From NCBI RefSeq assembly GCF_947494875.1, contig NZ_CANLWM010000004.1:310001-374000 (forward strand): 64,000 nt of DNA. Direction: 5' to 3'. Positions within the stretch are counted from its first letter, which is position 1; each line of letters begins with the position of its first letter. Shown piece by piece: positions 1-64,000 of the stretch. Source of the stretch: an uncultured Williamsia sp. (lineage in GTDB: Bacteria > Actinomycetota > Actinomycetes > Mycobacteriales > Mycobacteriaceae). Below the pieces are notes generated by a model. It ran no database searches. It was not told the origin of the DNA and saw only the letters and a program-made list of their open reading frames with translations. The position numbers and the translations under genes were made by a program.

Positions 1-261
1 CCCGCGCAGGATGTCGATGCGTCGACGGGGGTCGGCCTCGGCGCGGACGTGGCGGATCAGCGCGGTGTTGCTCTCGCTCTCCCAGTGGCCGATGAGCTCG
101 GTCGTGTACGTGCCCCAGTTCGCGAAGAAGTGATAGAAGGACCCCGACGTCACCCCGAGCCGGCGACACACCTCGGCCAGCTTGAGGCCGCCATACCCGA
201 GATCGGCCAGAACCGACAAGCCCGTCTCGAGGTAGGCGTGTCGCGTCGTCGTCGCCGGCAT
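1..261 (-). CDS. TetR-family regulator, N-terminal part (truncated by window edge)
   Basis: Eighty-seven codons from an ATG at 261 read leftwards off the window. The protein begins MPATTTRHAYLETGLSVLAD and runs into a TetR helix-turn-helix (residues about 22-45, with the motif VCRRLGVTSGSFYHFF), so the DNA-binding domain is complete and most of the ligand domain is outside. It is divergent from the SCP2/P450 cassette at 403-4785, and a perfect inverted repeat lies between them at 336-352. By family logic it probably represses that cassette and itself, with an aliphatic or sterol-like inducer; the inducer is a guess. The ATG follows directly on a gene-free stretch and gives the usual short N-terminus before helix 1. 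Confidence 0.85.
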   Translation of the reverse strand, partial: MPATTTRHAYLETGLSVLADLGYGGLKLAEVCRRLGVTSGSFYHFFANWGTYTTELIGHWESESNTALIRHVRAEADPRRRIDILRG

Positions 262-335
262 GTGCCCAGCCTAGAGGGCTGCCGTGCGGGCGAACGGAAG
301 GTCGGGACGGGATGTCGATCAGGGCACGGGAGCCA

Positions 336-352
336 TAACATGACTTATGTTA
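336..352. promoter_or_regulatory. Palindromic operator between the divergent TetR and SCP2/P450 genes
   Basis: TAACAT (336-341), five bases, then ATGTTA (347-352): a perfect 6+5+6 inverted repeat in the 141-bp divergent spacer. Size and location fit a TetR-family operator controlling both directions. It is AT-rich against a background near 70% GC. Confidence 0.65.
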
Positions 353-402
353 CTGTGATCCACGTCATGATCGACGAGGTTCGTGACCAGGAGGAGGCAT
401 CG

Positions 403-828
403 GTGGCGACCACGGACACGGCAGGTTTCGCGACGGCAGAGGAGGTCCGGCGCTACATCGGCGGGATCTTCGAGGCGGCGTTCGCCGACCCCGAGTTGGG
501 GCCCAGGCTGGCGGCGGTGGGGATCGTGCTCGCCGTCGAGTGCACCGAGCCCGACGCGCGGCTCGTCATCGACACCGGCTCGGGCACCGTGCACGACGAC
601 GGTCCCGACGCCCCCGTGGCCACCGCGACCATGGCGATGTCGTCGGCGGTCAGCAACGCCTACTGGCAGGGAAAGGTCAACCTGCCGATGGCCATGGCGC
701 GCAAACGCATCACCGTCTCGGGTGAGATCGGCGCGCTGCTCAAGCTGGCGCCGCTGTCGAAGAAGTTGTTCCCCGTCTACGTCGAGCGCCTACGCGCCGA
801 CGGCCGCGACGACCTCGTCGTCGCCTGA
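403..828 (+). CDS. SCP2 sterol-binding domain protein
   Basis: A 141-residue protein with the layout of SCP2-type lipid carriers: an amphipathic N-terminal helix (FATAEEVRRYIGGIFEAAF), a hydrophobic beta region and a C-terminal part with KVNLPMAMARKRITVSGEI and LFPVYVERLRA, typical of actinobacterial SCP2 proteins. I chose the GTG at 403 because GAGGAGG ends 5 bases before it; in-frame ATGs at 340 and 367 lie in or next to the operator at 336-352 and lack a ribosome site. It is the first gene of a cassette ending with a hydrolase at 4785; the P450 starts 10 bases after its stop. It probably carries or presents a lipophilic substrate; the ligand is unknown. Confidence 0.75.
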   Translation: MATTDTAGFATAEEVRRYIGGIFEAAFADPELGPRLAAVGIVLAVECTEPDARLVIDTGSGTVHDDGPDAPVATATMAMSSAVSNAYWQGKVNLPMAMARKRITVSGEIGALLKLAPLSKKLFPVYVERLRADGRDDLVVA

Positions 829-838
829 GGAGGCCGAC

Positions 839-2092
839 ATGACCGCACCGTCCGTCGACCGGACCTTCCATCCGGATTCCATCTCGCCGCTGTCGTTCTG
901 GGCCGCGTCGGCCGACGAGCGGGAGGCCACCTTCGCCCGCCTGCGCGCCGAGGCGCCCGTCAGTTGGCACCCGCCCGTCGAGGGTGGGCTGATGCTGCCC
1001 GAGCAGCCCGGCGTGTGGGCCGTGGCCCGTCACGCCGACATCACCTACGTGAGCAAGCATCCCGAGCTGTTCACATCCGGTCAGGGCGTCATGATCGAGG
1101 AGGTGCCCGAGGACATGCTCGAGGCCGCCATGTCGTTCCTCGCCATGGACGGCAAGCGGCACACCTCGTTGCGCCGACTCGTCAGCGCCGCGTTCACGCC
1201 GCGCCGGATCGCGGCGATCGCCGAGCAGATCCACCGTCAGGCCGTGTCGATCGTCGACGACCTGCTCGAGAACCCCGAGGGCGACTTCGTCTCCGCGGTC
1301 AGCAAGCGCCTGCCCATGTGGACCATCTACGAGATGATGGGGCTCCCGCTCGAGCAGCGGGAGATCGGCGCCCACCACGCCGACGGGATGGTGTCCTGGA
1401 ACGACCCCGACGTCGCCGACGGGCGGGAGCCCGGCGAGATCCTCGCCGAGTCGCTCGTCGCCCTGCTGGGGCTCGCGCTCGATCTCGCCGACGCGCGGCG
1501 ATCGCACCCCGAGGACGACCTGATGACCGCGCTGGTGCAGGCCGAGGTGGACGGCGAACAGCTCACCGACGACGAGATCGCCGCGTTCTTCGTTCTGCTC
1601 TCGGTGGCCGGCAACGACACCACCCGCAACACCATCAGCCTCACCGCGAAGGCGTTGCAAGACAACCCCGATCAGCGACAGCTGCTCGTCGACGACCTCG
1701 ACGGCGTGATGCCGACGGCGGTCGAGGAGTTCGTCCGCTTCGCGACACCGGTGATGACGTTCCGCCGGACAGCGCTCGCCGACACCGAACTCGCCGGACA
1801 GCAGATCCGCGCGGGGGAGTGGGTGCTGCTGCTCTATCCGTCGGGCAACCGCGACGAGACCGTGTTCGACGACCCGCACCGCTTCGACCTGACCCGCTCG
1901 CCGAACCCGCACCTCGGTTTCGGAGGCGGCGGCCCGCACTACTGCATGGGCGCGTTCCTGGCGAAGACGCAGTTGCGGGAGTTGTTCGGACAGTTGATCA
2001 CCCGTGCGCCGGGTCTGCGCCTCGGCGAGCCCGAACCGCTCGTCGGGAACTTCGTCCACGCCGTCCGTGCGATGCCCTACAGCCTTCGCTGA
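839..2092 (+). CDS. Cytochrome P450 monooxygenase
   Basis: A 417-residue soluble bacterial P450. The I-helix oxygen-activation motif AGNDTT, the K-helix E-x-x-R (EFVR) and the haem loop FGGGGPHYCMG with the iron-ligand Cys369 are all present, so it should be active. The haem loop and general sequence resemble the CYP124/125/142 group of sterol and fatty-acid oxidases, but I cannot assign a subfamily by eye. It follows the SCP2 protein closely (AGGAGG within the preceding stop region is its ribosome site) and is followed by an aldehyde dehydrogenase and a 3Fe-4S ferredoxin, the natural electron donor. The cassette suggests oxidation of a terminal methyl to alcohol, aldehyde and acid. Confidence 0.92.
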   Translation: MTAPSVDRTFHPDSISPLSFWAASADEREATFARLRAEAPVSWHPPVEGGLMLPEQPGVWAVARHADITYVSKHPELFTSGQGVMIEEVPEDMLEAAMSFLAMDGKRHTSLRRLVSAAFTPRRIAAIAEQIHRQAVSIVDDLLENPEGDFVSAVSKRLPMWTIYEMMGLPLEQREIGAHHADGMVSWNDPDVADGREPGEILAESLVALLGLALDLADARRSHPEDDLMTALVQAEVDGEQLTDDEIAAFFVLLSVAGNDTTRNTISLTAKALQDNPDQRQLLVDDLDGVMPTAVEEFVRFATPVMTFRRTALADTELAGQQIRAGEWVLLLYPSGNRDETVFDDPHRFDLTRSPNPHLGFGGGGPHYCMGAFLAKTQLRELFGQLITRAPGLRLGEPEPLVGNFVHAVRAMPYSLR

Positions 2093-2270
2093 CGTCGACG
2101 ACCGTCGAGACCAGGAGCCTCCCGCCGTGCTGCCCGGTCCTATGGAGACGCCGATTCTGCCCGACTGCGAGGTGTCGATGGGCGAGGATGTGGTGGACGG
2201 GGTCGAAGCCCTGATGGGTCGTCACGCGCAACCCGAGAACATCGCCGACGCCCGAGAGAGAAGGAACACC

Positions 2271-3677
2271 ATGGCTGCACCCACCACCGACGCGACCGCG
2301 ATCGAGGGCGATCGCGTCGACCCGAGCCTGCTCGCCGAGCTGCGGCGGTATCACGCGACCGGCGTGACCCGCGACATCACCTGGCGGACCGGGCAGCTCA
2401 CTGCCCTCGAGCGGATGCTCGACGAGTGCGAGGACGAGATCGTCGCCGCACTCGACGCCGACCTCGGGCGTGCCGGTTTCGACGCCTGGCTGGGTGACGT
2501 CGCATCGACGAAGGGTGAGTCGGCCTTCGCCCGCAAGAACCTCAAGAAGTGGATGAGGCGGCAGAAGCAGTCGATGCCGCTCGCGCAGCTGCCTGCACGC
2601 GGCTGGGTCCAGTACGAGCCGCTGGGCGTCGTCCTCGTCATCGGCCCCTGGAACTACCCGGTCTACCTCACGCTCGGGCCGCTGGTCGCGGCGATCGCCG
2701 CCGGCAACTGCGCCGTGCTCAAGCCCTCGGAGATGGCGCCCGCCTCGTCGGCGCTGCTGGCGCGTCTCGTCCCGCGGTACCTCGACGCGCAGGCGTTCCG
2801 CGTGGTGGAGGGTGCTGCCCAGGTCACCCAGGACCTCTTGGCGCTCGGCTTCGACCACGCCGTCTTCACCGGAGGCACAGAGGTGGGCCGCAAGATCATG
2901 GCCGCGGCCGCCCCGACGCTCACCCCGGTGACACTGGAGCTCGGCGGGAAGAGCCCGGTGTATGTCGCGGCCGACGCCGATCTCGACGTCGCCGCGCGCC
3001 GGATCGCCTGGACGAAGTTGCTGAACTCGGGCCAGACCTGCATCGCGCCGGACTACGTCCTGGCCGACCCCTCGGTGGTCGACACCCTGGTCGCGAAGAT
3101 CGGCGAGACGATCGCGCAGTTCCGGGCCGACAAGACCGAGCCGACGGTTCCGATCGTCAACGAGCGACAGTTCGAGCGGCTGGCGTCCTACCTCGACGCG
3201 ACCACCGGGCGTGTCGTGCTCGGTGGCGGCGTCGACCGTGGGGCGGTGCGGATCGAACCGACGATCGTGCTCGACCCCGACCCCGGTGACGCGCTGATGG
3301 AGAACGAGATCTTCGGTCCGATCCTCCCGGTGATCACGATCGACTCGCCCGACGCCGCCATCGCGTTCGTCAACGGGCGACCCAAGCCGCTCGCGAGCTA
3401 CGTGTTCACGTCGTCGAAGGCGCTGGCGCAGCGCATGATCGACTCGATCCCGTCCGGCGGGGCGGTGGTGAACCACATCGCCATGCACTGCCTCATCCCG
3501 CAGCTGCCGTTCGGCGGCGTCGGGGCCAGCGGCATGGGTGCCTACCACGGCAAGTGGGGCTTCGAGGCGCTCAGTCACCGCAAGGCGGTGCTGGCCAAGC
3601 CGGCGAAACCCGATCTGTCGCTGATCTATCCGCCGTACAGCGACCGCGCCGTCAAACTGCTGCGCAGGATGCTCTGA
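2271..3677 (+). CDS. NAD(P)-dependent aldehyde dehydrogenase (class 3-like)
   Basis: A 468-residue ALDH. Visible motifs are the cofactor segment GPWNYPVYL, the general base Glu223 in LELGGKSP and the nucleophile Cys257 in SGQTCIAPDY. Length and the motif GPWNYP match ALDH3-type fatty aldehyde dehydrogenases rather than the longer classical ALDHs. I chose the ATG at 2271, behind GAGAGAAGGA; the open frame extends upstream without a plausible start. A spacer of 178 bp separates it from the P450, which may contain its own promoter, but the gene order P450-ALDH-ferredoxin argues for joint function: oxidation of an aldehyde made by the P450. Confidence 0.92.
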   Translation: MAAPTTDATAIEGDRVDPSLLAELRRYHATGVTRDITWRTGQLTALERMLDECEDEIVAALDADLGRAGFDAWLGDVASTKGESAFARKNLKKWMRRQKQSMPLAQLPARGWVQYEPLGVVLVIGPWNYPVYLTLGPLVAAIAAGNCAVLKPSEMAPASSALLARLVPRYLDAQAFRVVEGAAQVTQDLLALGFDHAVFTGGTEVGRKIMAAAAPTLTPVTLELGGKSPVYVAADADLDVAARRIAWTKLLNSGQTCIAPDYVLADPSVVDTLVAKIGETIAQFRADKTEPTVPIVNERQFERLASYLDATTGRVVLGGGVDRGAVRIEPTIVLDPDPGDALMENEIFGPILPVITIDSPDAAIAFVNGRPKPLASYVFTSSKALAQRMIDSIPSGGAVVNHIAMHCLIPQLPFGGVGASGMGAYHGKWGFEALSHRKAVLAKPAKPDLSLIYPPYSDRAVKLLRRML

Positions 3678-3687
3678 GAGAGGCGAC

Positions 3688-3876
3688 ATGCGGGTGACGG
3701 TCGACCGCGACGTGTGCTGCGCGTCGGGGAACTGCGAGATGGCGGCGCCGACCGTCTTCGAGCTCGCCGACTCCGGCGAGGTGCAGGTCGACGACTCAGC
3801 CGTCGACGCGAACATGGACACGGTGCGTCGCGCGATCAGCGAGTGCCCGACGCAGGCGATCTCGCTGCACGAGTAG
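3688..3876 (+). CDS. 3Fe-4S ferredoxin, P450 partner
   Basis: A 62-residue ferredoxin. Cys10 (or Cys11), Cys16 and Cys53 followed by Pro are the ligand set of the single-cluster [3Fe-4S] ferredoxins found beside actinobacterial P450 genes; there is no second cluster motif. It starts 11 bases after the ALDH stop behind GAGAGAGG and almost certainly shares its transcript. It would deliver electrons from a ferredoxin reductase encoded elsewhere to the P450 at 839. The doubled cysteine (Cys10-Cys11) at the first ligand position is unusual but one of the two is in register. Confidence 0.9.
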   Translation: MRVTVDRDVCCASGNCEMAAPTVFELADSGEVQVDDSAVDANMDTVRRAISECPTQAISLHE

Positions 3877-3897
3877 TCCGTCCGGCATCATCGGGGC

Positions 3898-4785
3898 ATG
3901 GAGTCCTCGACGGTGCGTGCCGGTGTCCTCGACGTCGCGGTGGAACGCCACGGTGACCGCGGTGGACGCAGCGTCGTCCTCCTGCACGGGTTCCCCTACA
4001 GTCCCCGGGGATACGACGACGTCGTCCGGTTGCTCGTCGACACCGGACACGACGTCGTCGTCCCCTACCTGCGCGGCTACGGCGGCACGCGATTCGTCGA
4101 CGACGTGACGCTGCGATCGGGACAGCAGGCCGCGCTCGGTCACGACCTGCGGGCTGTGATCGAGGCGCTCGATCTCGACCGTCCGGTCGTCGTCGGCTAC
4201 GACTGGGGTGGGCGCGCGGCGTGTGTGGTCGCCGCGCTCTGGCCGGATCTCGTCTCCGGGTTGGTGAGCGTGTCCGGGTACCTGATCCAGGACATCGCCT
4301 CGGCGGCAACCACTCCCGTCCCGCCCCGGCTCGAGAAGCGGTACTGGTACCAGTGGTATCTGCACTCCGAGCGGGGCCGCGCTGGTCTCGCGGAGCATCG
4401 GGAGGAGTTCGCGCAGATCCTCTGGACGGAGTGGTCGCCGACGTGGCGCTTCGGCGACTCGGAGTTCGCGGCGAGCGTCGCCGCCTTGGACAACCCCGAC
4501 TTCGTGGACGTGTCCGTCCACTCGTATCGACACCGCTACGGACTCGTCGACGGTGACCCGGCCTACGAGGACACCGAACGTGCCCTCGCCGAGGCGCCGG
4601 TGATCACGGTGCCGACGGTCGTGGTCGACCCCACCGAGGACACGGTCGCCGCGCTCTACGGCCGCCCCGACCACGACGCCCACTTCACCGACCTCGTCGC
4701 GGTGCGGGATCTCGCCTGCGGTCACAACCCGCCCCAGGAACTCCCCGGTCAGTTCGCCGACGCGATCCGCATCCTCACCGCCTGA
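3898..4785 (+). CDS. Alpha/beta hydrolase, epoxide hydrolase/dehalogenase-like
   Basis: A 295-residue alpha/beta hydrolase. The oxyanion motif HGFPYSP follows strand 3; the nucleophile elbow GYDWGG places an aspartate (Asp102), not a serine, as nucleophile, and His276 (CGHNPPQELP) is the catalytic histidine. An Asp nucleophile with a tryptophan next to it is typical of epoxide hydrolases and haloalkane/haloacetate dehalogenases. Start at ATG 3898, 21 bases after the ferredoxin. As last gene of the P450 cassette it may open an epoxide made by the P450; that is inference. A repeat array follows its stop. Confidence 0.85.
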   Translation: MESSTVRAGVLDVAVERHGDRGGRSVVLLHGFPYSPRGYDDVVRLLVDTGHDVVVPYLRGYGGTRFVDDVTLRSGQQAALGHDLRAVIEALDLDRPVVVGYDWGGRAACVVAALWPDLVSGLVSVSGYLIQDIASAATTPVPPRLEKRYWYQWYLHSERGRAGLAEHREEFAQILWTEWSPTWRFGDSEFAASVAALDNPDFVDVSVHSYRHRYGLVDGDPAYEDTERALAEAPVITVPTVVVDPTEDTVAALYGRPDHDAHFTDLVAVRDLACGHNPPQELPGQFADAIRILTA

Positions 4786-4791
4786 CCCCAA

Positions 4792-4951
4792 CTCCCCGAG
4801 CGTGCACCAGATCCCCGCGAGCGTGCGCTCCATCTCGCCGAGCGTGCAGTCGATGCGATCGATCGTGCGTCGCCACCCACTCGACGGGATCTGATGCACG
4901 GTCGACGGGATCTACCGCACGGTGGGCGGGATCTGGTGCACGCTCGGGGAG
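4792..4951. repeat. Inverted array of seven phased 21-nt units (array A)
   Basis: The gap between the convergent genes ending at 4785 and 4959 is filled by seven consecutive 21-nt units: 4796-4816, 4817-4837, 4838-4858, 4859-4879, 4880-4900, 4901-4921 and 4922-4942. Units 1-3 share CGAGCGTGC, unit 4 is transitional, and units 5-7 share GGGATCT and GCACG in the opposite orientation. The outer 24 bases (4792-4815 and 4928-4951) are perfect reverse complements, and units 2/6 and 3/5 also pair partly, so transcripts from either side could fold into one long hairpin with unit 4 as loop. It could act as a two-way terminator; the exact 21-nt phasing is unexplained. Confidence 0.85.
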
Positions 4952-4958
4952 GTTCGGT

Positions 4959-6212
4959 TCAGTACTGGGCGAGCCAGAAGCGGATGCCCTGGTCGTCGAC
5001 GCACTCGGCGGTGGTCGCATAGGGCTGCCGGGACACGGGGTCCGTCACCCGACCGCCCGCCGCGACGACCCGCTCGACCGCGGCCTCGATGTCGTCGACA
5101 GCCCACATCGCCACGGCCTCGGAGGTGTCGGCGCCACCGCCGATGCCGATCTGCGGTCGGCTGTCGTCCACCTCCCACCCGTCGTCGATGCGACCGGGCG
5201 TGAACTGCCACCCGAGGACCTGTCCGTAGAAGTCGCGGTACGTCGCACTGTCGGGTGTGTGGACCGTCAGGTACGTGAGCTCTCCGTGTCCGGACGGGTG
5301 CAGCTCGCCGCGCCGCTCCGACGGATCGGCGACGGTGACCGCGAACTCGACTCCCTGCGCGTCGACGAGGTCGACCGCACCGTGCCGTGCCCCGGTGTTC
5401 TGCGGCACCCGACCACCGGCATCGATCGTCGCGCGGCGGGCGTCGTCGCGGTCGTCGACGGCGTACACCGCGAAGATCGTCCGACGGTCCGGCGACTCCG
5501 AGATGCCCAGCCGGTGCGACAGGTTGGTCACCTGGCCGTCCTCGACCACCCAGCCCAGCACCGACGAGTAGAACGCGGCCGCCCGGCCCGCGTCGGGGCA
5601 CCACAGCGACAGGTACACGACGTCACCGGGTCGAACATGCTCGGTTGCAGACGCTCCCGTCGGCGGCGGTGCGGACAGCATCCAGCGGTGACCGAACGGG
5701 TCGATGACGACACCGGTGCGTGATCCGTGGGCGTCGTAGGGCTCGCGCTGCACGGTGGCGCCGCCGGCAGCGGCTGCGGCGACGGCGGCGTCGGCGTCGT
5801 CGACGGCGAGCATCAGGCTCACCGACACGGCGCCGGGAGCGGGTGCGGCCAGACCGATCTCGTCGAACGCCTCGGCGAGGTACACCGCACCGCCGCCCAG
5901 CTCGAGTTCGGCGTGACCGACCCGACCGTCGGGCATGGTGATCGGGGTGCCGCGCAGGCGTGCCCCGAGGTGCTCGACGTACCAGTCGATCGCGGCGTCG
6001 GCGCCGACGACGGCGAGATAGGGCAGGGCGCCGGGTCGTTCCACCGCGGGGGTGGGCGCCGCGGGGGGGCCGAGGGTGACGGTCATGTCGACTCCTTCCG
6101 GGAGGTCGACGCCGCGCCGCAGCCGGTGACGAAGCTGCTCGGTGAACGTGGCGTCGGGGGTGATGGGCTGATCGTCTGCGCGCAGGACGGTCAGCGGATC
6201 GGGGGTGCTCAT
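4959..6212 (-). CDS. Three-module VOC (glyoxalase-fold) protein linked to ECF sigma factor
   Basis: A 417-residue protein. Residues 1-50 hold a short leader with PDATFTEQLRHRLRRGV, a segment seen at the start of proteins encoded next to actinobacterial ECF sigma factors. Three VOC modules follow, at about 58-175, 185-285 and 295-417, marked by LPYLAVVGADAAIDWYVEHL, VVYLSLWCPDAGRAAAFYSS and LTYLTVHTPDSATYRDFYGQ. Start is ATG 6212 behind GGAGG; the ATGA overlap with the sigma gene stop indicates translational coupling. No enzyme activity can be assigned. The arrangement suggests a sensor or output of the sigma factor instead of a standalone glyoxalase. Confidence 0.82.
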   Translation of the reverse strand: MSTPDPLTVLRADDQPITPDATFTEQLRHRLRRGVDLPEGVDMTVTLGPPAAPTPAVERPGALPYLAVVGADAAIDWYVEHLGARLRGTPITMPDGRVGHAELELGGGAVYLAEAFDEIGLAAPAPGAVSVSLMLAVDDADAAVAAAAAGGATVQREPYDAHGSRTGVVIDPFGHRWMLSAPPPTGASATEHVRPGDVVYLSLWCPDAGRAAAFYSSVLGWVVEDGQVTNLSHRLGISESPDRRTIFAVYAVDDRDDARRATIDAGGRVPQNTGARHGAVDLVDAQGVEFAVTVADPSERRGELHPSGHGELTYLTVHTPDSATYRDFYGQVLGWQFTPGRIDDGWEVDDSRPQIGIGGGADTSEAVAMWAVDDIEAAVERVVAAGGRVTDPVSRQPYATTAECVDDQGIRFWLAQY

Positions 6213-6754
6213 CGCCGACCTCCTCTCGCGGGGCTCGGTTGTTTCTCGTGCGGATACCGGGACCGGAACTCGTGCTTGGCCCGGGTCAGCAACGACTCGG
6301 TCGCGGCGACACTGCGCCCCAACGCCTCGGCGCACTGCGCGACCGTGCAGTCGTCGACATAGCGCAGCGTCAGGACGGCGCGGTGCAGTGGCGTGCACCG
6401 CGCGAGGGTGTACTCCGCGACGAGCCGGTCGAGCTCGACGTCCCAGTCGTCGCGCCCCGGATCCGGGGTGTGCTCGACCGGTTCCGGCGTCCGCGCCTGA
6501 CGCCGCCAGTGGTCGGCCAGCTTGTGGCGGGCCACGCCGATGAGCCACGCGACGGTCGGCGTGGGCGGATCGGGTCGCCGCATGGTGTCCATCGCGGCGA
6601 GGAACGTCTCGGACGTGACGTCCTCGGCGACAGCGCGATCACCGCAGCGGCGCACCACGTAGCCGTAGACGGCGGGAAGGGCCTCGTCGTACACAGCCAG
6701 CACCGCCTCGGGACCGGGTCCATCGCTCACGACCACATCGTCGTCGCCGGACAC
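6209..6754 (-). CDS. ECF-type RNA polymerase sigma factor
   Basis: A 181-residue sigma-70 family protein with region 2 (about 18-85, including VAEDVTSETFLAAMD and WLIGVARHKLADHWRR for -10 recognition) and region 4 (about 120-165, with LRYVDDCTVAQCAEALGRSV). No classical zinc anti-sigma gene is adjacent; instead the next gene, overlapping by ATGA, is a three-module VOC protein. The start is GTG 6754, which gives a normal N-terminus. It probably directs transcription of its own operon and other genes under an unknown stress or metabolite signal. Confidence 0.9.
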   Translation of the reverse strand: MSGDDDVVVSDGPGPEAVLAVYDEALPAVYGYVVRRCGDRAVAEDVTSETFLAAMDTMRRPDPPTPTVAWLIGVARHKLADHWRRQARTPEPVEHTPDPGRDDWDVELDRLVAEYTLARCTPLHRAVLTLRYVDDCTVAQCAEALGRSVAATESLLTRAKHEFRSRYPHEKQPSPARGGRR

Positions 6755-6801
6755 GCTTTTCCGTCGGTCGACAGTGGAACTCCTCGGAGTGGGGTGACGC
6801 G

Positions 6802-7212
6802 TCAGTCGGCGACGGCCGTCGCCTCGACCTCGACCAGCACGCCGGGCTCGAACAGCACCGACACCCCGATGAGCGACGCGGGCGGAATGGGTGACGGCAG
6901 GTCGATCTCCGCGGCCACATCGGCGATCCCAGCCATGAAGGCGTCCATTCGGTCCGCCGTCCAGTCGACGACGTAGAAGGTCAGGCGGACGACGTCGGCG
7001 AAGGAGGCGCCGGCGTCGCGCAACCCGGCGTGGACGTTGCGCAGGGCCTGGGCGACCTGCGCGGTGAGGTCGTCGGGTGCCATCGGCGTCCCGGCGCCCG
7101 ATCGGCCGATCTGCCCGGCGACGTGGATGTGCCGGGAACCCGTCCCCACTGCCACGTGGTGGTAGGGAACGGGGTGCGCCAGGTCGTCGGGGCTCGAGTA
7201 CGTCGCGGTCAT
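6802..7212 (-). CDS. RidA/YjgF family protein (enamine/imine deaminase-like)
   Basis: A 136-residue RidA-fold protein; HIHVAGQIGR near residue 32, the central VAQALRNVHAGLRDAGASF and the C-terminal FEPGVLVEVEATAV are family hallmarks. RidA proteins hydrolyse reactive 2-aminoacrylate-type enamines, but the Arg needed for that reaction is not clearly present, so this may be one of the divergent subfamilies. I chose ATG 7212 because GAGGAG sits six bases before it; an ATG at 7218 abuts the ribosome site. It is divergent from the HxlR regulator at 7292 with a palindrome between. Confidence 0.85.
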   Translation of the reverse strand: MTATYSSPDDLAHPVPYHHVAVGTGSRHIHVAGQIGRSGAGTPMAPDDLTAQVAQALRNVHAGLRDAGASFADVVRLTFYVVDWTADRMDAFMAGIADVAAEIDLPSPIPPASLIGVSVLFEPGVLVEVEATAVAD

Positions 7213-7239
7213 GTCCATCTCCTCGGGGTGCGGAATGCG

Positions 7240-7254
7240 GTATCCCTGTGATAC
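7240..7254. promoter_or_regulatory. Palindromic operator between ridA-like and HxlR genes
   Basis: GTATC (7240-7244), five bases, GATAC (7250-7254): a perfect inverted repeat in the 79-bp divergent spacer. The GTA-n-TAC pattern is common for HxlR/MarR-type winged-helix regulators, so the HxlR protein encoded at 7292 is the likely binder. Confidence 0.6.
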
Positions 7255-7291
7255 TTGGTTGCCCCAGGACACTTCAACGAGACCAGGTTTC

Positions 7292-7660
7292 ATGCCGGAT
7301 ACCGCCGATCACGACCCTCTCACCATCAGCGCACCGCACCGAGAGTTGCTCGATCACGTGCTCGACAAGTGGTCGCTGCACGTCCTGGACGTGCTCTGTG
7401 AACGACCCAGTCGGTTCAACGACCTGCGCCGCGCCATCCCCGACGTGACCCAGAAGTCACTGACCGGGACCCTGCGCCGACTCGAACGCAACGGGATCGT
7501 CGAGCGTGTGCTCCTCAGTTCGCGGCCGGTCGCCGTCGAGTACCGGATCACGCCGCTGGGCAAGACGCTGAGACATCCGGTGGACGTCCTCCTCGAGTGG
7601 GCCGACGCCCACATGGAGGAGATCGACCGCGCTCGTCGACGATTCGACGCCGCGACCTGA
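7292..7660 (+). CDS. HxlR-family transcriptional regulator
   Basis: A 122-residue winged-helix protein of the HxlR type. Key family segments are LDKWSLHVLDVLCERPSRFN, the recognition helix region VTQKSLTGTLRRLERNGIVE and the wing RPVAVEYRITPLGKTL. The usual N-terminal redox cysteine of HypR-like members is absent; the only cysteine is in the VLCERPSRF segment. It is divergent from the RidA-like gene and probably represses it through the site at 7240-7254. The start ATG 7292 lies only 37 bases from that palindrome, so the transcript may be nearly leaderless. Confidence 0.9.
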   Translation: MPDTADHDPLTISAPHRELLDHVLDKWSLHVLDVLCERPSRFNDLRRAIPDVTQKSLTGTLRRLERNGIVERVLLSSRPVAVEYRITPLGKTLRHPVDVLLEWADAHMEEIDRARRRFDAAT

Positions 7661-7742
7661 CGTTCGTGTGACCATGGGATCCGTGGGTCACGCCGCACCG
7701 CGGGCGATGTGTGCACCGCGCCATGACGGAAAGAGGACTGCC

Positions 7743-8684
7743 GTGCACGCTCGTCTCGCCCACCGGCTGATCGTCGTGGTCTGCGCCCTGGTGGCGGCGG
7801 TCGCCGTCGCCGGACCCGCCTCGGCGCGGACCCCGCTGCCGGTGCCCTACGACTTCTTCGCCGGGGCCCGCGCGGAGCTGGCGCACCCGGGCGGATCCGC
7901 GCCGGGCAGCAACGACTTCTCCTGCCGCCCGACCGCCGCGCATCCCGACCCGGTGGTCCTCGTCCACGGCACCGGCGGCAACCGGCAGACCAACTGGGCG
8001 ACCGTCGCCCCGGCGCTGGCGAACGCCGGGTACTGCGTCTTCGCCCTCACCTACGGCATCCTCCCGGGTTCGCCGTACCCGATCTCGGGACTCGGCGGCC
8101 TGATCAGCATGGTCGACAGCTCACGCCAGCTCGGCGCCTTCGTCGATCGGGTGCGCGCGGCGACCGGCGCCGCGAAGGTCGACATCGTCGGCCACTCGGA
8201 AGGCACCCTGATGCCGCAGTACTGGGTGCGCTACCGCGGCGGTGCGGCCGTCGTCGACAAGTACGTCTCGTTGGCGCCGTACTGGAAGGGCCAGAACTCG
8301 TCGGGATGTGACGACGCGGTCGCGGCGATCCGCGCGGTCGGTCTCCCGGCGAGCGTCTGGCCGTACCCCGAGTGCAACGAGGAGGACTACGGCTCGTCGT
8401 TCATGCGCGCGATCAACGCCGGCGGCAGCCCCTACTCACCGGGCATCGACTACACGAACGTGCTCACCCGGTACGACGGCATCGTCGAGCCGTGGACCGA
8501 CGGCCTCGTCCCGGGTCCGCGCACCCGCAACATCGTCGTGCAGGACACCTGCGCGGCCGATCACTCCGACCACCTGTCGCTGGTGGCGTCGCCGAGGACG
8601 GTCGCGATCGTGCGGAACGCGCTCGATCCGGCGCACCCGGTGCCCGTGCCGTGTGTGCCCGTCGCCCCGGGGCTACCGGGTTGA
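7743..8684 (+). CDS. Secreted lipase/esterase (class 2 lipase family)
   Basis: A 313-residue exported hydrolase. Residues 1-29 form a Sec signal peptide (LIVVVCALVAAVAVAG then ASA-R). The mature part has the oxyanion segment VVLVHGTGGNRQTNW, the nucleophile elbow GHSEG, and a late Asp and His (TCAADHSDHLSL). This is the layout of the actinobacterial secreted triacylglycerol lipases related to EstA/LipC. Four cysteines in the mature part could form two disulphides. Start is GTG 7743 behind GAAAGAGGA; an upstream in-frame ATG would bury the signal peptide. Confidence 0.88.
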   Translation: MHARLAHRLIVVVCALVAAVAVAGPASARTPLPVPYDFFAGARAELAHPGGSAPGSNDFSCRPTAAHPDPVVLVHGTGGNRQTNWATVAPALANAGYCVFALTYGILPGSPYPISGLGGLISMVDSSRQLGAFVDRVRAATGAAKVDIVGHSEGTLMPQYWVRYRGGAAVVDKYVSLAPYWKGQNSSGCDDAVAAIRAVGLPASVWPYPECNEEDYGSSFMRAINAGGSPYSPGIDYTNVLTRYDGIVEPWTDGLVPGPRTRNIVVQDTCAADHSDHLSLVASPRTVAIVRNALDPAHPVPVPCVPVAPGLPG

Positions 8685-8728
8685 TCCGTCGCCGATGAGT
8701 TCCGGGCCCGGCACGGGTCAGTACCGAC

Positions 8729-9490
8729 ATGGCCACCGGAACCGTGTTCAGCGCCCTGCTCTCCAGCGACGACCCCGCCCGTCTGTGTGACTGGTACGCG
8801 GCGGTGTTCGACGCGTCCGTCGAGCAGGTGGGGAACGGCAGCGGGTACCAGGTCGTCGACCTCGACGGCTTCTACCTCATGATCGACTCCCGCGACGACG
8901 TCTCCGGCCGGGCGCAGGAACCCGCGCGGGTGATCCTGAACGTGGAGGTCGACGACGTGCCCGCGACCGCCGCGCGGGTCGACGCGCAGGGACTCGGCTG
9001 GCATGCACCGGCCGAGGAGCGGGGCGGGAACATGTTCGCGACGGCGATCGACCCCGACGGCAACCTCGTCCAGATCATCCGTCTGTCCGACGCGATGGAA
9101 CAGGAGGCCATGCAGGCGTCGATGACGCCGTTCAGCGGGTTCGCCGTCCGCGACGTCGACGCGGCGGCCGACTTCTACTCGCGCGTCCTCGGGGTGCGCG
9201 CCGACCGCAACGAGATGGGCCTGCTGACACTGCACCTCGACCGCCGGACACGGGTGATCGTGTACCCCAAGCCGGATCACGAACCCGCCGGCTTCACCGT
9301 CCTGAACCTCCCCGTCGCCGACATCGATGTCGCTGTCGCGGATCTGGCGGCGAAGGGCGTCGAGCTGCTCCGGTACGACGGGATGCCGTGCGACGAGAAG
9401 GGCATCATGCGCGGGCGCTCCGCGGGCATGGGCCCCGACATCGCCTGGTTCACCGACCCGTCGGGCAACGTGCTGTCGGTGCTGCACTGA
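8729..9490 (+). CDS. Two-domain VOC family protein
   Basis: A 253-residue protein made of two VOC (glyoxalase-fold) modules, about 1-120 (TVFSALLSSDDPARLCDWYA to IDPDGNLVQII) and 128-253 (MTPFSGFAVRDVDAAADFYS to FTDPSGNVLSVLH). Such tandem-module proteins include extradiol dioxygenases, fosfomycin-type resistance proteins and many unassigned ones; I see no complete metal triad that lets me choose. It stands alone between the lipase and the convergent AraC-type gene whose stop lies 6 bases away. Confidence 0.8.
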   Translation: MATGTVFSALLSSDDPARLCDWYAAVFDASVEQVGNGSGYQVVDLDGFYLMIDSRDDVSGRAQEPARVILNVEVDDVPATAARVDAQGLGWHAPAEERGGNMFATAIDPDGNLVQIIRLSDAMEQEAMQASMTPFSGFAVRDVDAAADFYSRVLGVRADRNEMGLLTLHLDRRTRVIVYPKPDHEPAGFTVLNLPVADIDVAVADLAAKGVELLRYDGMPCDEKGIMRGRSAGMGPDIAWFTDPSGNVLSVLH

Positions 9491-9496
9491 CGGTGA

Positions 9497-10447
9497 TCAC
9501 CCCGCCCGACGGTGGGCGCTCGGGCTGACTCCGCGCTCGCGGGTGAACGCAGCACTCAGGGCGAACGCGCCGCTGTAGCCGACCTCTGCGGCGATCGAGT
9601 CCAGCGTGCGATCGGTGCCGGCCACCAGATCGGCCGCGACCGACAGCCGGCGTCGGGTGAGGTGGCGCATGGGGGCCTCGCCGACCGCCTCGGTGAACCG
9701 GCGGGCCAGGGTCGCGCGGGACAGACCGACCTCGCGGGCCAGACTCGCGACCGTCCATGCGCGATCGATGTTGTTGTGCAGCAGGCGCATCGCATGGGCG
9801 ACCACCGGATCCGACGGCGCGACGAGCCAGCGCGGGGCCGTGTGGTGCGGCTGCGACAACCACGACCGGAGGCCCGTGACGAGCAACAGATCCGCCAGGC
9901 GATCGAGGATGGCGCCCTGGCCGGGTGCATCGCGGCCGAGCTCCGCCGCGAAGAGTCGCCGGAGCGGGTCGTCGTCCTGCGCGATCACAGTGACCCGCGA
10001 GAGCGCTTGTGTGACAGCGTCACCCACCTCGCCGGACATCGTGTACGTCGCCAGCAGCATCACCGCGTCGCCGGAGTCGACGTCGGCGGCGTTGCCCCAG
10101 GTGCGCACCCCGAGCGACATGTGACCGTCCAGCGGTTCACCGGTCAGCGTGTGGCACTCGCCGTCGGCATCGACGACGGCCGTGATGTCACGATCGGCGC
10201 GATCGGCCACCACGTACGGTTCCGGGCCGCGGATCAGGACGACATCGCCGGCACCCGCCGTCGTCGTCTCGCCGTCGTCGAAGGTCACCACCAGATCACC
10301 CCGGACGACCGCGACGAGCGCGAGCGGCGCGTGGTCCTCGATGCGCAGCGCCCACGGTGACGCCATCGCGATCCGCAGCACGAACGCGCCGCTCGCGCGA
10401 GGCCCGTCGAGCATCGACTGGATGAGGTCCACGAGACGATTGAACAT
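9497..10447 (-). CDS. AraC-family regulator with cupin sensor domain
   Basis: A 316-residue regulator. The first 190 residues form a cupin-like sensor (FVLRIAMASPWALRIEDHAP; VVTFDDGETTTAGAGDVVLI), and residues about 210-310 form the AraC/XylS double helix-turn-helix (WTVASLAREVGLSRATLARR and LDSIAAEVGYSGAFALSAAF). It is divergent from the DUF1772 membrane protein at 10503, 55 bp away, and probably controls it. Related AraC/cupin_6 proteins respond to small organic molecules and often sit beside reductases. Confidence 0.9.
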   Translation of the reverse strand: MFNRLVDLIQSMLDGPRASGAFVLRIAMASPWALRIEDHAPLALVAVVRGDLVVTFDDGETTTAGAGDVVLIRGPEPYVVADRADRDITAVVDADGECHTLTGEPLDGHMSLGVRTWGNAADVDSGDAVMLLATYTMSGEVGDAVTQALSRVTVIAQDDDPLRRLFAAELGRDAPGQGAILDRLADLLLVTGLRSWLSQPHHTAPRWLVAPSDPVVAHAMRLLHNNIDRAWTVASLAREVGLSRATLARRFTEAVGEAPMRHLTRRRLSVAADLVAGTDRTLDSIAAEVGYSGAFALSAAFTRERGVSPSAHRRAG

Positions 10448-10502
10448 GCATCCGAGCGTTCAGGCCATGGATCGTCTCGATCGAACGCGGTGTGCTGGTG
10501 GC

Positions 10503-10976
10503 ATGACCATCACCCGCACGCTCCTGCTCGTCGCCTCGGTGCTCTGCTCCGGCCTGATGGCCGGGTTGTTCGCGGCGTTCGCCTACTCCGTCATGCCGGG
10601 CCTGCGCCGCGCCGACGACCGCACCCTCGTCGTCGCGATGCAGCGCATCAACGTCGCGATCATGAACCCGGTGTTCCTGGCGCTCTTCGTCGGTGGACTC
10701 GTCCTGGCGGTCGCCGCCTGGTGGATGCTGCGGTCCGATCGCCTCGGTCCGTGGATGCTCGCCGCGGCGATCCTCACCCTTGTCGGTGTGGTCGTCACCG
10801 TGGTGGCGAACGTCCCCCTCAACGATCGGCTCGCGTCGGCCGGTCTCGTCGACCCCGCCGGCGCGCGAGCGGCGTTCGAGTCGTCGTGGGTGGCGTGGAA
10901 CCTGGTCCGCACCGCCCTCCACACGGCAGCGTTCGCTGTGGTCGTCCTCGGCCTGGTCGTCACCCGCGAGGGGTGA
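10503..10976 (+). CDS. DUF1772 integral membrane protein
   Basis: A 157-residue protein with four hydrophobic segments (about 5-28, 52-72, 80-102, 130-153). The pattern SVMPGLRRADDRTLVVAMQR followed by NPVFLALF, and FESSWVAWNLVRT before the last helix, is that of the DUF1772 family (anthrone-oxygenase-like membrane proteins). Function in bacteria is not established. Start ATG 10503. Divergent from the AraC regulator. Confidence 0.82.
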   Translation: MTITRTLLLVASVLCSGLMAGLFAAFAYSVMPGLRRADDRTLVVAMQRINVAIMNPVFLALFVGGLVLAVAAWWMLRSDRLGPWMLAAAILTLVGVVVTVVANVPLNDRLASAGLVDPAGARAAFESSWVAWNLVRTALHTAAFAVVVLGLVVTREG

Positions 10977-10997
10977 ATGCCGTCGGCGCAACGGTTC

Positions 10998-11870
10998 TCA
11001 GGACGGGGCCTCGGAGCGGTCCGCGACGGCGAGCACGGCGTCGGCGACGGCGTCGGGGGCGTCCAGGGGGACGAACGTCCGCGCGCCGGGCACGACGGTG
11101 ACCACCGCGTCGGGGAACACCGCGGCCAGCCGTCGGCCGAGGTCGGGCGTGAAGCACCGGTCGTCCGATCCCCACGCCAGCGCCACGGGACGGTCGAACG
11201 ACGACAGTGACCGCGTGATCGCGTCGAGGTCGGCGGGGCGGATGGCGGACAGGAACGTGACCAGGTCGCGGCGGACGTCGGCGTCGGTGAGCAGTGGATC
11301 GATCCACGAGCGGGTCAGCGCGGCGTCGGCCCGGTGGACGAGGAGCCCGTAGCCGAGCGGACTGTGGCGCAGGGCGCGCAGACGCATCGTCGGGATCATT
11401 GCCCGCAGGATCGCCGGCCGCCGGAGCAGGGCGAACACCTGACGGAACGGCGACGGCGGGAAGACGTCGAACGCGTCGCAGTTCGTGAACACCACCCGCC
11501 CGATGCGATCCGGGTGCGCGGCGAGGAGGAACTGACAGATCGCGCCGCCGGTGTCGTTCCCGACGAGCGTCACGTCGCGCAGGTCGAGGTGTGCCAGCAG
11601 ATCGGCGAGGGCGTCGGCGACCGATCTCGGCGACAGTCGCGCACCGGGGCTCATCGGCAGTGTGTGCGCGCCCAGCGGGAGGGTCGGGACGACGCAACGC
11701 ACCCCGCGGTCCGCCAACCGCTCGACGACGGGCGACCACAGTCGGCCGTCGGCGAGGACCCCGTGGACGAACACTGCGGTCGGCGCCGCGGCGTCGTCGG
11801 GCCCAACGACGCGATAGGGGATCGGACCGAGGTCCGACGCGAACTGTGCGGGGGCGGGGTGATCGGCCAT
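10998..11870 (-). CDS. Alpha/beta hydrolase, dehalogenase/epoxide hydrolase-like
   Basis: A 290-residue alpha/beta hydrolase with VFVHGVLADGRLW (oxyanion loop) and the elbow GNDTGGA, where an aspartate replaces the usual serine nucleophile, as in haloalkane dehalogenases and epoxide hydrolases. The C-terminus has VPGARTFVPLDAPDAV, where the expected catalytic His is not in the canonical GHxPxxE context (ART-F in its place), so activity is uncertain. It is divergent from the TetR gene at 11938 across a palindrome. It is not HsaD, which has a serine nucleophile. Confidence 0.8.
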   Translation of the reverse strand: MADHPAPAQFASDLGPIPYRVVGPDDAAAPTAVFVHGVLADGRLWSPVVERLADRGVRCVVPTLPLGAHTLPMSPGARLSPRSVADALADLLAHLDLRDVTLVGNDTGGAICQFLLAAHPDRIGRVVFTNCDAFDVFPPSPFRQVFALLRRPAILRAMIPTMRLRALRHSPLGYGLLVHRADAALTRSWIDPLLTDADVRRDLVTFLSAIRPADLDAITRSLSSFDRPVALAWGSDDRCFTPDLGRRLAAVFPDAVVTVVPGARTFVPLDAPDAVADAVLAVADRSEAPS

Positions 11871-11925
11871 GTCGGATACGCTCTCGTCGTCGGAAGAAAC
11901 ATACAAACAGCTTGCATGAAAGTTA

Positions 11926-11940
11926 CATACAGCCGGTATG
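11926..11940. promoter_or_regulatory. Palindrome overlapping the start of the TetR gene at 11938
   Basis: CATAC (11926-11930), five bases, GTATG (11936-11940), a perfect inverted repeat that includes the TetR start codon, so binding would block its expression directly. A related AT-rich stretch with CATACAAACAGCTTGCATG (11900-11918) lies just upstream and may be a second operator for the divergent hydrolase. Confidence 0.55.
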
Positions 11941-12555
11941 GAAGTCAACGATCGGCCGCGTCGGCGCAGCCAGTCCGAGCGCAACGCCGCCACCCGCAGT
12001 GCGTTGCTGGCCGCGGCGCGACCCCTGTTCGGGGCCGCCCCGTTCGCCGAGGTCCCGACCCAGGCGATCGTCGACGCCGCGGGCGTGACGCGAGGCGCGC
12101 TCTATCACCACTTCGGGGACAAGAAGGGTCTGTTCCTCGCCGTCTTCGACGAGGTCGAGGGCGAGATCACCGAGGGGATCGCCGTGGGCGTCGCCGCGTC
12201 CGGCGAGACCGACCCGCTCGCCGCGATGCGTCTGGGCTGCCGGGTCTTCCTCGAGGCGTTCGTCGACCCGGTCGCCCAGATGATCGTGCTCGTCGAGGCG
12301 CCGTCGGTGCTGGGCTGGAAAGAATGGCGCGCCCGCGGCGAGCAGTTCGGCATGGCACTGGTGGAGGGACTCCTGCAGGCTGCTGTCGCCACCGGCGCCA
12401 TCGAGGATCAGCCGACGCGGCCCCTGGCCCACGTGGCCATCGCGGCCATCGACGAGGCCGCGCTCTACGTCGCCGCCTCCGACGACCCCGACCGCGCACG
12501 GGCCGAGATGCTGGTCGTCCTCGACCGTCTCGTCGACTCGTTCGCGGCCGGGTAG
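11938..12555 (+). CDS. TetR-family transcriptional regulator
   Basis: A 205-residue TetR protein: N-terminal helix-turn-helix at about 22-65 (AEVPTQAIVDAAGVTRGALY, then HHFGDKKGLFLAVFDEV) and an all-helical ligand domain with a TetR_C-type core (VLVEAPSVLGWKEWRARGEQ). The latter segment is common in regulators of small hydrolase or transporter genes. It is divergent from the hydrolase at 10998-11870 and probably its repressor. Confidence 0.9.
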   Translation: MEVNDRPRRRSQSERNAATRSALLAAARPLFGAAPFAEVPTQAIVDAAGVTRGALYHHFGDKKGLFLAVFDEVEGEITEGIAVGVAASGETDPLAAMRLGCRVFLEAFVDPVAQMIVLVEAPSVLGWKEWRARGEQFGMALVEGLLQAAVATGAIEDQPTRPLAHVAIAAIDEAALYVAASDDPDRARAEMLVVLDRLVDSFAAG

Positions 12556-12561
12556 GTCACG

Positions 12562-13410
12562 TCAGAGGGCGGTGCGGACCACGTCGCGGAATTCGGTGAG
12601 GTCACCGACCAGCCCGGCGAGATCCGTTGCATCGCCGTCCAGCTCGCCGCGGGCGATGCCGGCGTCGGAGTCGGCGAGGACCTCGTTCATCGGGGCGGGC
12701 ACGCCATTGGCCGCCAGCGCCGCGGCGTAGTCGGACTGCGGCAGGTCCTGATAGCGAACGGGCTTTCCCGACACCTCGGCGAGGATCCCGGCGATGTCGG
12801 CGTAGGTGAGGCGCTCGGCTCCGGCGAGTTCGTAGACGCGGGGCGTGCCGTCGAGCAGGGCGGCCGCGGCGGCGATCGCGTAGTCCGCACGTGCGGCGGG
12901 TGCGACGCGGCCGTCGCCGGCTGCGCCGTAGAGGACACCGGCGTCGAGGGTCGGCTGCAGTGCGGCGACGTAGTTCTCCGAGTACCACCCGTTGCGCAGC
13001 AGGATGTGGTCGAGGCCGGAGCCCGCCAGCTTCTTCTCGGTCTCCGCGTGCTCCCGTGCCAGGGCGAGTCCGCTGGTGTCGGCGCGCAGGATGCTCGTGT
13101 ACGCGACCAGTCCGACATGCGCGTCACGCGCGGCGTCGATCACCGTCGAGTGCTGCGGGACCCGCGAACCGACCTCGGACCCGGAGACGAGCAGGAGTCG
13201 GTCGACGCCCTCGAGGGCTGCGCGCACGGCGGCACCGTCGGCGTAGTCGGCGACGCGCACGTCGACGCCGCGTTCACGCAGGGTGGCCGCCTTGCCGGCG
13301 TCGCGCACGATGGCGACGACGTCCCCGGCCGCGACGCCCCTGTCGAGGAGTGCACCGATCGCCTGCGATCCGAGCTGTCCTGTGGCGCCGGTCACGGCAT
13401 ATGTGGTCAT
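12562..13410 (-). CDS. NAD(P)-binding NmrA/QorB-like oxidoreductase
   Basis: A 282-residue Rossmann protein beginning MTTYAVTGATGQLGSQAI, the TGATGxLG dinucleotide signature of atypical SDR/NmrA proteins; VSGSEVGSRVPQHSTVIDAA and YTSILRADTSGLALA resemble E. coli QorB (YtfG), an NADPH:quinone oxidoreductase. Start ATG 13410, with GGAGAC eight bases upstream; the open frame continues but has no better start. It faces the HxlR gene at 13478, the same arrangement as in other actinobacteria and in ytfG/ytfH of E. coli, suggesting control by quinone or electrophile stress. Confidence 0.87.
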   Translation of the reverse strand: MTTYAVTGATGQLGSQAIGALLDRGVAAGDVVAIVRDAGKAATLRERGVDVRVADYADGAAVRAALEGVDRLLLVSGSEVGSRVPQHSTVIDAARDAHVGLVAYTSILRADTSGLALAREHAETEKKLAGSGLDHILLRNGWYSENYVAALQPTLDAGVLYGAAGDGRVAPAARADYAIAAAAALLDGTPRVYELAGAERLTYADIAGILAEVSGKPVRYQDLPQSDYAAALAANGVPAPMNEVLADSDAGIARGELDGDATDLAGLVGDLTEFRDVVRTAL

Positions 13411-13477
13411 CGATGTCTCCTTGGTCCGAGTTGTCCCGCGCGGCGCGGTGACCAATCAATAGCACTAACAAAACTGC

Positions 13478-13948
13478 ATGTGCAACCTAGAACGCATGCG
13501 TCGTCACCTGGTCGGCTATGATCTCGGAGTGCACGCGGACCAGATCGACCCCTCACTCGAGGCGGACGTGTTCGCGCGCGACTGCAATTCGCGCGACATC
13601 CTGCAGGGTCTGACGACCCGCTGGGCCGTCCTCGCGATCGCTGCGCTCGCGGAGGGTGACTTCCGTTTCAACGCGCTGCGCCGCCGTGTCGACGGCGTCA
13701 GCGAACGCATGCTGTCGCAGACGTTGCAGGCTCTCGAGCGCGACGGGTTCGTCTCGCGCACGGTCCTGCAGAGCATCCCTCCGCGCGTCGAGTACTCGCT
13801 GACCGATCTCGGGCATCGGGTCGCAGTGCCGATCCTCGGACTGATCGAGACGGTGCAGGCGGCCGTCCCCGACGTCGTCGAGGCTCGTCGCGACCACGAC
13901 GAGGACCGCGACGTCCCCGTCGCCGCCGGGGGTACACGGACTCGGTGA
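13478..13948 (+). CDS. HxlR-family regulator (QorR/YtfH-like)
   Basis: A winged-helix HxlR protein of up to 156 residues. Near the N-terminus DCNSRDILQGLTTRWAVLAI carries the cysteine that serves as redox sensor in QorR/YodB-type members, followed by FRFNALRRRVDGVSERMLSQ and the wing PPRVEYSLTDLGHRV. Together with the QorB-like reductase on the other strand this reads as a quinone/electrophile-sensing pair. The start is uncertain: ATG 13478, ATG 13496 and GTG 13530 are all in frame. The stop overlaps the GTG start of the next gene (GTGA), so the two are coupled. Confidence 0.85.
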   Translation: MCNLERMRRHLVGYDLGVHADQIDPSLEADVFARDCNSRDILQGLTTRWAVLAIAALAEGDFRFNALRRRVDGVSERMLSQTLQALERDGFVSRTVLQSIPPRVEYSLTDLGHRVAVPILGLIETVQAAVPDVVEARRDHDEDRDVPVAAGGTRTR

Positions 13949-14886
13949 GTATCAGGCGTGGACGACGGCGGCTGACCGTCGTGGGGGTGATCGCCGCCGT
14001 CGTGGTGGCGGTCGTGGCGCTCGCGGTGCCGTGGCGCGGTGACACCCCCGCCACCGACGACGAGGCCATGACGCATGACAGCGTCGCGGTCGGACGGCAC
14101 TCGGTGCAGTACGTGGCGCTCGGGAGTTCGTATGCGGCGGGACCGGACTCGACCGACATCGTCGACCGTCGCTGTCTCCGCGGCGGTGACGACTACCCGC
14201 GCCGCGTCGCGGCCGCCGAGTCCCTCGATCTGACCGACGTCACCTGCTCCGGGTCGACCATCCCCGACATCCTGCGACGGGCGCAGCCCGGCCGGGCCGA
14301 TCGTCCGCAGATCGACGCGGTCACCGCCGACACCGGCCTCGTGACCATCACCACGGGCGGCAACGACGTCCACTACATCCCACGCCTCACCGATCTGAGT
14401 TGCGCGAACCAGCCGTCGCGGCAGCCGCACCGGCCACGGCACTGCCACCCGGAACGACCGTCGGCGCTGTCTACGCCGGGCGAGTACACCGCGCTGGAGA
14501 ACGCGATGGTCGCCGTCGTGGACGCGGTGCGTGCTCGTGCACCGCGCGCCGTCGTCGTGATCGTCGACTACATCCCCGTGCTCGACCCGGAGGCCACCGT
14601 CTGCGCCGGCGTCCCGCTGACCCCCGCCGAGGCCCTCGAGACGGTGCAGACCTTCGACCGTCTGACCGCGGCGACGCGTGCGGCGGCGGTGCGGTCGGGG
14701 GCGATCCTCGTCGACGCGGCAGCTGCCGCCGAGGGCCACACGGTCTGCTCGTCGTCTCCGTGGGTGTCGCCGTTCACGCCGCCGGCGCCGTACCACCCCA
14801 ATGCCGCGGGACGGGCCGCGATGGCCGACCTCACCCTCGAGGCCATCCGCGACTCCGGGCTCGTCCCCGTCTCGACGCCGAGCTGA
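13945..14886 (+). CDS. Secreted or anchored SGNH/GDSL hydrolase
   Basis: A 313-residue protein with an N-terminal hydrophobic anchor or signal (about residues 10-30, VVGVIAAVVVAVVALAV) followed by SGNH blocks: VALGSSYAAGPD (block I with the nucleophile Ser), ITTGGNDVHYI (block III, Gly-Asn-Asp) and a C-terminal PYHPNAAG (block V Asp/His replaced by Y-His). Cysteines at CLRGGDDYP, VTCSG, LSCAN, RHCHP, TVCAG and VCSSSP suggest three disulphides, as in Streptomyces secreted lipases. GTG start 13945 overlaps the HxlR stop. Confidence 0.85.
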   Translation: MSIRRGRRRLTVVGVIAAVVVAVVALAVPWRGDTPATDDEAMTHDSVAVGRHSVQYVALGSSYAAGPDSTDIVDRRCLRGGDDYPRRVAAAESLDLTDVTCSGSTIPDILRRAQPGRADRPQIDAVTADTGLVTITTGGNDVHYIPRLTDLSCANQPSRQPHRPRHCHPERPSALSTPGEYTALENAMVAVVDAVRARAPRAVVVIVDYIPVLDPEATVCAGVPLTPAEALETVQTFDRLTAATRAAAVRSGAILVDAAAAAEGHTVCSSSPWVSPFTPPAPYHPNAAGRAAMADLTLEAIRDSGLVPVSTPS

Positions 14887-14896
14887 GCGACACCGC

Positions 14897-16330
14897 TCAG
14901 GCGACGACCGCGGGCGCCTGCGTCCGGCGCCGCCACACGACCCAGGCGGCCGACAGCAGCAAGAGGACGCCGGCACCCAGGATCGCGGTCCCGGCGATCG
15001 GTGCGACGGTGTAGCGCAGCGCCACGCCCGCGACGACGGCGACGAGACCGGCCGGGGCCGAGCGGGAGACCGTCTGGGCGGCGGGGTCGATCATGCTGCG
15101 GCCCGTGGCGACCAGGCTCAGTGGCGACCGCCGGAGCGCCTCGACGATGAGGATCGTCATCGCAACGGTCGCGAGGTAGTCGACGACGATCACGACCGCC
15201 GAGTTGGTCCGCAGGTCGACGACGATGTAGCGCTGGACGACGTCGAGCGCGATCGCGTGCGCGAGATAGATGCCGAACGAGCGGTCCGCGGCGGTCCGCA
15301 TGAACCGGGCCGCCACCGAGCCGGCGGTCCGGCGTTCCTGCCACAGCGTGCCGACGCAGTAGAGCATCGCGATGATGGCGGCGTAGGCGAACGTGTTGTG
15401 CAGCATGAAGACGTTCGTCGCGCGGAACATCTCCTCGCCGTGGTGGACGAGCCAGAGGAAGTAGCCCAGGGTGGCCGCGACCACCACGAGGCCGACGGCG
15501 AACACCTGTGCACGCCGTCGGCGCGCGAACGCCTGGAAGGCCTCGAAGTGCATCGCCGCGATCGCGCCGGACAGGATGAAGAACTGGTACGGGAAGATCG
15601 TCACCTCGAGGTGACGCCACACCAACCCGACGACGCCGTGGGTGAAGATCCCGTGCTGCGGACGGACCATCATCAGCAGCAGGACGGCGTGGACGGCGAA
15701 GCTCGCGGCCAGCAGGTACCGGTGCTTGCCCCACGTCCGACGCAGCACCCACAGCGCCACCGGGAACACGAGGTAGATCTGCATGCTCACCGACAGGAAG
15801 TACAGGTGGTACCAGGCCGTGCCGGTGATCAGGTCGTAGGCGAGGCTCTTGCCCGCGAGCGCGGCGTCGTGCGCGCTGCGCACCGTGTCGGCGATGTTCG
15901 TCCACCCGCCGCCGAGATAGTGCCCGTAGAGCCAGTAGAAGATGCTCCACACGACGAACGGCAGGCCGATCAACTTGAAGCGTCGTCGCAGGAACGGCGC
16001 GACCTGCAGTTCCCGGTGCCGGTACTGGTAGGTGAGCACGAACCCGGTGAGCGCGAAGAACCCGTAGCGCGTGTACCGGAGGAAGACCTCGACGCCGCCG
16101 ACGGTCGACGAGTTCTGCGGGGCCGCGGGCCCCATCATCACGTGGTCGAGGATGACCCCGGCGAAGGTCACCAGGCGGACGAGGTCGATCTGGTGGAGGT
16201 GGTTGTCCTTCGTGCGGACCGGCTGCGGCGGGGTGAAGGCCGTTTCGTCCGTTTCGGTCGGCGGGACCGGTGTGTCCGGGGCGGGAGTGCGCGACGACGA
16301 GTCGGTCGTGCGCGGCCGGGGGAGCACCAT
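14897..16330 (-). CDS. Membrane acyltransferase, acyltransferase-3 family
   Basis: A 477-residue polytopic protein of the OafA/NRG-1-like acyltransferase 3 family. After a 45-residue cytoplasmic proline-rich leader the first membrane region starts with HLHQIDLVRLVTFAGVILDH, carrying the family Arg and His; about ten hydrophobic segments follow, with RRRFKLIGLPFVVWSIFYWL characteristic of the family. Such enzymes O-acylate cell-wall polysaccharide, glycolipids or secondary metabolites. The ATG at 16330 fits; the open frame extends upstream into the clpC promoter region without a credible start. Divergent from clpC. Confidence 0.85.
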   Translation of the reverse strand: MVLPRPRTTDSSSRTPAPDTPVPPTETDETAFTPPQPVRTKDNHLHQIDLVRLVTFAGVILDHVMMGPAAPQNSSTVGGVEVFLRYTRYGFFALTGFVLTYQYRHRELQVAPFLRRRFKLIGLPFVVWSIFYWLYGHYLGGGWTNIADTVRSAHDAALAGKSLAYDLITGTAWYHLYFLSVSMQIYLVFPVALWVLRRTWGKHRYLLAASFAVHAVLLLMMVRPQHGIFTHGVVGLVWRHLEVTIFPYQFFILSGAIAAMHFEAFQAFARRRRAQVFAVGLVVVAATLGYFLWLVHHGEEMFRATNVFMLHNTFAYAAIIAMLYCVGTLWQERRTAGSVAARFMRTAADRSFGIYLAHAIALDVVQRYIVVDLRTNSAVVIVVDYLATVAMTILIVEALRRSPLSLVATGRSMIDPAAQTVSRSAPAGLVAVVAGVALRYTVAPIAGTAILGAGVLLLLSAAWVVWRRRTQAPAVVA

Positions 16331-16641
16331 CGCGACTGCTGACGATACGACCTGTTCCTGGCAATGTGCTGTCCACCGCGCCGCCCGGGGGTGCGACGAA
16401 CCGTTCGCTGACGGCGTACTCGGCCCGGGATGTGGCCGTTCACCTGCGTCGTTGACGGACTTGTCGGGGTTGCGCCCCGACCGACGACAGCACAACCCCG
16501 GTGTCGTCGGATCGCGGCCACTACAGTGGGTCGCAGGGCGTCGACGCAGGTGACGTGTATCCACACGCTTCCCGCGATCGCGCGCCACACGGCTTCCCCC
16601 GACGTCCGCGTCGGGAGCCATACACGTCGTAAGGGAGAACA
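16331..16641. other. Gene-free divergent spacer upstream of clpC
   Basis: A 311-bp spacer between the acyltransferase start and the clpC start, the longest gene-free stretch in the window. It holds the ClgR-like site at 16402-16419 and must contain promoters for both directions. I see no convincing sigma-70 hexamers by eye, no small gene and no riboswitch-like structure. Confidence 0.6.
16402..16419 (+). promoter_or_regulatory. ClgR-like activator site upstream of clpC
   Basis: CGTTCGCTGACGGCGTAC matches the corynebacterial ClgR consensus WNNWCGCYNANRGCGWWS at every fixed position except the first W. It lies 222 bp before the clpC start. ClgR is known to activate clpC and clpP genes in corynebacteria and mycobacteria, so the context supports the match. 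Confidence 0.55.
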
Positions 16642-19170
<2,529 letters not shown>

Positions 19171-19205
19171 TTCGACGACGGCCGGGTGATCTGACCCGCT
19201 GAACA

Positions 19206-19241
19206 ACGACGGGGCGCAACCGAGAGGTTGCGCCCCGTCGT
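19206..19241 (+). terminator. clpC terminator hairpin
   Basis: A perfect 16-bp stem (19206-19221 with 19226-19241) closed by a GAGA tetraloop, 36 bases after the clpC stop. There is no uridine run, which is usual for actinobacterial terminators. Being a perfect palindromic stem it would also stop the convergent MarR transcript. Confidence 0.85.
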
Positions 19242-19251
19242 CGTGTCGGGG

Positions 19252-19716
19252 TCAGTCCGTGTCGACGACGCGGTCGCGGTGGGTCTCGGTCAGGGCGGTC
19301 ATGCGCTCGAGCAGATCGGTGAGGGCGTCGAGCTGGGCGACGGAATGCCCGCCGAAGAGGCGTTGTCCCTCGGCGACCATCGGCCCGTAGGCCTCCCAGA
19401 CGCGGTCGCGGCCGTACTCGGTCAGCTCGACGAGGACGCGTCGTCGGTCGTCCGGTGACGGGGCGCGACGCACCAACCCCTTGGCCTCCAGGCGGTCGAT
19501 GAGCGCGGTGGTCGCCGCCGGGCGGAGTCCTGTCGCCGTCGCGAGTTCCTTGGCCGTGAGAGGCCCCTCGGACAGCCAGTCGAGGCACCGCTGGTCAGCC
19601 GGACCCACTCCCAGCCGCCGTCCGACGGCGTCGTCGAATGCCTGGACGCTGCGCTGGTACCGCTGCATCGCCGTGCCCACGTCGGCGATGGCCTGTTGAC
19701 GGGAACGGCCGGCCAT
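19252..19716 (-). CDS. MarR-family transcriptional regulator
   Basis: A 154-residue MarR protein. Winged helix at about 50-105: LTAKELATATGLRPAATTAL (recognition helix) then LVRRAPSPDDRRRVLVELTE (wing with the DxRxxR signature). N- and C-terminal helices form the dimer region. It is divergent from the FAD monooxygenase at 19784; the 67-bp spacer has three interleaved palindromes, so it most likely represses both genes and releases on binding an aromatic ligand. Confidence 0.92.
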   Translation of the reverse strand: MAGRSRQQAIADVGTAMQRYQRSVQAFDDAVGRRLGVGPADQRCLDWLSEGPLTAKELATATGLRPAATTALIDRLEAKGLVRRAPSPDDRRRVLVELTEYGRDRVWEAYGPMVAEGQRLFGGHSVAQLDALTDLLERMTALTETHRDRVVDTD

Positions 19717-19724
19717 GCTTTCCT

Positions 19725-19753
19725 TTCGATCATCGAATCATTCGAAAATCGAA
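19725..19753. promoter_or_regulatory. Interleaved palindromes, probable MarR operators
   Basis: Within 29 bases: TTCGAT-C-ATCGAA (19725-19737), CGAAT-C-ATTCG (19734-19744) and TTCGA-AAA-TCGAA (19741-19753), each a perfect inverted repeat. They sit in the 67-bp spacer between the MarR and monooxygenase genes. Confidence 0.7.
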
Positions 19754-19783
19754 TCGTATGACTCTCGTAGAAGGGATTGTGGC

Positions 19784-20980
19784 ATGCGCGCACTCGTGGT
19801 CGGGGGAGGGATCGGCGGTCCGGTGCTCGCGATGGCGCTGCGACGATCCGGGATCGACGTGACCGTCCTGGAGCGGAGCGCGTTTCACGCGCGAGACGGG
19901 GGATCCTGGTTCACGGTGACGCCCAACGGGTTGTCGGCACTCGCCGCGGTCGACGCGCTCGACCCCGTGCGCACCCTCGGGTCGTCGACGACGGGGAACC
20001 TCGTCCTCGGCGCGACGGGACGGCGGCTGGGGGTGATCGGCCTCGGCGCGCCGTTGCCCGACGGCACGCCGGCTCTGTCCTTCCGTCGCCCGGATCTCGC
20101 CGCCGCGCTGCTGGACCTCGCGCGCGACCGGGGTGTGCAGGTGGTGGAGGGTGCGCGTGTCACCTCTGCGTCGTCGGGGCCCGACGACGCATCGGTGACC
20201 CTCGACGACGCCACCACGCTGTCCGCCGACGTCGTCATCGGCGCCGACGGGATCCACTCCGTCGTTCGCAGGGCGATCGACCCGACTGCACCGACCGGCC
20301 GATACCTCGGCCTGGTCAACTTCGGCGGGATCACGACGGGCCACGCCCAGCACGGTCTCGCGCCGGGTGTGTGGACCTTCGTCTTCGGTCGGCGCGCGTT
20401 CTTCGGCGCCCTGCCGCTGCCCGACGGCCGCGTGGTCTGGTTCGCGAACGAGCCGCGCCCCGCGGTGTCCGCCGACGAGCGCGCCGCGACGACGCCCGAC
20501 GAGTGGCGAGCGCACCTCGTCGACCTGGCCGCAGCGGACGTCGGTCCCTTCGCCGATCTCATCGCGGCCGGGCGCCTCGACCTCGCCGCCGACAACACCC
20601 ACGACCTGCCGTCGGTGCCACGCTGGCATCGAGCACGGCTGGGTCTCATCGGCGACGCGATCCACGCGCCGTCCCCCAGCTCGGGCCAGGGCGCGTCGAT
20701 GGCGCTGGAGGACGCCGTCGTCATGGGCGCCCTGCTCGGCCGACACGCCGACGACCCCGCAGCGGCCTTCTCGGCCTTCGACGCTGCCCGTCGCCGACGC
20801 GTCGAGAAGATCGTCGCGATGGGCGCGCGGTCGTCGTCGGCGAAGACTCCCGGGTCGGTGCAGCGGGTGATCTCCGAGGCGATCATGCGGCTCGTCTTCC
20901 GCTACGTCGTGACCGACAGGGCGCAGGAGTGGATCACCGCCTACCGCGCGGATCTCGACACTGCGACGGCCGGTTCCTGA
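19784..20980 (+). CDS. FAD-dependent monooxygenase (PHBH/TetX-like)
   Basis: A 398-residue class A flavoprotein monooxygenase. Visible are the N-terminal Rossmann VVGGGIGGPVLAMALRRSG, the NAD(P)H/FAD motif VIGADGIHSVVRR (DG motif, about 150) and LIGDAIHAPSPSSGQG (GD motif, about 290). Length fits the TetX/PHBH single-domain type, which hydroxylates aromatics or polyketide drugs. The ATG at 19784 was chosen because the frame upstream lies inside the operator. Regulation by the divergent MarR gene fits an aromatic substrate; the substrate itself is unknown. Confidence 0.9.
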   Translation: MRALVVGGGIGGPVLAMALRRSGIDVTVLERSAFHARDGGSWFTVTPNGLSALAAVDALDPVRTLGSSTTGNLVLGATGRRLGVIGLGAPLPDGTPALSFRRPDLAAALLDLARDRGVQVVEGARVTSASSGPDDASVTLDDATTLSADVVIGADGIHSVVRRAIDPTAPTGRYLGLVNFGGITTGHAQHGLAPGVWTFVFGRRAFFGALPLPDGRVVWFANEPRPAVSADERAATTPDEWRAHLVDLAAADVGPFADLIAAGRLDLAADNTHDLPSVPRWHRARLGLIGDAIHAPSPSSGQGASMALEDAVVMGALLGRHADDPAAAFSAFDAARRRRVEKIVAMGARSSSAKTPGSVQRVISEAIMRLVFRYVVTDRAQEWITAYRADLDTATAGS

Positions 20981-21154
20981 CCGGTCCGTCCTGATCAGGG
21001 CCGGTGTGTCCGCGTGGCGCACGGTGCCGATGTGGTGCACGGAGGTTCGTATCGATGACCTTCGCCACTATCGCGTGCAGGGTGGTGCCCAAACCGCGAC
21101 AGAGACGTTGTGCTGGAAGACAGGTATCCACACCGACTTGAAGGAGGCATGACC

Positions 21155-22114
21155 ATGGCAGTCTCGACCACGCCGGTTCGTACCCAACTGAGTGCACTGC
21201 TCACACTGACCCACACCGAGGTCCAGATCGCGGAGACCCGCGTGCTGCAGGCCCGCACGGAGGCCGTCGCCGACGAACTCCGGCAGAACGCCGAGAACGG
21301 TCGCGTCCGCGCCCTCGCGATCGAGGAGGCACTCCGCGAGATCGGCGGCCTCCCCGAGATCATCCGCCCGCTCGTCGGCCGAGGCATCGCCGCCGGCAAG
21401 ACCGTCCTGGAGCAGGCACAGCCGCTCGACGAGGCGCTGCTCGGTGACCTGCAGCTCGAGTACCAGCTGCTCGGTCGCGCCAAGTACCTCAAGGCGCTGG
21501 CCACCGCCCACGACCTGGGCTCCGTCGTCGACCTCGCCGACACGCTGATCGACGCGCACTCCGCGACCGTCGACTGGCTCACGACCGTTCTCGCCGAGGA
21601 GGCGATCGGTGGCCCCGGTGCGCTGCGACGCACGCCGGTCCAGTGGGCCAGTGGCCTGCTCGCCAACGTCGTGACCCTTCCGGGTGCGGTCGTCGCCCGC
21701 GGCGCCGACCACGTCATCGATCACGTATCCCGCATCCCGGGGCGGATCGGCAACCTGCGCTCGACCGCCAAGGAGACGACGGAGACCGTCGCGGTGATCT
21801 CCGCGGCCGGCCGTGACGCCGCCCTCGAGGCCGCAGAGGAGGCCGCGCGCGACACCGGCGCGACCGTCATCGCCGACACCATCCACACAGCGCGGGTGGC
21901 CACGGGCACCGTCGGCGTCGAGGACCTGCCCATCGCCGACTACGACGACCTCACCGTCACGTCGGCCGTCGCGGCCATCAAGGACCTCGAGAAGCCGTCC
22001 GACATCCGGCTCGTCGTGGCCTACGAGGAGACGCACAAGAACCGTCAGGGCGTCGTCTCGGCCGCGCAGACGCAGCTCGCCGCGATCGCGAAGGACGTCG
22101 TCGGGGTCGAGTGA
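21155..22114 (+). CDS. Helical ferritin-like protein of unknown function
   Basis: A 319-residue almost entirely helical protein. Residues 1-165 form long amphipathic helices rich in Glu and Ala with possible carboxylate/His ligands (LTHTEVQIAETRVLQARTEA; LQLEYQLLGRAKYLKALATA; LIDAHSATVDWLTTVLAEEA), compatible with a ferritin-like four-helix fold. Residues 190-319 have Ala-rich repeats and end with YEETHKNRQGVVSAAQTQ. Similar proteins occur across Mycobacteriales without assigned function. Start ATG 21155 has AAGGAGG seven bases before it; ATG 21149 abuts that site. Several hairpins follow its stop. Confidence 0.6.
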   Translation: MAVSTTPVRTQLSALLTLTHTEVQIAETRVLQARTEAVADELRQNAENGRVRALAIEEALREIGGLPEIIRPLVGRGIAAGKTVLEQAQPLDEALLGDLQLEYQLLGRAKYLKALATAHDLGSVVDLADTLIDAHSATVDWLTTVLAEEAIGGPGALRRTPVQWASGLLANVVTLPGAVVARGADHVIDHVSRIPGRIGNLRSTAKETTETVAVISAAGRDAALEAAEEAARDTGATVIADTIHTARVATGTVGVEDLPIADYDDLTVTSAVAAIKDLEKPSDIRLVVAYEETHKNRQGVVSAAQTQLAAIAKDVVGVE

Positions 22115-22122
22115 CACCAGGA

Positions 22123-22149
22123 CCCCGCGACTGCGGGGAATGATTCCCC
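22123..22149 (+). terminator. Two small nested hairpins after the helical protein gene
   Basis: CCCCGC-GACT-GCGGGG (22123-22138) and the overlapping GGGGAA-TGA-TTCCCC (22135-22149). They are mutually exclusive because they share GGGG at 22135-22138, a feature of alternative RNA folds, but here directly after a stop codon and before a stronger hairpin, so a termination role is likely. Confidence 0.5.
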
Positions 22150-22163
22150 GCTCCCGCGGGTAC

Positions 22164-22201
22164 CACGAAGGGACGCAGCCTCTCGGTTGCGTCCCTTCGT
22201 G
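22164..22201 (+). terminator. Strong terminator hairpin before the DUF3140 gene
   Basis: A 17-bp stem (22164-22180 with 22185-22201, one G-T wobble) with a TCTC loop. It ends 17 bases before the DUF3140 start, so that gene must be read through it or have a promoter within or overlapping the stem region. Confidence 0.8.
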
Positions 22202-22218
22202 CATCCGAGGAGCGAGCA

Positions 22219-22548
22219 ATGAACGACGCGGTCGCCGACGTCTGGGACGAGTGGCAGGACGCCGTGAACATGACGGCGACGGAACTCGACGAGTTCCTCG
22301 ACACCGACGAGTCGAAGTCCGTCGGGCAGTCGAAGGACGGCGGGGAGTCCACCGGCCACGCCTCCGGCCGCAGGATCGTCGAGATCCTCGAGACGAACAA
22401 GAGCGAGCTCACCGACGACGACGCCGACCACATGCGCCGGGTGGTGAGCTATGTGCACCGCCACCAGGCCCAGGAGCCCGACGGCGATGTCACCGACACG
22501 AAATGGCGCTACTCACTGATGAACTGGGGCCACGACCCCCTCAAGTGA
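22219..22548 (+). CDS. DUF3140 family protein
   Basis: A 109-residue acidic protein. NMTATELDEFLDTDESKSVG, then GRRIVEILETNKSELTDDDA and the basic-aromatic tail SYVHRHQAQEPDGD with TKWRYSLMNWGHDP, is the DUF3140 pattern, a small family common in soil actinobacteria and proteobacteria. No function is known. GAGGAGCGA precedes the ATG. Its last 8 bases overlap the convergent LysR gene. Confidence 0.85.
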   Translation: MNDAVADVWDEWQDAVNMTATELDEFLDTDESKSVGQSKDGGESTGHASGRRIVEILETNKSELTDDDADHMRRVVSYVHRHQAQEPDGDVTDTKWRYSLMNWGHDPLK

Positions 22549-23449
22549 GCTCGTCGCGCAGGCGCCTCGCCTGGTCGCGTATCGCCTCGACGGCGGACCG
22601 GGCGCGCGGGTCCGCGTCGGGTCGGGTGAGGATCAGGCCGCCACGCGTGTCGACGGGCTGATCGACCACCCGCACCGGTGTCACGCCCGGTGGCAGGGCG
22701 GCCGCGAGGGTCCCCGGCAGCACACTGATGCCCAGCCCGGACGCGACCATGCCCAGCCGCGTGGACCAGTTGCGCGCGCTCTGGACCACCCGCGGATCCC
22801 GCGCACCCGGCCACGGTCCGAACTGAGGCTCTCCCGGTGGACCGGCGCCGGCGATCCACGACTCGTCGGCGAGATCGTCGACGGTGACGCGTGATCGCCG
22901 AGCGAGTCGATGATCGACGGGGACCGCCACACAGAGCCCCACGACAGGGAAAGCGTGCGGGACGAGATCGCGTATGTCGGCATCGCCGGCATCCGGCCCG
23001 ACCACCGCGAGGTCCACCCGCCTCGCGCGCAGCCGGCGGAGCAACGCGGGCGTGGACGCCTCGTCGACGGTGACCTCGACGCCGGGATGCGCACGTCGCA
23101 GCGCCGCGACGGACCGCGGGACCAGGACGGCGCACGCCGTCGGGAAAGCCCCGATCACCAGTCGGCCGGCGAGTCGGTCCCGACGGCCGGCCAGCTGAAG
23201 GGTCATCGAATCCAGTTCCGCGAGAACACGACCCGCCGCGGCCACAACCATCCGCCCGGCCGGGGTCGGCGTGACGCCGCGCCGTCCGCGTTCGAACAAC
23301 GGCTCACCGACGGCCGACTCCAGCACGCGCATCTGCCGGGAGACGGCGGACTGCGTGTACCCGAGCTCCACCGCCGCGGCCGAGAACGACCCGCTCGCGA
23401 CAACCTGTCTCAAGACCTTCAGCCCGGTCAGGGTCACGTCGTCCACCAC
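22541..23449 (-). CDS. LysR-family transcriptional regulator
   Basis: A 302-residue LysR regulator: winged helix-turn-helix at about 5-65 (LKVLRQVVASGSFSAAAVEL, then YTQSAVSRQMRVLESAVGEP) and a periplasmic-binding-fold effector domain at about 90-295 (LVIGAFPTACAVLVPRSVAA). It faces the SDR gene at 23557 across 107 bp and probably regulates it. The GTG/ATG at 23449 gives a standard N-terminus. Confidence 0.92.
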   Translation of the reverse strand: MVDDVTLTGLKVLRQVVASGSFSAAAVELGYTQSAVSRQMRVLESAVGEPLFERGRRGVTPTPAGRMVVAAAGRVLAELDSMTLQLAGRRDRLAGRLVIGAFPTACAVLVPRSVAALRRAHPGVEVTVDEASTPALLRRLRARRVDLAVVGPDAGDADIRDLVPHAFPVVGLCVAVPVDHRLARRSRVTVDDLADESWIAGAGPPGEPQFGPWPGARDPRVVQSARNWSTRLGMVASGLGISVLPGTLAAALPPGVTPVRVVDQPVDTRGGLILTRPDADPRARSAVEAIRDQARRLRDELT

Positions 23450-23556
23450 CGGATTCTGTCATGCGTTCAACGCATGGGACAGGTGCAGAACCATCACTAC
23501 AGAACAGGGCAGATCGCGGGCAGGCTGGGGGAGGTAGTCACCGAGGGAGGACACAC

Positions 23557-24501
23557 ATGACCGCACACACCGCGAAGGTCTGGTTCATCACGGGCGCGTC
23601 GAGCGGCTTCGGTCGAGAGTGGGCCGAGGCGTCCCTGGACCGCGGCGACCGGGTGGTGGCCACCGCGCGATCGGTCGACCGTCTCGACGACCTGGTGGAG
23701 CGCCACGGCGACGCCGTCCTCGTCCAGCGGCTCGACGTCACGGACCGCGCCGGTGTCGGTGCCGCGATCGCCCGCGCGCTGGAGCGATTCGGCCGACTCG
23801 ACGTCGTCGTCAACAACGCCGGGTTCGGTCACGTGGGGATGGTCGAGGAACTCGCCGAGGGTGAGATCCGGGCCGCCCTCGAGACGAACGTGCTGGGGAC
23901 GCTGTGGGTCACCCAGGCCGTCCTGCCGGTCCTGCGGGCGCAGGGAGGCGGCCACATCCTCCAGGTCACGAGCGAGGGCGGGATCATCGCCTTCCCGGAG
24001 TTCGGTGCCTACCACGCCGCGAAGTGGGCGGTGGAGGGTCTCTCGCAGTCCCTGCGACTGGAGGTGGCGGACTTCGGGATCCACGTCACGTGCGTCGAAC
24101 CCGGCCCGTACGCGACGAACTTCGCCGGCGGCGGACTCGGCCGGAGTGAGCACCTCGCCGCCTACGACGGTGTCCGCGACCGGATCGATCGCAGCGGATG
24201 GACGCTGGGCGATCCCGTCGCGACCCGTGCGGCGATCCTCGACATCGTCGACGCCGAGAACCCGCCGTCGCGGATCGTCCTCGGACGCGCGCTCGACGGG
24301 ATCGAGCGCGACTACGCCGAAAGGCTCCGCATCTGGCGCGCGTGGCAGGAGACCTCGCTGGCCGCGTTCGGTGCGGCCGGACCCTGCCGTGAGCCGGATC
24401 TGACCGCGAACCGCTACAGCCAGGCCGGGTCCAGATCGAGGGTCGTGCGGTCGAGGGAGGCGAGCAGGTCGAACTGGGGTCCGGTCTTCGGCAGCTCGTA
24501 G
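23557..24501 (+). CDS. Short-chain dehydrogenase/reductase
   Basis: A 314-residue classical SDR: cofactor motif TGASSGFG (about 12-19), NNAG (around 87), catalytic Ser in VTSEGG with YHAAK about 14 residues later, and the VEPGPYATNF segment. Start ATG 23557 follows GAGGGAGG. The last 30 residues (after LTANRYSQAG) are rich in Arg and Ser and not part of the fold: they are translated from the antisense of the acyl-CoA dehydrogenase 3' end, because the stop codon lies 88 bases inside that convergent gene. This suggests loss of an earlier stop. Substrate unknown; LysR neighbour probably controls it. Confidence 0.88.
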   Translation: MTAHTAKVWFITGASSGFGREWAEASLDRGDRVVATARSVDRLDDLVERHGDAVLVQRLDVTDRAGVGAAIARALERFGRLDVVVNNAGFGHVGMVEELAEGEIRAALETNVLGTLWVTQAVLPVLRAQGGGHILQVTSEGGIIAFPEFGAYHAAKWAVEGLSQSLRLEVADFGIHVTCVEPGPYATNFAGGGLGRSEHLAAYDGVRDRIDRSGWTLGDPVATRAAILDIVDAENPPSRIVLGRALDGIERDYAERLRIWRAWQETSLAAFGAAGPCREPDLTANRYSQAGSRSRVVRSREASRSNWGPVFGSS

Positions 24502-26192
24502 CGGAAGAAGTAGCGGGCGGCGGCGCGCTTGCCGTCGTAGAAGTCGCCACCCTTCTCGCCGACGGCGAGCAACTGCTCCAACCAGATCCAGCTCATCACG
24601 ACGTGGCCCGCGGCCTCGAGGTAGACCGTGGCGTTGGCCAGCGACACGGTGACGTCACCGGCCGACCAGACCGCGACGGTCACCTCGGCGAGACGGTCGA
24701 CCGCCGCGCGCAGGGCGCGAGCGAACTCCGCGGCCTCACCGCCGGCCGCCTCGCCGCGCTCCACGGTCGCGGTGATGGTGGCGACGAGCAGCTGTAATCC
24801 CTTGCCGCCGTTCATCACCACCTTGCGGCCGAGCAGGTCGAGACCGTGGATGCCGTGCGCGCCCTCGTGGATCGGGTTGAGGCGGTTGTCCCGATAGCAC
24901 TGCTCGACGTCGTAGTCGCGGGTGTAGCCGTAGCCGCCGTGCACCTGGATGGCCAGGCTGTTGGCCTCCAGACACCACTGCGACGGCCAGCTCTTCACGA
25001 TCGGGGTGAGCACGTCGAGCAGCAGGTGTGCGTCGTCGCGTGCCTGTCCGGTGGTGGTCTGCTCCTCGTCGACGAGCGTGCAGGCGTACAGCCCGAGGGC
25101 GAGCGCGCCCTCGACGTAGGCCTTCTGCGCCACCAACATCCGGCGGACGTCGGCGTGCTCGATGATCGGCACCGGCGGCGACGACGGGTCCTTGTTGTCC
25201 AGCGGTCGACCCTGGGTCCGCGTCTTCGCGTACTCCAGCGACGCCAGGTATCCCGCGTAGCCGATAGCGGTGGCGAGGAACCCGACCCCGATACGCGCCT
25301 CGTTCATCATGTGGAACATGTACGTCAGGCCGAGGTGCTCCTCGCCGACGAGGTAGGCGACCGCGCCCTTCTCCGGTGCGGGGGAATGCGTCCCGTCGCC
25401 GAAGTTGAGCAGGCAGTTGGTAGTGCCTCGGTTGCCCATCTTGTGGTTGAGGCCGACGAGCGCGATGTCGTTGCGGGTGCCGTCGGCGAGGTACTTCGGC
25501 GCGATGAACAGCGAGATGCCCTTGACACCCGCGGGGGCGCCCGGCGTCTTCGCCAGCACCAGGTGGACGATGTTCTCGCTCAGTTCGTGTTCGCCGCCGG
25601 AGATCCACATCTTCGTGCCGGACAGGCGCCAGCTGCCGTCGTCGGCGGGGACCGCCTTGGTGGTGATGTCGGCCAGCGTCGAGCCGGCCTGCGGCTCCGA
25701 CAGGCACATCGTGCCGAAGAAGCGGCCCTCGACCATGGGGGTCACCCACGTGTCGATCTGCTCGGGGGTGCCGTACTCGGTGAGCAGGTTCGCGTTGCCG
25801 ATGGTGAGGAACGGGTAGGTCGACGACGAGGGGTTCGCGGCCTGGAACCACGCCAGCGACGCACGCCCGACGACGGTCGGCAGCTGCATCCCGCCGAGCG
25901 CCTCGTCGAACGAGCCGGCCATCAGACCGGACTTGCGGAACTCGGCCAGCGCCTCGTGCACCTCGTCGATGAGCACGACTCGGCCGTCGTCGCCGACGTA
26001 GGGCTCGTTCTGGTCGGCCTTCTTGTTGTGCGGGGCGAACAGCTGCACGGCCATGTCGGCGCTCAGCGCGAGGACGTCGTCGAAGGTCTCCTTCGAGTGC
26101 TCGGCGAAGCGTTCCCGCTCGGTCAGCGCGACCACGTCGAGCCACTCGTACAGCAGGAAGTCGAGGTCACGACGGGACAGCGGCTCGGCCAT
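24414..26192 (-). CDS. Acyl-CoA dehydrogenase, long form with C-terminal extension
   Basis: A 592-residue ACAD. The middle domain has MCLSEPQAGSTLADITTKAV and the FAD-contact MWISGGEHELSENIVHLV; the C-terminal helices contain VHGGYGYTRDYDVEQCYRDN with the region of the catalytic base; residues after about 450 form the extra C-terminal domain found in the 600-residue FadE5/DmdC-type enzymes. In mycobacteria FadE5 handles broad-range straight-chain acyl-CoAs. It appears monocistronic; no KstR-type box was found near it. The 3' end overlaps the convergent SDR by 88 bases. Confidence 0.9.
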   Translation of the reverse strand: MAEPLSRRDLDFLLYEWLDVVALTERERFAEHSKETFDDVLALSADMAVQLFAPHNKKADQNEPYVGDDGRVVLIDEVHEALAEFRKSGLMAGSFDEALGGMQLPTVVGRASLAWFQAANPSSSTYPFLTIGNANLLTEYGTPEQIDTWVTPMVEGRFFGTMCLSEPQAGSTLADITTKAVPADDGSWRLSGTKMWISGGEHELSENIVHLVLAKTPGAPAGVKGISLFIAPKYLADGTRNDIALVGLNHKMGNRGTTNCLLNFGDGTHSPAPEKGAVAYLVGEEHLGLTYMFHMMNEARIGVGFLATAIGYAGYLASLEYAKTRTQGRPLDNKDPSSPPVPIIEHADVRRMLVAQKAYVEGALALGLYACTLVDEEQTTTGQARDDAHLLLDVLTPIVKSWPSQWCLEANSLAIQVHGGYGYTRDYDVEQCYRDNRLNPIHEGAHGIHGLDLLGRKVVMNGGKGLQLLVATITATVERGEAAGGEAAEFARALRAAVDRLAEVTVAVWSAGDVTVSLANATVYLEAAGHVVMSWIWLEQLLAVGEKGGDFYDGKRAAARYFFRYELPKTGPQFDLLASLDRTTLDLDPAWL

Positions 26193-26267
26193 GGGTCTCC
26201 AATTTCTCGGCAGCTCCCGCCATGATGCGCGTCGCGGCGCTCCGGGGCACGTCCGGGTCGCCCGCGA

Positions 26268-26645
26268 TCACGGCACCACCTGGTCGAGCAGGCCGAACGA
26301 GAGGGCGACCAGGCCGACCTGGGCGGCGACCCCCAGGAGGGGAACCCAGAAGGCGATTCGGCGGCGCAGCATGAGCAGGACCGCGCCGGTGGAGGCGGCC
26401 AGGAGCACGACCAGGCCGACGGCGTCGGTCAGGAAGAACGCCTGGCCGATCTTCCCGGTGTCACAGACGGTCCCACTGCCGCAGGGATCACTCGCCATCG
26501 CGTAGAAGAGGCTGAAGAAGGCCGCGGCTCCGAAGACGGTGACGTGGGCGGCGATGAGCAGGCTCGTCACCACGACGTCGGCGGTGTGTGGCCGTCGGGT
26601 GAGTGCCTGAGGGACGGGCGCCGAGTACGGGAACGGAGTGCTCAT
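26268..26645 (-). CDS. Small integral membrane protein
   Basis: A 125-residue protein with three hydrophobic helices (about 24-48, 70-90, 96-120) and a Pro/Ser-rich cytoplasmic leader. Two cysteines in the first outside loop (ASDPCGSGTVCDTGKIG) could form a disulphide. No family recognised. It stands between the acyl-CoA dehydrogenase and the mycothiol-type protein in the same direction, but spacing of about 75 bp on both sides suggests separate units. Confidence 0.7.
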   Translation of the reverse strand: MSTPFPYSAPVPQALTRRPHTADVVVTSLLIAAHVTVFGAAAFFSLFYAMASDPCGSGTVCDTGKIGQAFFLTDAVGLVVLLAASTGAVLLMLRRRIAFWVPLLGVAAQVGLVALSFGLLDQVVP

Positions 26646-26726
26646 GGCCTGTAGACCGTAGGCCGCCGGGGCGGCGACGATCAGGGGATCATCACCGCCC
26701 CGACCCGGGGAGAACTACTCAACCGA

Positions 26727-27323
26727 TCATGTCCGCGCGGTGAGCCACGGAGTCGACGCGCGACCGGTCCAGTTGGCGAGGCGTTCGGTCGCGCCGGCCT
26801 CCGGTCGGGGCTCGACGACCTCGTCGAACGGTGCGACATCGCGGATGTCGGCGCCGATGAACATCTGCGCGACCGGCAACGTCGCCTCCGCGAGCCCCGC
26901 GGGCGCCTCCGGGGACTGTCCTGTCGCGACGGCGAGATCCCAGCCGTGGACCAGGGTCTCGTTGACGTATCCCCACAGTGCGCCGCGTCCCGGGACCGTT
27001 CCCCACGGCACCGTGGCGGGGGCGTCGAGCAGGGCGTCGTCGGACCACAGTGCGATGGCCGAGGCGGTCGCGTCCGCATAGGCGTCGGGGTCGAAGGGGA
27101 GGCCGAACGCGGGCACGGCGAGGACGTCGCGGCCCTCGGCTATCGCGATCGCCCGGTGCGCGGTGCCCAGCAGGTGGCCGCCGAGCGCGGCGACGTCGAG
27201 GTCGTCGCAGGGCGTGGGATCGGCCATCGACTCCGGTGCGGCGCCCCGAAGCAGGTCGTTCACCCAGGCGGTGGCGCCGGCGTAGACGGGACGGGGATCG
27301 GTGGCGGCGGGTGAGGGGGTCAT
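26727..27323 (-). CDS. TIGR03086-type mycothiol-binding domain protein
   Basis: A 198-residue helical protein. MADPTPCDDLDVAALGGHLL is the hallmark of the TIGR03086/maleylpyruvate isomerase-like family, with the conserved His in GGHLLG and a second metal-binding His in LVHGWDLAVATGQSP. These DinB-fold proteins bind divalent metal and are often mycothiol-dependent transferases. Start ATG 27323. It faces the WYL regulator at 27416, with a perfect operator in the spacer, so it is the likely target. Confidence 0.88.
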   Translation of the reverse strand: MTPSPAATDPRPVYAGATAWVNDLLRGAAPESMADPTPCDDLDVAALGGHLLGTAHRAIAIAEGRDVLAVPAFGLPFDPDAYADATASAIALWSDDALLDAPATVPWGTVPGRGALWGYVNETLVHGWDLAVATGQSPEAPAGLAEATLPVAQMFIGADIRDVAPFDEVVEPRPEAGATERLANWTGRASTPWLTART

Positions 27324-27372
27324 GGCGTCTCCTGGTGTCGCTGGGTCGGGTACGTCGACCAGTCCACGCCTC

Positions 27373-27397
27373 AATCACGACATCTCCTGTCGTGATT
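27373..27397. promoter_or_regulatory. Perfect 10-bp-arm palindrome, operator of the WYL regulator
   Basis: AATCACGACA (27373-27382), five bases, TGTCGTGATT (27388-27397), without mismatch. It lies centrally in the 92-bp divergent spacer, 19 bp before the WYL start and 50 bp before the mycothiol protein start, so one dimer could control both. Confidence 0.8.
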
Positions 27398-27415
27398 TCC
27401 TGACAGGATCGCGCC

Positions 27416-28360
27416 ATGCGCGCCGACCGCCTCCTGTCCGTCGTCATGCTGCTCCGACATCGGGGTCGCATGACCGCCGCCGAGCTCGCGGCAGAACTCG
27501 AGGTGTCTGAGAGGACCGTCCTGCGGGACATCGACGCGCTGTCGGTGGCGGGGGTCCCGGTCTACGCCGAGCGCGGGCGCTCCGGCGGGTTCGCACTGCT
27601 GCCGGGCTATCGCACCGATCTCACCGGATTGACCCTCGACGAGTCGCGAGCGCTGATGGCGTCGGGCGCGGGTCGGATCGGGTCACCGGCGCTGGCCGCG
27701 GCGATGCGGAAGGTCGCGGCCGCGATCCCCGACACCCACCGCGCCGTCGTCGACAGCGCGGCCCGTCGTGTCCTCGTGCGTCCCGAGGGGTTCGTCGCCG
27801 ACGGCGCCGTCGGTGACGACCTGCTGGCCGACCTGCAGCGGGCGGTGATGGTGGGTCTGCGTGTCCGGATGCGGTACGCCCGGCGGGACACCCCGGTGGC
27901 GGAGCGCCTGGTCGACCCCGTGGGTCTCGTTATGGCGGGCGAGACCTGGTACCTGGTGGCGCTGCGGGGCGGTGAGACCGACGAGCGGATCTACCGCGTC
28001 TCGCGGATCGAGTCGCTCGCGGTGCTCGACGAGCCCGCCCGCCGACCCGACGACGTCGACCTCGATGCGATCTGGGACCGCCGGAGAACGGAGTTCCGAG
28101 GCCGCTTCGAGCCGGTCGCGGTGATCGCCGTCGTCGCCGACGACCACGTCCTCCCCGACGGGATCCGCTCCGACGTCACCGAACTCGGCCCCGTCGACGA
28201 CGGGCGGCGCCGGATCCGCCTCGACTTCGGCGACCGCCGGTACGCGGAGGCCGCGCTGTGGCGGATGGCGCCGGAGATCGTCGTCGAGTCACCCACCGAG
28301 CTGCGCGACGCGCTGACGGGCCGTGCCGCCGCGCTCCTCGCCGCACACGGTCAGCGATAG
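27416..28360 (+). CDS. WYL-domain transcriptional regulator (YafY type)
   Basis: A 314-residue protein with an N-terminal HTH_11 winged helix (about 1-58, LLSVVMLLRHRGRMTAAELA then SERTVLRDIDAL), the linker GRSGGFALLPGYRTDLTGLT, the WYL sensor domain (about 140-225; DPVGLVMAGETWYLVALRGG and IYRVSRIESL) and a WCX C-terminal part. WYL domains sense nucleotides or nucleic acid ends in some members; others are simple metabolic regulators. Divergent from the TIGR03086 gene. The stop overlaps the convergent alcohol dehydrogenase gene by 10 bases. Confidence 0.92.
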   Translation: MRADRLLSVVMLLRHRGRMTAAELAAELEVSERTVLRDIDALSVAGVPVYAERGRSGGFALLPGYRTDLTGLTLDESRALMASGAGRIGSPALAAAMRKVAAAIPDTHRAVVDSAARRVLVRPEGFVADGAVGDDLLADLQRAVMVGLRVRMRYARRDTPVAERLVDPVGLVMAGETWYLVALRGGETDERIYRVSRIESLAVLDEPARRPDDVDLDAIWDRRRTEFRGRFEPVAVIAVVADDHVLPDGIRSDVTELGPVDDGRRRIRLDFGDRRYAEAALWRMAPEIVVESPTELRDALTGRAAALLAAHGQR

Positions 28361-29526
28361 ATCGCGCGGTAGAGCGCGACGATCTCGTCCGCGTCGGGCA
28401 CACGGGGGTTGTTGGCCGGTGACCCCGAGGCGAGTGCCTGTTCCGCCATCACGGGAAGCCTTTCCTCCCACAGGCTCTCGTCGATGCCGTGGGACGCGGG
28501 GGTCGGCACCTCGACGTCGGCGCACAGCTGCGTCAGCTCGTCGACGAGTGCGTGCGCCGCGGATCGGTCGTCGGTGGTGTCGGAGACGACGCGCATCGCG
28601 CGGGCGCAGTCGGCGTACCGCGTGACCGCGGCGTCGACCGAGAAGCGGGTGACCGCGGGCAGCAGCATCGCGTTCGAGAGCCCGTGTGCGACATGGAAAT
28701 GACCGCCGATCGGTCGGCTCATCCCGTGGACCAGGGCGACCGAGGCGTTCGAGAACGCCATCCCGGCCTGCGTGGCGGCCGCCATCATCGCCGCCCGGGC
28801 GTCGCGGTCGCCGCCGTCGGCCCACACCCGCCGCAGCGCGCCCGCGACGGTCCGCATCGCGGCCAGCGCCAGCCCGTCACTGAACGGGTTGGCCTTGCGG
28901 CTCACGTAGGCCTCGATCGCGTGGGTGAGCGCGTCGACACCGGTGTCGGCGGACAGTCGTGCCGGCATCGACAGCGTCAGGTCGACGTCGACGATGGTCG
29001 CGATCGGCAGGAACGACAGGCCGGGGCAGAGCATCTTCTCGTCGGTGGCGCTGTCGGTGATGACCGTGAACTGCGTCGCCTCCGACCCCGAGCCGGCGGT
29101 GGTCGGGATCGCGATGATCGGCAGTGCAGGCCCGGCGTACGACCCGGGCGCCCGGTGGTCGGCGATGGTGCCGCCCGTCCGGGAGAGGACGGCCAGCGCT
29201 TTCGCCGTGTCCATCGGGCTGCCACCCCCGAGCCCGATCACCGCGTCGGCGTCGGCGTCGCGGACCGCCCGGAGGCCGGGTGCGAGCGAGTCGGTGCTGG
29301 GGTCGGGGACGGTGCCGTCGAACACCGTCGGCGCCGCGCCCGCGGCGGTGAGGAGGTCGACGACGCGACCGGCGACGCCGTTGTCCACCATGAAGCGATC
29401 GGTCACCACCACCGGTCGCCGGACCCCGAGGGTCGTCACGACCGACCCCAGCCGATCGAGTGCACCGGACCCGATGTGGGCCAGGCGGGGCAGGGCGATC
29501 GCGGCGACGGCCGTCGGGTCGGTCAT
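28351..29526 (-). CDS. Iron-containing alcohol dehydrogenase
   Basis: A 391-residue group III ADH. The dinucleotide site GLGGGSPMDTAKALAVL is at about 98-114; PTTAGSGSEATQFTVI follows; metal ligands are the Asp/His of DTGVDALTHAIEAY and the two His in HGMSRPIGGHFHVAHG. The family reduces or oxidises small alcohols, lactaldehyde, 4-hydroxybutyrate or maleylacetate. No partner gene is adjacent; KstR lies 55 bp upstream in the same direction but reads as a separate unit. Confidence 0.92.
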   Translation of the reverse strand: MTDPTAVAAIALPRLAHIGSGALDRLGSVVTTLGVRRPVVVTDRFMVDNGVAGRVVDLLTAAGAAPTVFDGTVPDPSTDSLAPGLRAVRDADADAVIGLGGGSPMDTAKALAVLSRTGGTIADHRAPGSYAGPALPIIAIPTTAGSGSEATQFTVITDSATDEKMLCPGLSFLPIATIVDVDLTLSMPARLSADTGVDALTHAIEAYVSRKANPFSDGLALAAMRTVAGALRRVWADGGDRDARAAMMAAATQAGMAFSNASVALVHGMSRPIGGHFHVAHGLSNAMLLPAVTRFSVDAAVTRYADCARAMRVVSDTTDDRSAAHALVDELTQLCADVEVPTPASHGIDESLWEERLPVMAEQALASGSPANNPRVPDADEIVALYRAIYR

Positions 29527-29581
29527 GGGACCGACCCTCCCACGTCGGGGTCCGTGTGCGGACCGTTCTCCCCGTCGGGGA

Positions 29582-30223
29582 TCAGGCGCGGTACTCGCGC
29601 CCGGCGAGGAGCAGTTCGACGGTGAGCTCCAACCGGTTGGTGACGTCGACGGCGGTGACGCGCCGGGTGAGCCACTGCACGAGGTTCGACATCCACACGT
29701 CGGAGATGACGCGTGCGATCTTCAGGTCCTCCTCGGACGGCTCGCCCTCGGCGATCGCACCGGCGAGCAGCCGGTCGAGGATGGAGGCGACCGTGTCGAC
29801 CTCGGTGGCCGCGGACGCGTCGGCGAACATGAACGCGCGCGTCATCGCCTCGGTCAGCAGCGGGTCACGCTGCATGGCCAGCGTGATGAGGTCGAGGACG
29901 TGGCGCAGTCGCTCGACGGCGGTGTCCCCCTGCAGCTTCGAACGGTCGGCGCGGGACTCGACGCGGGCCATCTCGCGGGCGAGGGCGGTGACCAGCAGGT
30001 GCACCTTCGACGGGAAGTAGCGGTAGAGCGTCCCGACGGCGACGTCGGCCTTGTCGGCCACGGCGCGCATCTGGACGGCGTCGTATCCTCCCTTGCTCGC
30101 CAGGGCGAGGGTCGCGTCGAGGATGCGCCGCCGACGCTCACGCTGGGCGGTGGATCCGAGGTCCGCGTCGGTGGCAGCGGTGGGCGCGGATGTCGTCGCG
30201 CCGGGTGTCGCCGGGGTGGCCAT
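29582..30223 (-). CDS. kstR: KstR, repressor of cholesterol catabolism
   Basis: A 213-residue TetR regulator very close to M. tuberculosis KstR (Rv3574). I recognise RERRRRILDATLALASKGGY, VQMRAVADKADVAVGTLYRY with FPSKVHLLV (DNA-binding domain, about 30-80), LLTEAMTRAFMFADASAATE and ARVISDVWMSNLVQWLTRR in the ligand pocket. KstR represses its regulon until it binds a 3-oxo-cholest-4-en-26-oyl-type CoA thioester. The neighbour across the divergent spacer is fadE34, as in M. tuberculosis, and the spacer has a perfect KstR box. Its first 25 residues are a Thr/Ala-rich extension not present in the mycobacterial protein. Confidence 0.96.
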   Translation of the reverse strand: MATPATPGATTSAPTAATDADLGSTAQRERRRRILDATLALASKGGYDAVQMRAVADKADVAVGTLYRYFPSKVHLLVTALAREMARVESRADRSKLQGDTAVERLRHVLDLITLAMQRDPLLTEAMTRAFMFADASAATEVDTVASILDRLLAGAIAEGEPSEEDLKIARVISDVWMSNLVQWLTRRVTAVDVTNRLELTVELLLAGREYRA

Positions 30224-30372
30224 CTCAATTCCTCACTCGCGCGCCGTGGGACGAGACGGCCGACCGACGTCGACACCCCCGGAGCCCATCGGCGAACCCT
30301 GGTCCGTTCGCATCACGATATTCCCCGCGGTGGGGGAACGACGATTCGCGGCTCCGGACGGCATGGCATGAT

Positions 30373-30386
30373 TAGAACACGTTCTA
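30373..30386. promoter_or_regulatory. KstR box in the kstR-fadE34 spacer
   Basis: TAGAACACGTTCTA is a perfect palindrome and exact match to the KstR motif TnnAACnnGTTnnA. It lies 36 bp upstream of fadE34 and 150 bp upstream of kstR. Confidence 0.95.
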
Positions 30387-30422
30387 GTTCGTCTGACACG
30401 TACGACGAGGGAGGTCGCGACG

Positions 30423-32606
30423 ATGTCGATCGCCGATTCCACCGACCACGCGTCCTTCACCGAGGCCGTCCGCACCTGGGCGGATCGCGCCGACCCCACG
30501 GCGGCCGTGCGCGGTGCACTCGACGGGCAGGGCCCCGCGATCATGCCCGGGGCCGCCGATCTCGGGCTGTTCGCGGTCACCGCACCCGAGCAGGCCGGTG
30601 GTCTCGACGCCTCCGTCGTCGATCTCGCCGTCATGTTCGAGCAGTGCGGCCACGACCTGGTCCCCGGCCCGCTCGTGTCGACCGCGGTCGTCGCCGATCT
30701 GCTGGCGCGTGCCGAGGGGTCCGTCGCCGCCGCGGCGTCCGACCTCGCCGGCTCCGTGATGGCCGGTGAGGTGCCTGTCGGCCTCGTCCCGAGCATGCTG
30801 ACCACGCCGCAGTCGGTCACGGCCCGTGACGCGGGCGACGGTGGGCTGATCGTCGACGCCGACCACCTCACCACCGTCGGTCTGCTGGACGGGGGACTGA
30901 TCCTGCTGGCGGCGACCATCGAATCCTGGACCCGGTGGATCGTCGTCGACTCCGGGAGCCCGGGCGTGGAGACCAAGTCCCTCACCGCGGTCGACGGGAC
31001 CGATCCCGTGGCGGTGGTGTCGCTGCGGGGTGTCGGGGTGCCGCCGCACGCCGTCCTCGACGCCCCCGCCGCAACGGTCCGGGCGATGCTGGTCGCGGGA
31101 CTGGCCGCGTACGCCTCGGGCCTGGCACGCTGGGCGCTCGACACGGCGACCGAGCACGCCAGGTTCCGCGAGCAGTTCGGCAAGCCGATCGGGTCGTTCC
31201 AGGCCGTCAAGCACCTGTGTGCCGAGATGCTCTGCCGCAGCGAGGAGATGACCGCCGCGGCATGGGACGTCGCGCACGCCGTCGAGGACGGACGTGGCAC
31301 CGGCGACGCCGACCAGATGGCGCTCGCGACCGCCGTCGCCGCGGCGGCCGCCGCCGACCTGCCGGTCGAGAACGCCGCCGACTGCATCCAGGTGCTCGGG
31401 GGCATCGGATTCACCTTCGACCACGCCGCGCACCTGTACCTGCGCGCAGCGCTCGGACTGCGACAGCAACTCGGCGGTACGTCGGGGTGGCGTCGGGAGG
31501 TCGCCGATGCCGTCACCTCGGGGGTGCGTCGTCGGGTGGACGTCGACCTGTCCGAGGTCGACCACCTCCGCGACGAGGTCCGTGCGACCTGCGCGCGTAT
31601 CGCGGCCGCGGACGACCGCCGCCGCGCGTTGGCGGAAACCGGCTACCTGATGCCGCACTGGCCCCGGCCGCACGGACTCGGTGCCGGGCCCGCCGAGCAG
31701 CTCCTCGTCGACGACGAACTCGCGAGGGCCGGCGTGACCCGACCGGACATCGTGATCGCGGGCTGGGCGATCCCCACGATCATCGAGCACGGCACCGACG
31801 AGCAACGGGAGCGGTTCGTCGGTCCCACCCTGGCCGGGGAGATCGTGTGGTGTCAGCTGTTCAGCGAGCCCGAGGCCGGTTCCGACCTCGCCTCGCTGCG
31901 CACGAGAGCGGTCCGGACCGACGGGGGATGGCTGCTCACCGGGCAGAAGATCTGGACGTCGGAGGCGCACAACGCGCAGTGGGCGATCTGTCTCGCCCGG
32001 ACCGACCCGGACGCCCCGAAACACAAGGGCATCAGCTACTTCCTCGTCGACATGCACGCGCCGGGCATCGACGTGCGACCTCTGCGCGAGATCACCGGCA
32101 ACGCGCTGTTCAACGAGGTGTTCCTCGACGAGGTGTTCGTCGGCGACGACTGCATCGTCGGCGCTCCCGGTGACGGGTGGCGTCTGGCCCGAACCACCCT
32201 CGCGAACGAGCGCGTCGCCATGGGCGGTTCGGGTCTGGGCAAGGAGATGGAATCGCTGCTCGCGCAACTGGACCGGTCCGACACCCCGCTCGACGCGGTG
32301 GCCACCGACCGCCTGGGTGATCTGTGCGTGCACGCTCAGATCGGCCGTGTGCTCGACGCGCGGTCGGTGGTGCGGCGACTGGCCGGGACCGACCCCGGTG
32401 CCATCTCGAGCGTGCGCAAACTGATCGGCGCGCGGCACCGACAGGAGGTGCCGGAGTTCGCGCTCGCGGTGCTCGGCACGGACGGGCTCGCGATGTCCGA
32501 CGCCGCCGACCTCTACCTGCGCAACCGGTGTCTGACGATCGCCGGGGGCACCACCCAGGTCCTCGCGACCGCGGCCGCCGAACGCATCCTGGGCCTGCCG
32601 CGCTGA
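30423..32606 (+). CDS. fadE34: FadE34-like fused acyl-CoA dehydrogenase of steroid side chain
   Basis: A 727-residue protein consisting of two ACAD halves in one chain: about 1-365 (ending in the LGGIGFTFDHAAHLYLRA helix) and 370-727 (with FSEPEAGSDLASLRTRAV and the C-terminal IAGGTTQVLATAAAERILGL). This fused architecture and the place beside kstR match M. tuberculosis FadE34 (Rv3573c, ChsE3), which dehydrogenates the 24-carbon steroid acyl-CoA with a five-carbon side chain; the fused halves stand for the two subunits of heteromeric ACADs such as ChsE1-ChsE2. The KstR box at 30373 is close to its promoter. Monocistronic. Confidence 0.92.
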   Translation: MSIADSTDHASFTEAVRTWADRADPTAAVRGALDGQGPAIMPGAADLGLFAVTAPEQAGGLDASVVDLAVMFEQCGHDLVPGPLVSTAVVADLLARAEGSVAAAASDLAGSVMAGEVPVGLVPSMLTTPQSVTARDAGDGGLIVDADHLTTVGLLDGGLILLAATIESWTRWIVVDSGSPGVETKSLTAVDGTDPVAVVSLRGVGVPPHAVLDAPAATVRAMLVAGLAAYASGLARWALDTATEHARFREQFGKPIGSFQAVKHLCAEMLCRSEEMTAAAWDVAHAVEDGRGTGDADQMALATAVAAAAAADLPVENAADCIQVLGGIGFTFDHAAHLYLRAALGLRQQLGGTSGWRREVADAVTSGVRRRVDVDLSEVDHLRDEVRATCARIAAADDRRRALAETGYLMPHWPRPHGLGAGPAEQLLVDDELARAGVTRPDIVIAGWAIPTIIEHGTDEQRERFVGPTLAGEIVWCQLFSEPEAGSDLASLRTRAVRTDGGWLLTGQKIWTSEAHNAQWAICLARTDPDAPKHKGISYFLVDMHAPGIDVRPLREITGNALFNEVFLDEVFVGDDCIVGAPGDGWRLARTTLANERVAMGGSGLGKEMESLLAQLDRSDTPLDAVATDRLGDLCVHAQIGRVLDARSVVRRLAGTDPGAISSVRKLIGARHRQEVPEFALAVLGTDGLAMSDAADLYLRNRCLTIAGGTTQVLATAAAERILGLPR

Positions 32607-32619
32607 GAACGGCTGCGCG

Positions 32620-35067
32620 TCAGTCCGTCCCGGGCTCGTCCTCGTCGCGGAAGTCCGGCGCCGCCGACGACAGGTCGGGGGTACGGCCGGTGGCCGTCGC
32701 CCCGGCACGGGCGAGCGGCTCGATCTCGGCCAGGGATCTCGGGGTCGCGTAGTAGTACCCCTGCGCGAAGTCGCACCCGACGCCGGCGACCTTGACGGCC
32801 TGGCTGGAGGTCTCGACGCCCTCGGCCACCACGCGCATCCCGGTGGCATGCGCCATCGCCACGATGCTCGAGAGGATCGCCTGCGCCTCGACGCTCTCGT
32901 CGAGGGCGTCGACGAACGGCTTGGCCGTCTTCAGGATGCTGATGGGCAGACGGTAGAGCTGGTTCAACGACGATGCGCCCGTGCCGAAGTCGTCGATGGC
33001 CACCTGGATGCCCAGCTCGCGGACGGCTGCGACGGTCGAGGTGGCGCGGCTGTCGACGACACCGATCGCGCTCTCGGTGATCTCGACGCACAGTCGCTCG
33101 GGCGCGAGTCCGGTCGCGACCAGTGCCCGGTTCAGCCGGGACAGGAGGCTGCGGTCGGTCAGCTCGCGGCGGGACACGTTGACGCACAGGGTGATGTCGC
33201 CCGTCCACGACTGCTCGGTGAACTCCCGGGTGGCGGTGCGCACGACGAAGTCCCCGACGAGGCCGATGAGGTCGGTCATCTCGGCGATGGGGATGAACTC
33301 GGCGGGCGAGATGCGGCCGAGATCCGGGTGGTCCCACCGCAGCAACGCCTCGACAGCGACCAGTCGGTGGTCGGTGGTGGTGACCAGTGGTTGGTAGTCC
33401 AGGCGCAGACCCGTGGCGTCGGCGAGCATCGCCGATCGCAGGTCCTGCTCGATCCGCTGACGCCGCTGCAGGTCCTCGCGGTGCGCGACACGGAAACGCA
33501 CGTACGGCGTCTGCGAACTGGTCTCCATCTTCGCCTGGAAGAGCGCGATGTCCGCGTCGCGGAGGAGATCGGTGGGGGAGCGGCTGTCACCGAGCGCGGC
33601 GACCACGACACCGATGCTGATGGTGAGACGTTCGCTGCGCGAGCCGAGCGCGATCGGGCCGCTCACCGCGTCGTGGATGCGGCGGCTCTGGCGCTCGATC
33701 GTGTCGGCATAGTCCGACGAGAGCGGGGACACGATGACGAACTCGTCGCCGCCGATCCGCCCGATGGAGCTGCCCGCCGGGGTGATCCCGTCCAGGCGCC
33801 GGGCGATCTCCTGCAGCACCTCGTCCCCGGCGGAGTGGCCGAGCGAGTCGTTGACGAGCTTGAAGTTGTCGAGGTCGAGGTAGAACACCGCGACGCGGTC
33901 GTCGGGCTCGGCCAGCGCGTCGAGCTGCACGGCCAGCCGCCGCAGCACGCCGCCGCGGTTGAGCAGGCCGGTGAGGAAGTCGTGGTTGGCCTCCCACGCG
34001 AGCTGCGACGTCCGCTCGTGCCGATCGGTGATGTCGACGATGGAGACCAGCGCCGCCTGCACGTCGACGTCGTCGTCGATGGCCCGCACGCTGCAGGACA
34101 GCCAGCGGCGGCCCGCGTCGGTGGTGAGGGAGGCCAGGCGGTCGACGACGGGGCGCCCCGTCCGCAGGCACGAGACGATCGGTGACGTCGCGTCGTCGGG
34201 GAAGTCGAGGTCCACCGAGTCGACGGTGACACCGGGGATCTGGGCGGCCGTGAGGCCCAGGATGGTGAGCGCCGCCGGGTTGGCCAGCGCGATCCTGCCG
34301 TCCTCCTCCACCACCATCACGGCCTGGTGCAGCGACGTGACGATCGTCCCGAGACGTTCGATCAGCGGGCGCCGTGTGGCCGCCCCGACGAGCAGGTAGC
34401 CGTCGCCGAGGGCGGTCACCGAGAGATGCACCAGGATGGCGCGGCCGGAGTCGCCCCGGTGGTGCACGGCGTCCACCGACCCGCCGGTGGCGAGGATGGA
34501 CTGCGGGTCGACGTCGGCGTCGACCACGACGGTGAACGGCAGACCGACGGCCGCGGCCGGCGTGACGCCGTAGAGGCGGCGTGCGCCCTCGTTCCACGAA
34601 CGGATCCGCAGCTCGGAGTCGAGGGAGATGACGGCGTCGCTGACGTGGTCGACGAGCGCCGCCTGGTGTCTCAGGGCGATCTCCGCGGCCTTCTGCGCCG
34701 CGACGTCGCGCATGATCACCTGATAGGCGGGCGCGTCGTTCCAGACGGTCCTGACCGACGTCACCTCCATCGTGCGCGTCTCCCCGGAGAAGTTGGTCAT
34801 CAACATCTCCTCGGGCATCGTCGACGCCCCTGCCTCGTCGCCCATGGCGGTGATGCGTTCGAGCATGCGGGGCAGTGAGTCGGGGTGGACGAAGTCCGAG
34901 ATGGGGCGGCCGATGAGCGACTCGGGGTTCTCGACCCGGGCGAAGTGCACCGCGGCGGAGTTCACGTAGACGATCTCGCCCGCCTGGTGCACGGCGATGG
35001 AGTCCGGACTGAGTTCGAGCAGCAGCCGATAGCGTTCGGCGACCGACGAGGACGCGGGTGTGGTCAT
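32620..35067 (-). CDS. PAS-GGDEF-EAL bifunctional c-di-GMP enzyme
   Basis: An 815-residue cytoplasmic protein. Three PAS-type sensor modules occupy about 15-385 (first: YRLLLELSPDSIAVHQAGEI; second after LVDHVSDAVISLDSELRIRS; third after IVTSLHQAVMVVEEDGRIAL). The GGDEF diguanylate cyclase domain has an intact GGDEF at 439-443; the EAL phosphodiesterase domain has EAL at 573-575, NVSRREL, the ligand pair in IDDFGTGASSL and AEGVETSSQ. Both active sites look complete, so it may make or break c-di-GMP. No membrane segment. I chose ATG 35067. It sits inside the steroid region but lacks a KstR box. Confidence 0.93.
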   Translation of the reverse strand: MTTPASSSVAERYRLLLELSPDSIAVHQAGEIVYVNSAAVHFARVENPESLIGRPISDFVHPDSLPRMLERITAMGDEAGASTMPEEMLMTNFSGETRTMEVTSVRTVWNDAPAYQVIMRDVAAQKAAEIALRHQAALVDHVSDAVISLDSELRIRSWNEGARRLYGVTPAAAVGLPFTVVVDADVDPQSILATGGSVDAVHHRGDSGRAILVHLSVTALGDGYLLVGAATRRPLIERLGTIVTSLHQAVMVVEEDGRIALANPAALTILGLTAAQIPGVTVDSVDLDFPDDATSPIVSCLRTGRPVVDRLASLTTDAGRRWLSCSVRAIDDDVDVQAALVSIVDITDRHERTSQLAWEANHDFLTGLLNRGGVLRRLAVQLDALAEPDDRVAVFYLDLDNFKLVNDSLGHSAGDEVLQEIARRLDGITPAGSSIGRIGGDEFVIVSPLSSDYADTIERQSRRIHDAVSGPIALGSRSERLTISIGVVVAALGDSRSPTDLLRDADIALFQAKMETSSQTPYVRFRVAHREDLQRRQRIEQDLRSAMLADATGLRLDYQPLVTTTDHRLVAVEALLRWDHPDLGRISPAEFIPIAEMTDLIGLVGDFVVRTATREFTEQSWTGDITLCVNVSRRELTDRSLLSRLNRALVATGLAPERLCVEITESAIGVVDSRATSTVAAVRELGIQVAIDDFGTGASSLNQLYRLPISILKTAKPFVDALDESVEAQAILSSIVAMAHATGMRVVAEGVETSSQAVKVAGVGCDFAQGYYYATPRSLAEIEPLARAGATATGRTPDLSSAAPDFRDEDEPGTD

Positions 35068-35168
35068 GGGCACGGCCGCCGGCGCCACGATGTCCCGACC
35101 GTCATCGTCATCCACGACCTCTCCGAACCCTCGGTGTACGCGCGCATCCGGCGTGATCCACCTCGCAT

Positions 35169-35323
35169 TGTCCCGCACAGCGATATCCCACCCAAGGACC
35201 CGCGCAAAGCGGACCGACCGCGATTTGTGAAATGTCCCGCACTCGCCATGTCCCCCCATTGTGGGACATCGTGGATATCGGCCCCTGACCTGGGCCGATG
35301 TGCGATATGCGATCGCTTATCGC
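35169..35323. promoter_or_regulatory. Palindrome-rich control region upstream of the ketosynthase
   Basis: The 278-bp divergent spacer has a cluster of inverted motifs. GATATCC (35182-35188) and GGATATC (35273-35279) face each other; ATGTCCC (35248-35254) and GGGACAT (35263-35269) form a close hairpin-like pair; TGTCCCGCA occurs at about 35169 and 35233; and GCGATA-T-GCGATCGC-T-TATCGC (35302-35323) is a near-perfect 22-bp palindrome 22 bp before the ketosynthase start. No regulator gene is adjacent, so the binding protein is encoded elsewhere. Confidence 0.6.
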
Positions 35324-35345
35324 GGAGGACGACAAGGAGTTCACG

Positions 35346-36512
35346 ATGGGAAACACCACACACCGCGCGAGGATATCCGGGGTCGGTGCGGTCACCGGGT
35401 ACGGATGGGGCCGGGCTCGTCTGTGGGATGGGCTCGTCTCGGGCAAGCCCGCCGCCTCCCTGCAGGCCGGGTTCGGGATGACGGGCGACGACCCGGGCTG
35501 GGTCTCGATGATCCCCGAGGGCGGCGATCCGACCGACGGGTACACCCGGTACACCCGGGCGCTTCGGTACGCCGCGCGCGAGGCGCTCGAGGACGCGTAC
35601 GCGCGTGGCTGGACGCCGGGCCGCAGGGTCGGGGTCGTGCACGCGGCGGTCATGGGCGACACCGCGATGTACCCCATGTTCGCTGCTCCGGCGGGGTCCT
35701 TCTCCGGTCGGCAGTACGTCGCGGTGACCCCGTCGACGGCGCTGTCGCTGCTGATGGCCGAGCACGGGTTCCACGGTCCGGTGATGAGCGTGTCGTCGAT
35801 GTGCGCGTCGGGCTCGGCGGCGGTGATCACCGCGCGGACGTGGCTCGACGCGGGGATGGTCGACGACGTCCTCGTCGTCGCCACCGACCTCTCGGCGACG
35901 CCGGAGATCGTCGGCATGTTCACCCGCCTGGGGGTGGCCATCACCGACGACGAACCGCTCTCGGCGTGCCGTCCCTTCCAGGAGGGCAGCCGGGGCTTCA
36001 GCTTCGGCGAGGCCGCCATCGCATTCACGATGACGAATCGCGATGACGTCGCCGGATACGCGGATGTACTCGGTGGAGCGATGACTCATGACGGATTCCA
36101 CCCCACGTCCATCGATCCGTCGCTCGAACACGTGCGGCGGTGCGTCGACGTGGCGCTCGATTCCGCAGGAGTCGACGGCCGTGATGTCCGTTACCTCAAC
36201 GCCCACGGGCCGGGCACCGCACAGTGCGACGCCGCCGAGGGCACGATCCTCGCCGACGTCACCCCGGGGGCGTCGGTCTTCTCGGTGAAGCCCCTGGCCG
36301 GCCATTGCCAGGCGGCGGCCGGTGCCGTCGAGCTGACGGCGTCGCTGCTCGGGTTCGAGAACGGACGGATCCCGGCGTCGCCACAGGTGTCGACCCCGAC
36401 CACCACGGCCCTGCTCGACGGCGCGACCGACGCCGAGCCGGGGCTGACGCTGAAGACGTCTCTCGGGATGGGCGGATACACGGCAGCGCTGGTGGTGGCA
36501 CCGACGGAGTGA
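35346..36512 (+). CDS. Stand-alone beta-ketoacyl synthase
   Basis: A 388-residue ketosynthase with the KAS I/II triad: Cys153 in SSMCASGSAA, His287 in LNAHGPGTAQ and His320 in LAGHCQAAAG. It would condense acyl and malonyl units on an acyl carrier protein. It is shorter than KasA/KasB and FabF and differs in detail (GPGT in place of GTxT after the first His), and has neither an acyl carrier protein nor a partner synthase nearby, so it is an orphan KS. AAGGAG supports ATG 35346. It is followed by 178 bp including the KstR box of the chs operon and has its own elaborate promoter region. Confidence 0.85.
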   Translation: MGNTTHRARISGVGAVTGYGWGRARLWDGLVSGKPAASLQAGFGMTGDDPGWVSMIPEGGDPTDGYTRYTRALRYAAREALEDAYARGWTPGRRVGVVHAAVMGDTAMYPMFAAPAGSFSGRQYVAVTPSTALSLLMAEHGFHGPVMSVSSMCASGSAAVITARTWLDAGMVDDVLVVATDLSATPEIVGMFTRLGVAITDDEPLSACRPFQEGSRGFSFGEAAIAFTMTNRDDVAGYADVLGGAMTHDGFHPTSIDPSLEHVRRCVDVALDSAGVDGRDVRYLNAHGPGTAQCDAAEGTILADVTPGASVFSVKPLAGHCQAAAGAVELTASLLGFENGRIPASPQVSTPTTTALLDGATDAEPGLTLKTSLGMGGYTAALVVAPTE

Positions 36513-36603
36513 GTCGATCCCGGGACCGGGGAGGCGGCGCGCTGGGGACGACGTACCGCCTCCCCGGATCACCCCTGTGTTTGCGCGGACATCGCTGATA
36601 TAA

Positions 36604-36619
36604 CTAGAACAGGTTCTAG
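36604..36619. promoter_or_regulatory. KstR box of the chsE1 operon
   Basis: CTAGAACAGGTTCTAG is a perfect palindrome containing the KstR motif TnnAACnnGTTnnA (core 36605-36618). It lies 71 bp upstream of chsE1 and should control the six-gene operon to 43229. Confidence 0.95.
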
Positions 36620-36690
36620 ATTTCGGCTGGGGCAGCGGTCTGACCAGGACCGCGTGCCCTCGCCGTCCAGCGAGAGGGAGCGCGCGCAGC

Positions 36691-37740
36691 ATGGATTTCA
36701 CGCCGGATCCGACCGCCGTCGCCGTCGCCGACGTCGCGACCGACGTGCTGCGCCGGCACGAGCCGGTCTGGGACGACCGCTTCGACCGCGCCGGCGGCTT
36801 CGAGGAACGACTGTGGTCGGCGATGGGCGACGCGGGCATGACCGTGTTGCCGCTCTCGGAGTCCCGTGGCGGGGACGCGGTCGGGGTCCTCGGACTGGCT
36901 CCCCTGTTACGCGCGCTCGGCCAGGACGCCGCCGTGACACCCGCCCTGGGGACGCTCGCGGCCGCCGTCGCCGCGGGTGACACGCCCGCGGCGGGGACCG
37001 TCGCCGAGATCGTCTCGGCCGGTGGCCATGTCGCCGTGGCGGTCTCGGAGCCGGGTGCCGCGCTCACCCCGAGTCCGCAGACATCCGTGGTCGACGGTCG
37101 GGTCACGGGCACCAAGACCGGTGTCCTGCACGCCGAGACGGCACGCGCGGTCGTCGTCACCACCGACACCGGAGCCCTCCTCGTCCCCGTGAACGCGCCC
37201 GGCGTCACGATGCAGCGCACCCCGACGTCCTCGGGATGGGGCGAGTACACGGTCACCTTCGACCGCACACCCGTCGACGTCGAGGCCGCCACCCTGGGCG
37301 GTGACGCGCGCGTCGTCCGCGATCTCCACCGCTTCGCGCTCGCCGCCTACGCCGACGGTCTCGTCGCCGGCGCCACCAGGATCACCGCCGACCACGTCAC
37401 CCAGCGGGAGCAGTTCGGCAAGCCGATCGGCACCTTCCAGGCGGTCAGCCAGCAGATCGCCGACATCTACGTCATCGGCCGGTCGATGAACCTCGCCGTC
37501 ACCGCGGCGGGATGGCGGCTGGCCGAGGGGCTCGACGCCGACCGCGACCTCGCGCTCGCGACGTGGTGGTTGGCCGCGGAGTTGCCCGCCACGGTCCGCA
37601 CCATGACCCATCTGCACGGCGGCGTCGGTGTCGACATCACCTACCCGCTGCACCGCTACTTCTCCGTCGTCAAGGATCTCGCACGACTCGTCGGAGGGGC
37701 CACGGCCCGCCTCGACGAGCTCGCCGAGCAGGAGTTCTGA
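36691..37740 (+). CDS. chsE1: ChsE1 (FadE28-like) acyl-CoA dehydrogenase subunit
   Basis: A 349-residue short ACAD. REQFGKPIGTFQAVSQQIAD and MTHLHGGVGVDITYPLHRYF are ACAD C-terminal helices; the N-terminal part is divergent and its substrate region is poorly conserved, as in ChsE1 (FadE28, Rv3544c, 339 residues). ChsE1 and ChsE2 form an alpha2-beta2 enzyme that introduces the double bond into the three-carbon side chain of 3-oxo-4-pregnene-20-carboxyl-CoA. It is first in the operon chsE1-chsE2-chsH2-chsH1-ltp2-fadD, the same order as Rv3544c-Rv3540c. A stop-ATG spacing of one base to chsE2 indicates coupling. Confidence 0.92.
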   Translation: MDFTPDPTAVAVADVATDVLRRHEPVWDDRFDRAGGFEERLWSAMGDAGMTVLPLSESRGGDAVGVLGLAPLLRALGQDAAVTPALGTLAAAVAAGDTPAAGTVAEIVSAGGHVAVAVSEPGAALTPSPQTSVVDGRVTGTKTGVLHAETARAVVVTTDTGALLVPVNAPGVTMQRTPTSSGWGEYTVTFDRTPVDVEAATLGGDARVVRDLHRFALAAYADGLVAGATRITADHVTQREQFGKPIGTFQAVSQQIADIYVIGRSMNLAVTAAGWRLAEGLDADRDLALATWWLAAELPATVRTMTHLHGGVGVDITYPLHRYFSVVKDLARLVGGATARLDELAEQEF

Positions 37741-37741
37741 G

Positions 37742-38908
37742 ATGTTCATCGACCTCACGCCCGAGCAACGCGCCCTCAAGGCCGAACTGCGCGAGTACTT
37801 CTCGTCGCTCATCTCGCCCGAGGAACAGGCGGTGATGCGCACCGAGCGCCACGGACCCACCTACCGGGCGGTGATCCGGCGGATGGGCGCCGACGGTTGG
37901 CTCGGCGTCGGCTGGCCGACGGAGTACGGCGGCAAGGGCTTCGGTGAGATCGAGCAGCAGATCTTCGTCAACGAGGCCGCCCGCGCGGACATCCCGCTGC
38001 CCGCGGTGACGTTGCAGACCGTCGGGCCGACGCTGCAGACGTACGGCACGCAGGAGCAGAAAGACCGCTTCCTGCCCGCGATCCTCGCGGGCGAGGTGCA
38101 CTTCGCGATCGGTTACAGCGAGCCGGGCGCCGGCACCGACCTCGCATCGCTGCGCACCTCCGCCGTCCGGCAGGGCGACGAGTACATCGTGAACGGCCAG
38201 AAGCTCTGGACCACGGGCGGCCACGACGCCGACTTCGTGTGGTTGGCCGTCCGGACGGATCCCGACGCCCCCAAGCACAAGGGCATCTCGATCCTCATCG
38301 TCGACACCAGCGATCCCGGGTACAGCTTCACCCCGATCATCACCGCCGACGGCGCCCACCACGTCAACGCGACGTACTACTCCGACGTTCGAGTCCCGGT
38401 CGGGATGCTCGTCGGCGAGGAGAACCGCGGCTGGAAGCTGTTGACCACCCAGCTCAACCACGAGCGCGTGATGCTGGGGCCGGCCGGTCGCATGGAGGGC
38501 GTGCTCGCGCGGGTCGCGGCCTGGGCGGAACGGCCCGGGGCCGACGGCACCGTGCCCGCCAAGAACCCCGACGTGAAGCGGGCCCTCGCCGACATCGCCG
38601 GGCACGCGCGGATCAACGAGCTGCTGAACTGGCAGGTGGCGTCCTCGGGCAACGAGGCGATCTCCATGGCCGACGCCGCCGCCACCAAGGTCTTCGCGAC
38701 CGAACGCATCCAGCGCATCGGCCGCCTCGTCGACGAGATCGTGGGCCGATACGGCGATTTCACCGACCCGGAGACCGTGGCCCTCGTCGACTGGCTCGAC
38801 GCGCAGCAGAAGCGGAACTCGGTGATCACGTTCGGCGGCGGCGTGAACGAGGTCATGCGCGACATGATCTCCACCGCCGGACTCGGTCTGCCCCGAGCGG
38901 CGCGGTGA
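37742..38908 (+). CDS. chsE2: ChsE2 (FadE29-like) acyl-CoA dehydrogenase subunit
   Basis: A 388-residue ACAD, matching FadE29/ChsE2 (387 residues). MFIDLTPEQRALKAELREYF, IGYSEPGAGTDLASLRTSAV and the middle-domain WTTGGHDADFVWLAVRTDPD are typical, and the C-terminal VITFGGGVNEVMRDMI is that of this subfamily. Partner of ChsE1 in side-chain dehydrogenation. ATG 37742 is the second base after the chsE1 stop; the frame upstream is a shadow of chsE1. The next gene starts 7 bases after its stop. Confidence 0.94.
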   Translation: MFIDLTPEQRALKAELREYFSSLISPEEQAVMRTERHGPTYRAVIRRMGADGWLGVGWPTEYGGKGFGEIEQQIFVNEAARADIPLPAVTLQTVGPTLQTYGTQEQKDRFLPAILAGEVHFAIGYSEPGAGTDLASLRTSAVRQGDEYIVNGQKLWTTGGHDADFVWLAVRTDPDAPKHKGISILIVDTSDPGYSFTPIITADGAHHVNATYYSDVRVPVGMLVGEENRGWKLLTTQLNHERVMLGPAGRMEGVLARVAAWAERPGADGTVPAKNPDVKRALADIAGHARINELLNWQVASSGNEAISMADAAATKVFATERIQRIGRLVDEIVGRYGDFTDPETVALVDWLDAQQKRNSVITFGGGVNEVMRDMISTAGLGLPRAAR

Positions 38909-38915
38909 GCCGCCG

Positions 38916-39959
38916 GTGACCCTGCAGAGCGTGAGCCCCGCCGCCCTCGAGGCCGACCGGATCCGCGCGGCCGCCGACGCCATCCGTGCGCAGGGTGCGA
39001 GTTCCCCTGTCGCAGGACGTGATCCGGTGAACACGCCGATGATCGCGAACTGGACCGAGGCCATCGGTGACAGCAACGCGATCTACTCCGACGACTCCGC
39101 TGCCCGCGCCGCGGGGTGGGACGGTGTCGTCGCACCGCCGGCGATGGCACAGGTGTGGACGATGCGTGGACTGCACGGTCGTCGCACCGACGACGACCCG
39201 CTGGGCGCGGCGTCCGCGCTGTTCGACGAGGCCGGCTACACCTCGGTGGTCGCGACGAACTGCGACTCGACCTATCACCGCTATCTCGCGCCCGGCGAGG
39301 AGGTGACGCTCTCCGCCGAGCTGACCGACGTCGTCGGACCCAAGACCACCGGTCTGGGGGAGGGCTGGTTCTTCACCACCCGCAACGTGTGGCGGGTCGG
39401 TGACGAGGTCGTCGCCGAGATGAACTTCCGAATCCTCAAGTTCCGTCCCCCGGCAGCAGCGCCGGTGGCAGCCACGGGCATCGTCTCGTCGCTCGGAGCC
39501 GACACCGGTGACCTCGACGCCGCGACGATGATGCGTCCCAGCGCATCCCGTGACACGGCGTTCTTCTGGGAGGGTGTGCGCGAGCACGAGCTGCGCATCC
39601 AGCGCCGACCCGACGGCGCCCTCGTCCACCCACCCGTCCCGGCGTTGTGGGCACCGCCGGGCGAGCCGACCGATCACGTCGTCGCGACGGGACGGGGGAT
39701 CGTCCACAGCTTCGTCGTCCACCACGCCCCCCGGGTACCCGGCCGCACGCTGCCGTTCGTCGTCGCCCTCGTCGAACTCGACGAGGGGGTCCGGATGCTG
39801 GGCCAGCTGCGCGGTGTGGACCCGTCGACGGTGCGCATCGGTCTACCGGTCGAGGTCGAGTTCCTCGACTTCCCCGCCGATCCCGACGGGCCACCCGGCG
39901 CCGACGGGCCGTGGACCCTGTACGCGTGGCGCGCCCGCGAGACCGGAGACGACGCATGA
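38916..39959 (+). CDS. chsH2: ChsH2-like MaoC hydratase subunit fused to DUF35
   Basis: A 347-residue two-domain protein: a MaoC-type hotdog domain (about 30-180; ANWTEAIGDSNAIYSDDSAA, YTSVVATNCDSTYHRYLAPG) and a C-terminal DUF35 domain (about 210-340; WEGVREHELRIQRRPDGALV, GRGIVHSFVVHHAPRVPG). This is ChsH2 (Rv3542c), whose hotdog half pairs with ChsH1 to hydrate the side-chain enoyl-CoA and whose DUF35 half pairs with Ltp2 in the aldol cleavage. The DUF35 part has no cysteines, so its usual zinc ribbon is gone. GTG 38916 is the track start; GTG 38931 is also possible. It ends in an ATGA overlap with chsH1. Confidence 0.92.
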   Translation: MTLQSVSPAALEADRIRAAADAIRAQGASSPVAGRDPVNTPMIANWTEAIGDSNAIYSDDSAARAAGWDGVVAPPAMAQVWTMRGLHGRRTDDDPLGAASALFDEAGYTSVVATNCDSTYHRYLAPGEEVTLSAELTDVVGPKTTGLGEGWFFTTRNVWRVGDEVVAEMNFRILKFRPPAAAPVAATGIVSSLGADTGDLDAATMMRPSASRDTAFFWEGVREHELRIQRRPDGALVHPPVPALWAPPGEPTDHVVATGRGIVHSFVVHHAPRVPGRTLPFVVALVELDEGVRMLGQLRGVDPSTVRIGLPVEVEFLDFPADPDGPPGADGPWTLYAWRARETGDDA

Positions 39960-40384
39960 CCGCCCCCACCGCACCACCGACGGTCGCCGTCGGTGACACG
40001 CTCCCGGAACTGCGGATCGAGGCGACACCGACTTTCATCGTCTCGACCGCCCTGGCCACCCGGGACTTCCAGGACGTCCACCACGACCGCGATCTCGCAC
40101 AGGCCAAGGGGTCCAAGGACATCTTCGTCAACATCCTCACCGACACCGGTCTGGTCGGCCGGTTCGTCACCGACTGGGCGGGTCAGCGCGCGCAGATCCG
40201 GTCGATCACACTGCGACTCGGGGTTCCCTGGTACGCCTACGACGCGATGGTGATGACGGGGACCGTGACGGCCCTCGACGCCGGTGTCGCGACCGTCGAC
40301 GTCGTCGGGACGAACGCGCTCGGCAAGCACGTCACCTCGACGGTCACGGTCGTCCTCGACCGCACCGCGCAGGACGCGTCATGA
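39956..40384 (+). CDS. chsH1: ChsH1-like MaoC hydratase subunit
   Basis: A 142-residue single-hotdog MaoC protein. FIVSTALATRDFQDVHHDRD and GSKDIFVNILTDTGLVGRFV contain the hydratase motif with the Asp/His catalytic pair (D-x-x-x-x-H), which lies in this subunit of the ChsH1-ChsH2 heterotetramer. Equivalent to Rv3541c (129 residues). It is enclosed by ATGA overlaps at both ends (with chsH2 and ltp2), so translation is tightly coupled. Confidence 0.93.
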   Translation: MTAPTAPPTVAVGDTLPELRIEATPTFIVSTALATRDFQDVHHDRDLAQAKGSKDIFVNILTDTGLVGRFVTDWAGQRAQIRSITLRLGVPWYAYDAMVMTGTVTALDAGVATVDVVGTNALGKHVTSTVTVVLDRTAQDAS

Positions 40385-41559
40385 CCCGCTTCGCACTGTC
40401 GGGTGCCGCGGCGATCGTCGGTATCGGTGCCACCGACTTCTCGAAGGACTCCGGCCGCAGCGAGCTGCGTCTCGCTGCGGAGGCGGTGACCGCGGCTGTC
40501 GCCGACGCCGGGCTGACGCCCGCCGACGTCGACGGTCTCGTCTCGTTCACGATGGACACCAACACCGAGATCGCCGTGGCGCGTGCCGCCGGCATCGGCG
40601 AGCTGACCTACTTCTCGCGCATCCACTACGGCGGCGGTGCAGCGTGTTCCACCGTCCAGCAGGCAGCGATGGCCGTCGCGACCGGTGTGGCCGACGTCGT
40701 CGTCGCCTACCGGGCGTTCAACGAGCGGTCGGGGATGCGGTTCGGGCAGGTCAACGCCGGCCTGGCCGCGCAGGACAACTCCTCGGGCACCGACAACGCG
40801 TTCAGCTATCCGCACGGGTTGTCGACGCCGGCGGCGTTCGTGGCCATGGTCGCCCAGCGGTACATGCACGAGTACGGCGCCACGAGTGAGGATTTCGGGC
40901 GGGTCGCCGTCGTCGACCGCAAGCACGCCGCGGTGAACCCGAACGCCTTCTTCCTCGGCAAGCCGATCACCCTGGAGGACCATCAGAACTCGCGGTGGAT
41001 CGCCGAGCCGCTGCACCTGCTGGACTGCTGTCAGGAGTCGGACGGCGGTGTGGCGCTGGTGATCACGTCGCCGGAGCGGGCGAGGGATCTGCCGCACACG
41101 CCGGTGACGATCGCGGGCGCCGCATCGGGGAGCGGTCAGGACCAGTACATCATGACCAGCTACTACCGCGACGACCTCGCGGGACTGCCCGAGATGGGGC
41201 TGGTCGGCCGACAGCTGTGGGACCAGTCGGGTCTGGGCCCGGACGACATGGACGTCGCCGTCCTCTACGACCACTTCACCCCGTACACCCTGATGCAACT
41301 CGAGGAACTCGGCTTCTGCGGCCGGGGCGAGGCCAAGGACCTCGTCCGCGAGCCCGGCGCGCTCGAGGTGGGGGGCCGTCTGCCCCTCAACACCCACGGC
41401 GGGCAGCTCGGCGAGGCCTACATCCACGGGATGAACGGCATCGCCGAGGCGGTCCGTCAGCTGCGCGGGACCTCGGTCAACCAGGTCCCCGACGCCCACC
41501 GCGCCGTCGTCACGGCCGGTACCGGAGTCCCCACGAGCGGATTGGTTCTCACGCGATGA
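40381..41559 (+). CDS. ltp2: Ltp2-like steroid side-chain aldolase (thiolase fold)
   Basis: A 392-residue thiolase-superfamily protein of the SCP-x/Ltp group (Rv3540c, 386 residues). IVGIGATDFSKDSGRSELRL at the N-terminus, YGGGAACSTVQQAAMAVATG and the C-terminal LNTHGGQLGEAYIHGMNGIA are Ltp marks. In Ltp2 the activity is retro-aldol cleavage of the 17-hydroxy-3-oxo-pregnenyl-carboxyl-CoA to androstenedione and propionyl-CoA, carried out in complex with the DUF35 domain of ChsH2, encoded two genes upstream. ATGA overlaps join it to chsH1 and to the following CoA ligase. Confidence 0.93.
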   Translation: MTRFALSGAAAIVGIGATDFSKDSGRSELRLAAEAVTAAVADAGLTPADVDGLVSFTMDTNTEIAVARAAGIGELTYFSRIHYGGGAACSTVQQAAMAVATGVADVVVAYRAFNERSGMRFGQVNAGLAAQDNSSGTDNAFSYPHGLSTPAAFVAMVAQRYMHEYGATSEDFGRVAVVDRKHAAVNPNAFFLGKPITLEDHQNSRWIAEPLHLLDCCQESDGGVALVITSPERARDLPHTPVTIAGAASGSGQDQYIMTSYYRDDLAGLPEMGLVGRQLWDQSGLGPDDMDVAVLYDHFTPYTLMQLEELGFCGRGEAKDLVREPGALEVGGRLPLNTHGGQLGEAYIHGMNGIAEAVRQLRGTSVNQVPDAHRAVVTAGTGVPTSGLVLTR

Positions 41560-43229
41560 CCGACACCACCCTGCCGCCCACCACCGAGAGCACCGCCGAG
41601 GTCGCGACCGACTTCAACCTCGGCGACATCTTCGAGGCCATCGCCGACGCCGTCCCCGACCGGCCCGCGATCGGCTTCGAGGGCACCGACGTCAGCTACC
41701 GCGAGCTCGACGAGCGTGCCAACGCCATGGGGCATCTGCTGCAGTCCCAGGGGATCGGTCCGGGCGACCACGTCGCCCTGTACCTGAAGAACAGCCTGGA
41801 ACACGTCTACGCCATGGTCGCGCTTCTGAAGATCGGCGCGACGTCGGTGAACGTGAACTACCGCTACACCCCGGCCGAGCTGACCTACATCCTCGACAAC
41901 GCGGACGCCACAGCGGTGTTCGTCGAGCTGCCCGAGCATCAGCGGACGCTTGCCGCGGTGCTGGCGGACAGTCGGGTGCGCACGGTCCTCGTCGTGGGCG
42001 ACGTCCTCGACGAGCTCACCGAGGCGGCCGGAGACGGCGTGTCGGTGGTGCCTGTATATCTGGACGAGCACAGCACCGCACGGGATTTCCCGCCCCGCAG
42101 CGGTGACCAGCTCTACCTGCTCTACACCGGCGGCACCACCGGGTACCCGAAGGGCGTCATTTGGCGCCACGACGACTTCTTCCACAAGCCGCTGTCGGGC
42201 GGGAACCCGTACGGCCCGGAGTCGTTGACCGACCTCGCCGCGGTCGCGCACAACGCGAGCACGTTCGCGCCGCTGTCGTTCCTGCTCGCCGCCCCGCTCA
42301 TGCACGGCGCGGCGATCTACTCCCTGTTCATGTTCTTCATCAACGGCGGGCGGCTGGTGCTGCAGCGCGACTTCGTCGCGTCGAGGGTCCTCGACGCCGT
42401 GGAGGACAACGGGGTGCAGATCATCCTCATCGTCGGCGACGGGATGGGTGCGCCCCTGGTGGAGGAGATGGAACGCCGCCAGGCCGCCGGCACTCTCGAC
42501 GTGTCCGGGTTGCTGTCCGTCACCAACGGCGGTGCCATCTGGTCGACGTCGGTGCGGGAGCGGATGCGTGCGGTCAAGCCGGACCTGTGGTTCCGGGACA
42601 ACTTCGGTGCCTCGGAGACAGGCAACGACGGCGAACTGTTCATGGACGAGCACGGCACGCTGCGCTCGGCGCCGAGCCCCGGGATGACCGTGCTCGACGA
42701 GGGGCTCGACCCGCTCGAGCCGGGCTCCGACGAGATCGGGTACATCGCCCGCGTCGGCCGCGTCCCGCTCGGCTACTACAAAGACCCCGAGAAATCCGAG
42801 CGCACCTTCGTGACCCTGCCCGACGGCCGTCGGGCTGCCGTCCTCGGCGACATGGGGCGCCTCGAGGCCGACGGGAGCATCGTCTTCCTCGGCCGTGGTT
42901 CGGGCTGCATCAACACCGGTGGCGAGAAGGTGTTCCCCGAGGAGGTCGAGGCGGCCGTCCAGGGTCACCCGGGAGTGCGCGACGTCCTCGTCGTCGGCGT
43001 CCCCGACGAGCGGTTCGGACAGAAGGTCGCGGCCGTCATCTCGGCGCCCGACGGAGCGCAGCCCCCGTCCCTGGAGGATCTGCAGGCGCACTGCCGTCAG
43101 ACCCTGGCGGGGTACAAGGTGCCGCGCGTCGTCGTCGCCGTCGACACGGTCCGGCGGACCCCGGCCGGCAAGGCCGACTACCGATGGGCCGGTGCGACCG
43201 CGACCGCGGCACTGTCGCCGACCACCTAG
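41556..43229 (+). CDS. FadD19-like steroid side-chain acyl-CoA ligase
   Basis: A 557-residue ANL-family ligase. The P-loop YLLYTGGTTGYPKGVIWRHD, the FGASETGNDG segment, GRGSGCINTGGEKVFPEEVE and the catalytic Lys region RRTPAGKADYRW are all present. It resembles FadD19 (Rv3515c) and FadD17, which activate the carboxylated sterol side chain (C26 and C24 respectively); I cannot tell which length it prefers. It is the last gene of the chs operon, with an ATGA overlap with ltp2. In M. tuberculosis these ligases lie away from the ltp2 operon, so this union is a local feature. Directly after its stop begins repeat array B. Confidence 0.9.
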   Translation: MTDTTLPPTTESTAEVATDFNLGDIFEAIADAVPDRPAIGFEGTDVSYRELDERANAMGHLLQSQGIGPGDHVALYLKNSLEHVYAMVALLKIGATSVNVNYRYTPAELTYILDNADATAVFVELPEHQRTLAAVLADSRVRTVLVVGDVLDELTEAAGDGVSVVPVYLDEHSTARDFPPRSGDQLYLLYTGGTTGYPKGVIWRHDDFFHKPLSGGNPYGPESLTDLAAVAHNASTFAPLSFLLAAPLMHGAAIYSLFMFFINGGRLVLQRDFVASRVLDAVEDNGVQIILIVGDGMGAPLVEEMERRQAAGTLDVSGLLSVTNGGAIWSTSVRERMRAVKPDLWFRDNFGASETGNDGELFMDEHGTLRSAPSPGMTVLDEGLDPLEPGSDEIGYIARVGRVPLGYYKDPEKSERTFVTLPDGRRAAVLGDMGRLEADGSIVFLGRGSGCINTGGEKVFPEEVEAAVQGHPGVRDVLVVGVPDERFGQKVAAVISAPDGAQPPSLEDLQAHCRQTLAGYKVPRVVVAVDTVRRTPAGKADYRWAGATATAALSPTT

Positions 43230-43397
43230 CCATCTGTCGGGCACCTGGAGCCATTCGTTGGGCGTTTGGAGCCATTGGTTGGGCAGCGGGAACGACCCGT
43301 CGGGCACGTGGTGTCCATGGCCTGTCTCATGTGCCCAACGAACGGCTCCTGGTGCCCAACGAACGGTTCCGGGTGCCCAATGAACGGGCGCTCAGTC
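43230..43397. repeat. Inverted array of eight phased 21-nt units (array B)
   Basis: The first base after the ligase stop starts a run of 21-nt units: 43230-43250, 43251-43271, 43272-43292, 43293-43313, 43314-43334, 43335-43355, 43356-43376 and 43377-43397, the last running over the stop codon of the convergent MFS gene. Units 1-4 share CGTTGGGC and TGGAG; unit 5 is transitional; units 6-8 share CCAACGAACGG, the reverse complement of the first type. Same period, length and symmetry as array A at 4792, but an unrelated unit sequence. Confidence 0.85.
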
Positions 43398-45059
43398 CTC
43401 CGTCGCGCGAGCCGCGCCGGTGTCGATCGGTGCGGCGTCCTGCGCCTCGGGCATCCGGGTGGGCGTCCAGAACGCCAGGACAACCGATCCGACGAGGACG
43501 ATCGAGCCGAGCACGACGTAGGCCTGGCTCATGGGCTGCAGGAACGCGTTCCGCGCGCCGGATGCGATGGTGTCCGCGACTGGACCGGGGATGCGTTGGC
43601 GCAGTTGGTCGGACACCGCCGACGCCTCGGCCAGCGACCGACCGATGCGGTCGGTGATGACGTCGATCTGACCCAGGATCGACTGTCCCTCCGCGACGCG
43701 ACCGGCCGACGAGAGCTGGTCGGCGACAGCCCGGAGCTGTTCGCGGGTGGCCTCGACCGTCCCGGCGATCCGGGTGGTGAACCCTGCCGCGACGATGCTG
43801 CCGCCCAACGCCATCCCGATCGCGGCACCGAGCTCGCGGGAGGTGTCGTTGACCGCCGATGCGACGCCCTGGTTGTCCGCGGGGGTGGAGACCATGATGC
43901 CGGTCGTCGCGGGTGCGGTGCTCAGCCCGAGCCCGATCGCCATCACCGACACCTGGGCGGTGATGACCCAGTAGTCGTCGGAGTCGAAGACACCGAGGAT
44001 GACGATCCCCGCGCCGAACAGGAACATCCCCGTCGGCAGCACCGCGCGGAAACTGAACCGCACCGCGAGCCAATTGCCCAGGAGCGACGTCACCATGACG
44101 ATCAGCACCAGCGGGATGAGCGCGACGGCGGACCGCAGCGGCGAGTACCCCATGATCAGCTGGAACCGCTGCAGGATCAGGAAGAACACCCCGAAAGACC
44201 CGACGAACTGCAGCGCGATCGCCAGCGATCCCGCTCCGAACGCGCGTCGCCGGAAGAGTCGGACGTCGAGGAGGGTGCGCCGCCCGCGCAGCTGCAACGC
44301 CACGAACACACCGCCGAGAGCGAGGCCGCCGATCAGGCCGACGAGGACGAGGGGGTCGGCCCAGCCGCGGACCGGGCCCTCGATCAGACCGAAGACGACC
44401 GCGGCGACGGCCGCCGCGGAGGCGATCGACCCGAGGACGTCGAACGGTGGCGGGTCGGAGTCCCGCGAGGTGCCGATGGTCAGTGCCAGGGCCGCCATGA
44501 CCCCGGCGGCGATCGCGAAGGCGATGAAGATCGAGTGCCAGGGGAAGAACTCGAGCAGCAGGCCCGTCACGAAGAAGCCGATGATGGCGGCCCCGCCCGC
44601 TACGCCGGCCCAGATGCTCACCGCGAGAGGGCGTTTGCTCTCCGGGACACCGGAGGTGATCAGCGACAGCGTTGCCGGCATCACCAGTGCCGCACCCGCG
44701 CCGGCGACGACGCGGGTGGCGATGATCTCCGTGGGGGACGACAGCAGGATCGCCGCGACGGACGCCGCGGCGAACACCACCAGGCCGACGACGAGGACGC
44801 CGCGTCGGCCGAAGCGGTCGCCGAGCGCGCCGCAGGGAAGGAGCAGGGCCGCCAGGGTGAGCGTGTATCCGTCGACGAGCCAGGTGATCTGCGTGGACGA
44901 CGCACCGATGTCGGGCGCGATCTCCGAGAGCGCGATGTTCAACGAGGCCATCGCCGCCACCACCGCACTGAGTGCGGAGCAGGCTACGACGAGGAGCCAG
45001 ATGTCCCGCAGGGTGAGGCGATCGGCGGCCGTGGTGCTCGTCGCGGACGTGATGGTCAT
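43392..45059 (-). CDS. MFS drug:H+ antiporter, DHA2 (14-TM) family
   Basis: A 555-residue transporter with about 14 hydrophobic segments. LNIALSEIAPDIGASSTQIT with WLVDGYTLTLAALLLPCGAL is motif D1, GDRFGRRGVLVVGLVVFAAA is motif A, and ISTPADNQGVASAVNDTSRE marks motif C-like QacA/EmrB relatives. After segment 13 there is an unusual 90-residue outside loop with short heptad-like Glu/Gln/Ile content (ATREQLRAVADQLSSAGRVA). It probably exports cationic or lipophilic drugs. Divergent from the micro-ORF and TetR gene at 45231-46079. Confidence 0.93.
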   Translation of the reverse strand: MTITSATSTTAADRLTLRDIWLLVVACSALSAVVAAMASLNIALSEIAPDIGASSTQITWLVDGYTLTLAALLLPCGALGDRFGRRGVLVVGLVVFAAASVAAILLSSPTEIIATRVVAGAGAALVMPATLSLITSGVPESKRPLAVSIWAGVAGGAAIIGFFVTGLLLEFFPWHSIFIAFAIAAGVMAALALTIGTSRDSDPPPFDVLGSIASAAAVAAVVFGLIEGPVRGWADPLVLVGLIGGLALGGVFVALQLRGRRTLLDVRLFRRRAFGAGSLAIALQFVGSFGVFFLILQRFQLIMGYSPLRSAVALIPLVLIVMVTSLLGNWLAVRFSFRAVLPTGMFLFGAGIVILGVFDSDDYWVITAQVSVMAIGLGLSTAPATTGIMVSTPADNQGVASAVNDTSRELGAAIGMALGGSIVAAGFTTRIAGTVEATREQLRAVADQLSSAGRVAEGQSILGQIDVITDRIGRSLAEASAVSDQLRQRIPGPVADTIASGARNAFLQPMSQAYVVLGSIVLVGSVVLAFWTPTRMPEAQDAAPIDTGAARATED

Positions 45060-45150
45060 GCGTCAGGCCTCGGCGTCGTGGCGGTCGTGACCGCGGTGTT
45101 GTGTGATCGTGACCCCGCGACACGCCCGGCCTACCGTGCACCATATGTAA

Positions 45151-45182
45151 CTTGTGTCACTCTGGTTGTCGCTAGTCACAAG
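45151..45182. promoter_or_regulatory. Inverted repeat in the MFS promoter region
   Basis: CTTGTG (45151-45156) and CACAAG (45177-45182), 20 bases apart, in the spacer between the MFS start at 45059 and the micro-ORF at 45231. The centre-to-centre distance of 26 bp is compatible with two operator halves or two dimers. Tentative. Confidence 0.4.
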
Positions 45183-45230
45183 ATCACTCATTCCGGGTCG
45201 ACGCAGCCCCGGGCGAAAGGAACTGTGATC

Positions 45231-45362
45231 ATGGCCGCGACTCTCCCCCGCGACACATCCCACTCGAGCACGTCGGTCCGGATATGGCGGATCGTCGCCA
45301 TGCTCGCCCCTCTCGCTGCACTGGTCATCGGAATGCTGCTGGTCGTCGGCTCGATGGGCTGA
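45231..45362 (+). CDS. 43-residue single-pass membrane microprotein
   Basis: A 43-residue ORF behind GCGAAAGGA: a hydrophilic N-terminus (MAATLPRDTSHSSTSV), RIWR, then one hydrophobic helix (about 21-41, IVAMLAPLAALVIGMLLVVG) and a very short tail. It lies alone between the MFS and TetR genes on the TetR strand. Its transcription would be under the same divergent control as the MFS exporter, so it may be an accessory subunit or a stress peptide. Evidence is composition, ribosome site and position only; no family recognised. Confidence 0.6.
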   Translation: MAATLPRDTSHSSTSVRIWRIVAMLAPLAALVIGMLLVVGSMG

Positions 45363-45383
45363 GGGCCATCGTCCCTCTCCGAC

Positions 45384-45418
45384 CGAGACTAACAGCATTT
45401 TTGAGACAGGTAGTCTCG
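45384..45418. promoter_or_regulatory. Nested palindromes upstream of the TetR gene at 45465
   Basis: CGAGACTA (45384-45391) and TAGTCTCG (45411-45418) form a perfect outer repeat; GAGAC-AGGTA-GTCTC (45403-45417) forms an inner one sharing the right arm. The T-rich spacer contrasts with the GC-rich surroundings. Probable TetR autoregulatory operators. Confidence 0.65.
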
Positions 45419-45464
45419 TCACGTCCGGACCCGATCCGGCCTTCGTGACAGGCGGTGTCCCACC

Positions 45465-46079
45465 ATGCGACGGACCGATCCACGCCCCGCGCGGTCGCGG
45501 GCGAAGATCGTCGACGCCGCAGCCGCCCTCGTCCGTGACCATGGGCCGACCGCCGTGGCGGTAGATGCGGTCATCGACGCGGCGGGGGTGTCGCGAGCGA
45601 CGTTCTACCGCCATTTCGCCGGCGTCACGGAACTCGTGGCGGCCGCCTTCGCGGTCGTGATCCCCTCCGCGTCGGCGCCGTCCGCGACCGGCTCCGTACA
45701 CGAGCGGCTCACCGAGCTCGTGCTCTCGCAGGCGCGTCTGTTCGCCGAGATCCCCGCCACGACCAGCGTTCTCGCGTGGCTGTCGCTCGGCGTCGACCTG
45801 GACGCGAGTTCACTGGACCGGGTCCGCGGCGGGGAGGGTGCCGAGATGCTCACGCTGCGTGAGCGCGTGGCCGACCGGTTCCTGCGGCCCTTCGACGAGG
45901 TGCTGTCGAGCCCCGACGCGGTCGCGGAACTCGGTGACGTCGACAGCGTGTCGGCGGTCGCCCTCCTGCTCGGTCCGCTCGCCATGGGACGGCTGAGCAC
46001 TCTGCCGTCGTTCGACTACGAGGCGGTGGCGCGGGCCGCGGTGGACGGGTTCATGGCGGTCCACACCCGCGACAGCTGA
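45465..46079 (+). CDS. TetR-family transcriptional regulator
   Basis: A 204-residue TetR protein. Helix-turn-helix at about 18-60 (AALVRDHGPTAVAVDAVIDA then AGVSRATFYRHFAGVTELVA); a helical ligand domain follows. It lies between palindromes and the MFS/microprotein genes, and probably represses the exporter. Its 3' end meets the convergent chsH3 gene with a 4-bp gap, thus it separates the two halves of the steroid region. Confidence 0.9.
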   Translation: MRRTDPRPARSRAKIVDAAAALVRDHGPTAVAVDAVIDAAGVSRATFYRHFAGVTELVAAAFAVVIPSASAPSATGSVHERLTELVLSQARLFAEIPATTSVLAWLSLGVDLDASSLDRVRGGEGAEMLTLRERVADRFLRPFDEVLSSPDAVAELGDVDSVSAVALLLGPLAMGRLSTLPSFDYEAVARAAVDGFMAVHTRDS

Positions 46080-46083
46080 CGGC

Positions 46084-46944
46084 TCAGGCCTTCTCGACGA
46101 CGACGTTGGCGAGGACGGGAGACGCGTCCCGCTGGACGGCGACGGCGGTCGCGACGAGGTCGGATCCGCGGTCCCACACCGAGATCCGCAGGGTCTCACC
46201 GGGGAACACGACGCCGGCGAAGGTCGCGCCGAAGGACCCGACCGCGGTCGGGTCACCCCCGAACACCGCGTCGACCACCGCACGGCAGGTCAGCCCGAAG
46301 CTGCACAGGCCGTGCAGGATCGGCGCCGGGAACCCGGCCCGCTGCGCGAACGCGGGATCGGAGTGCAGCGGGTTGCGGTCCCCGCACAGTCGGTACAGCA
46401 GCGCCTGATCGGGGCGCGTCGGGACCGTCACGACGTGGTCGGGCGGGGTGTCGGGGTAGTCGACGCGGGTCGACGTGCCCCGGTCACCGCCGAAGCCGCC
46501 CTCGCCCTTGGCGAAGATCGCCGTGCGGGAGGTCCACAGTCGCGTCCCGTCGGAGCCGGTCGTCTCCGACTCCTTGACGATCACCGCCGCTGATCCCTTG
46601 TCCTGCACATCCGCGATGCGGGTACGCGTGGTCGCGGTCCCCGACGGTGGGATCGGTGCGTGCGCGATGACGTGCTGGCTGCCGTGGACGACCTTCGCGA
46701 GGTCGATCTCGACACCGGGGAACGACACCGCAGGCGGATCCGTGTCGTGGAAGCCCTCGGCGACCGTCGCGAACGTCGGCAGGACGATCGGGGAGTGGTC
46801 GTCGACATACCGCAGCCCCGCCGTGTCCAGTGGGTCCGCGGCCGCGCCCACGGCGAGGTTGTACAGCGCAACGTCCGACGCGGTCCACGAGAACGTGGAC
46901 TCACCGAGGTCGGCGCCGAGCGCGACAGCGAGGTCGATCGGCAT
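46084..46944 (-). CDS. chsH3: ChsH3-like double-hotdog enoyl-CoA hydratase
   Basis: A 286-residue MaoC-type double-hotdog protein, equal in length to M. tuberculosis Rv3538 (ChsH3). N-terminal half FSWTASDVALYNLAVGAAAD; C-terminal half LLYRLCGDRNPLHSDPAFAQ with the catalytic Asp/His (R-x-x-G-D-x-x-P-x-H) and the AGFPAPILHGLCSFGLTCRA loop. ChsH3 has been linked to hydration of the 24-carbon steroid enoyl-CoA with a five-carbon side chain, following FadE34. It overlaps the kstD stop by one base and forms a kstD-chsH3 operon, as Rv3537-Rv3538. Confidence 0.92.
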   Translation of the reverse strand: MPIDLAVALGADLGESTFSWTASDVALYNLAVGAAADPLDTAGLRYVDDHSPIVLPTFATVAEGFHDTDPPAVSFPGVEIDLAKVVHGSQHVIAHAPIPPSGTATTRTRIADVQDKGSAAVIVKESETTGSDGTRLWTSRTAIFAKGEGGFGGDRGTSTRVDYPDTPPDHVVTVPTRPDQALLYRLCGDRNPLHSDPAFAQRAGFPAPILHGLCSFGLTCRAVVDAVFGGDPTAVGSFGATFAGVVFPGETLRISVWDRGSDLVATAVAVQRDASPVLANVVVEKA

Positions 46945-48665
46945 CAGACGGCGTTCGCGTCGGTGGCGACCGTCTGCGCGGCCATGTCGAGCGCGGCGAG
47001 GTAGCCGAACACCATGGCGGGTCCGATCGTCGCGCCGGGGCCGGCGTAGGTGTGGCCCATGACCGGTGAGCTCGTGTTGCCCGCGGCGTACAGGCCCTCG
47101 ATGACCGACCCGTCGGCGCGCAGGGCGCGGCCGGAGGTGTCGGTGTCGATGCCGCCCTTCGTCCCGAGGTCACCCGGATACATCTTCACGGCCCAGAACG
47201 GCGCCTTCGTCAGTTCGCCCAGGCCGGGGTTCGGCTTGTTCGTGATGTCGCCGTAGTAGTGGTCGTACCCGCTCTCGCCGCGGTGGAAGTCCTCGTCGAC
47301 ACCGGAATTCGCGAAACCGTTGAAGCGCTCGACGGTGGCCTGCAACGCGTCCGCCGGGACCTCCATCTTCGCGGCCAGCTCGGCGATCGTGTCGGCCTTG
47401 ACGATCGCGCCGGAGGCGAGCCACTTCTTGGGGAGCGGCTGCCGCCCTGCGACGCCGGCGAACAGATAGCGGTCGCGATAGCCCTGGTCGAAGACGAGCC
47501 AGGCCGGCACGTTCTCGCCGGGGCCCTCGCCCTGACCGAATTCACCGCCGTACATCCGGTGCACGGCCTCGACATACGGCAGCGACTCGTTCATGAACCG
47601 GTGTCCGCGCATGTTCACCATGAAGCTGCGCGGGAGCGAGCGCTCGGCGAGGGCGAACCACGGGCCGCGCGGGAGCATGATCGTCGGACCCCACCACGAG
47701 TCCTCCATGAACGACACGGCCGCACCGATCTTCAACCCCGCGTTGATGCCGTCGCCGGTGTTGCTCGGCGCACCGGTGGTCCACTCGGTACCGATCGGGT
47801 CACGCTGGTACTTGCGGCGCATCTCCTCGTTGTGCTCGAAACCGCCGCACGCCAACACGACTCCGCGGCGTGCGGTGATGGTGCGGCGCTCGCCGCGGTG
47901 TTCGACGACGACGCCGGTGACGCGGCCGTCCTCGGTGACGAGGTCGAGCAGCGGTGTCTCGAGGAACATCGGGATGCCCGCGCGGCGCAGGCCCACCAGC
48001 AACCCGGACATCAGCGCTGCACCCATGCCGACGATGCGCTTGCCGGTCATCTTCGCGGTCATGGTCCGCATACCGACGGCCATCATCTTCACCGGGCCCC
48101 GCCAGTGCCGCAGACCGGTGCTCATCCAGCGGTAGTCGGACTGCTTGACCACCACGTTCATCGGCGCCTTGGTGTACGGCGGGTGCATCGTCTTCGCGTC
48201 AGGCCCCAGCGTGCGGGTGTCGAACGGCCTCGGCTCGCAGGACCGCCCGTGCAGGCGACCCCCCGGCGCCTCGGGGTAGTAGTCGGAGTAGTTCTTCACC
48301 CACTCCAGGTTCAGTGCCGATCGCTCGATGAGGAAGTCGAGCGCCTCGGGCCCGCGGTCGAGGTAGGTGTCGATCTTCTCGGGCGCGACAGCGTCGCCCA
48401 CGATCGAGGTCACGTAGTCGCGCGCGGCCTGGGGGGTGTCCTTGACGCCGTCGCGCCGCAGGACCGAGTTGTTCGGGATCCAGACGCCGCCGCCGGAGCG
48501 GGACGTCGACCCACCCCAGTAGGCCGCCTTCTCGACGAGCACCGTCGACAGACCGCGGGATGCCGCCGTGATCGCAGCGCTCATCCCGGCTGCACCCGAC
48601 CCCACGACGACGACGTCGTAGGCCGACTGCAGCTCGGCTCCACCGGGAGCGTTCTCGCTGGTCAT
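46944..48665 (-). CDS. kstD: KstD, 3-ketosteroid delta-1-dehydrogenase
   Basis: A 573-residue flavoenzyme: FAD site VVVVGSGAAGMSAAITAASR at about 18-37, GGSTSRSGGGVWIPNN, the central GHRFMNESLPYVEAVHR region with a catalytic Tyr, and at the C-terminus NTSSPVMGHTYAGPGATIGP with the second Tyr and the Gly of the oxyanion site. It oxidises ring A of 4-ene-3-ketosteroids to the 1,4-diene, which with KshA hydroxylation opens ring B. ATG 48665 lies 22 bases from the KstR box. The gene pair kstD-chsH3 diverging from hsaEGF matches the M. tuberculosis order Rv3534c-Rv3538. Confidence 0.95.
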   Translation of the reverse strand: MTSENAPGGAELQSAYDVVVVGSGAAGMSAAITAASRGLSTVLVEKAAYWGGSTSRSGGGVWIPNNSVLRRDGVKDTPQAARDYVTSIVGDAVAPEKIDTYLDRGPEALDFLIERSALNLEWVKNYSDYYPEAPGGRLHGRSCEPRPFDTRTLGPDAKTMHPPYTKAPMNVVVKQSDYRWMSTGLRHWRGPVKMMAVGMRTMTAKMTGKRIVGMGAALMSGLLVGLRRAGIPMFLETPLLDLVTEDGRVTGVVVEHRGERRTITARRGVVLACGGFEHNEEMRRKYQRDPIGTEWTTGAPSNTGDGINAGLKIGAAVSFMEDSWWGPTIMLPRGPWFALAERSLPRSFMVNMRGHRFMNESLPYVEAVHRMYGGEFGQGEGPGENVPAWLVFDQGYRDRYLFAGVAGRQPLPKKWLASGAIVKADTIAELAAKMEVPADALQATVERFNGFANSGVDEDFHRGESGYDHYYGDITNKPNPGLGELTKAPFWAVKMYPGDLGTKGGIDTDTSGRALRADGSVIEGLYAAGNTSSPVMGHTYAGPGATIGPAMVFGYLAALDMAAQTVATDANAV

Positions 48666-48687
48666 AGGGTGGCCCTTCCCTCATTTC

Positions 48688-48701
48688 TAGAACACGTTAT
48701 A
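48688..48701. promoter_or_regulatory. KstR box between kstD and hsaE
   Basis: TAGAACACGTTATA matches all fixed positions of TnnAACnnGTTnnA with one break in full palindromy. It lies in the 135-bp divergent spacer, 22 bp before kstD and 99 bp before hsaE. Confidence 0.9.
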
Positions 48702-48800
48702 GAATTGCCGCTCGAGCCAGTTATACCAGCCCGCGGGCCGTTCTCCACCCCCGCGGATCGTCCCGGACGCCCGACGCGTTCACGACAGCAGGGAGTGCGC

Positions 48801-49589
48801 ATGACGGTCGCCGACGACGTCCGGGGACGGATCGCCGACGACCTCGCGCGGGCGGAGCAGACGGGTGTGGCGGTCGATCCGCCGACGGCGTCGCATCCTG
48901 ATCTCGACGTGGTCGACGCCTACGAGATCCAGTTGATCAACATCCGTCGTCGTCTCGATGCGGGTGCGCGGATCGCGGGGCACAAGGTGGGTCTGGCGTC
49001 GGAGGCGATGCAGCAGATGATGGGCGTCGACGAGCCCGACTACGGCCATCTGCTCGACACGATGCAGTACCACGAGGGCACGCCGATCGACGCCGGCGCG
49101 TTCTGCTTCCCCCGCGTGGAGGTGGAGGTCGGGTTCCTGCTCGGTGAGGACCTGCCCGGTGCGAACTGCACCAACGGTGACGTGATCGACGCGGTCGCGG
49201 CCGTGGTGCCGTCGATCGAGTTGATCGACAGCCGGATCCGTGACTGGAAGATCACCCTGTGCGACACGATCGCCGACAACGCGTCGTCGCTGGGATGGGT
49301 GCTCGGAGCCGAGCGGGTCGAGATCGACGAGATCGACGTCGCCGACATCGACGCGGTGCTCGAACGCAACGGTGAGGTGGTCGCGAAGGGCAACTCGTCG
49401 GCGGTGCTGGGCAATCCGCTGAACGCGGTCTCCTGGCTGGCCCGCAAGGTCGAGTCCTTCGGGGTGCGGTTGAGGGCCGGCGACGTGATCCTCCCGGGCA
49501 CGGCGACGCGCGCGATCGACATCCGTCCGGGCGACCACTTCCGCGCCGAGTTCACCGGCCTGGGCAGCGTCACCATCGACTTCCGCTGA
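48801..49589 (+). CDS. hsaE: HsaE, 2-hydroxydienoate hydratase
   Basis: A 262-residue hydratase of the FAH fold (MhpD type). [20 protein letters not shown] and [18 protein letters not shown] with the metal-binding Glu residues, [20 protein letters not shown] and [18 protein letters not shown] are visible. It hydrates 2-hydroxyhexa-2,4-dienoate, the product of side-chain-free ring cleavage by HsaD, to 4-hydroxy-2-oxohexanoate. First of hsaEGF, equivalent to Rv3536c. Start ATG 48801, with CAGGGAG nine bases before it. Confidence 0.95.
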
Positions 49590-49632
49590 CGCACAGCGAC
49601 ATCAGCGTTCACGAACAGGGCAGGAGAACACA

Positions 49633-50538
49633 GTGCCGGAGAAGGTCACCGCGGCCATCATCGGGTCGGGCAACATCGGGACCGATCTGATGTACAAGTT
49701 GGAGCGGTCGGAGGTGATCGCGCCCCGCTGGATGGTCGGTATCGACGCCGACTCCGAGGGCATGAAACGTGCCGCCGACCACGGGTTGATCACGATGTCC
49801 GGGGGTGCGGAGGAGCTGTTGGGCTCGTCGGAGTTGCCGGATCTGATCTTCGAGGCGACGTCGGCGTATGTGCACCGCGAGTACGCGCCGCGGTACGAGG
49901 CGGCGGGGATCACCGCGATCGATCTGACGCCGGCGGCGGTCGGACCGGCGGTGGTGCCGCCGGCGAATCTGCGCGAACACCTGGACAAGCCGAACACGAA
50001 CATGATCACGTGCGGTGGTCAGGCGACGATCCCGATGGTGCATGCGGTGTCGTCGGTGGTGCCGGTGGCGTACGCGGAGATCGTCGCGTCGGTCGCGTCG
50101 GTGTCGGCCGGGCCCGGGACGCGGGCGAACATCGACGAGTTCACCAAGACCACCTCGCGGGGGATCGAGACGATCGGTGGCGCCGGCCGGGGCAAGGCGA
50201 TCATCATCCTCAACCCGGCCGATCCGCCGATGATCATGCGCGACACCATCTTCTGCGCCATCCCCGCCGACGCCGACACCGACGCGATCGCGGAGTCGAT
50301 CCATCGTCGGGAGAAAGAGATCCAGTCCTACGTGCCTGGATATCGGCTGCTGCAGGACCCGCAGTTCGACCCGCCGAGTGTGGTCAACGGCGGCATGGCG
50401 CGGGTGTCGATCTTCGTCGAGGTCGAAGGCGCCGGGGATTACCTGCCGCCGTACGCCGGGAATCTCGACATCATGACCGCCGCCGCGACCAAGGTCGGCG
50501 AGGAGCTGGCCAAGCTGAAGTTGGGAGTCCCCGCATGA
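49633..50538 (+). CDS. hsaG: HsaG, acylating (prop)aldehyde dehydrogenase
   Basis: A 301-residue acetaldehyde/propionaldehyde dehydrogenase. NAD site [17 protein letters not shown]; nucleophile Cys127 in [23 protein letters not shown] near 210. It converts propionaldehyde, received through a channel from HsaF, to propionyl-CoA. GTG start 49633 behind CAGGAGA; an ATGA overlap with hsaF. Equivalent to Rv3535c. Confidence 0.96.
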
Positions 50539-51602
50539 GCACCGATCTGATGGCGAATGCCCGCGCCTACAGCGACACCCTGGACATCCGGGTGACCGAT
50601 TCGTCGTTGCGCGACGGCAGTCACCACAAGCGTCACCAGTTCACCGTGAACGAGGTGCGATCGGTGGTGGCGGCCCTCGACGGCGCGGGGGTGCCGGTGA
50701 TCGAGGTGACCCACGGCGACGGTCTGGGTGGGTCGTCGTTCAACTACGGGTTCTCCAAGACCCCCGAACAGGAACTGATCGCCGCGGCGGTCGAGACCGC
50801 GACGACGGCGAAGATCGCGTTCCTGATGCTGCCCGGGCTCGGGGTGAAGGACGACATCCGCGCCGCGCAGGACAACGGGGCGTCGATCTGCCGTATCGCG
50901 ACCCACTGCACCGAGGCCGACGTCTCGATCCAGCATTTCGGGCTCGCCCGCGAATTGGGGTTGGAGACGGTCGGGTTCCTGATGATGAGTCACTCTCAGC
51001 CGCCGGAGGTCCTCGCCGCGCAGGCCCGGATCATGGCCGACGCGGGATGCCAGTGTGTGTACGTCGTGGACTCCGCCGGTGCCCTGGTCCTGGAGCAGGT
51101 GTCGGATCGGGTGGCCGCGGTGCGCGCCGAGCTCGGTGACGACGCGCAGATCGGGTTCCACGGCCACGAGAACCTCGACATCGCCGTCGCCAACTCGATC
51201 GCCGCGATCCGTGCCGGGGCGCAGCAGGTCGACGGGTCGGTGCGTCGGTTCGGTGCCGGTGCGGGCAACACGCCGGTCGAGGCGTTCGTCGGGGTGTGCG
51301 ACAAGCTCGGCATCCGCACCGGTATCGACTTCGCGATGATCGCCGACGCCGCACAGGATGTCGTCGCCCCGATCATGCCGTCGGAGTGCCTGGTCGACCG
51401 CGCGGCGATGATGATGGGCTACGCCGGCTGCTACAGCTCGTTCCTCAAGCACGCCGAAGGCCACGCCGACAAGTACGGCGTCAAGGTCGCCGACATCCTC
51501 CTCGAGGCCGGCGCCCGCAAACTCGTCGGCGGCCAAGAAGACCAACTCATCGACATCGCCCTCGAACTCAAGAAGAAACAAGACGCCAACGCCGGCGTCT
51601 GA
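50535..51602 (+). CDS. hsaF: HsaF, 4-hydroxy-2-oxoacid aldolase
   Basis: A 355-residue DRE-TIM-barrel aldolase. [17 protein letters not shown] carries the catalytic Arg and metal-binding Asp; [14 protein letters not shown] supplies the HxH metal ligands; the C-terminal [20 protein letters not shown] forms the communication domain that contacts HsaG. It splits 4-hydroxy-2-oxohexanoate into pyruvate and propionaldehyde. Equivalent to Rv3534c. The last 40 codons switch to a more A/C-ending style (GAACTCAAGAAGAAACAAG), a subtle change. Confidence 0.96.
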
Positions 51603-51796
51603 CCGCGTTCCCGCCCCGATCTCGCCGATCCGCGCCGTGCACGCCGCGGGTCGACGCCGACGACGCGGATCCGCTGTCTCCGCGCGGATGCTGCCGCACC
51701 CGCGCCGTGCCGGCCGACCCGCCGCGGATCTCGCCGTCCCGCGCTGTACCCGCCCGCCCGCCCGTGCTCGGCGCGGGGAGACGGGGAGGGCGCGGG
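51603..51796. repeat. Degenerate GC-rich inverted repeats in a convergent gap (array C)
   Basis: The 194-bp gap between hsaF and the convergent AbiEi-like gene has related but irregularly spaced segments: GATCTCGCCG at 51618 and 51727, CGCGCCGTGC at 51631 and 51701, a variant GCGCTGTACC at 51741, and an inverted copy CGTGCTCGGCGCG at about 51763-51775. It looks like arrays A and B in position and mirror layout, but no exact period is kept. Confidence 0.5.
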
Positions 51797-52726
51797 TCAG
51801 GCGGCGATCAGTCCGAGCCGGGTCAGCCAGTCACGGACCATCGGCACCACCCGGCCGTGGACCAGGTCGTCCCAGGTCCAGCGGATCACCATGATCCCCA
51901 TCCGTCGGAGTGCGTCCTCGCGTTCCTTCTCGCGTCGCATGGCCTCGAACGGGGTCTCGCCGGGACGCAGGTGCTTCTGGTACTTCACCATCCCGTCGAA
52001 CTCACCGACCAGGACGTCGCCCCACGCGAAGTCGGTCCGGGCGACGAGCTCGCCGCGATCGTCGACGAACTCGCGCTGGAGGTCGTCGACGGGCAGTCCG
52101 GCGTCGATCATCTGGGCGCGACCCCACGACTCGCCGGGGTTCTCGGCGCGGCCGTCCGCGTGGCGCAGAGCGCGCCGTGCCGGCCCCACCCCGCGTCGTG
52201 CCGCCAGCAACATCCCGGCCATACGATCGCGGTCGGCGCCCAGGCGTAGCGCCGAGTCGAACACGGCGAGGGCGCCCGCGAACCCCATCGACGACGTGCA
52301 GGCCACGTCGACGGCGGTCCGTTCCAGCGACGTCATCCGGACCCCGTCGCGCACCACGATGTCGTCGGGACCGAGGTCGGCCTCATGCTCGTGACGAGTC
52401 GCCGTGCGGTGCGCGCCCGTGCCGATCGGGACGCTGAGGTGCACGCGCTCGAGGTCGGGTCGGAGCACCTCGAGTCCCAGGACGGCCGCGGCCGACTGAT
52501 GGCTCAGGACGGCGTCGGGACAGATCGCCGCCACCGCGATCGCCGCCAATCGGTGGTGCTCGCGCGGTCTGCGGTCCACGGCGACGGCGAAGGCGCCACG
52601 GGTCAGTCGGACGAGCTGCCCGCGGGCGACCGCCTGCGCCAACTCGCTGTCACTGACACCGGCGGCGACGGCGCGACTGCGGAGCACGATCCCGTGCCGA
52701 TCGATGGGGATGTTCAGCATGTCCAT
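51797..52726 (-). CDS. AbiEi-like antitoxin-domain / nuclease-fold protein
   Basis: A 309-residue protein of a large actinobacterial family labelled type IV toxin-antitoxin AbiEi-like. Residues 1-50 form a winged-helix part (SDSELAQAVARGQLVRLTRG); the middle has AVLSHQSAAAVLGLEVLRPD; the C-terminal 110 residues have a restriction-endonuclease-like core (DFAWGDVLVGEFDGMVKYQK with Asp, Glu and Lys, then MVIRWTWDDL), near DUF559/Vsr nucleases. No AbiEii toxin is adjacent. Function unknown. I chose ATG 52726; the frame upstream runs through repeat array D. Start at 52720 is equally possible. Confidence 0.75.
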   Translation of the reverse strand: MDMLNIPIDRHGIVLRSRAVAAGVSDSELAQAVARGQLVRLTRGAFAVAVDRRPREHHRLAAIAVAAICPDAVLSHQSAAAVLGLEVLRPDLERVHLSVPIGTGAHRTATRHEHEADLGPDDIVVRDGVRMTSLERTAVDVACTSSMGFAGALAVFDSALRLGADRDRMAGMLLAARRGVGPARRALRHADGRAENPGESWGRAQMIDAGLPVDDLQREFVDDRGELVARTDFAWGDVLVGEFDGMVKYQKHLRPGETPFEAMRREKEREDALRRMGIMVIRWTWDDLVHGRVVPMVRDWLTRLGLIAA

Positions 52727-52783
52727 TGGACGCGCCCGCGGCTCGTTCGGATCCGACGGACCATGAATCCGCGTCGAGCGAGA

Positions 52784-52976
52784 GAACCCGCGCCGGGTAC
52801 GGCGCGGAACCGTGCGAACGACGCGGGACTGCGTGAACGGCGCGGGACTGCGTGAACGGCGCGGGACTGCGAGAACGGTGCGGGTTCTCCGGCTCACCAC
52901 CGAACCCGCGTGGACCGTGCCAACCCGCGCCGGGCACGACTCGGGACTGCGAGAACGACGCGGGTTCGGCTACATG
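52784..52976. repeat. 19-nt tandem repeats with flanking inverted copies (array D)
   Basis: GAACGRCGCGGGACTGCGW repeats with an exact 19-nt period at 52816, 52835, 52854 and 52873; GAACC-type half copies precede at 52784 and 52807. Further right come AACCCGCG copies and a reversed CGCGGGTT, so outer parts are inverted. The array lies between two genes on the minus strand (VOC stop at 52970, AbiEi-like start at 52726), unlike A-C, and overlaps the VOC stop region. Confidence 0.75.
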
Positions 52977-53767
52977 CCGGGCGGGGGAGAGGCGTAGCAG
53001 AAGATCGCGCCCATGGGGTCCTTGGCCGCCGCGAGGGTGCCGAAGGGGGTGTCCTCGCCGCCCATCATCACCTCGCCGCCGAGGTCGGAGACCTTCGCCG
53101 TGGCTGCCGCGACGTCGTCCACCGTGATGTAGAACTGCCAGAACGACGGCACCTCGGGCGGGAAGACCTTGGTGGCGTCCATGATCCCGGCGTACCCCAT
53201 CTCGCCGAACATCAACTGCGTGTACCGCTCTGGCGCCTGCACGCTCTCGTCACCGCCGCTGCCTACCTCGAGCGGCGACGCCCCGGCCACCGACGAGTAG
53301 AACGCGACGGACGCGTCGTAGTCCTTCGACTGACACTCGAACCAGTATGGCGCGCCGTGCTCGCCCCACGTGGTGTAGCCGGGGTGCTGGTCGGGCTGCC
53401 AGAAACCGATCGCCGCGCCCGCGGGGTCGGACACGAGGAGCATCGTCCCCTCGGTCCCGACCGCCATCGGCGGGAACAGGACCTGGGCCCCGGCCTTCTC
53501 TGCTGCCGCGGCGGTCGCCGCCGCGTCGGTGGTGTGGAGGTACACCGACCACACGTCGGAGGGGACTCCGGCGCCGTCCATCACCGGGCTCATCCCCGCG
53601 ATGCGACTGCCGGCGCGCGTGAAGTTCTGGTAGCCGCCGAACTCCGCGCGCGGAGCCTCGACATCCCAGCCGAACAGCGCGCCGTAGAACTCGGCGGCGC
53701 GGGCCGGGTCGGAACTCATCAGGTCGAACCAGATCGGTGCGCCGACAGGCGCGGAGTACTCGGGCAT
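52970..53767 (-). CDS. Two-domain VOC protein (CFP30/Rv0577-like)
   Basis: A 265-residue tandem VOC protein. APVGAPIWFDLMSSDPARAA and FYGALFGWDVEAP open module 1 (about 1-125), and GAPYWFECQSKDYDASVAFY opens module 2 (about 135-260). The GxPxWxxLxxxD start of each half and the DPAGAAIGFWQ end match the Rv0577/Rv0911 group of mycobacterial proteins, which bind methylglyoxal-like or unknown compounds. Start ATG 53767 has GAGAGGA seven bases before it. Confidence 0.82.
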   Translation of the reverse strand: MPEYSAPVGAPIWFDLMSSDPARAAEFYGALFGWDVEAPRAEFGGYQNFTRAGSRIAGMSPVMDGAGVPSDVWSVYLHTTDAAATAAAAEKAGAQVLFPPMAVGTEGTMLLVSDPAGAAIGFWQPDQHPGYTTWGEHGAPYWFECQSKDYDASVAFYSSVAGASPLEVGSGGDESVQAPERYTQLMFGEMGYAGIMDATKVFPPEVPSFWQFYITVDDVAAATAKVSDLGGEVMMGGEDTPFGTLAAAKDPMGAIFCYASPPPGM

Positions 53768-53835
53768 CGTCGGATCCTCTCGCGTGGGTGACACCGGTAC
53801 AGACCGGGCCGGACGCGGGAAATCATCGCGGGAGA

Positions 53836-54210
53836 CTAGAGGTATCCGTCAGGGTCTTCGGTCGGTCCGTGCGGAGGGATGATGCCCTCGGCCACGCCGT
53901 GGTCGATGCTGGCCGACAGCCGGCTGCACGTCGGTGTCATGGCCGGGTTGCCGCCGGACTCCCGCACCGATCGCAACTCGGAGCACGACGCCCGTGCCCC
54001 AGCCGTCCACTGCACGCTCGTCTGCGACGGCGAGGTCTTCTTCACCAGGACGCAGGCATGGCACGAGCGGCACTCGATCTCGTGCAACCCGCCGTCGAGA
54101 TAGTGCGCCCGGTCGCGGCGCGTGTGCTCACGCACCGACTCCCGTCGCGCGGGGTCGTCGTCGAAGGCCGGGGCCTTCGCCCATCCCGACGACTCGACCG
54201 AGCGTGTCAC
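53836..54210 (-). CDS. Small cysteine-rich protein downstream of kshA (Rv3527-like position)
   Basis: A 124-residue protein starting at GTG 54210, one base after the kshA stop. It has a CRSCHAC cluster (C-x2-C-x2-C, about 47-53) in IECRSCHACVLVKKTSP, plus single Cys at about 76 and 95. In M. tuberculosis, the gene after kshA (Rv3526) is the uncharacterised Rv3527; the position is the same here. The clustered cysteines suggest a metal site. Co-transcription with kshA is near certain; a role in electron supply or stability is speculation. There is no ATG start. Confidence 0.7.
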   Translation of the reverse strand: MTRSVESSGWAKAPAFDDDPARRESVREHTRRDRAHYLDGGLHEIECRSCHACVLVKKTSPSQTSVQWTAGARASCSELRSVRESGGNPAMTPTCSRLSASIDHGVAEGIIPPHGPTEDPDGYL

Positions 54211-54211
54211 G

Positions 54212-55450
54212 TCAGACCTTCGCCGCGTCGTTCGTGGCCGCGAGCTTCGCCTGCTCGGCGCGCACCGACGCCTCGGTGTCCTCACCGGCGGCCTTGCGGC
54301 GCAGGTTGTCCTCGATCTCGACACCCCAGTTCTCCAGGGCCTTGGTGGTGTCGATCTCGTACTCGAAGCGCTGGGTCATCTCCTCGGTGACGTCGGCGGC
54401 GTCGACGTAGAACTGCTCGTACCAGCGACGCAGCTGATAGACCGGCCCGTCCTCCTCGACGAGGAGCGGATTGTCGATGCGACTCTTGTGTTTCCAGATC
54501 TCGACGTCCTGGAGGAACCCCACCTCGACACCCTCGGCGATCTTCGCCGCCATCCCGGCCGCCTGCTCGGAGGTGAGGCCCTCCGGCTTCTTGGCCATGA
54601 CGCCGAACATGAGCACGAACGAGTTGTTGTCGATCGGGTAGTGGCAGTTGGTGAGGATCGTCTCGATGGCGTACTCGCCGTACGTCTGATGCATCGGGTT
54701 GAGCATGTAGGACGGCCCGTAGTACGCGGCGATCGAGCGCAGGTAGCTGTCGCCGTAGGCCGACGTCAGCTCGATGTCCGGGCGGCCCCGCGAATTCATG
54801 TACTGCGCCGCGGTCTCGCCCTCGAAGACGTTCTTGAAGTAGTCGGGCAGGGCGTAGTGGATGTAGAAGAAGTGCGCCATGTCGACGACGTTGTCGATGA
54901 TCTCTCGGCAGTTCGAGCCCTCGATGACGATGCGGTTCCAGGTCCACCCGGTCCACTCGTCGGTGCCGATTTCGGCGATCTCGGGGATGACGACGTCCTC
55001 GGGAGGCGGGTTTCCCTCGGGGTCGTTGTAGACGAACACCTGGCCGTTCCGGATCATCGTCGGCCACGACCGCGTCTTCGCCAGCTTGGGCGCGCGCTTG
55101 GCGTAGGGCACGCCGGCGCAGCGCCCGTTGCCCCTCCAGCGCCAGTCGTGGAACGGGCAGGCGATGTTGCCGTCCTTCACGCTGCCCTGCGACAGGTCGC
55201 CCCCCATGTGCCGGCAGTAGGCGTCGAGGATCTTGATCTCCACCGGCTCGGCTGTGACATCGGGCCCGCTCGCTTCGCTCCCGGCGCCCGCCCAGACGAC
55301 GAGCTTCGTGCCGAAGGCGTCGACGGAATGCGGCTTCCCGTCGGTGAACTCCGAGACCAGGCCGAGGCAGTGCCAACCGCGTGCGAAACGGGTCGGTGGG
55401 GTGCCGGTGTCGATCTCGCGGACCGCGACGTCGTCGTGCGACGTGGTCAT
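54212..55450 (-). CDS. kshA: KshA, Rieske oxygenase of 3-ketosteroid 9alpha-hydroxylase
   Basis: A 412-residue Rieske oxygenase. Rieske cluster ligands Cys79, His81, Cys98 and His101 lie in CRHMGGDL and ACPFHDWRW; the mononuclear iron site is in NVVDMAHFFYIHYALPDYF. It hydroxylates C9 of androst-diene-dione, causing ring B to open. Compared with the M. tuberculosis enzyme as I remember it (first Cys at 67) there is a 12-residue insertion before the Rieske loop (GSEASGPDVTAE). The reductase KshB is not in the window. KstR-like boxes lie between this gene and hsaA. Confidence 0.96.
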   Translation of the reverse strand: MTTSHDDVAVREIDTGTPPTRFARGWHCLGLVSEFTDGKPHSVDAFGTKLVVWAGAGSEASGPDVTAEPVEIKILDAYCRHMGGDLSQGSVKDGNIACPFHDWRWRGNGRCAGVPYAKRAPKLAKTRSWPTMIRNGQVFVYNDPEGNPPPEDVVIPEIAEIGTDEWTGWTWNRIVIEGSNCREIIDNVVDMAHFFYIHYALPDYFKNVFEGETAAQYMNSRGRPDIELTSAYGDSYLRSIAAYYGPSYMLNPMHQTYGEYAIETILTNCHYPIDNNSFVLMFGVMAKKPEGLTSEQAAGMAAKIAEGVEVGFLQDVEIWKHKSRIDNPLLVEEDGPVYQLRRWYEQFYVDAADVTEEMTQRFEYEIDTTKALENWGVEIEDNLRRKAAGEDTEASVRAEQAKLAATNDAAKV

Positions 55451-55500
55451 CGCCTACCTCCTGGTGGTCGCCGACGTGGGACGTCGATCGCGGACACGAT

Positions 55501-55514
55501 GAGAACATGTTACA
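55501..55514. promoter_or_regulatory. KstR-like box, kshA side
   Basis: GAGAACATGTTACA keeps the AACnnGTT core and the final A of TnnAACnnGTTnnA, with G for the first T. It is 50 bp upstream of the kshA start. Confidence 0.75.
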
Positions 55515-55594
55515 AAAACGGGGGTTTCGACGCCACTGGCATCGGAGCGGATTTCGGCGCTGACGTCGACAAAAGCCCAGTACTCGACACAAAT

Positions 55595-55608
55595 GAGAAC
55601 GTGTTCTA
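55595..55608. promoter_or_regulatory. KstR-like box, hsaA side
   Basis: GAGAACGTGTTCTA keeps the AACnnGTT core, with G for the first T; GAGAAC-GT-GTTCT is nearly palindromic. It is 41 bp upstream of the hsaA start. The two boxes of this 199-bp spacer are 94 bp apart. Confidence 0.85.
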
Positions 55609-55649
55609 ATATTGGTCGTCGAACAGTCACCGACCGTAGGAGTGCAACG

Positions 55650-57807
<2,158 letters not shown>

Positions 57808-57815
57808 GCGACACC

Positions 57816-58388
57816 ATGACCCACGTCTCCCACGGCAGCCAGGACTTCGACCCCCGCCAGTTCCGGACCGCGATGGGGCAGTTCTGCACCGGTGTCACGG
57901 TCATCACGACGCTGAACGACGCCGACGAACCGGTCGGGTTCGCCTGCCAGTCGTTCGCCGCGCTCTCGCTGGACCCGCCGCTGGTCCTGTTCTGCCCGCA
58001 GCGCACCTCCCGTAGCTGGAAGGTGATCGAGTCGACGGGGCGGTTCTGCGTCAACGTCCTCTCCAATCACCAGCAGGAGGTCAGCGCGGTGTTCGGAGCC
58101 CCCGGTGAGGACAAGTTCCGCACCGTCGAGTGGGACCCGTCGCCCAGTGGCCTCCCGGTGATCAAGCGCAGTCTCACCTGGGTCGACTGCACCGTCGAGC
58201 GTGTCGAGGACGGCGGCGACCACTTCGTCGTCATCGGTCGGGTGCAGACACTCGGGGACGTGCTGCAGGACAAGCCGCTCCTGTTCTACCGGGGTGGCTA
58301 CCTGTCGACCGAGCATCCGCGGGTGACACCCGCCCAGGCCGAACTCGAGAACTTCCTCACCTGGACCGGAGGCGACACATGGCTGTGA
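57816..58388 (+). CDS. hsaB: HsaB, flavin reductase of the HsaAB system
   Basis: A 190-residue flavin reductase (FMN-binding split barrel). FRTAMGQFCTGVTVITT at the start, GFACQSFAALSLDPPLVLFC for flavin contact and LLFYRGGYLSTEHP near the C-terminus are the family marks. It supplies reduced flavin to HsaA from NADH. Equivalent to Rv3567c. ATG 57816 lies 8 bases after the hsaC stop; its stop overlaps the next gene's start by 10 bases. Confidence 0.95.
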   Translation: MTHVSHGSQDFDPRQFRTAMGQFCTGVTVITTLNDADEPVGFACQSFAALSLDPPLVLFCPQRTSRSWKVIESTGRFCVNVLSNHQQEVSAVFGAPGEDKFRTVEWDPSPSGLPVIKRSLTWVDCTVERVEDGGDHFVVIGRVQTLGDVLQDKPLLFYRGGYLSTEHPRVTPAQAELENFLTWTGGDTWL

Positions 58389-59596
58389 CCGACACCGTGA
58401 CCGACCCGACGTCCACGGATGCGCCCGCCGCCGACCTCACCGAAGATCTCGCCGACGCCATCCGGGAGGCCGAGCGGCGCATCGCAGCTGCGGAGTTCAT
58501 CCGTTCCGACGTCGACCGCGCGGAGGGGTACACCTATCTCGCGCAGTGTGTGCAGGCCGTCATGCAGCTCGCGTGGGCGCGCAACCACTCCCATCCGCAT
58601 CTCGTCACCGCCACCGGACCGTGGACGAAGATGGGCCTCGACAATCCCGACACGCTGTACTGGAGTGCCGATCTCGAGCCTGGCGGTCACTACCTGATCC
58701 GGGGCCGACGAGGCACCACCGCCGACCTCAGCTTCCAGGTGATCGCCGGCCACTACGACGCGGACACCGTTCCGAACGGCGACACCGCGTTCGACGACCG
58801 CCGCCTCACGATCGCCGACGACGGGACGTTCGCGTTCACCCTCGGCCCCGAGGGCGCCGGCACGTCCGGCACCGACCACTTCGTCCTGCCGGAGGGCGCC
58901 ACCACCCTCGCGGTCCGGGAGGTGTACTCCGACTGGACGGCGACGCGCGGCTCGATCGCCATCGAGCGCGTCGACACGGTCGGCACCGCCCCCGTCGAAC
59001 CCGACATGACGCTGCTGCGCAAGCGGTATCGCGTCGCGGCGAAGATGTTGCTGTCGCGGATCGACACCTGGTTCAACTTCCCGAAGTGGTTCTACCTCGA
59101 CCTCCCGGTGAACACGCTGACCGCACCGCGACAGACGCCGGGCGGGTTGGCGACGCAGTGGTCCTCCGTCGGCCACTTCGACCTCGCCGACGACCAGGCC
59201 ATCGTGATCACCGTGCCGAAGTCCGCTGCGCCGTATCAGGGTTTTCAGCTCGGCAGCCTCTGGTACATCTCGCTCGACTACGTCCACCACCAGACGAGCC
59301 TGAACTCCCATCAGGCCCAGGTCGATCCGGACGGGATGATCCGGATGGTGGTCGCGCGTCGCGATCCAGGTGTGGCGAACTGGATCGAGACCACCGGCCG
59401 CACCCGCGGGATCATGCAGTTCCGGTGGCAGCGCGTCGACGAACCCGTCACCGACGGCCCGACCGCGGTGGTCGTGGACGTCGACGGCATACCCGCCCAC
59501 CTTCCGTTCCACGAGCACAACGTCATCGACGCCGACGGCTGGCGGATGCGGATCGCCGCGCGGCAGCGCGCCTTCGCCGACCGGATGCTCGGGTGA
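58379..59596 (+). CDS. DUF1214-type protein (Rv3531c-like) in the steroid operon
   Basis: A 405-residue soluble protein of unknown function. TLYWSADLEPGGHYLIRGRR, WYISLDYVHHQTSLNSHQAQ and VVARRDPGVANWIETTGRTR are the most distinctive parts; the C-terminal region resembles the DUF1214 fold. Size and gene order with the next two genes correspond to M. tuberculosis Rv3531c-Rv3530c-Rv3529c, all of the KstR regulon. Here its ATG lies inside the last codons of hsaB (10-base overlap), giving a direct tie to ring degradation. Function unknown. Confidence 0.75.
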   Translation: MAVTDTVTDPTSTDAPAADLTEDLADAIREAERRIAAAEFIRSDVDRAEGYTYLAQCVQAVMQLAWARNHSHPHLVTATGPWTKMGLDNPDTLYWSADLEPGGHYLIRGRRGTTADLSFQVIAGHYDADTVPNGDTAFDDRRLTIADDGTFAFTLGPEGAGTSGTDHFVLPEGATTLAVREVYSDWTATRGSIAIERVDTVGTAPVEPDMTLLRKRYRVAAKMLLSRIDTWFNFPKWFYLDLPVNTLTAPRQTPGGLATQWSSVGHFDLADDQAIVITVPKSAAPYQGFQLGSLWYISLDYVHHQTSLNSHQAQVDPDGMIRMVVARRDPGVANWIETTGRTRGIMQFRWQRVDEPVTDGPTAVVVDVDGIPAHLPFHEHNVIDADGWRMRIAARQRAFADRMLG

Positions 59597-60375
59597 CCGG
59601 CCTGCTCGACGGCAAGGTCGTCGTCGTGAGCGGCGTCGGCCCGGGCTTGGGGCGGTCGATCGCGCTGCAGTCCGCCGGGGCCGGCGCCTCGGTGGTCATG
59701 GCCGCCCGCACCGAGGAGCGGCTGCGCGCCGTCGCCGACGAGATCGATGCCGCCGGCGGGCGGTCGCTGGTCGTCCCCACCGACATCACCGACGACGCCC
59801 AGGTGCAACGCCTCGTCGACACGACGGTGTCCGAGTTCGGCCGGGTGGACGCGCTGGTCAACAACGCGTTCGCGCTCCCGTCGATGAAGCCGCTGGCGCG
59901 CACCGACTTCCAGCAGATCACCGACAGCCTGGACCTGACCGTCCTCGGCGGCCTGCGGGTCACGAAAGCGTTCACCGACGCACTGGCGGCCACCGCCGGC
60001 GCCGTGGTGATGATCAATTCGATGGTGCTGCGCCACAGCGAACCGCGCTACGGCAGTTACAAGCTCGCGAAGGCGGCGCTGCTGGCGATGTCGCAGACCC
60101 TGGCCACCGAGCTGGGGGAGCGGAAGGTCCGCGTGAACAGCGTCGCCCCCGGCTACATCTGGGACGACCAGCTGAAGTGGTACTTCGGCGAGATCGCGAA
60201 GAAGTACGACATCTCACCCGACGACGTCTACGCCGACACCGCGAAGAACTCCGACCTCAAGCGCCTTCCCGAGCCCGACGAGATCGCCCGAGCCGTCGTG
60301 TTCCTCGCGTCGGACTGGGCGAGCGCCGTCACCGGCCAGACGCTCGACGTCAACTGCGGCGAGTACCACAGCTGA
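59593..60375 (+). CDS. Short-chain dehydrogenase (Rv3530c-like)
   Basis: A 260-residue SDR, exactly the length of Rv3530c. VVVSGVGPGLGRSIALQSAG is the cofactor motif; NNAFALP replaces NNAG; the catalytic Ser is in INSMVLRHSEPRYGSYKLAK, with the Tyr-x-x-x-Lys motif. The last part GEYHS is shared by the mycolate/steroid-associated SDRs. GTG 59593 overlaps the previous stop (GTGA). It may act on a hydroxyl of the steroid or its cleaved rings; substrate not known. Confidence 0.88.
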   Translation: MTGLLDGKVVVVSGVGPGLGRSIALQSAGAGASVVMAARTEERLRAVADEIDAAGGRSLVVPTDITDDAQVQRLVDTTVSEFGRVDALVNNAFALPSMKPLARTDFQQITDSLDLTVLGGLRVTKAFTDALAATAGAVVMINSMVLRHSEPRYGSYKLAKAALLAMSQTLATELGERKVRVNSVAPGYIWDDQLKWYFGEIAKKYDISPDDVYADTAKNSDLKRLPEPDEIARAVVFLASDWASAVTGQTLDVNCGEYHS

Positions 60376-60389
60376 ACAACGGAGGATCG

Positions 60390-61541
60390 ATGACACCACG
60401 TACGGACGTCGGCACCGTCGAGGACCTGCACGCCTCCGCGGCGCGCGCTTCCGGTCTCGACGACTTCGGCGCCGACGATCCTGCCGAGGCGCTCGGGGTG
60501 CTGCTCGAGTCCTACCGTTCCGAGGCGGGTCTGACCGAACTGGGCAGCAAGATGTCCCGCTTCTTCCTCAAGGGGGCGCTGGTCGCGCGGCTGCTCAGCG
60601 AGAAGGCGTTCACCGACCACCCGGAGCACGCCGAGATCCCCGTCGAGCGTCCGATCTTCGTCACCGGACTGCCCCGGACCGGGACGACGGCCCTGCACCG
60701 CCTGCTGACCGCCGACCCCGACCATCAGGGTCTGGAGATGTGGCTGACCGAGTACCCCCAGCCGAGGCCGCCGCGCGACACCTGGGACTCCGACCCCGTC
60801 TACCAGGCCATCAACGCGAACTTCGAGCGGCACCACGTCGAGAACCCGGAGTTCATGGGCCTGCACTACATGAGCGCCGAGGACGTCGAGGAGTGCTGGC
60901 AGCTGCTCCGCCAGACCATGAAGTCGATCTCCTACGAGTCCCTGGCCTACCTCCCGACGTACTCGCGCTGGCTCGACGCGCAGGACTGGACCGACGCCTA
61001 CCGACGCCACAAGCGCAATCTGCAGCTGATCGGATCCCCCGACGCCGAGAAGCGCTGGGTCCTCAAGAATCCCAGCCACCTCTTCGCGATCGACGAACTG
61101 CTGTCGGTCTATCCCGACGCGGTCATCGTCCAGACGCACCGCGCACCGCGCACAATCGTCGCGTCCATGTGCTCGCTCGCGGAGAGCGCCACCGCGGGGT
61201 GGTCCACCACGTTCGTCGGCGAGACGATCGGGCGGACGCAGCTCGAGCTGTGGTCGCGGGGTCTGCGGCGCTTCGCCGAGGCCCGATCACGCCACGACGC
61301 AGCACATTTCGTCGATGTCGACTTCGACGACCTGCGGCGTGATCCGGTCGGTGTGGTCGAGGGCATCTACGCGGCGGCGTCGATCCCGTTCTCCGACGCG
61401 GCGCGCTCGGCGGTGACGGAGATGGACGCCGAGAGCAAGAAGGGTCCCCGGGCGCCGAAGCACCACTACGACCTCGCCGACTACGGCCTCACCACCGACA
61501 TCGTCGACGAGACCTTCGACGGGCTCGTGCCCACGCCCTGA
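60390..61541 (+). CDS. Sulfotransferase-fold protein (Rv3529c-like)
   Basis: A 383-residue PAPS-dependent sulfotransferase-like protein. The 5'-phosphosulfate loop is RPIFVTGLPRTGTTALHRLL at about 86-105; the 3'-phosphate-binding segment is HRAPRTIVASMCSLAESATA, with FDDLRRDPVGVVEGIYAAAS later. GGAGGATCG supports the ATG at 60390. Equivalent to Rv3529c. Terminal gene of the hsaACB operon in this organism. Whether it sulfates a steroid acid or has lost activity is unknown. Confidence 0.88.
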   Translation: MTPRTDVGTVEDLHASAARASGLDDFGADDPAEALGVLLESYRSEAGLTELGSKMSRFFLKGALVARLLSEKAFTDHPEHAEIPVERPIFVTGLPRTGTTALHRLLTADPDHQGLEMWLTEYPQPRPPRDTWDSDPVYQAINANFERHHVENPEFMGLHYMSAEDVEECWQLLRQTMKSISYESLAYLPTYSRWLDAQDWTDAYRRHKRNLQLIGSPDAEKRWVLKNPSHLFAIDELLSVYPDAVIVQTHRAPRTIVASMCSLAESATAGWSTTFVGETIGRTQLELWSRGLRRFAEARSRHDAAHFVDVDFDDLRRDPVGVVEGIYAAASIPFSDAARSAVTEMDAESKKGPRAPKHHYDLADYGLTTDIVDETFDGLVPTP

Positions 61542-61550
61542 GGCCCGGCG

Positions 61551-62393
61551 TCAGAGCGTCGCGCCGGGTCCCAACACCCCGAGCAGTCGGAGCGCCTCGG
61601 CGTCCCGCGATCCTGTCGGGGCGGTGTAGAGCACGAGGTGTTGGTCGACCTCGGGGAGCATGAGGACGGTGCAGTCGACCGTCACGTCGCCGACGACGCG
61701 ATGCCGGAAGGTCTTGCGGAGCGCCGTCGGGGGTTGGATGTCGCGGCGCTCCCACAGCCGGACGAACTCCGGACTCCCGGCGAGGAGTTCGTCGATCAGC
61801 TGCGCCACCTGCGGATCGTCGGGGTAGCGGGTGTACGCGATTCGTAGCTGCATGACGGCACCCTGGCGGAACTCCTGCAGATCCGACACGCCGTAGAGCG
61901 CAGGCCGACCCGCCGGCGGCGGCAGGAACGCCTGACGGGCCAGGTTCCGCTCGGCGGGGGACGCGTCGGCGAAGTCGTCCATCAGCGCGCGGGCCAGGTC
62001 GTTCCAGGCGAGGATCTCGTACACCGCCGAGCTGACGAACCCGGCGGTGTCGGGAAGTCGGTCGAGGAGGGCGTGGATGCTGGGCCGAACCGTCCGGCAC
62101 ACGAGGGGGTCGCGGGGGCGCACCGTGTCCGAGAGGACGTGCAGGTGGTCGGTCTCGGCCGACGTCAGGCGCAGGGCCCGGGCGAGAGCCGAGACCACCT
62201 CCACCGACGGTCGCGGTGCCCGTCCCTGCTCGAGGCGCACGTAGTACTCGGTGGAGATGTGTGCGAGGACGGCCACCTCCTCCCGCCGGAGTCCTGGTGT
62301 CCGTCGGCGCAACCCGGAGATCAGACCGACGTCCTCGGGCCGGAGCCGCGCGCGACGACTACGCAGGAACGCGGCGAGCTCTGCGGTGTCCAC
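61551..62393 (-). CDS. XRE helix-turn-helix regulator with MmyB-like sensor domain
   Basis: A 280-residue regulator. HTH at about 14-65 (RRRTPGLRREEVAVLAHIST then EYYVRLEQGRAPRPSVEVVS), and an MmyB-like ligand-binding domain at 85-270 (SIHALLDRLPDTAGFVSSAV; FRHRVVGDVTVDCTVLMLPE). Such proteins are common one-component regulators of adjacent SDR genes and may bind fatty acids. I prefer GTG 62393; ATG 62450 is in frame. It is divergent from the SDR at 62480 by 86 bp and probably represses it. Confidence 0.85.
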   Translation of the reverse strand: MDTAELAAFLRSRRARLRPEDVGLISGLRRRTPGLRREEVAVLAHISTEYYVRLEQGRAPRPSVEVVSALARALRLTSAETDHLHVLSDTVRPRDPLVCRTVRPSIHALLDRLPDTAGFVSSAVYEILAWNDLARALMDDFADASPAERNLARQAFLPPPAGRPALYGVSDLQEFRQGAVMQLRIAYTRYPDDPQVAQLIDELLAGSPEFVRLWERRDIQPPTALRKTFRHRVVGDVTVDCTVLMLPEVDQHLVLYTAPTGSRDAEALRLLGVLGPGATL

Positions 62394-62479
62394 GACGACA
62401 AGTCTGCCGCGATGAATGCCCGCGAGGGTGGTACCACCGCTACCTGTCACGCGCCGGGGGACGGTCCGAGACTGGGCTC

Positions 62480-63274
62480 ATGACACAGACATCGGACCAC
62501 GCACCCACCCCCCGCCCCGTCGGCCTGCTGGCCGGCAAGGTCGCGCTCGTCACCGGCGCCAGCCGCGGCATCGGAGAAGCCGCCGCACGGCTGTTCGCCG
62601 CGGAGGGCGCAGCGGTCGTCCTCGCCGCACGCAGCGTCGACGTCCTGGACGGCATCGTCGCCGACATCCGAGCCGAGGGCGGTGTCGCGGACGCCGTCGC
62701 GCTCGATCTGCGCGACCCCGACGGCGCGCGGGAGGTGGTCGAGCGCACCGAGCAGCTGCACGGTCGACTCGACGTCGCGTTCAACAACGCCGCCGTCGTC
62801 CAGCGACCCGGTCCCCTCGACGAGACGTCCGAGGACGACATCGAGACGCAGTTCGAGGTCAACTTCCGCGCGCAGTGGACGGCCATGCGCGTGGAGGCCG
62901 AGGCGATGCGGCGTGCCGGCGCGGGAGCGATCGTCAACACCTCGAGCATCGGGAGCAGGCGTGCCAATCCGGCGCTTCCCGCCTACGGGGCCATGAAGCG
63001 GGCGCTCAACAGCCTCACCGAGACCGCCGCGGTCACGTGGGCTTCGCAGGGTATCCGGGTCAACGGCATCACACCGGGCGGCACGGAGACGGCGATGATC
63101 GACGAGTGGGAGGACGCGACGCCGGGAGTCCGTGACGCGGTCATCGCGTCGATCCCGATGGGCCGTATGGCCGCGCCGTGGGAGATCGCCGAGGCGGCCG
63201 CGTGGCTTCTCAGCGATCGCGCGTCGTTCGTCACCGGGGCGGTGATCCCGGTCGACGGCGGCGCGGGGGCGTGA
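62480..63274 (+). CDS. Short-chain dehydrogenase/reductase
   Basis: A 264-residue classical SDR: TGASRGIGEAAARLFAAEGA near residue 25, NNAAVV near 100, catalytic Ser in NTSSIGSRRANPALPAYGAM with Tyr-x-x-x-Lys (YGAMK), and the C-terminal FVTGAVIPVDGGAGA. Glucose-1-dehydrogenase/FabG-like. Start ATG 62480. It faces an MmyB-type regulator. Substrate unknown. Confidence 0.9.
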   Translation: MTQTSDHAPTPRPVGLLAGKVALVTGASRGIGEAAARLFAAEGAAVVLAARSVDVLDGIVADIRAEGGVADAVALDLRDPDGAREVVERTEQLHGRLDVAFNNAAVVQRPGPLDETSEDDIETQFEVNFRAQWTAMRVEAEAMRRAGAGAIVNTSSIGSRRANPALPAYGAMKRALNSLTETAAVTWASQGIRVNGITPGGTETAMIDEWEDATPGVRDAVIASIPMGRMAAPWEIAEAAAWLLSDRASFVTGAVIPVDGGAGA

Positions 63275-63284
63275 GGCGCGCGGC

Positions 63285-64000
63285 TCAGAGGTCGGGGATC
63301 ACCGGGACCGGCCCCGGCCGCTGGAACAGGAAGCCTTGCGCCTGAGGGCATTTCATCGCGACGAGCGCACGGTTCTGTGCAGCGGTCTCGATGCCCTCGG
63401 CGATCACGATGAGCCCGTTGGCCGACCCGTGGTCGATGAGTCCGCGGATCAGGTGGTCGACGGCCGGGGTGCCCAGCGACGACGTCAGCGACGCGTCCAG
63501 TTTGAAGCCGTCGATCGACCAGTGCACCAGTCGTGACAGCGACGACCACCCACGGCCGAGGTCGTCGACGACGACGTGCACGCCCAGGTCACGCACAGTC
63601 TCGAGGGCTCGGTGCGTGTGGTCGTCGTCGCCGACGGTCGACTCGATGATCTCGACGGCCAGGCGCTCGGGCGGCATCGCGGCGCCACGGAGGGCATCGA
63701 GCAACCGCTGGAGCCGTGCCGACCGACGGAGATGCCCACCCTCGATGTTGACGTGCAGCACGAGCTCGTCGCCGAGGGTCGCCTCATGCGCCCGCATCAG
63801 GTCGGCTGCGGCCCTTAGGATGTCGAGGTCGAGGTCGAGCATGATGTCCGTCGCACGGACCGCCGGCAGGAAGTGCGCCGGGGTCAGCACCCCGTGGACC
63901 GGATGGACCCACCTGCTCAGCGCCTCGAAGCCTCGGACGGCACCGTCGGACGGGTCGACGATGGCCTGGAACCACGGTTGGATCTCCCCGCGCGACAGGG
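63285..64000 (-). CDS. EAL-domain protein, C-terminal part (truncated by window edge)
   Basis: The C-terminal 238 residues of an EAL protein enter from the right edge, reading WFQAIVDPSDGAVRGFEALS. The EAL motif and following ligand regions (HVNIEGG; VEIIEST; AEGIETAAQN) are present, with a conserved Lys in FKLDAS. The DDFGTG loop is changed to DDLGRG, and the NxS motif to NIE, so phosphodiesterase activity is doubtful; it may be a degenerate c-di-GMP binder. The start is outside the window. Confidence 0.88.
   Translation of the reverse strand, partial: LSRGEIQPWFQAIVDPSDGAVRGFEALSRWVHPVHGVLTPAHFLPAVRATDIMLDLDLDILRAAADLMRAHEATLGDELVLHVNIEGGHLRRSARLQRLLDALRGAAMPPERLAVEIIESTVGDDDHTHRALETVRDLGVHVVVDDLGRGWSSLSRLVHWSIDGFKLDASLTSSLGTPAVDHLIRGLIDHGSANGLIVIAEGIETAAQNRALVAMKCPQAQGFLFQRPGPVPVIPDL

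Follow-up and report, generated by a model that had tools for sequence, protein, structure and literature searches.

A mirrored 21-nt repeat array of Williamsia as a probable solo copy of a two-part element with a predicted AbiEi-DUF559/Vsr-like nuclease

A mirror array of 21-nt units between two convergent genes of a Williamsia genome, here called array B, is best read as the solo form, without nuclease gene, of a two-part element whose nuclease would drive the upkeep and spread of its arrays (probability about 0.58). The full element consists of an inward-pointing tandem array, whose units measure 21 nt or, in some families, 22 nt, followed by the gene coding for an AbiEi-DUF559/Vsr-like nuclease and by the same array inverted, and it sits chiefly between convergent genes. 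Within a Williamsia genome, each unit family is accompanied by a single nuclease gene, whose location is conserved, solo arrays of the family being scattered at gene ends. Sequence comparison shows the full and solo forms, the matching inverted arms, the unit type that follows the nuclease clade, an array in G000 and W. serinedens at a junction that measures at most 10 nt in five relatives, and a nuclease-less mirror at a junction where relatives have the nuclease; from it we infer unit recognition, cutting and nuclease-driven spread. The window is the whole 64,000-nt stretch analysed (G000:C4:310001-374000), G000 being its source genome of 4.77 Mb.

Array B is composed of eight units of 21 nt. 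The sequence-only reading had placed this 168-nt mirror array at 43230-43397, an extent that shifts to 43227-43394 when the units are set in register; the period, the eight units and the layout (units 1 to 4 one way, unit 5 transitional, the last three inverted) are confirmed, the fourth unit being weak. The forward units resemble CCATTCGTTGGGC. The neighbours, taken from a home-made gene caller and identified by Pfam, are convergent as had been proposed, an AMP-binding ligase gene against an MFS transporter gene. The array does overlap the MFS stop codon (43392-43394, minus strand, within the final unit), but it does not begin after the ligase stop codon as had been thought, since that TAG (43227-43229) sits inside unit 1. 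The features are as follows:

41556 to 43229, plus strand: AMP-binding ligase gene (Pfam), stop codon within the first array B unit
43227 to 43310, plus strand: left arm of array B, four units CC(A/G)TTCGTTGGGC on the plus strand, the fourth weak
43311 to 43331, no strand: transitional unit of array B and mirror centre, the position of the nuclease gene in full elements (centre from comparison)
43332 to 43394, minus strand: right arm of array B, three inverted units, TGCCCAACGAACGG on the plus strand
43392 to 45059, minus strand: MFS transporter gene (Pfam), stop codon within the last array B unit

The lag-21 score of array B is 29.4; across lags 8-60, none of 1000 dinucleotide shuffles scored above 13. 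Its mirror identity (58.2%; maximum of 300 shuffles, 56.8%) only just exceeds chance when taken alone. No Rfam match at E up to 1 was obtained for positions 40000-46000 of the window.

Unit B is not confined to this junction. Allowing at most one mismatch, TGCCCAACGAACGG has 72 matches in G000 versus 5 for the reversed control, and the unit is dispersed over 27 sites of this genome (counted by hand; a few matches lie inside called genes). The idea that units arise anew at each locus finds no support in this recurrence, nor in the agreement of unit type with nuclease clade described below. It had also been held that the case would be refuted if unit B were a known dispersed family, and the result comes near to this: dispersed it is, at those 27 sites, although no printed description of it was found. 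Nor are arrays A and B the only two of the genome, as the same architecture with different unit sequences recurs well beyond both.

Tandem pairs of B units turned up in 17 stretches of named genomes, of which 16 belong to Williamsia serinedens DSM 45037 and one to W. deligens DSM 44902. B units number 74, 110 and 14 in the three genomes that carry a B-clade gene and at most 2 in 58 others, and A dimers number 72, 90 and 40 in three genomes and at most 1 in 58 others, although these counts and the presence of the nuclease are not independent, because the three genomes share genes by kinship. F units were matched 7 times, versus once for the reversed control, in each of the samples from G001 (400 kb) and G007 (280 kb), and not at all in the samples from G000 and G006; the dispersed F units predicted for G004 were absent from 120 kb of it. 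Predicted dispersed E units did not appear in the samples taken, and the dispersal predicted for the G006 variant of B was not seen in its sample. C-type runs are present in G002 (W. serinedens), which carries no C-clade nuclease. A generic motif, CGAGYGKGC in pairs spaced by 20-22 nt, recurs in every one of the 8 Williamsia genomes, with counts between 2 and 114 (reversed control, 0-1), and a scan of 301 family genomes found the pair strong in a few genomes of three other genera. One genome of the family, G144, has 155 generic-unit matches, and the one fetched copy of its two nuclease genes lacks arrays.

The other array of the window, array A (4795-4949), is built of another dispersed unit, CGAGCGTGCACCAGATCCCGT, and has two arms:

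4795 to 4857, plus strand: left arm of array A, three units like CGAGCGTGCACCAGATCCC
4874 to 4949, minus strand: right arm of array A, inverted units

On sight the A and B units were suspected to be kin, and this was rejected: the consensus units share 8 of 21 positions in register, a value equalled by 386 of 2000 shuffles, no better than chance. The earlier statement that unit B bears no resemblance to A thus holds for the consensus units. The nucleases associated with A and B, encoded at G000:C8:43146-44051 and G000:C2:52753-53667 respectively, are homologous, at about 47-50% identity, and it is this homology that connects the two units.

The candidate partner was found at one B site (L034), where a gene lies between two B arrays and encodes a protein with an AbiEi-like part followed by one resembling DUF559/MTES_1575. 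The AbiEi-like part is matched by PADLOC AbiEi models with E down to 6e-18, and AbiEi_1 is above its cut-off in another copy (L205). Domain scores of the nuclease-like part, from which the putative active site is assigned, are weak, the MTES_1575 match being below its cut-off, and so are the structure-library matches (3hrl, E 0.52; 3r3p, a homing endonuclease structure, E = 1). MTES_1575 has been described as a Vsr-fold nuclease domain (PMC3710099). Residues E197, D234, K241, D247 and H252 are invariant in all 20 copies of the family, which come from 8 Williamsia genomes, and by analogy some of them may be catalytic. Values of dN/dS range from 0.06 to 0.16 in 9 nuclease pairs, two of them with dS above 1, and point to purifying selection on the gene. 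The AbiEi-like matches also suit an AbiE-like defence or toxin-antitoxin locus in which the arrays are operator and decoy sites. Such a locus is very improbable, given that the arrays lie at gene 3' ends and not before promoters (none in 107 divergent gaps) and occur at many sites devoid of the gene.

The association of this gene with arrays is strong. Arrays of 21/22 nt on both flanks reached a score of at least 13 in 16 of 20 nuclease copies and in 2 of 1473 sampled genes, and a score of at least 20 in 13 of 20 and 1 of 1473, respectively; the 3' flank scored was 330 nt long in the nucleases, as against 300 nt in the control genes. By eye, both arms are present at 18 of the 20 copies, the exceptions being L193, masked on one side, and L208 (G005), a 34% outlier of the family without arrays. 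In all 32 elements compared, which come from four genera and were chosen as array-bearing, one arm has the unit of the other in inverted form and the two periods agree. The genes between arrays are not always nucleases: a CN_hydrolase, an oxidoreductase and a methyltransferase (L080) also occur, the last being the control gene that scored at least 20, which from its sequence we take to be a methyltransferase gene.

G002 lacks the CN_hydrolase gene found between two B arrays in G000, and its flanks are joined by one B array (L126 12288-12323 versus L032 2207-3016). Elsewhere in the window there are a 19-nt tandem array of 4.5 copies (52799-52884) and a 39-nt repeat (51683-51762), and the sequences flanking these repeats match both flanks of the array-less L208. 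A multi-copy HNH-like gene of 421 aa (L045:3177-4439), presumably 13E12-like, occurs 8 times in G000 and gave 8 matches in G002. In G000, G002 and G006 it often has an array of type B or C just on its 5' side, as in 9 of the 18 copies inspected from these genomes. The Pfam search with the L045 copy gave no match, and one of the eight G000 copies overlaps a DUF222 match (C2:566828). As a partner of the arrays the HNH gene was rejected: an array lies within about 150 nt on the 5' side in 9 of 27 copies (3 of 7 in G000, 3 of 6 in G002, 3 of 5 in G006, none of 9 in other genomes) and on both sides in 0 of 27, and the gene looks like a neighbour because arrays are never found on both its sides.

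Comparison of orthologous junctions reveals full, solo and empty states. At the window junction, the ligase and MFS genes adjoin in six other genomes. G002 has a B array there, which by eye comprises two units in one direction and four in the opposite one, and five genomes have no array, their genes being 9 (G006), 9 (G007), 7 (G005), 10 (G001) and -4 nt (G004) apart. Seventeen orthologous regions were selected for having B hits in G000 as well as in G002; in these, runs are present in both genomes and the unit numbers differ. A second junction (junction 2) carries a nuclease with arrays between the same two genes in seven genomes. The units are of type C in G000 and G006, of type F in G001, G004, G005 and G007, and of another kind in G023, which belongs to another genus. 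In G002 this junction lacks the nuclease and has a mirror whose B-type units, read partly by eye, number 2+2. At junction 1 (L034), the full element is present in G000, G002 and G006, and 22-46 nt without array separate the genes in five others. The B and C nuclease clades are sisters, a relationship that would be compatible with duplication from junction 2 into junction 1.

These states can also be read in the reverse order: older arrays of other origin would have been invaded at the mirror centre by a homing endonuclease, which then copied itself into cognate solo arrays. The nuclease gene does lie at the mirror centre, it has that weak similarity to homing endonuclease structure 3r3p (E = 1), and G002 has a nuclease-less array where seven genomes hold the nuclease. 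However, each of the 8 genomes has one nuclease gene per unit family despite many free solo arrays, and junction 1 is full or array-less, never solo, in 8 genomes. We consider reversed homing improbable.

The position of the arrays was examined in a systematic 764-kb sample of G000, made up of the window and 35 stretches of 20 kb (array score at least 14). Among convergent gaps of at least 50 nt, 7 of 32 contain arrays of 21/22 nt; for tandem gaps the figure is 6 of 183, and the 107 divergent gaps contain none. Their internal anatomy was studied in all G000 stretches examined, partly chosen for having units. There, 82 of 102 runs (20 dropped) lie in gaps with both neighbours called, amounting to 58 gaps, of which 23 hold both orientations and 35 are one-armed. 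Arrays start within 30 nt of a stop codon in 39 of 65 cases. Two-armed gaps point inward in 21 of 23, irrespective of the direction of the neighbouring genes. Polarity set by the 3' end of each gene is rejected as the whole cause, and the inward order belongs to the element, because two-armed arrays in tandem and divergent gaps and the arms of nuclease elements also point inward. Three further tandem repeats at convergent gene ends, with periods of 19, 25 and 26 nt (L060 3030-3247, L063 6715-6822 and L085 153-286), were kept outside the nuclease-linked family. In L079 (3311-3839), what reads like a tRNA gene is followed by repeats of about 49 nt resembling its 3' end.

A preference for convergent gaps (7 of 32), with arrays beginning near stop codons, is also what a bidirectional terminator or 3'-end stabiliser would give, whose RNA hairpin ends or protects both convergent transcripts and would be kept by the host for this role, the nuclease being a passenger in safe gaps. 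As RNA, array B is predicted to form a strong hairpin (-106.1 kcal/mol, z -8.4). This explanation is nevertheless unlikely. Arrays are one-armed in 35 of the 58 gaps with runs, opposite arms match each other no better than they match other sites, and five relatives manage without the array of the window. Furthermore, a separate hairpin lies between stop codon and array in 6 of 7 inspected segments of junction 2, which speaks against the array as terminator, and the agreement between unit type and nuclease clade is left unexplained.

The history of the arms can be traced from likeness at the variable columns of the units. Adjacent units of the same run score 0.585 (B) and 0.574 (A/D), versus 0.424 and 0.468 for units of other sites, non-adjacent units of one run reach only 0.465 and 0.445, and units of opposite arms 0.359 and 0.483. 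Adjacent units being the most alike, units multiply locally within an array; the claim that they are generated locally therefore stands for copying within an array and falls for the origin of units at each locus. The opposite arm is not more alike, so the arms are not copies of each other; inverted copying was rejected on these values, and pairing maintained by compensation is unsupported in the unit comparison. Likeness between adjacent units, together with unit numbers that differ between orthologous G000 and G002 sites, would be expected of ordinary slippage repeats (VNTR) with no dedicated partner as well. Slippage as the whole explanation is hardly credible: the same unit occurs at 27 sites, order is inward in 21 of 23 two-armed gaps, a nuclease sits at the centre, and dispersed units following a nuclease clade contradict it.

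By nuclease copy, the units are CCGTTCGTTGGGC (B), CGTCGAGTGGGC (C), CGAGCGTGCACCAGATC (A), a 22-nt unit (D), GTGTTGGGCC (E), CAGTTGGGCACGTA (F) and two in G003. The nine unit labels, assigned after the units had been seen, require 8 changes on the nuclease tree, the minimum possible; the F group is poorly supported on this tree (48/54). Much of the agreement between clade and unit is due to inheritance at a single locus in each clade. A comparison of 19 representatives that share less than 75% identity is less subject to this, and in it more distant proteins have more distant units (rho 0.21; 51 of 5000 permutations). A search of 29 family genomes, selected for being rich or poor in arrays, gave 97 nuclease matches. 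Thirty of these copies were fetched: arrays lie on both sides of 14, contig ends truncate 3, and 13, among them the G144 copy, have no arrays. In a tree of 46 copies, which excludes L208 and the copies cut by contig ends, the 33 array-bearing nucleases, from four genera, form one side of a branch supported at 99/96.

Under the two-part element as preferred here, the predicted nuclease would recognise the cognate unit, with the AbiEi-like part at its N terminus perhaps acting as reader, and would cut or nick at the arrays. Recombination repair among dispersed arrays would then add, remove and homogenise units, and would copy arrays into new 3' junctions. A period of 21 nt corresponds to two turns of DNA, and would fit binding along one face of the helix.

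Among dispersed bacterial repeats with a dedicated enzyme gene, the REP/RAYT system is the best known. REPIN repeats form inverted pairs, the RAYT gene is mostly single-copy, and enzyme and cognate repeat co-vary (PMC3116915; PMC8266576). The Williamsia arrays resemble REP, BIME and REPIN sequences with their RAYT (TnpA-REP, REPtron) in being extragenic dispersed repeats in inverted pairs with potential hairpins, and resemble the REPtron in having a single-copy enzyme gene beside cognate repeats (G000 has a single B-clade gene for its 27 B sites). However, the REPtron repeats are palindromes of 20-50 nt and here tandem 21/22-nt units read one way within an arm, their consensus showing no palindrome by eye, and the enzyme is AbiEi-DUF559/Vsr-like. 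A search for the Y1 (HuH) transposase (Pfam PF01797) found none in the 8 genomes, the same search being positive in 5 of 14 control genomes, and RAYT was ruled out as partner. By analogy, REPIN/RAYT would be the nearest working model, with an unrelated enzyme here. Other known systems share single traits. A fold related to that of the Vsr-like (EDxHD) homing endonucleases is suggested by the DUF559/MTES_1575 matches and the weak ones to 3hrl and 3r3p; unlike those enzymes, the gene lies outside any intron or intein and has arrays on both flanks, and homing is only postulated for it. The N-terminal part is like AbiEi antitoxins, but is fused to a nuclease-like domain. Solo copies resemble the full element minus its gene, as MITEs do, yet the ends are arrays of tandem units in varying number.

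No description of 21-nt mirror arrays tied to DUF559/AbiEi genes was found in the open literature, most subscription journals lying outside the search. We propose tentatively, with the balance close to even and tilted slightly towards doubt, that these loci represent a new class of bacterial two-part element, in which a Vsr/DUF559-type nuclease with an AbiEi-like reader would recognise its own 21-bp repeat and maintain and spread mirror arrays at gene ends, its specificity shifting with the repeat. If true, the class would have converged on the same arrangement as REP/RAYT and would supply many natural pairs of enzyme and target. A second, unrelated enzyme would then have the same kind of population structure, with a single gene, numerous repeat copies that lack it, and joint change of enzyme and repeat, which would imply that such partnerships arose more than once. 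The element would also provide natural series of nucleases and 21-22-bp units from which recognition rules could be read and tested, and would account for puzzling repeats at gene ends in no fewer than four genera of the family.
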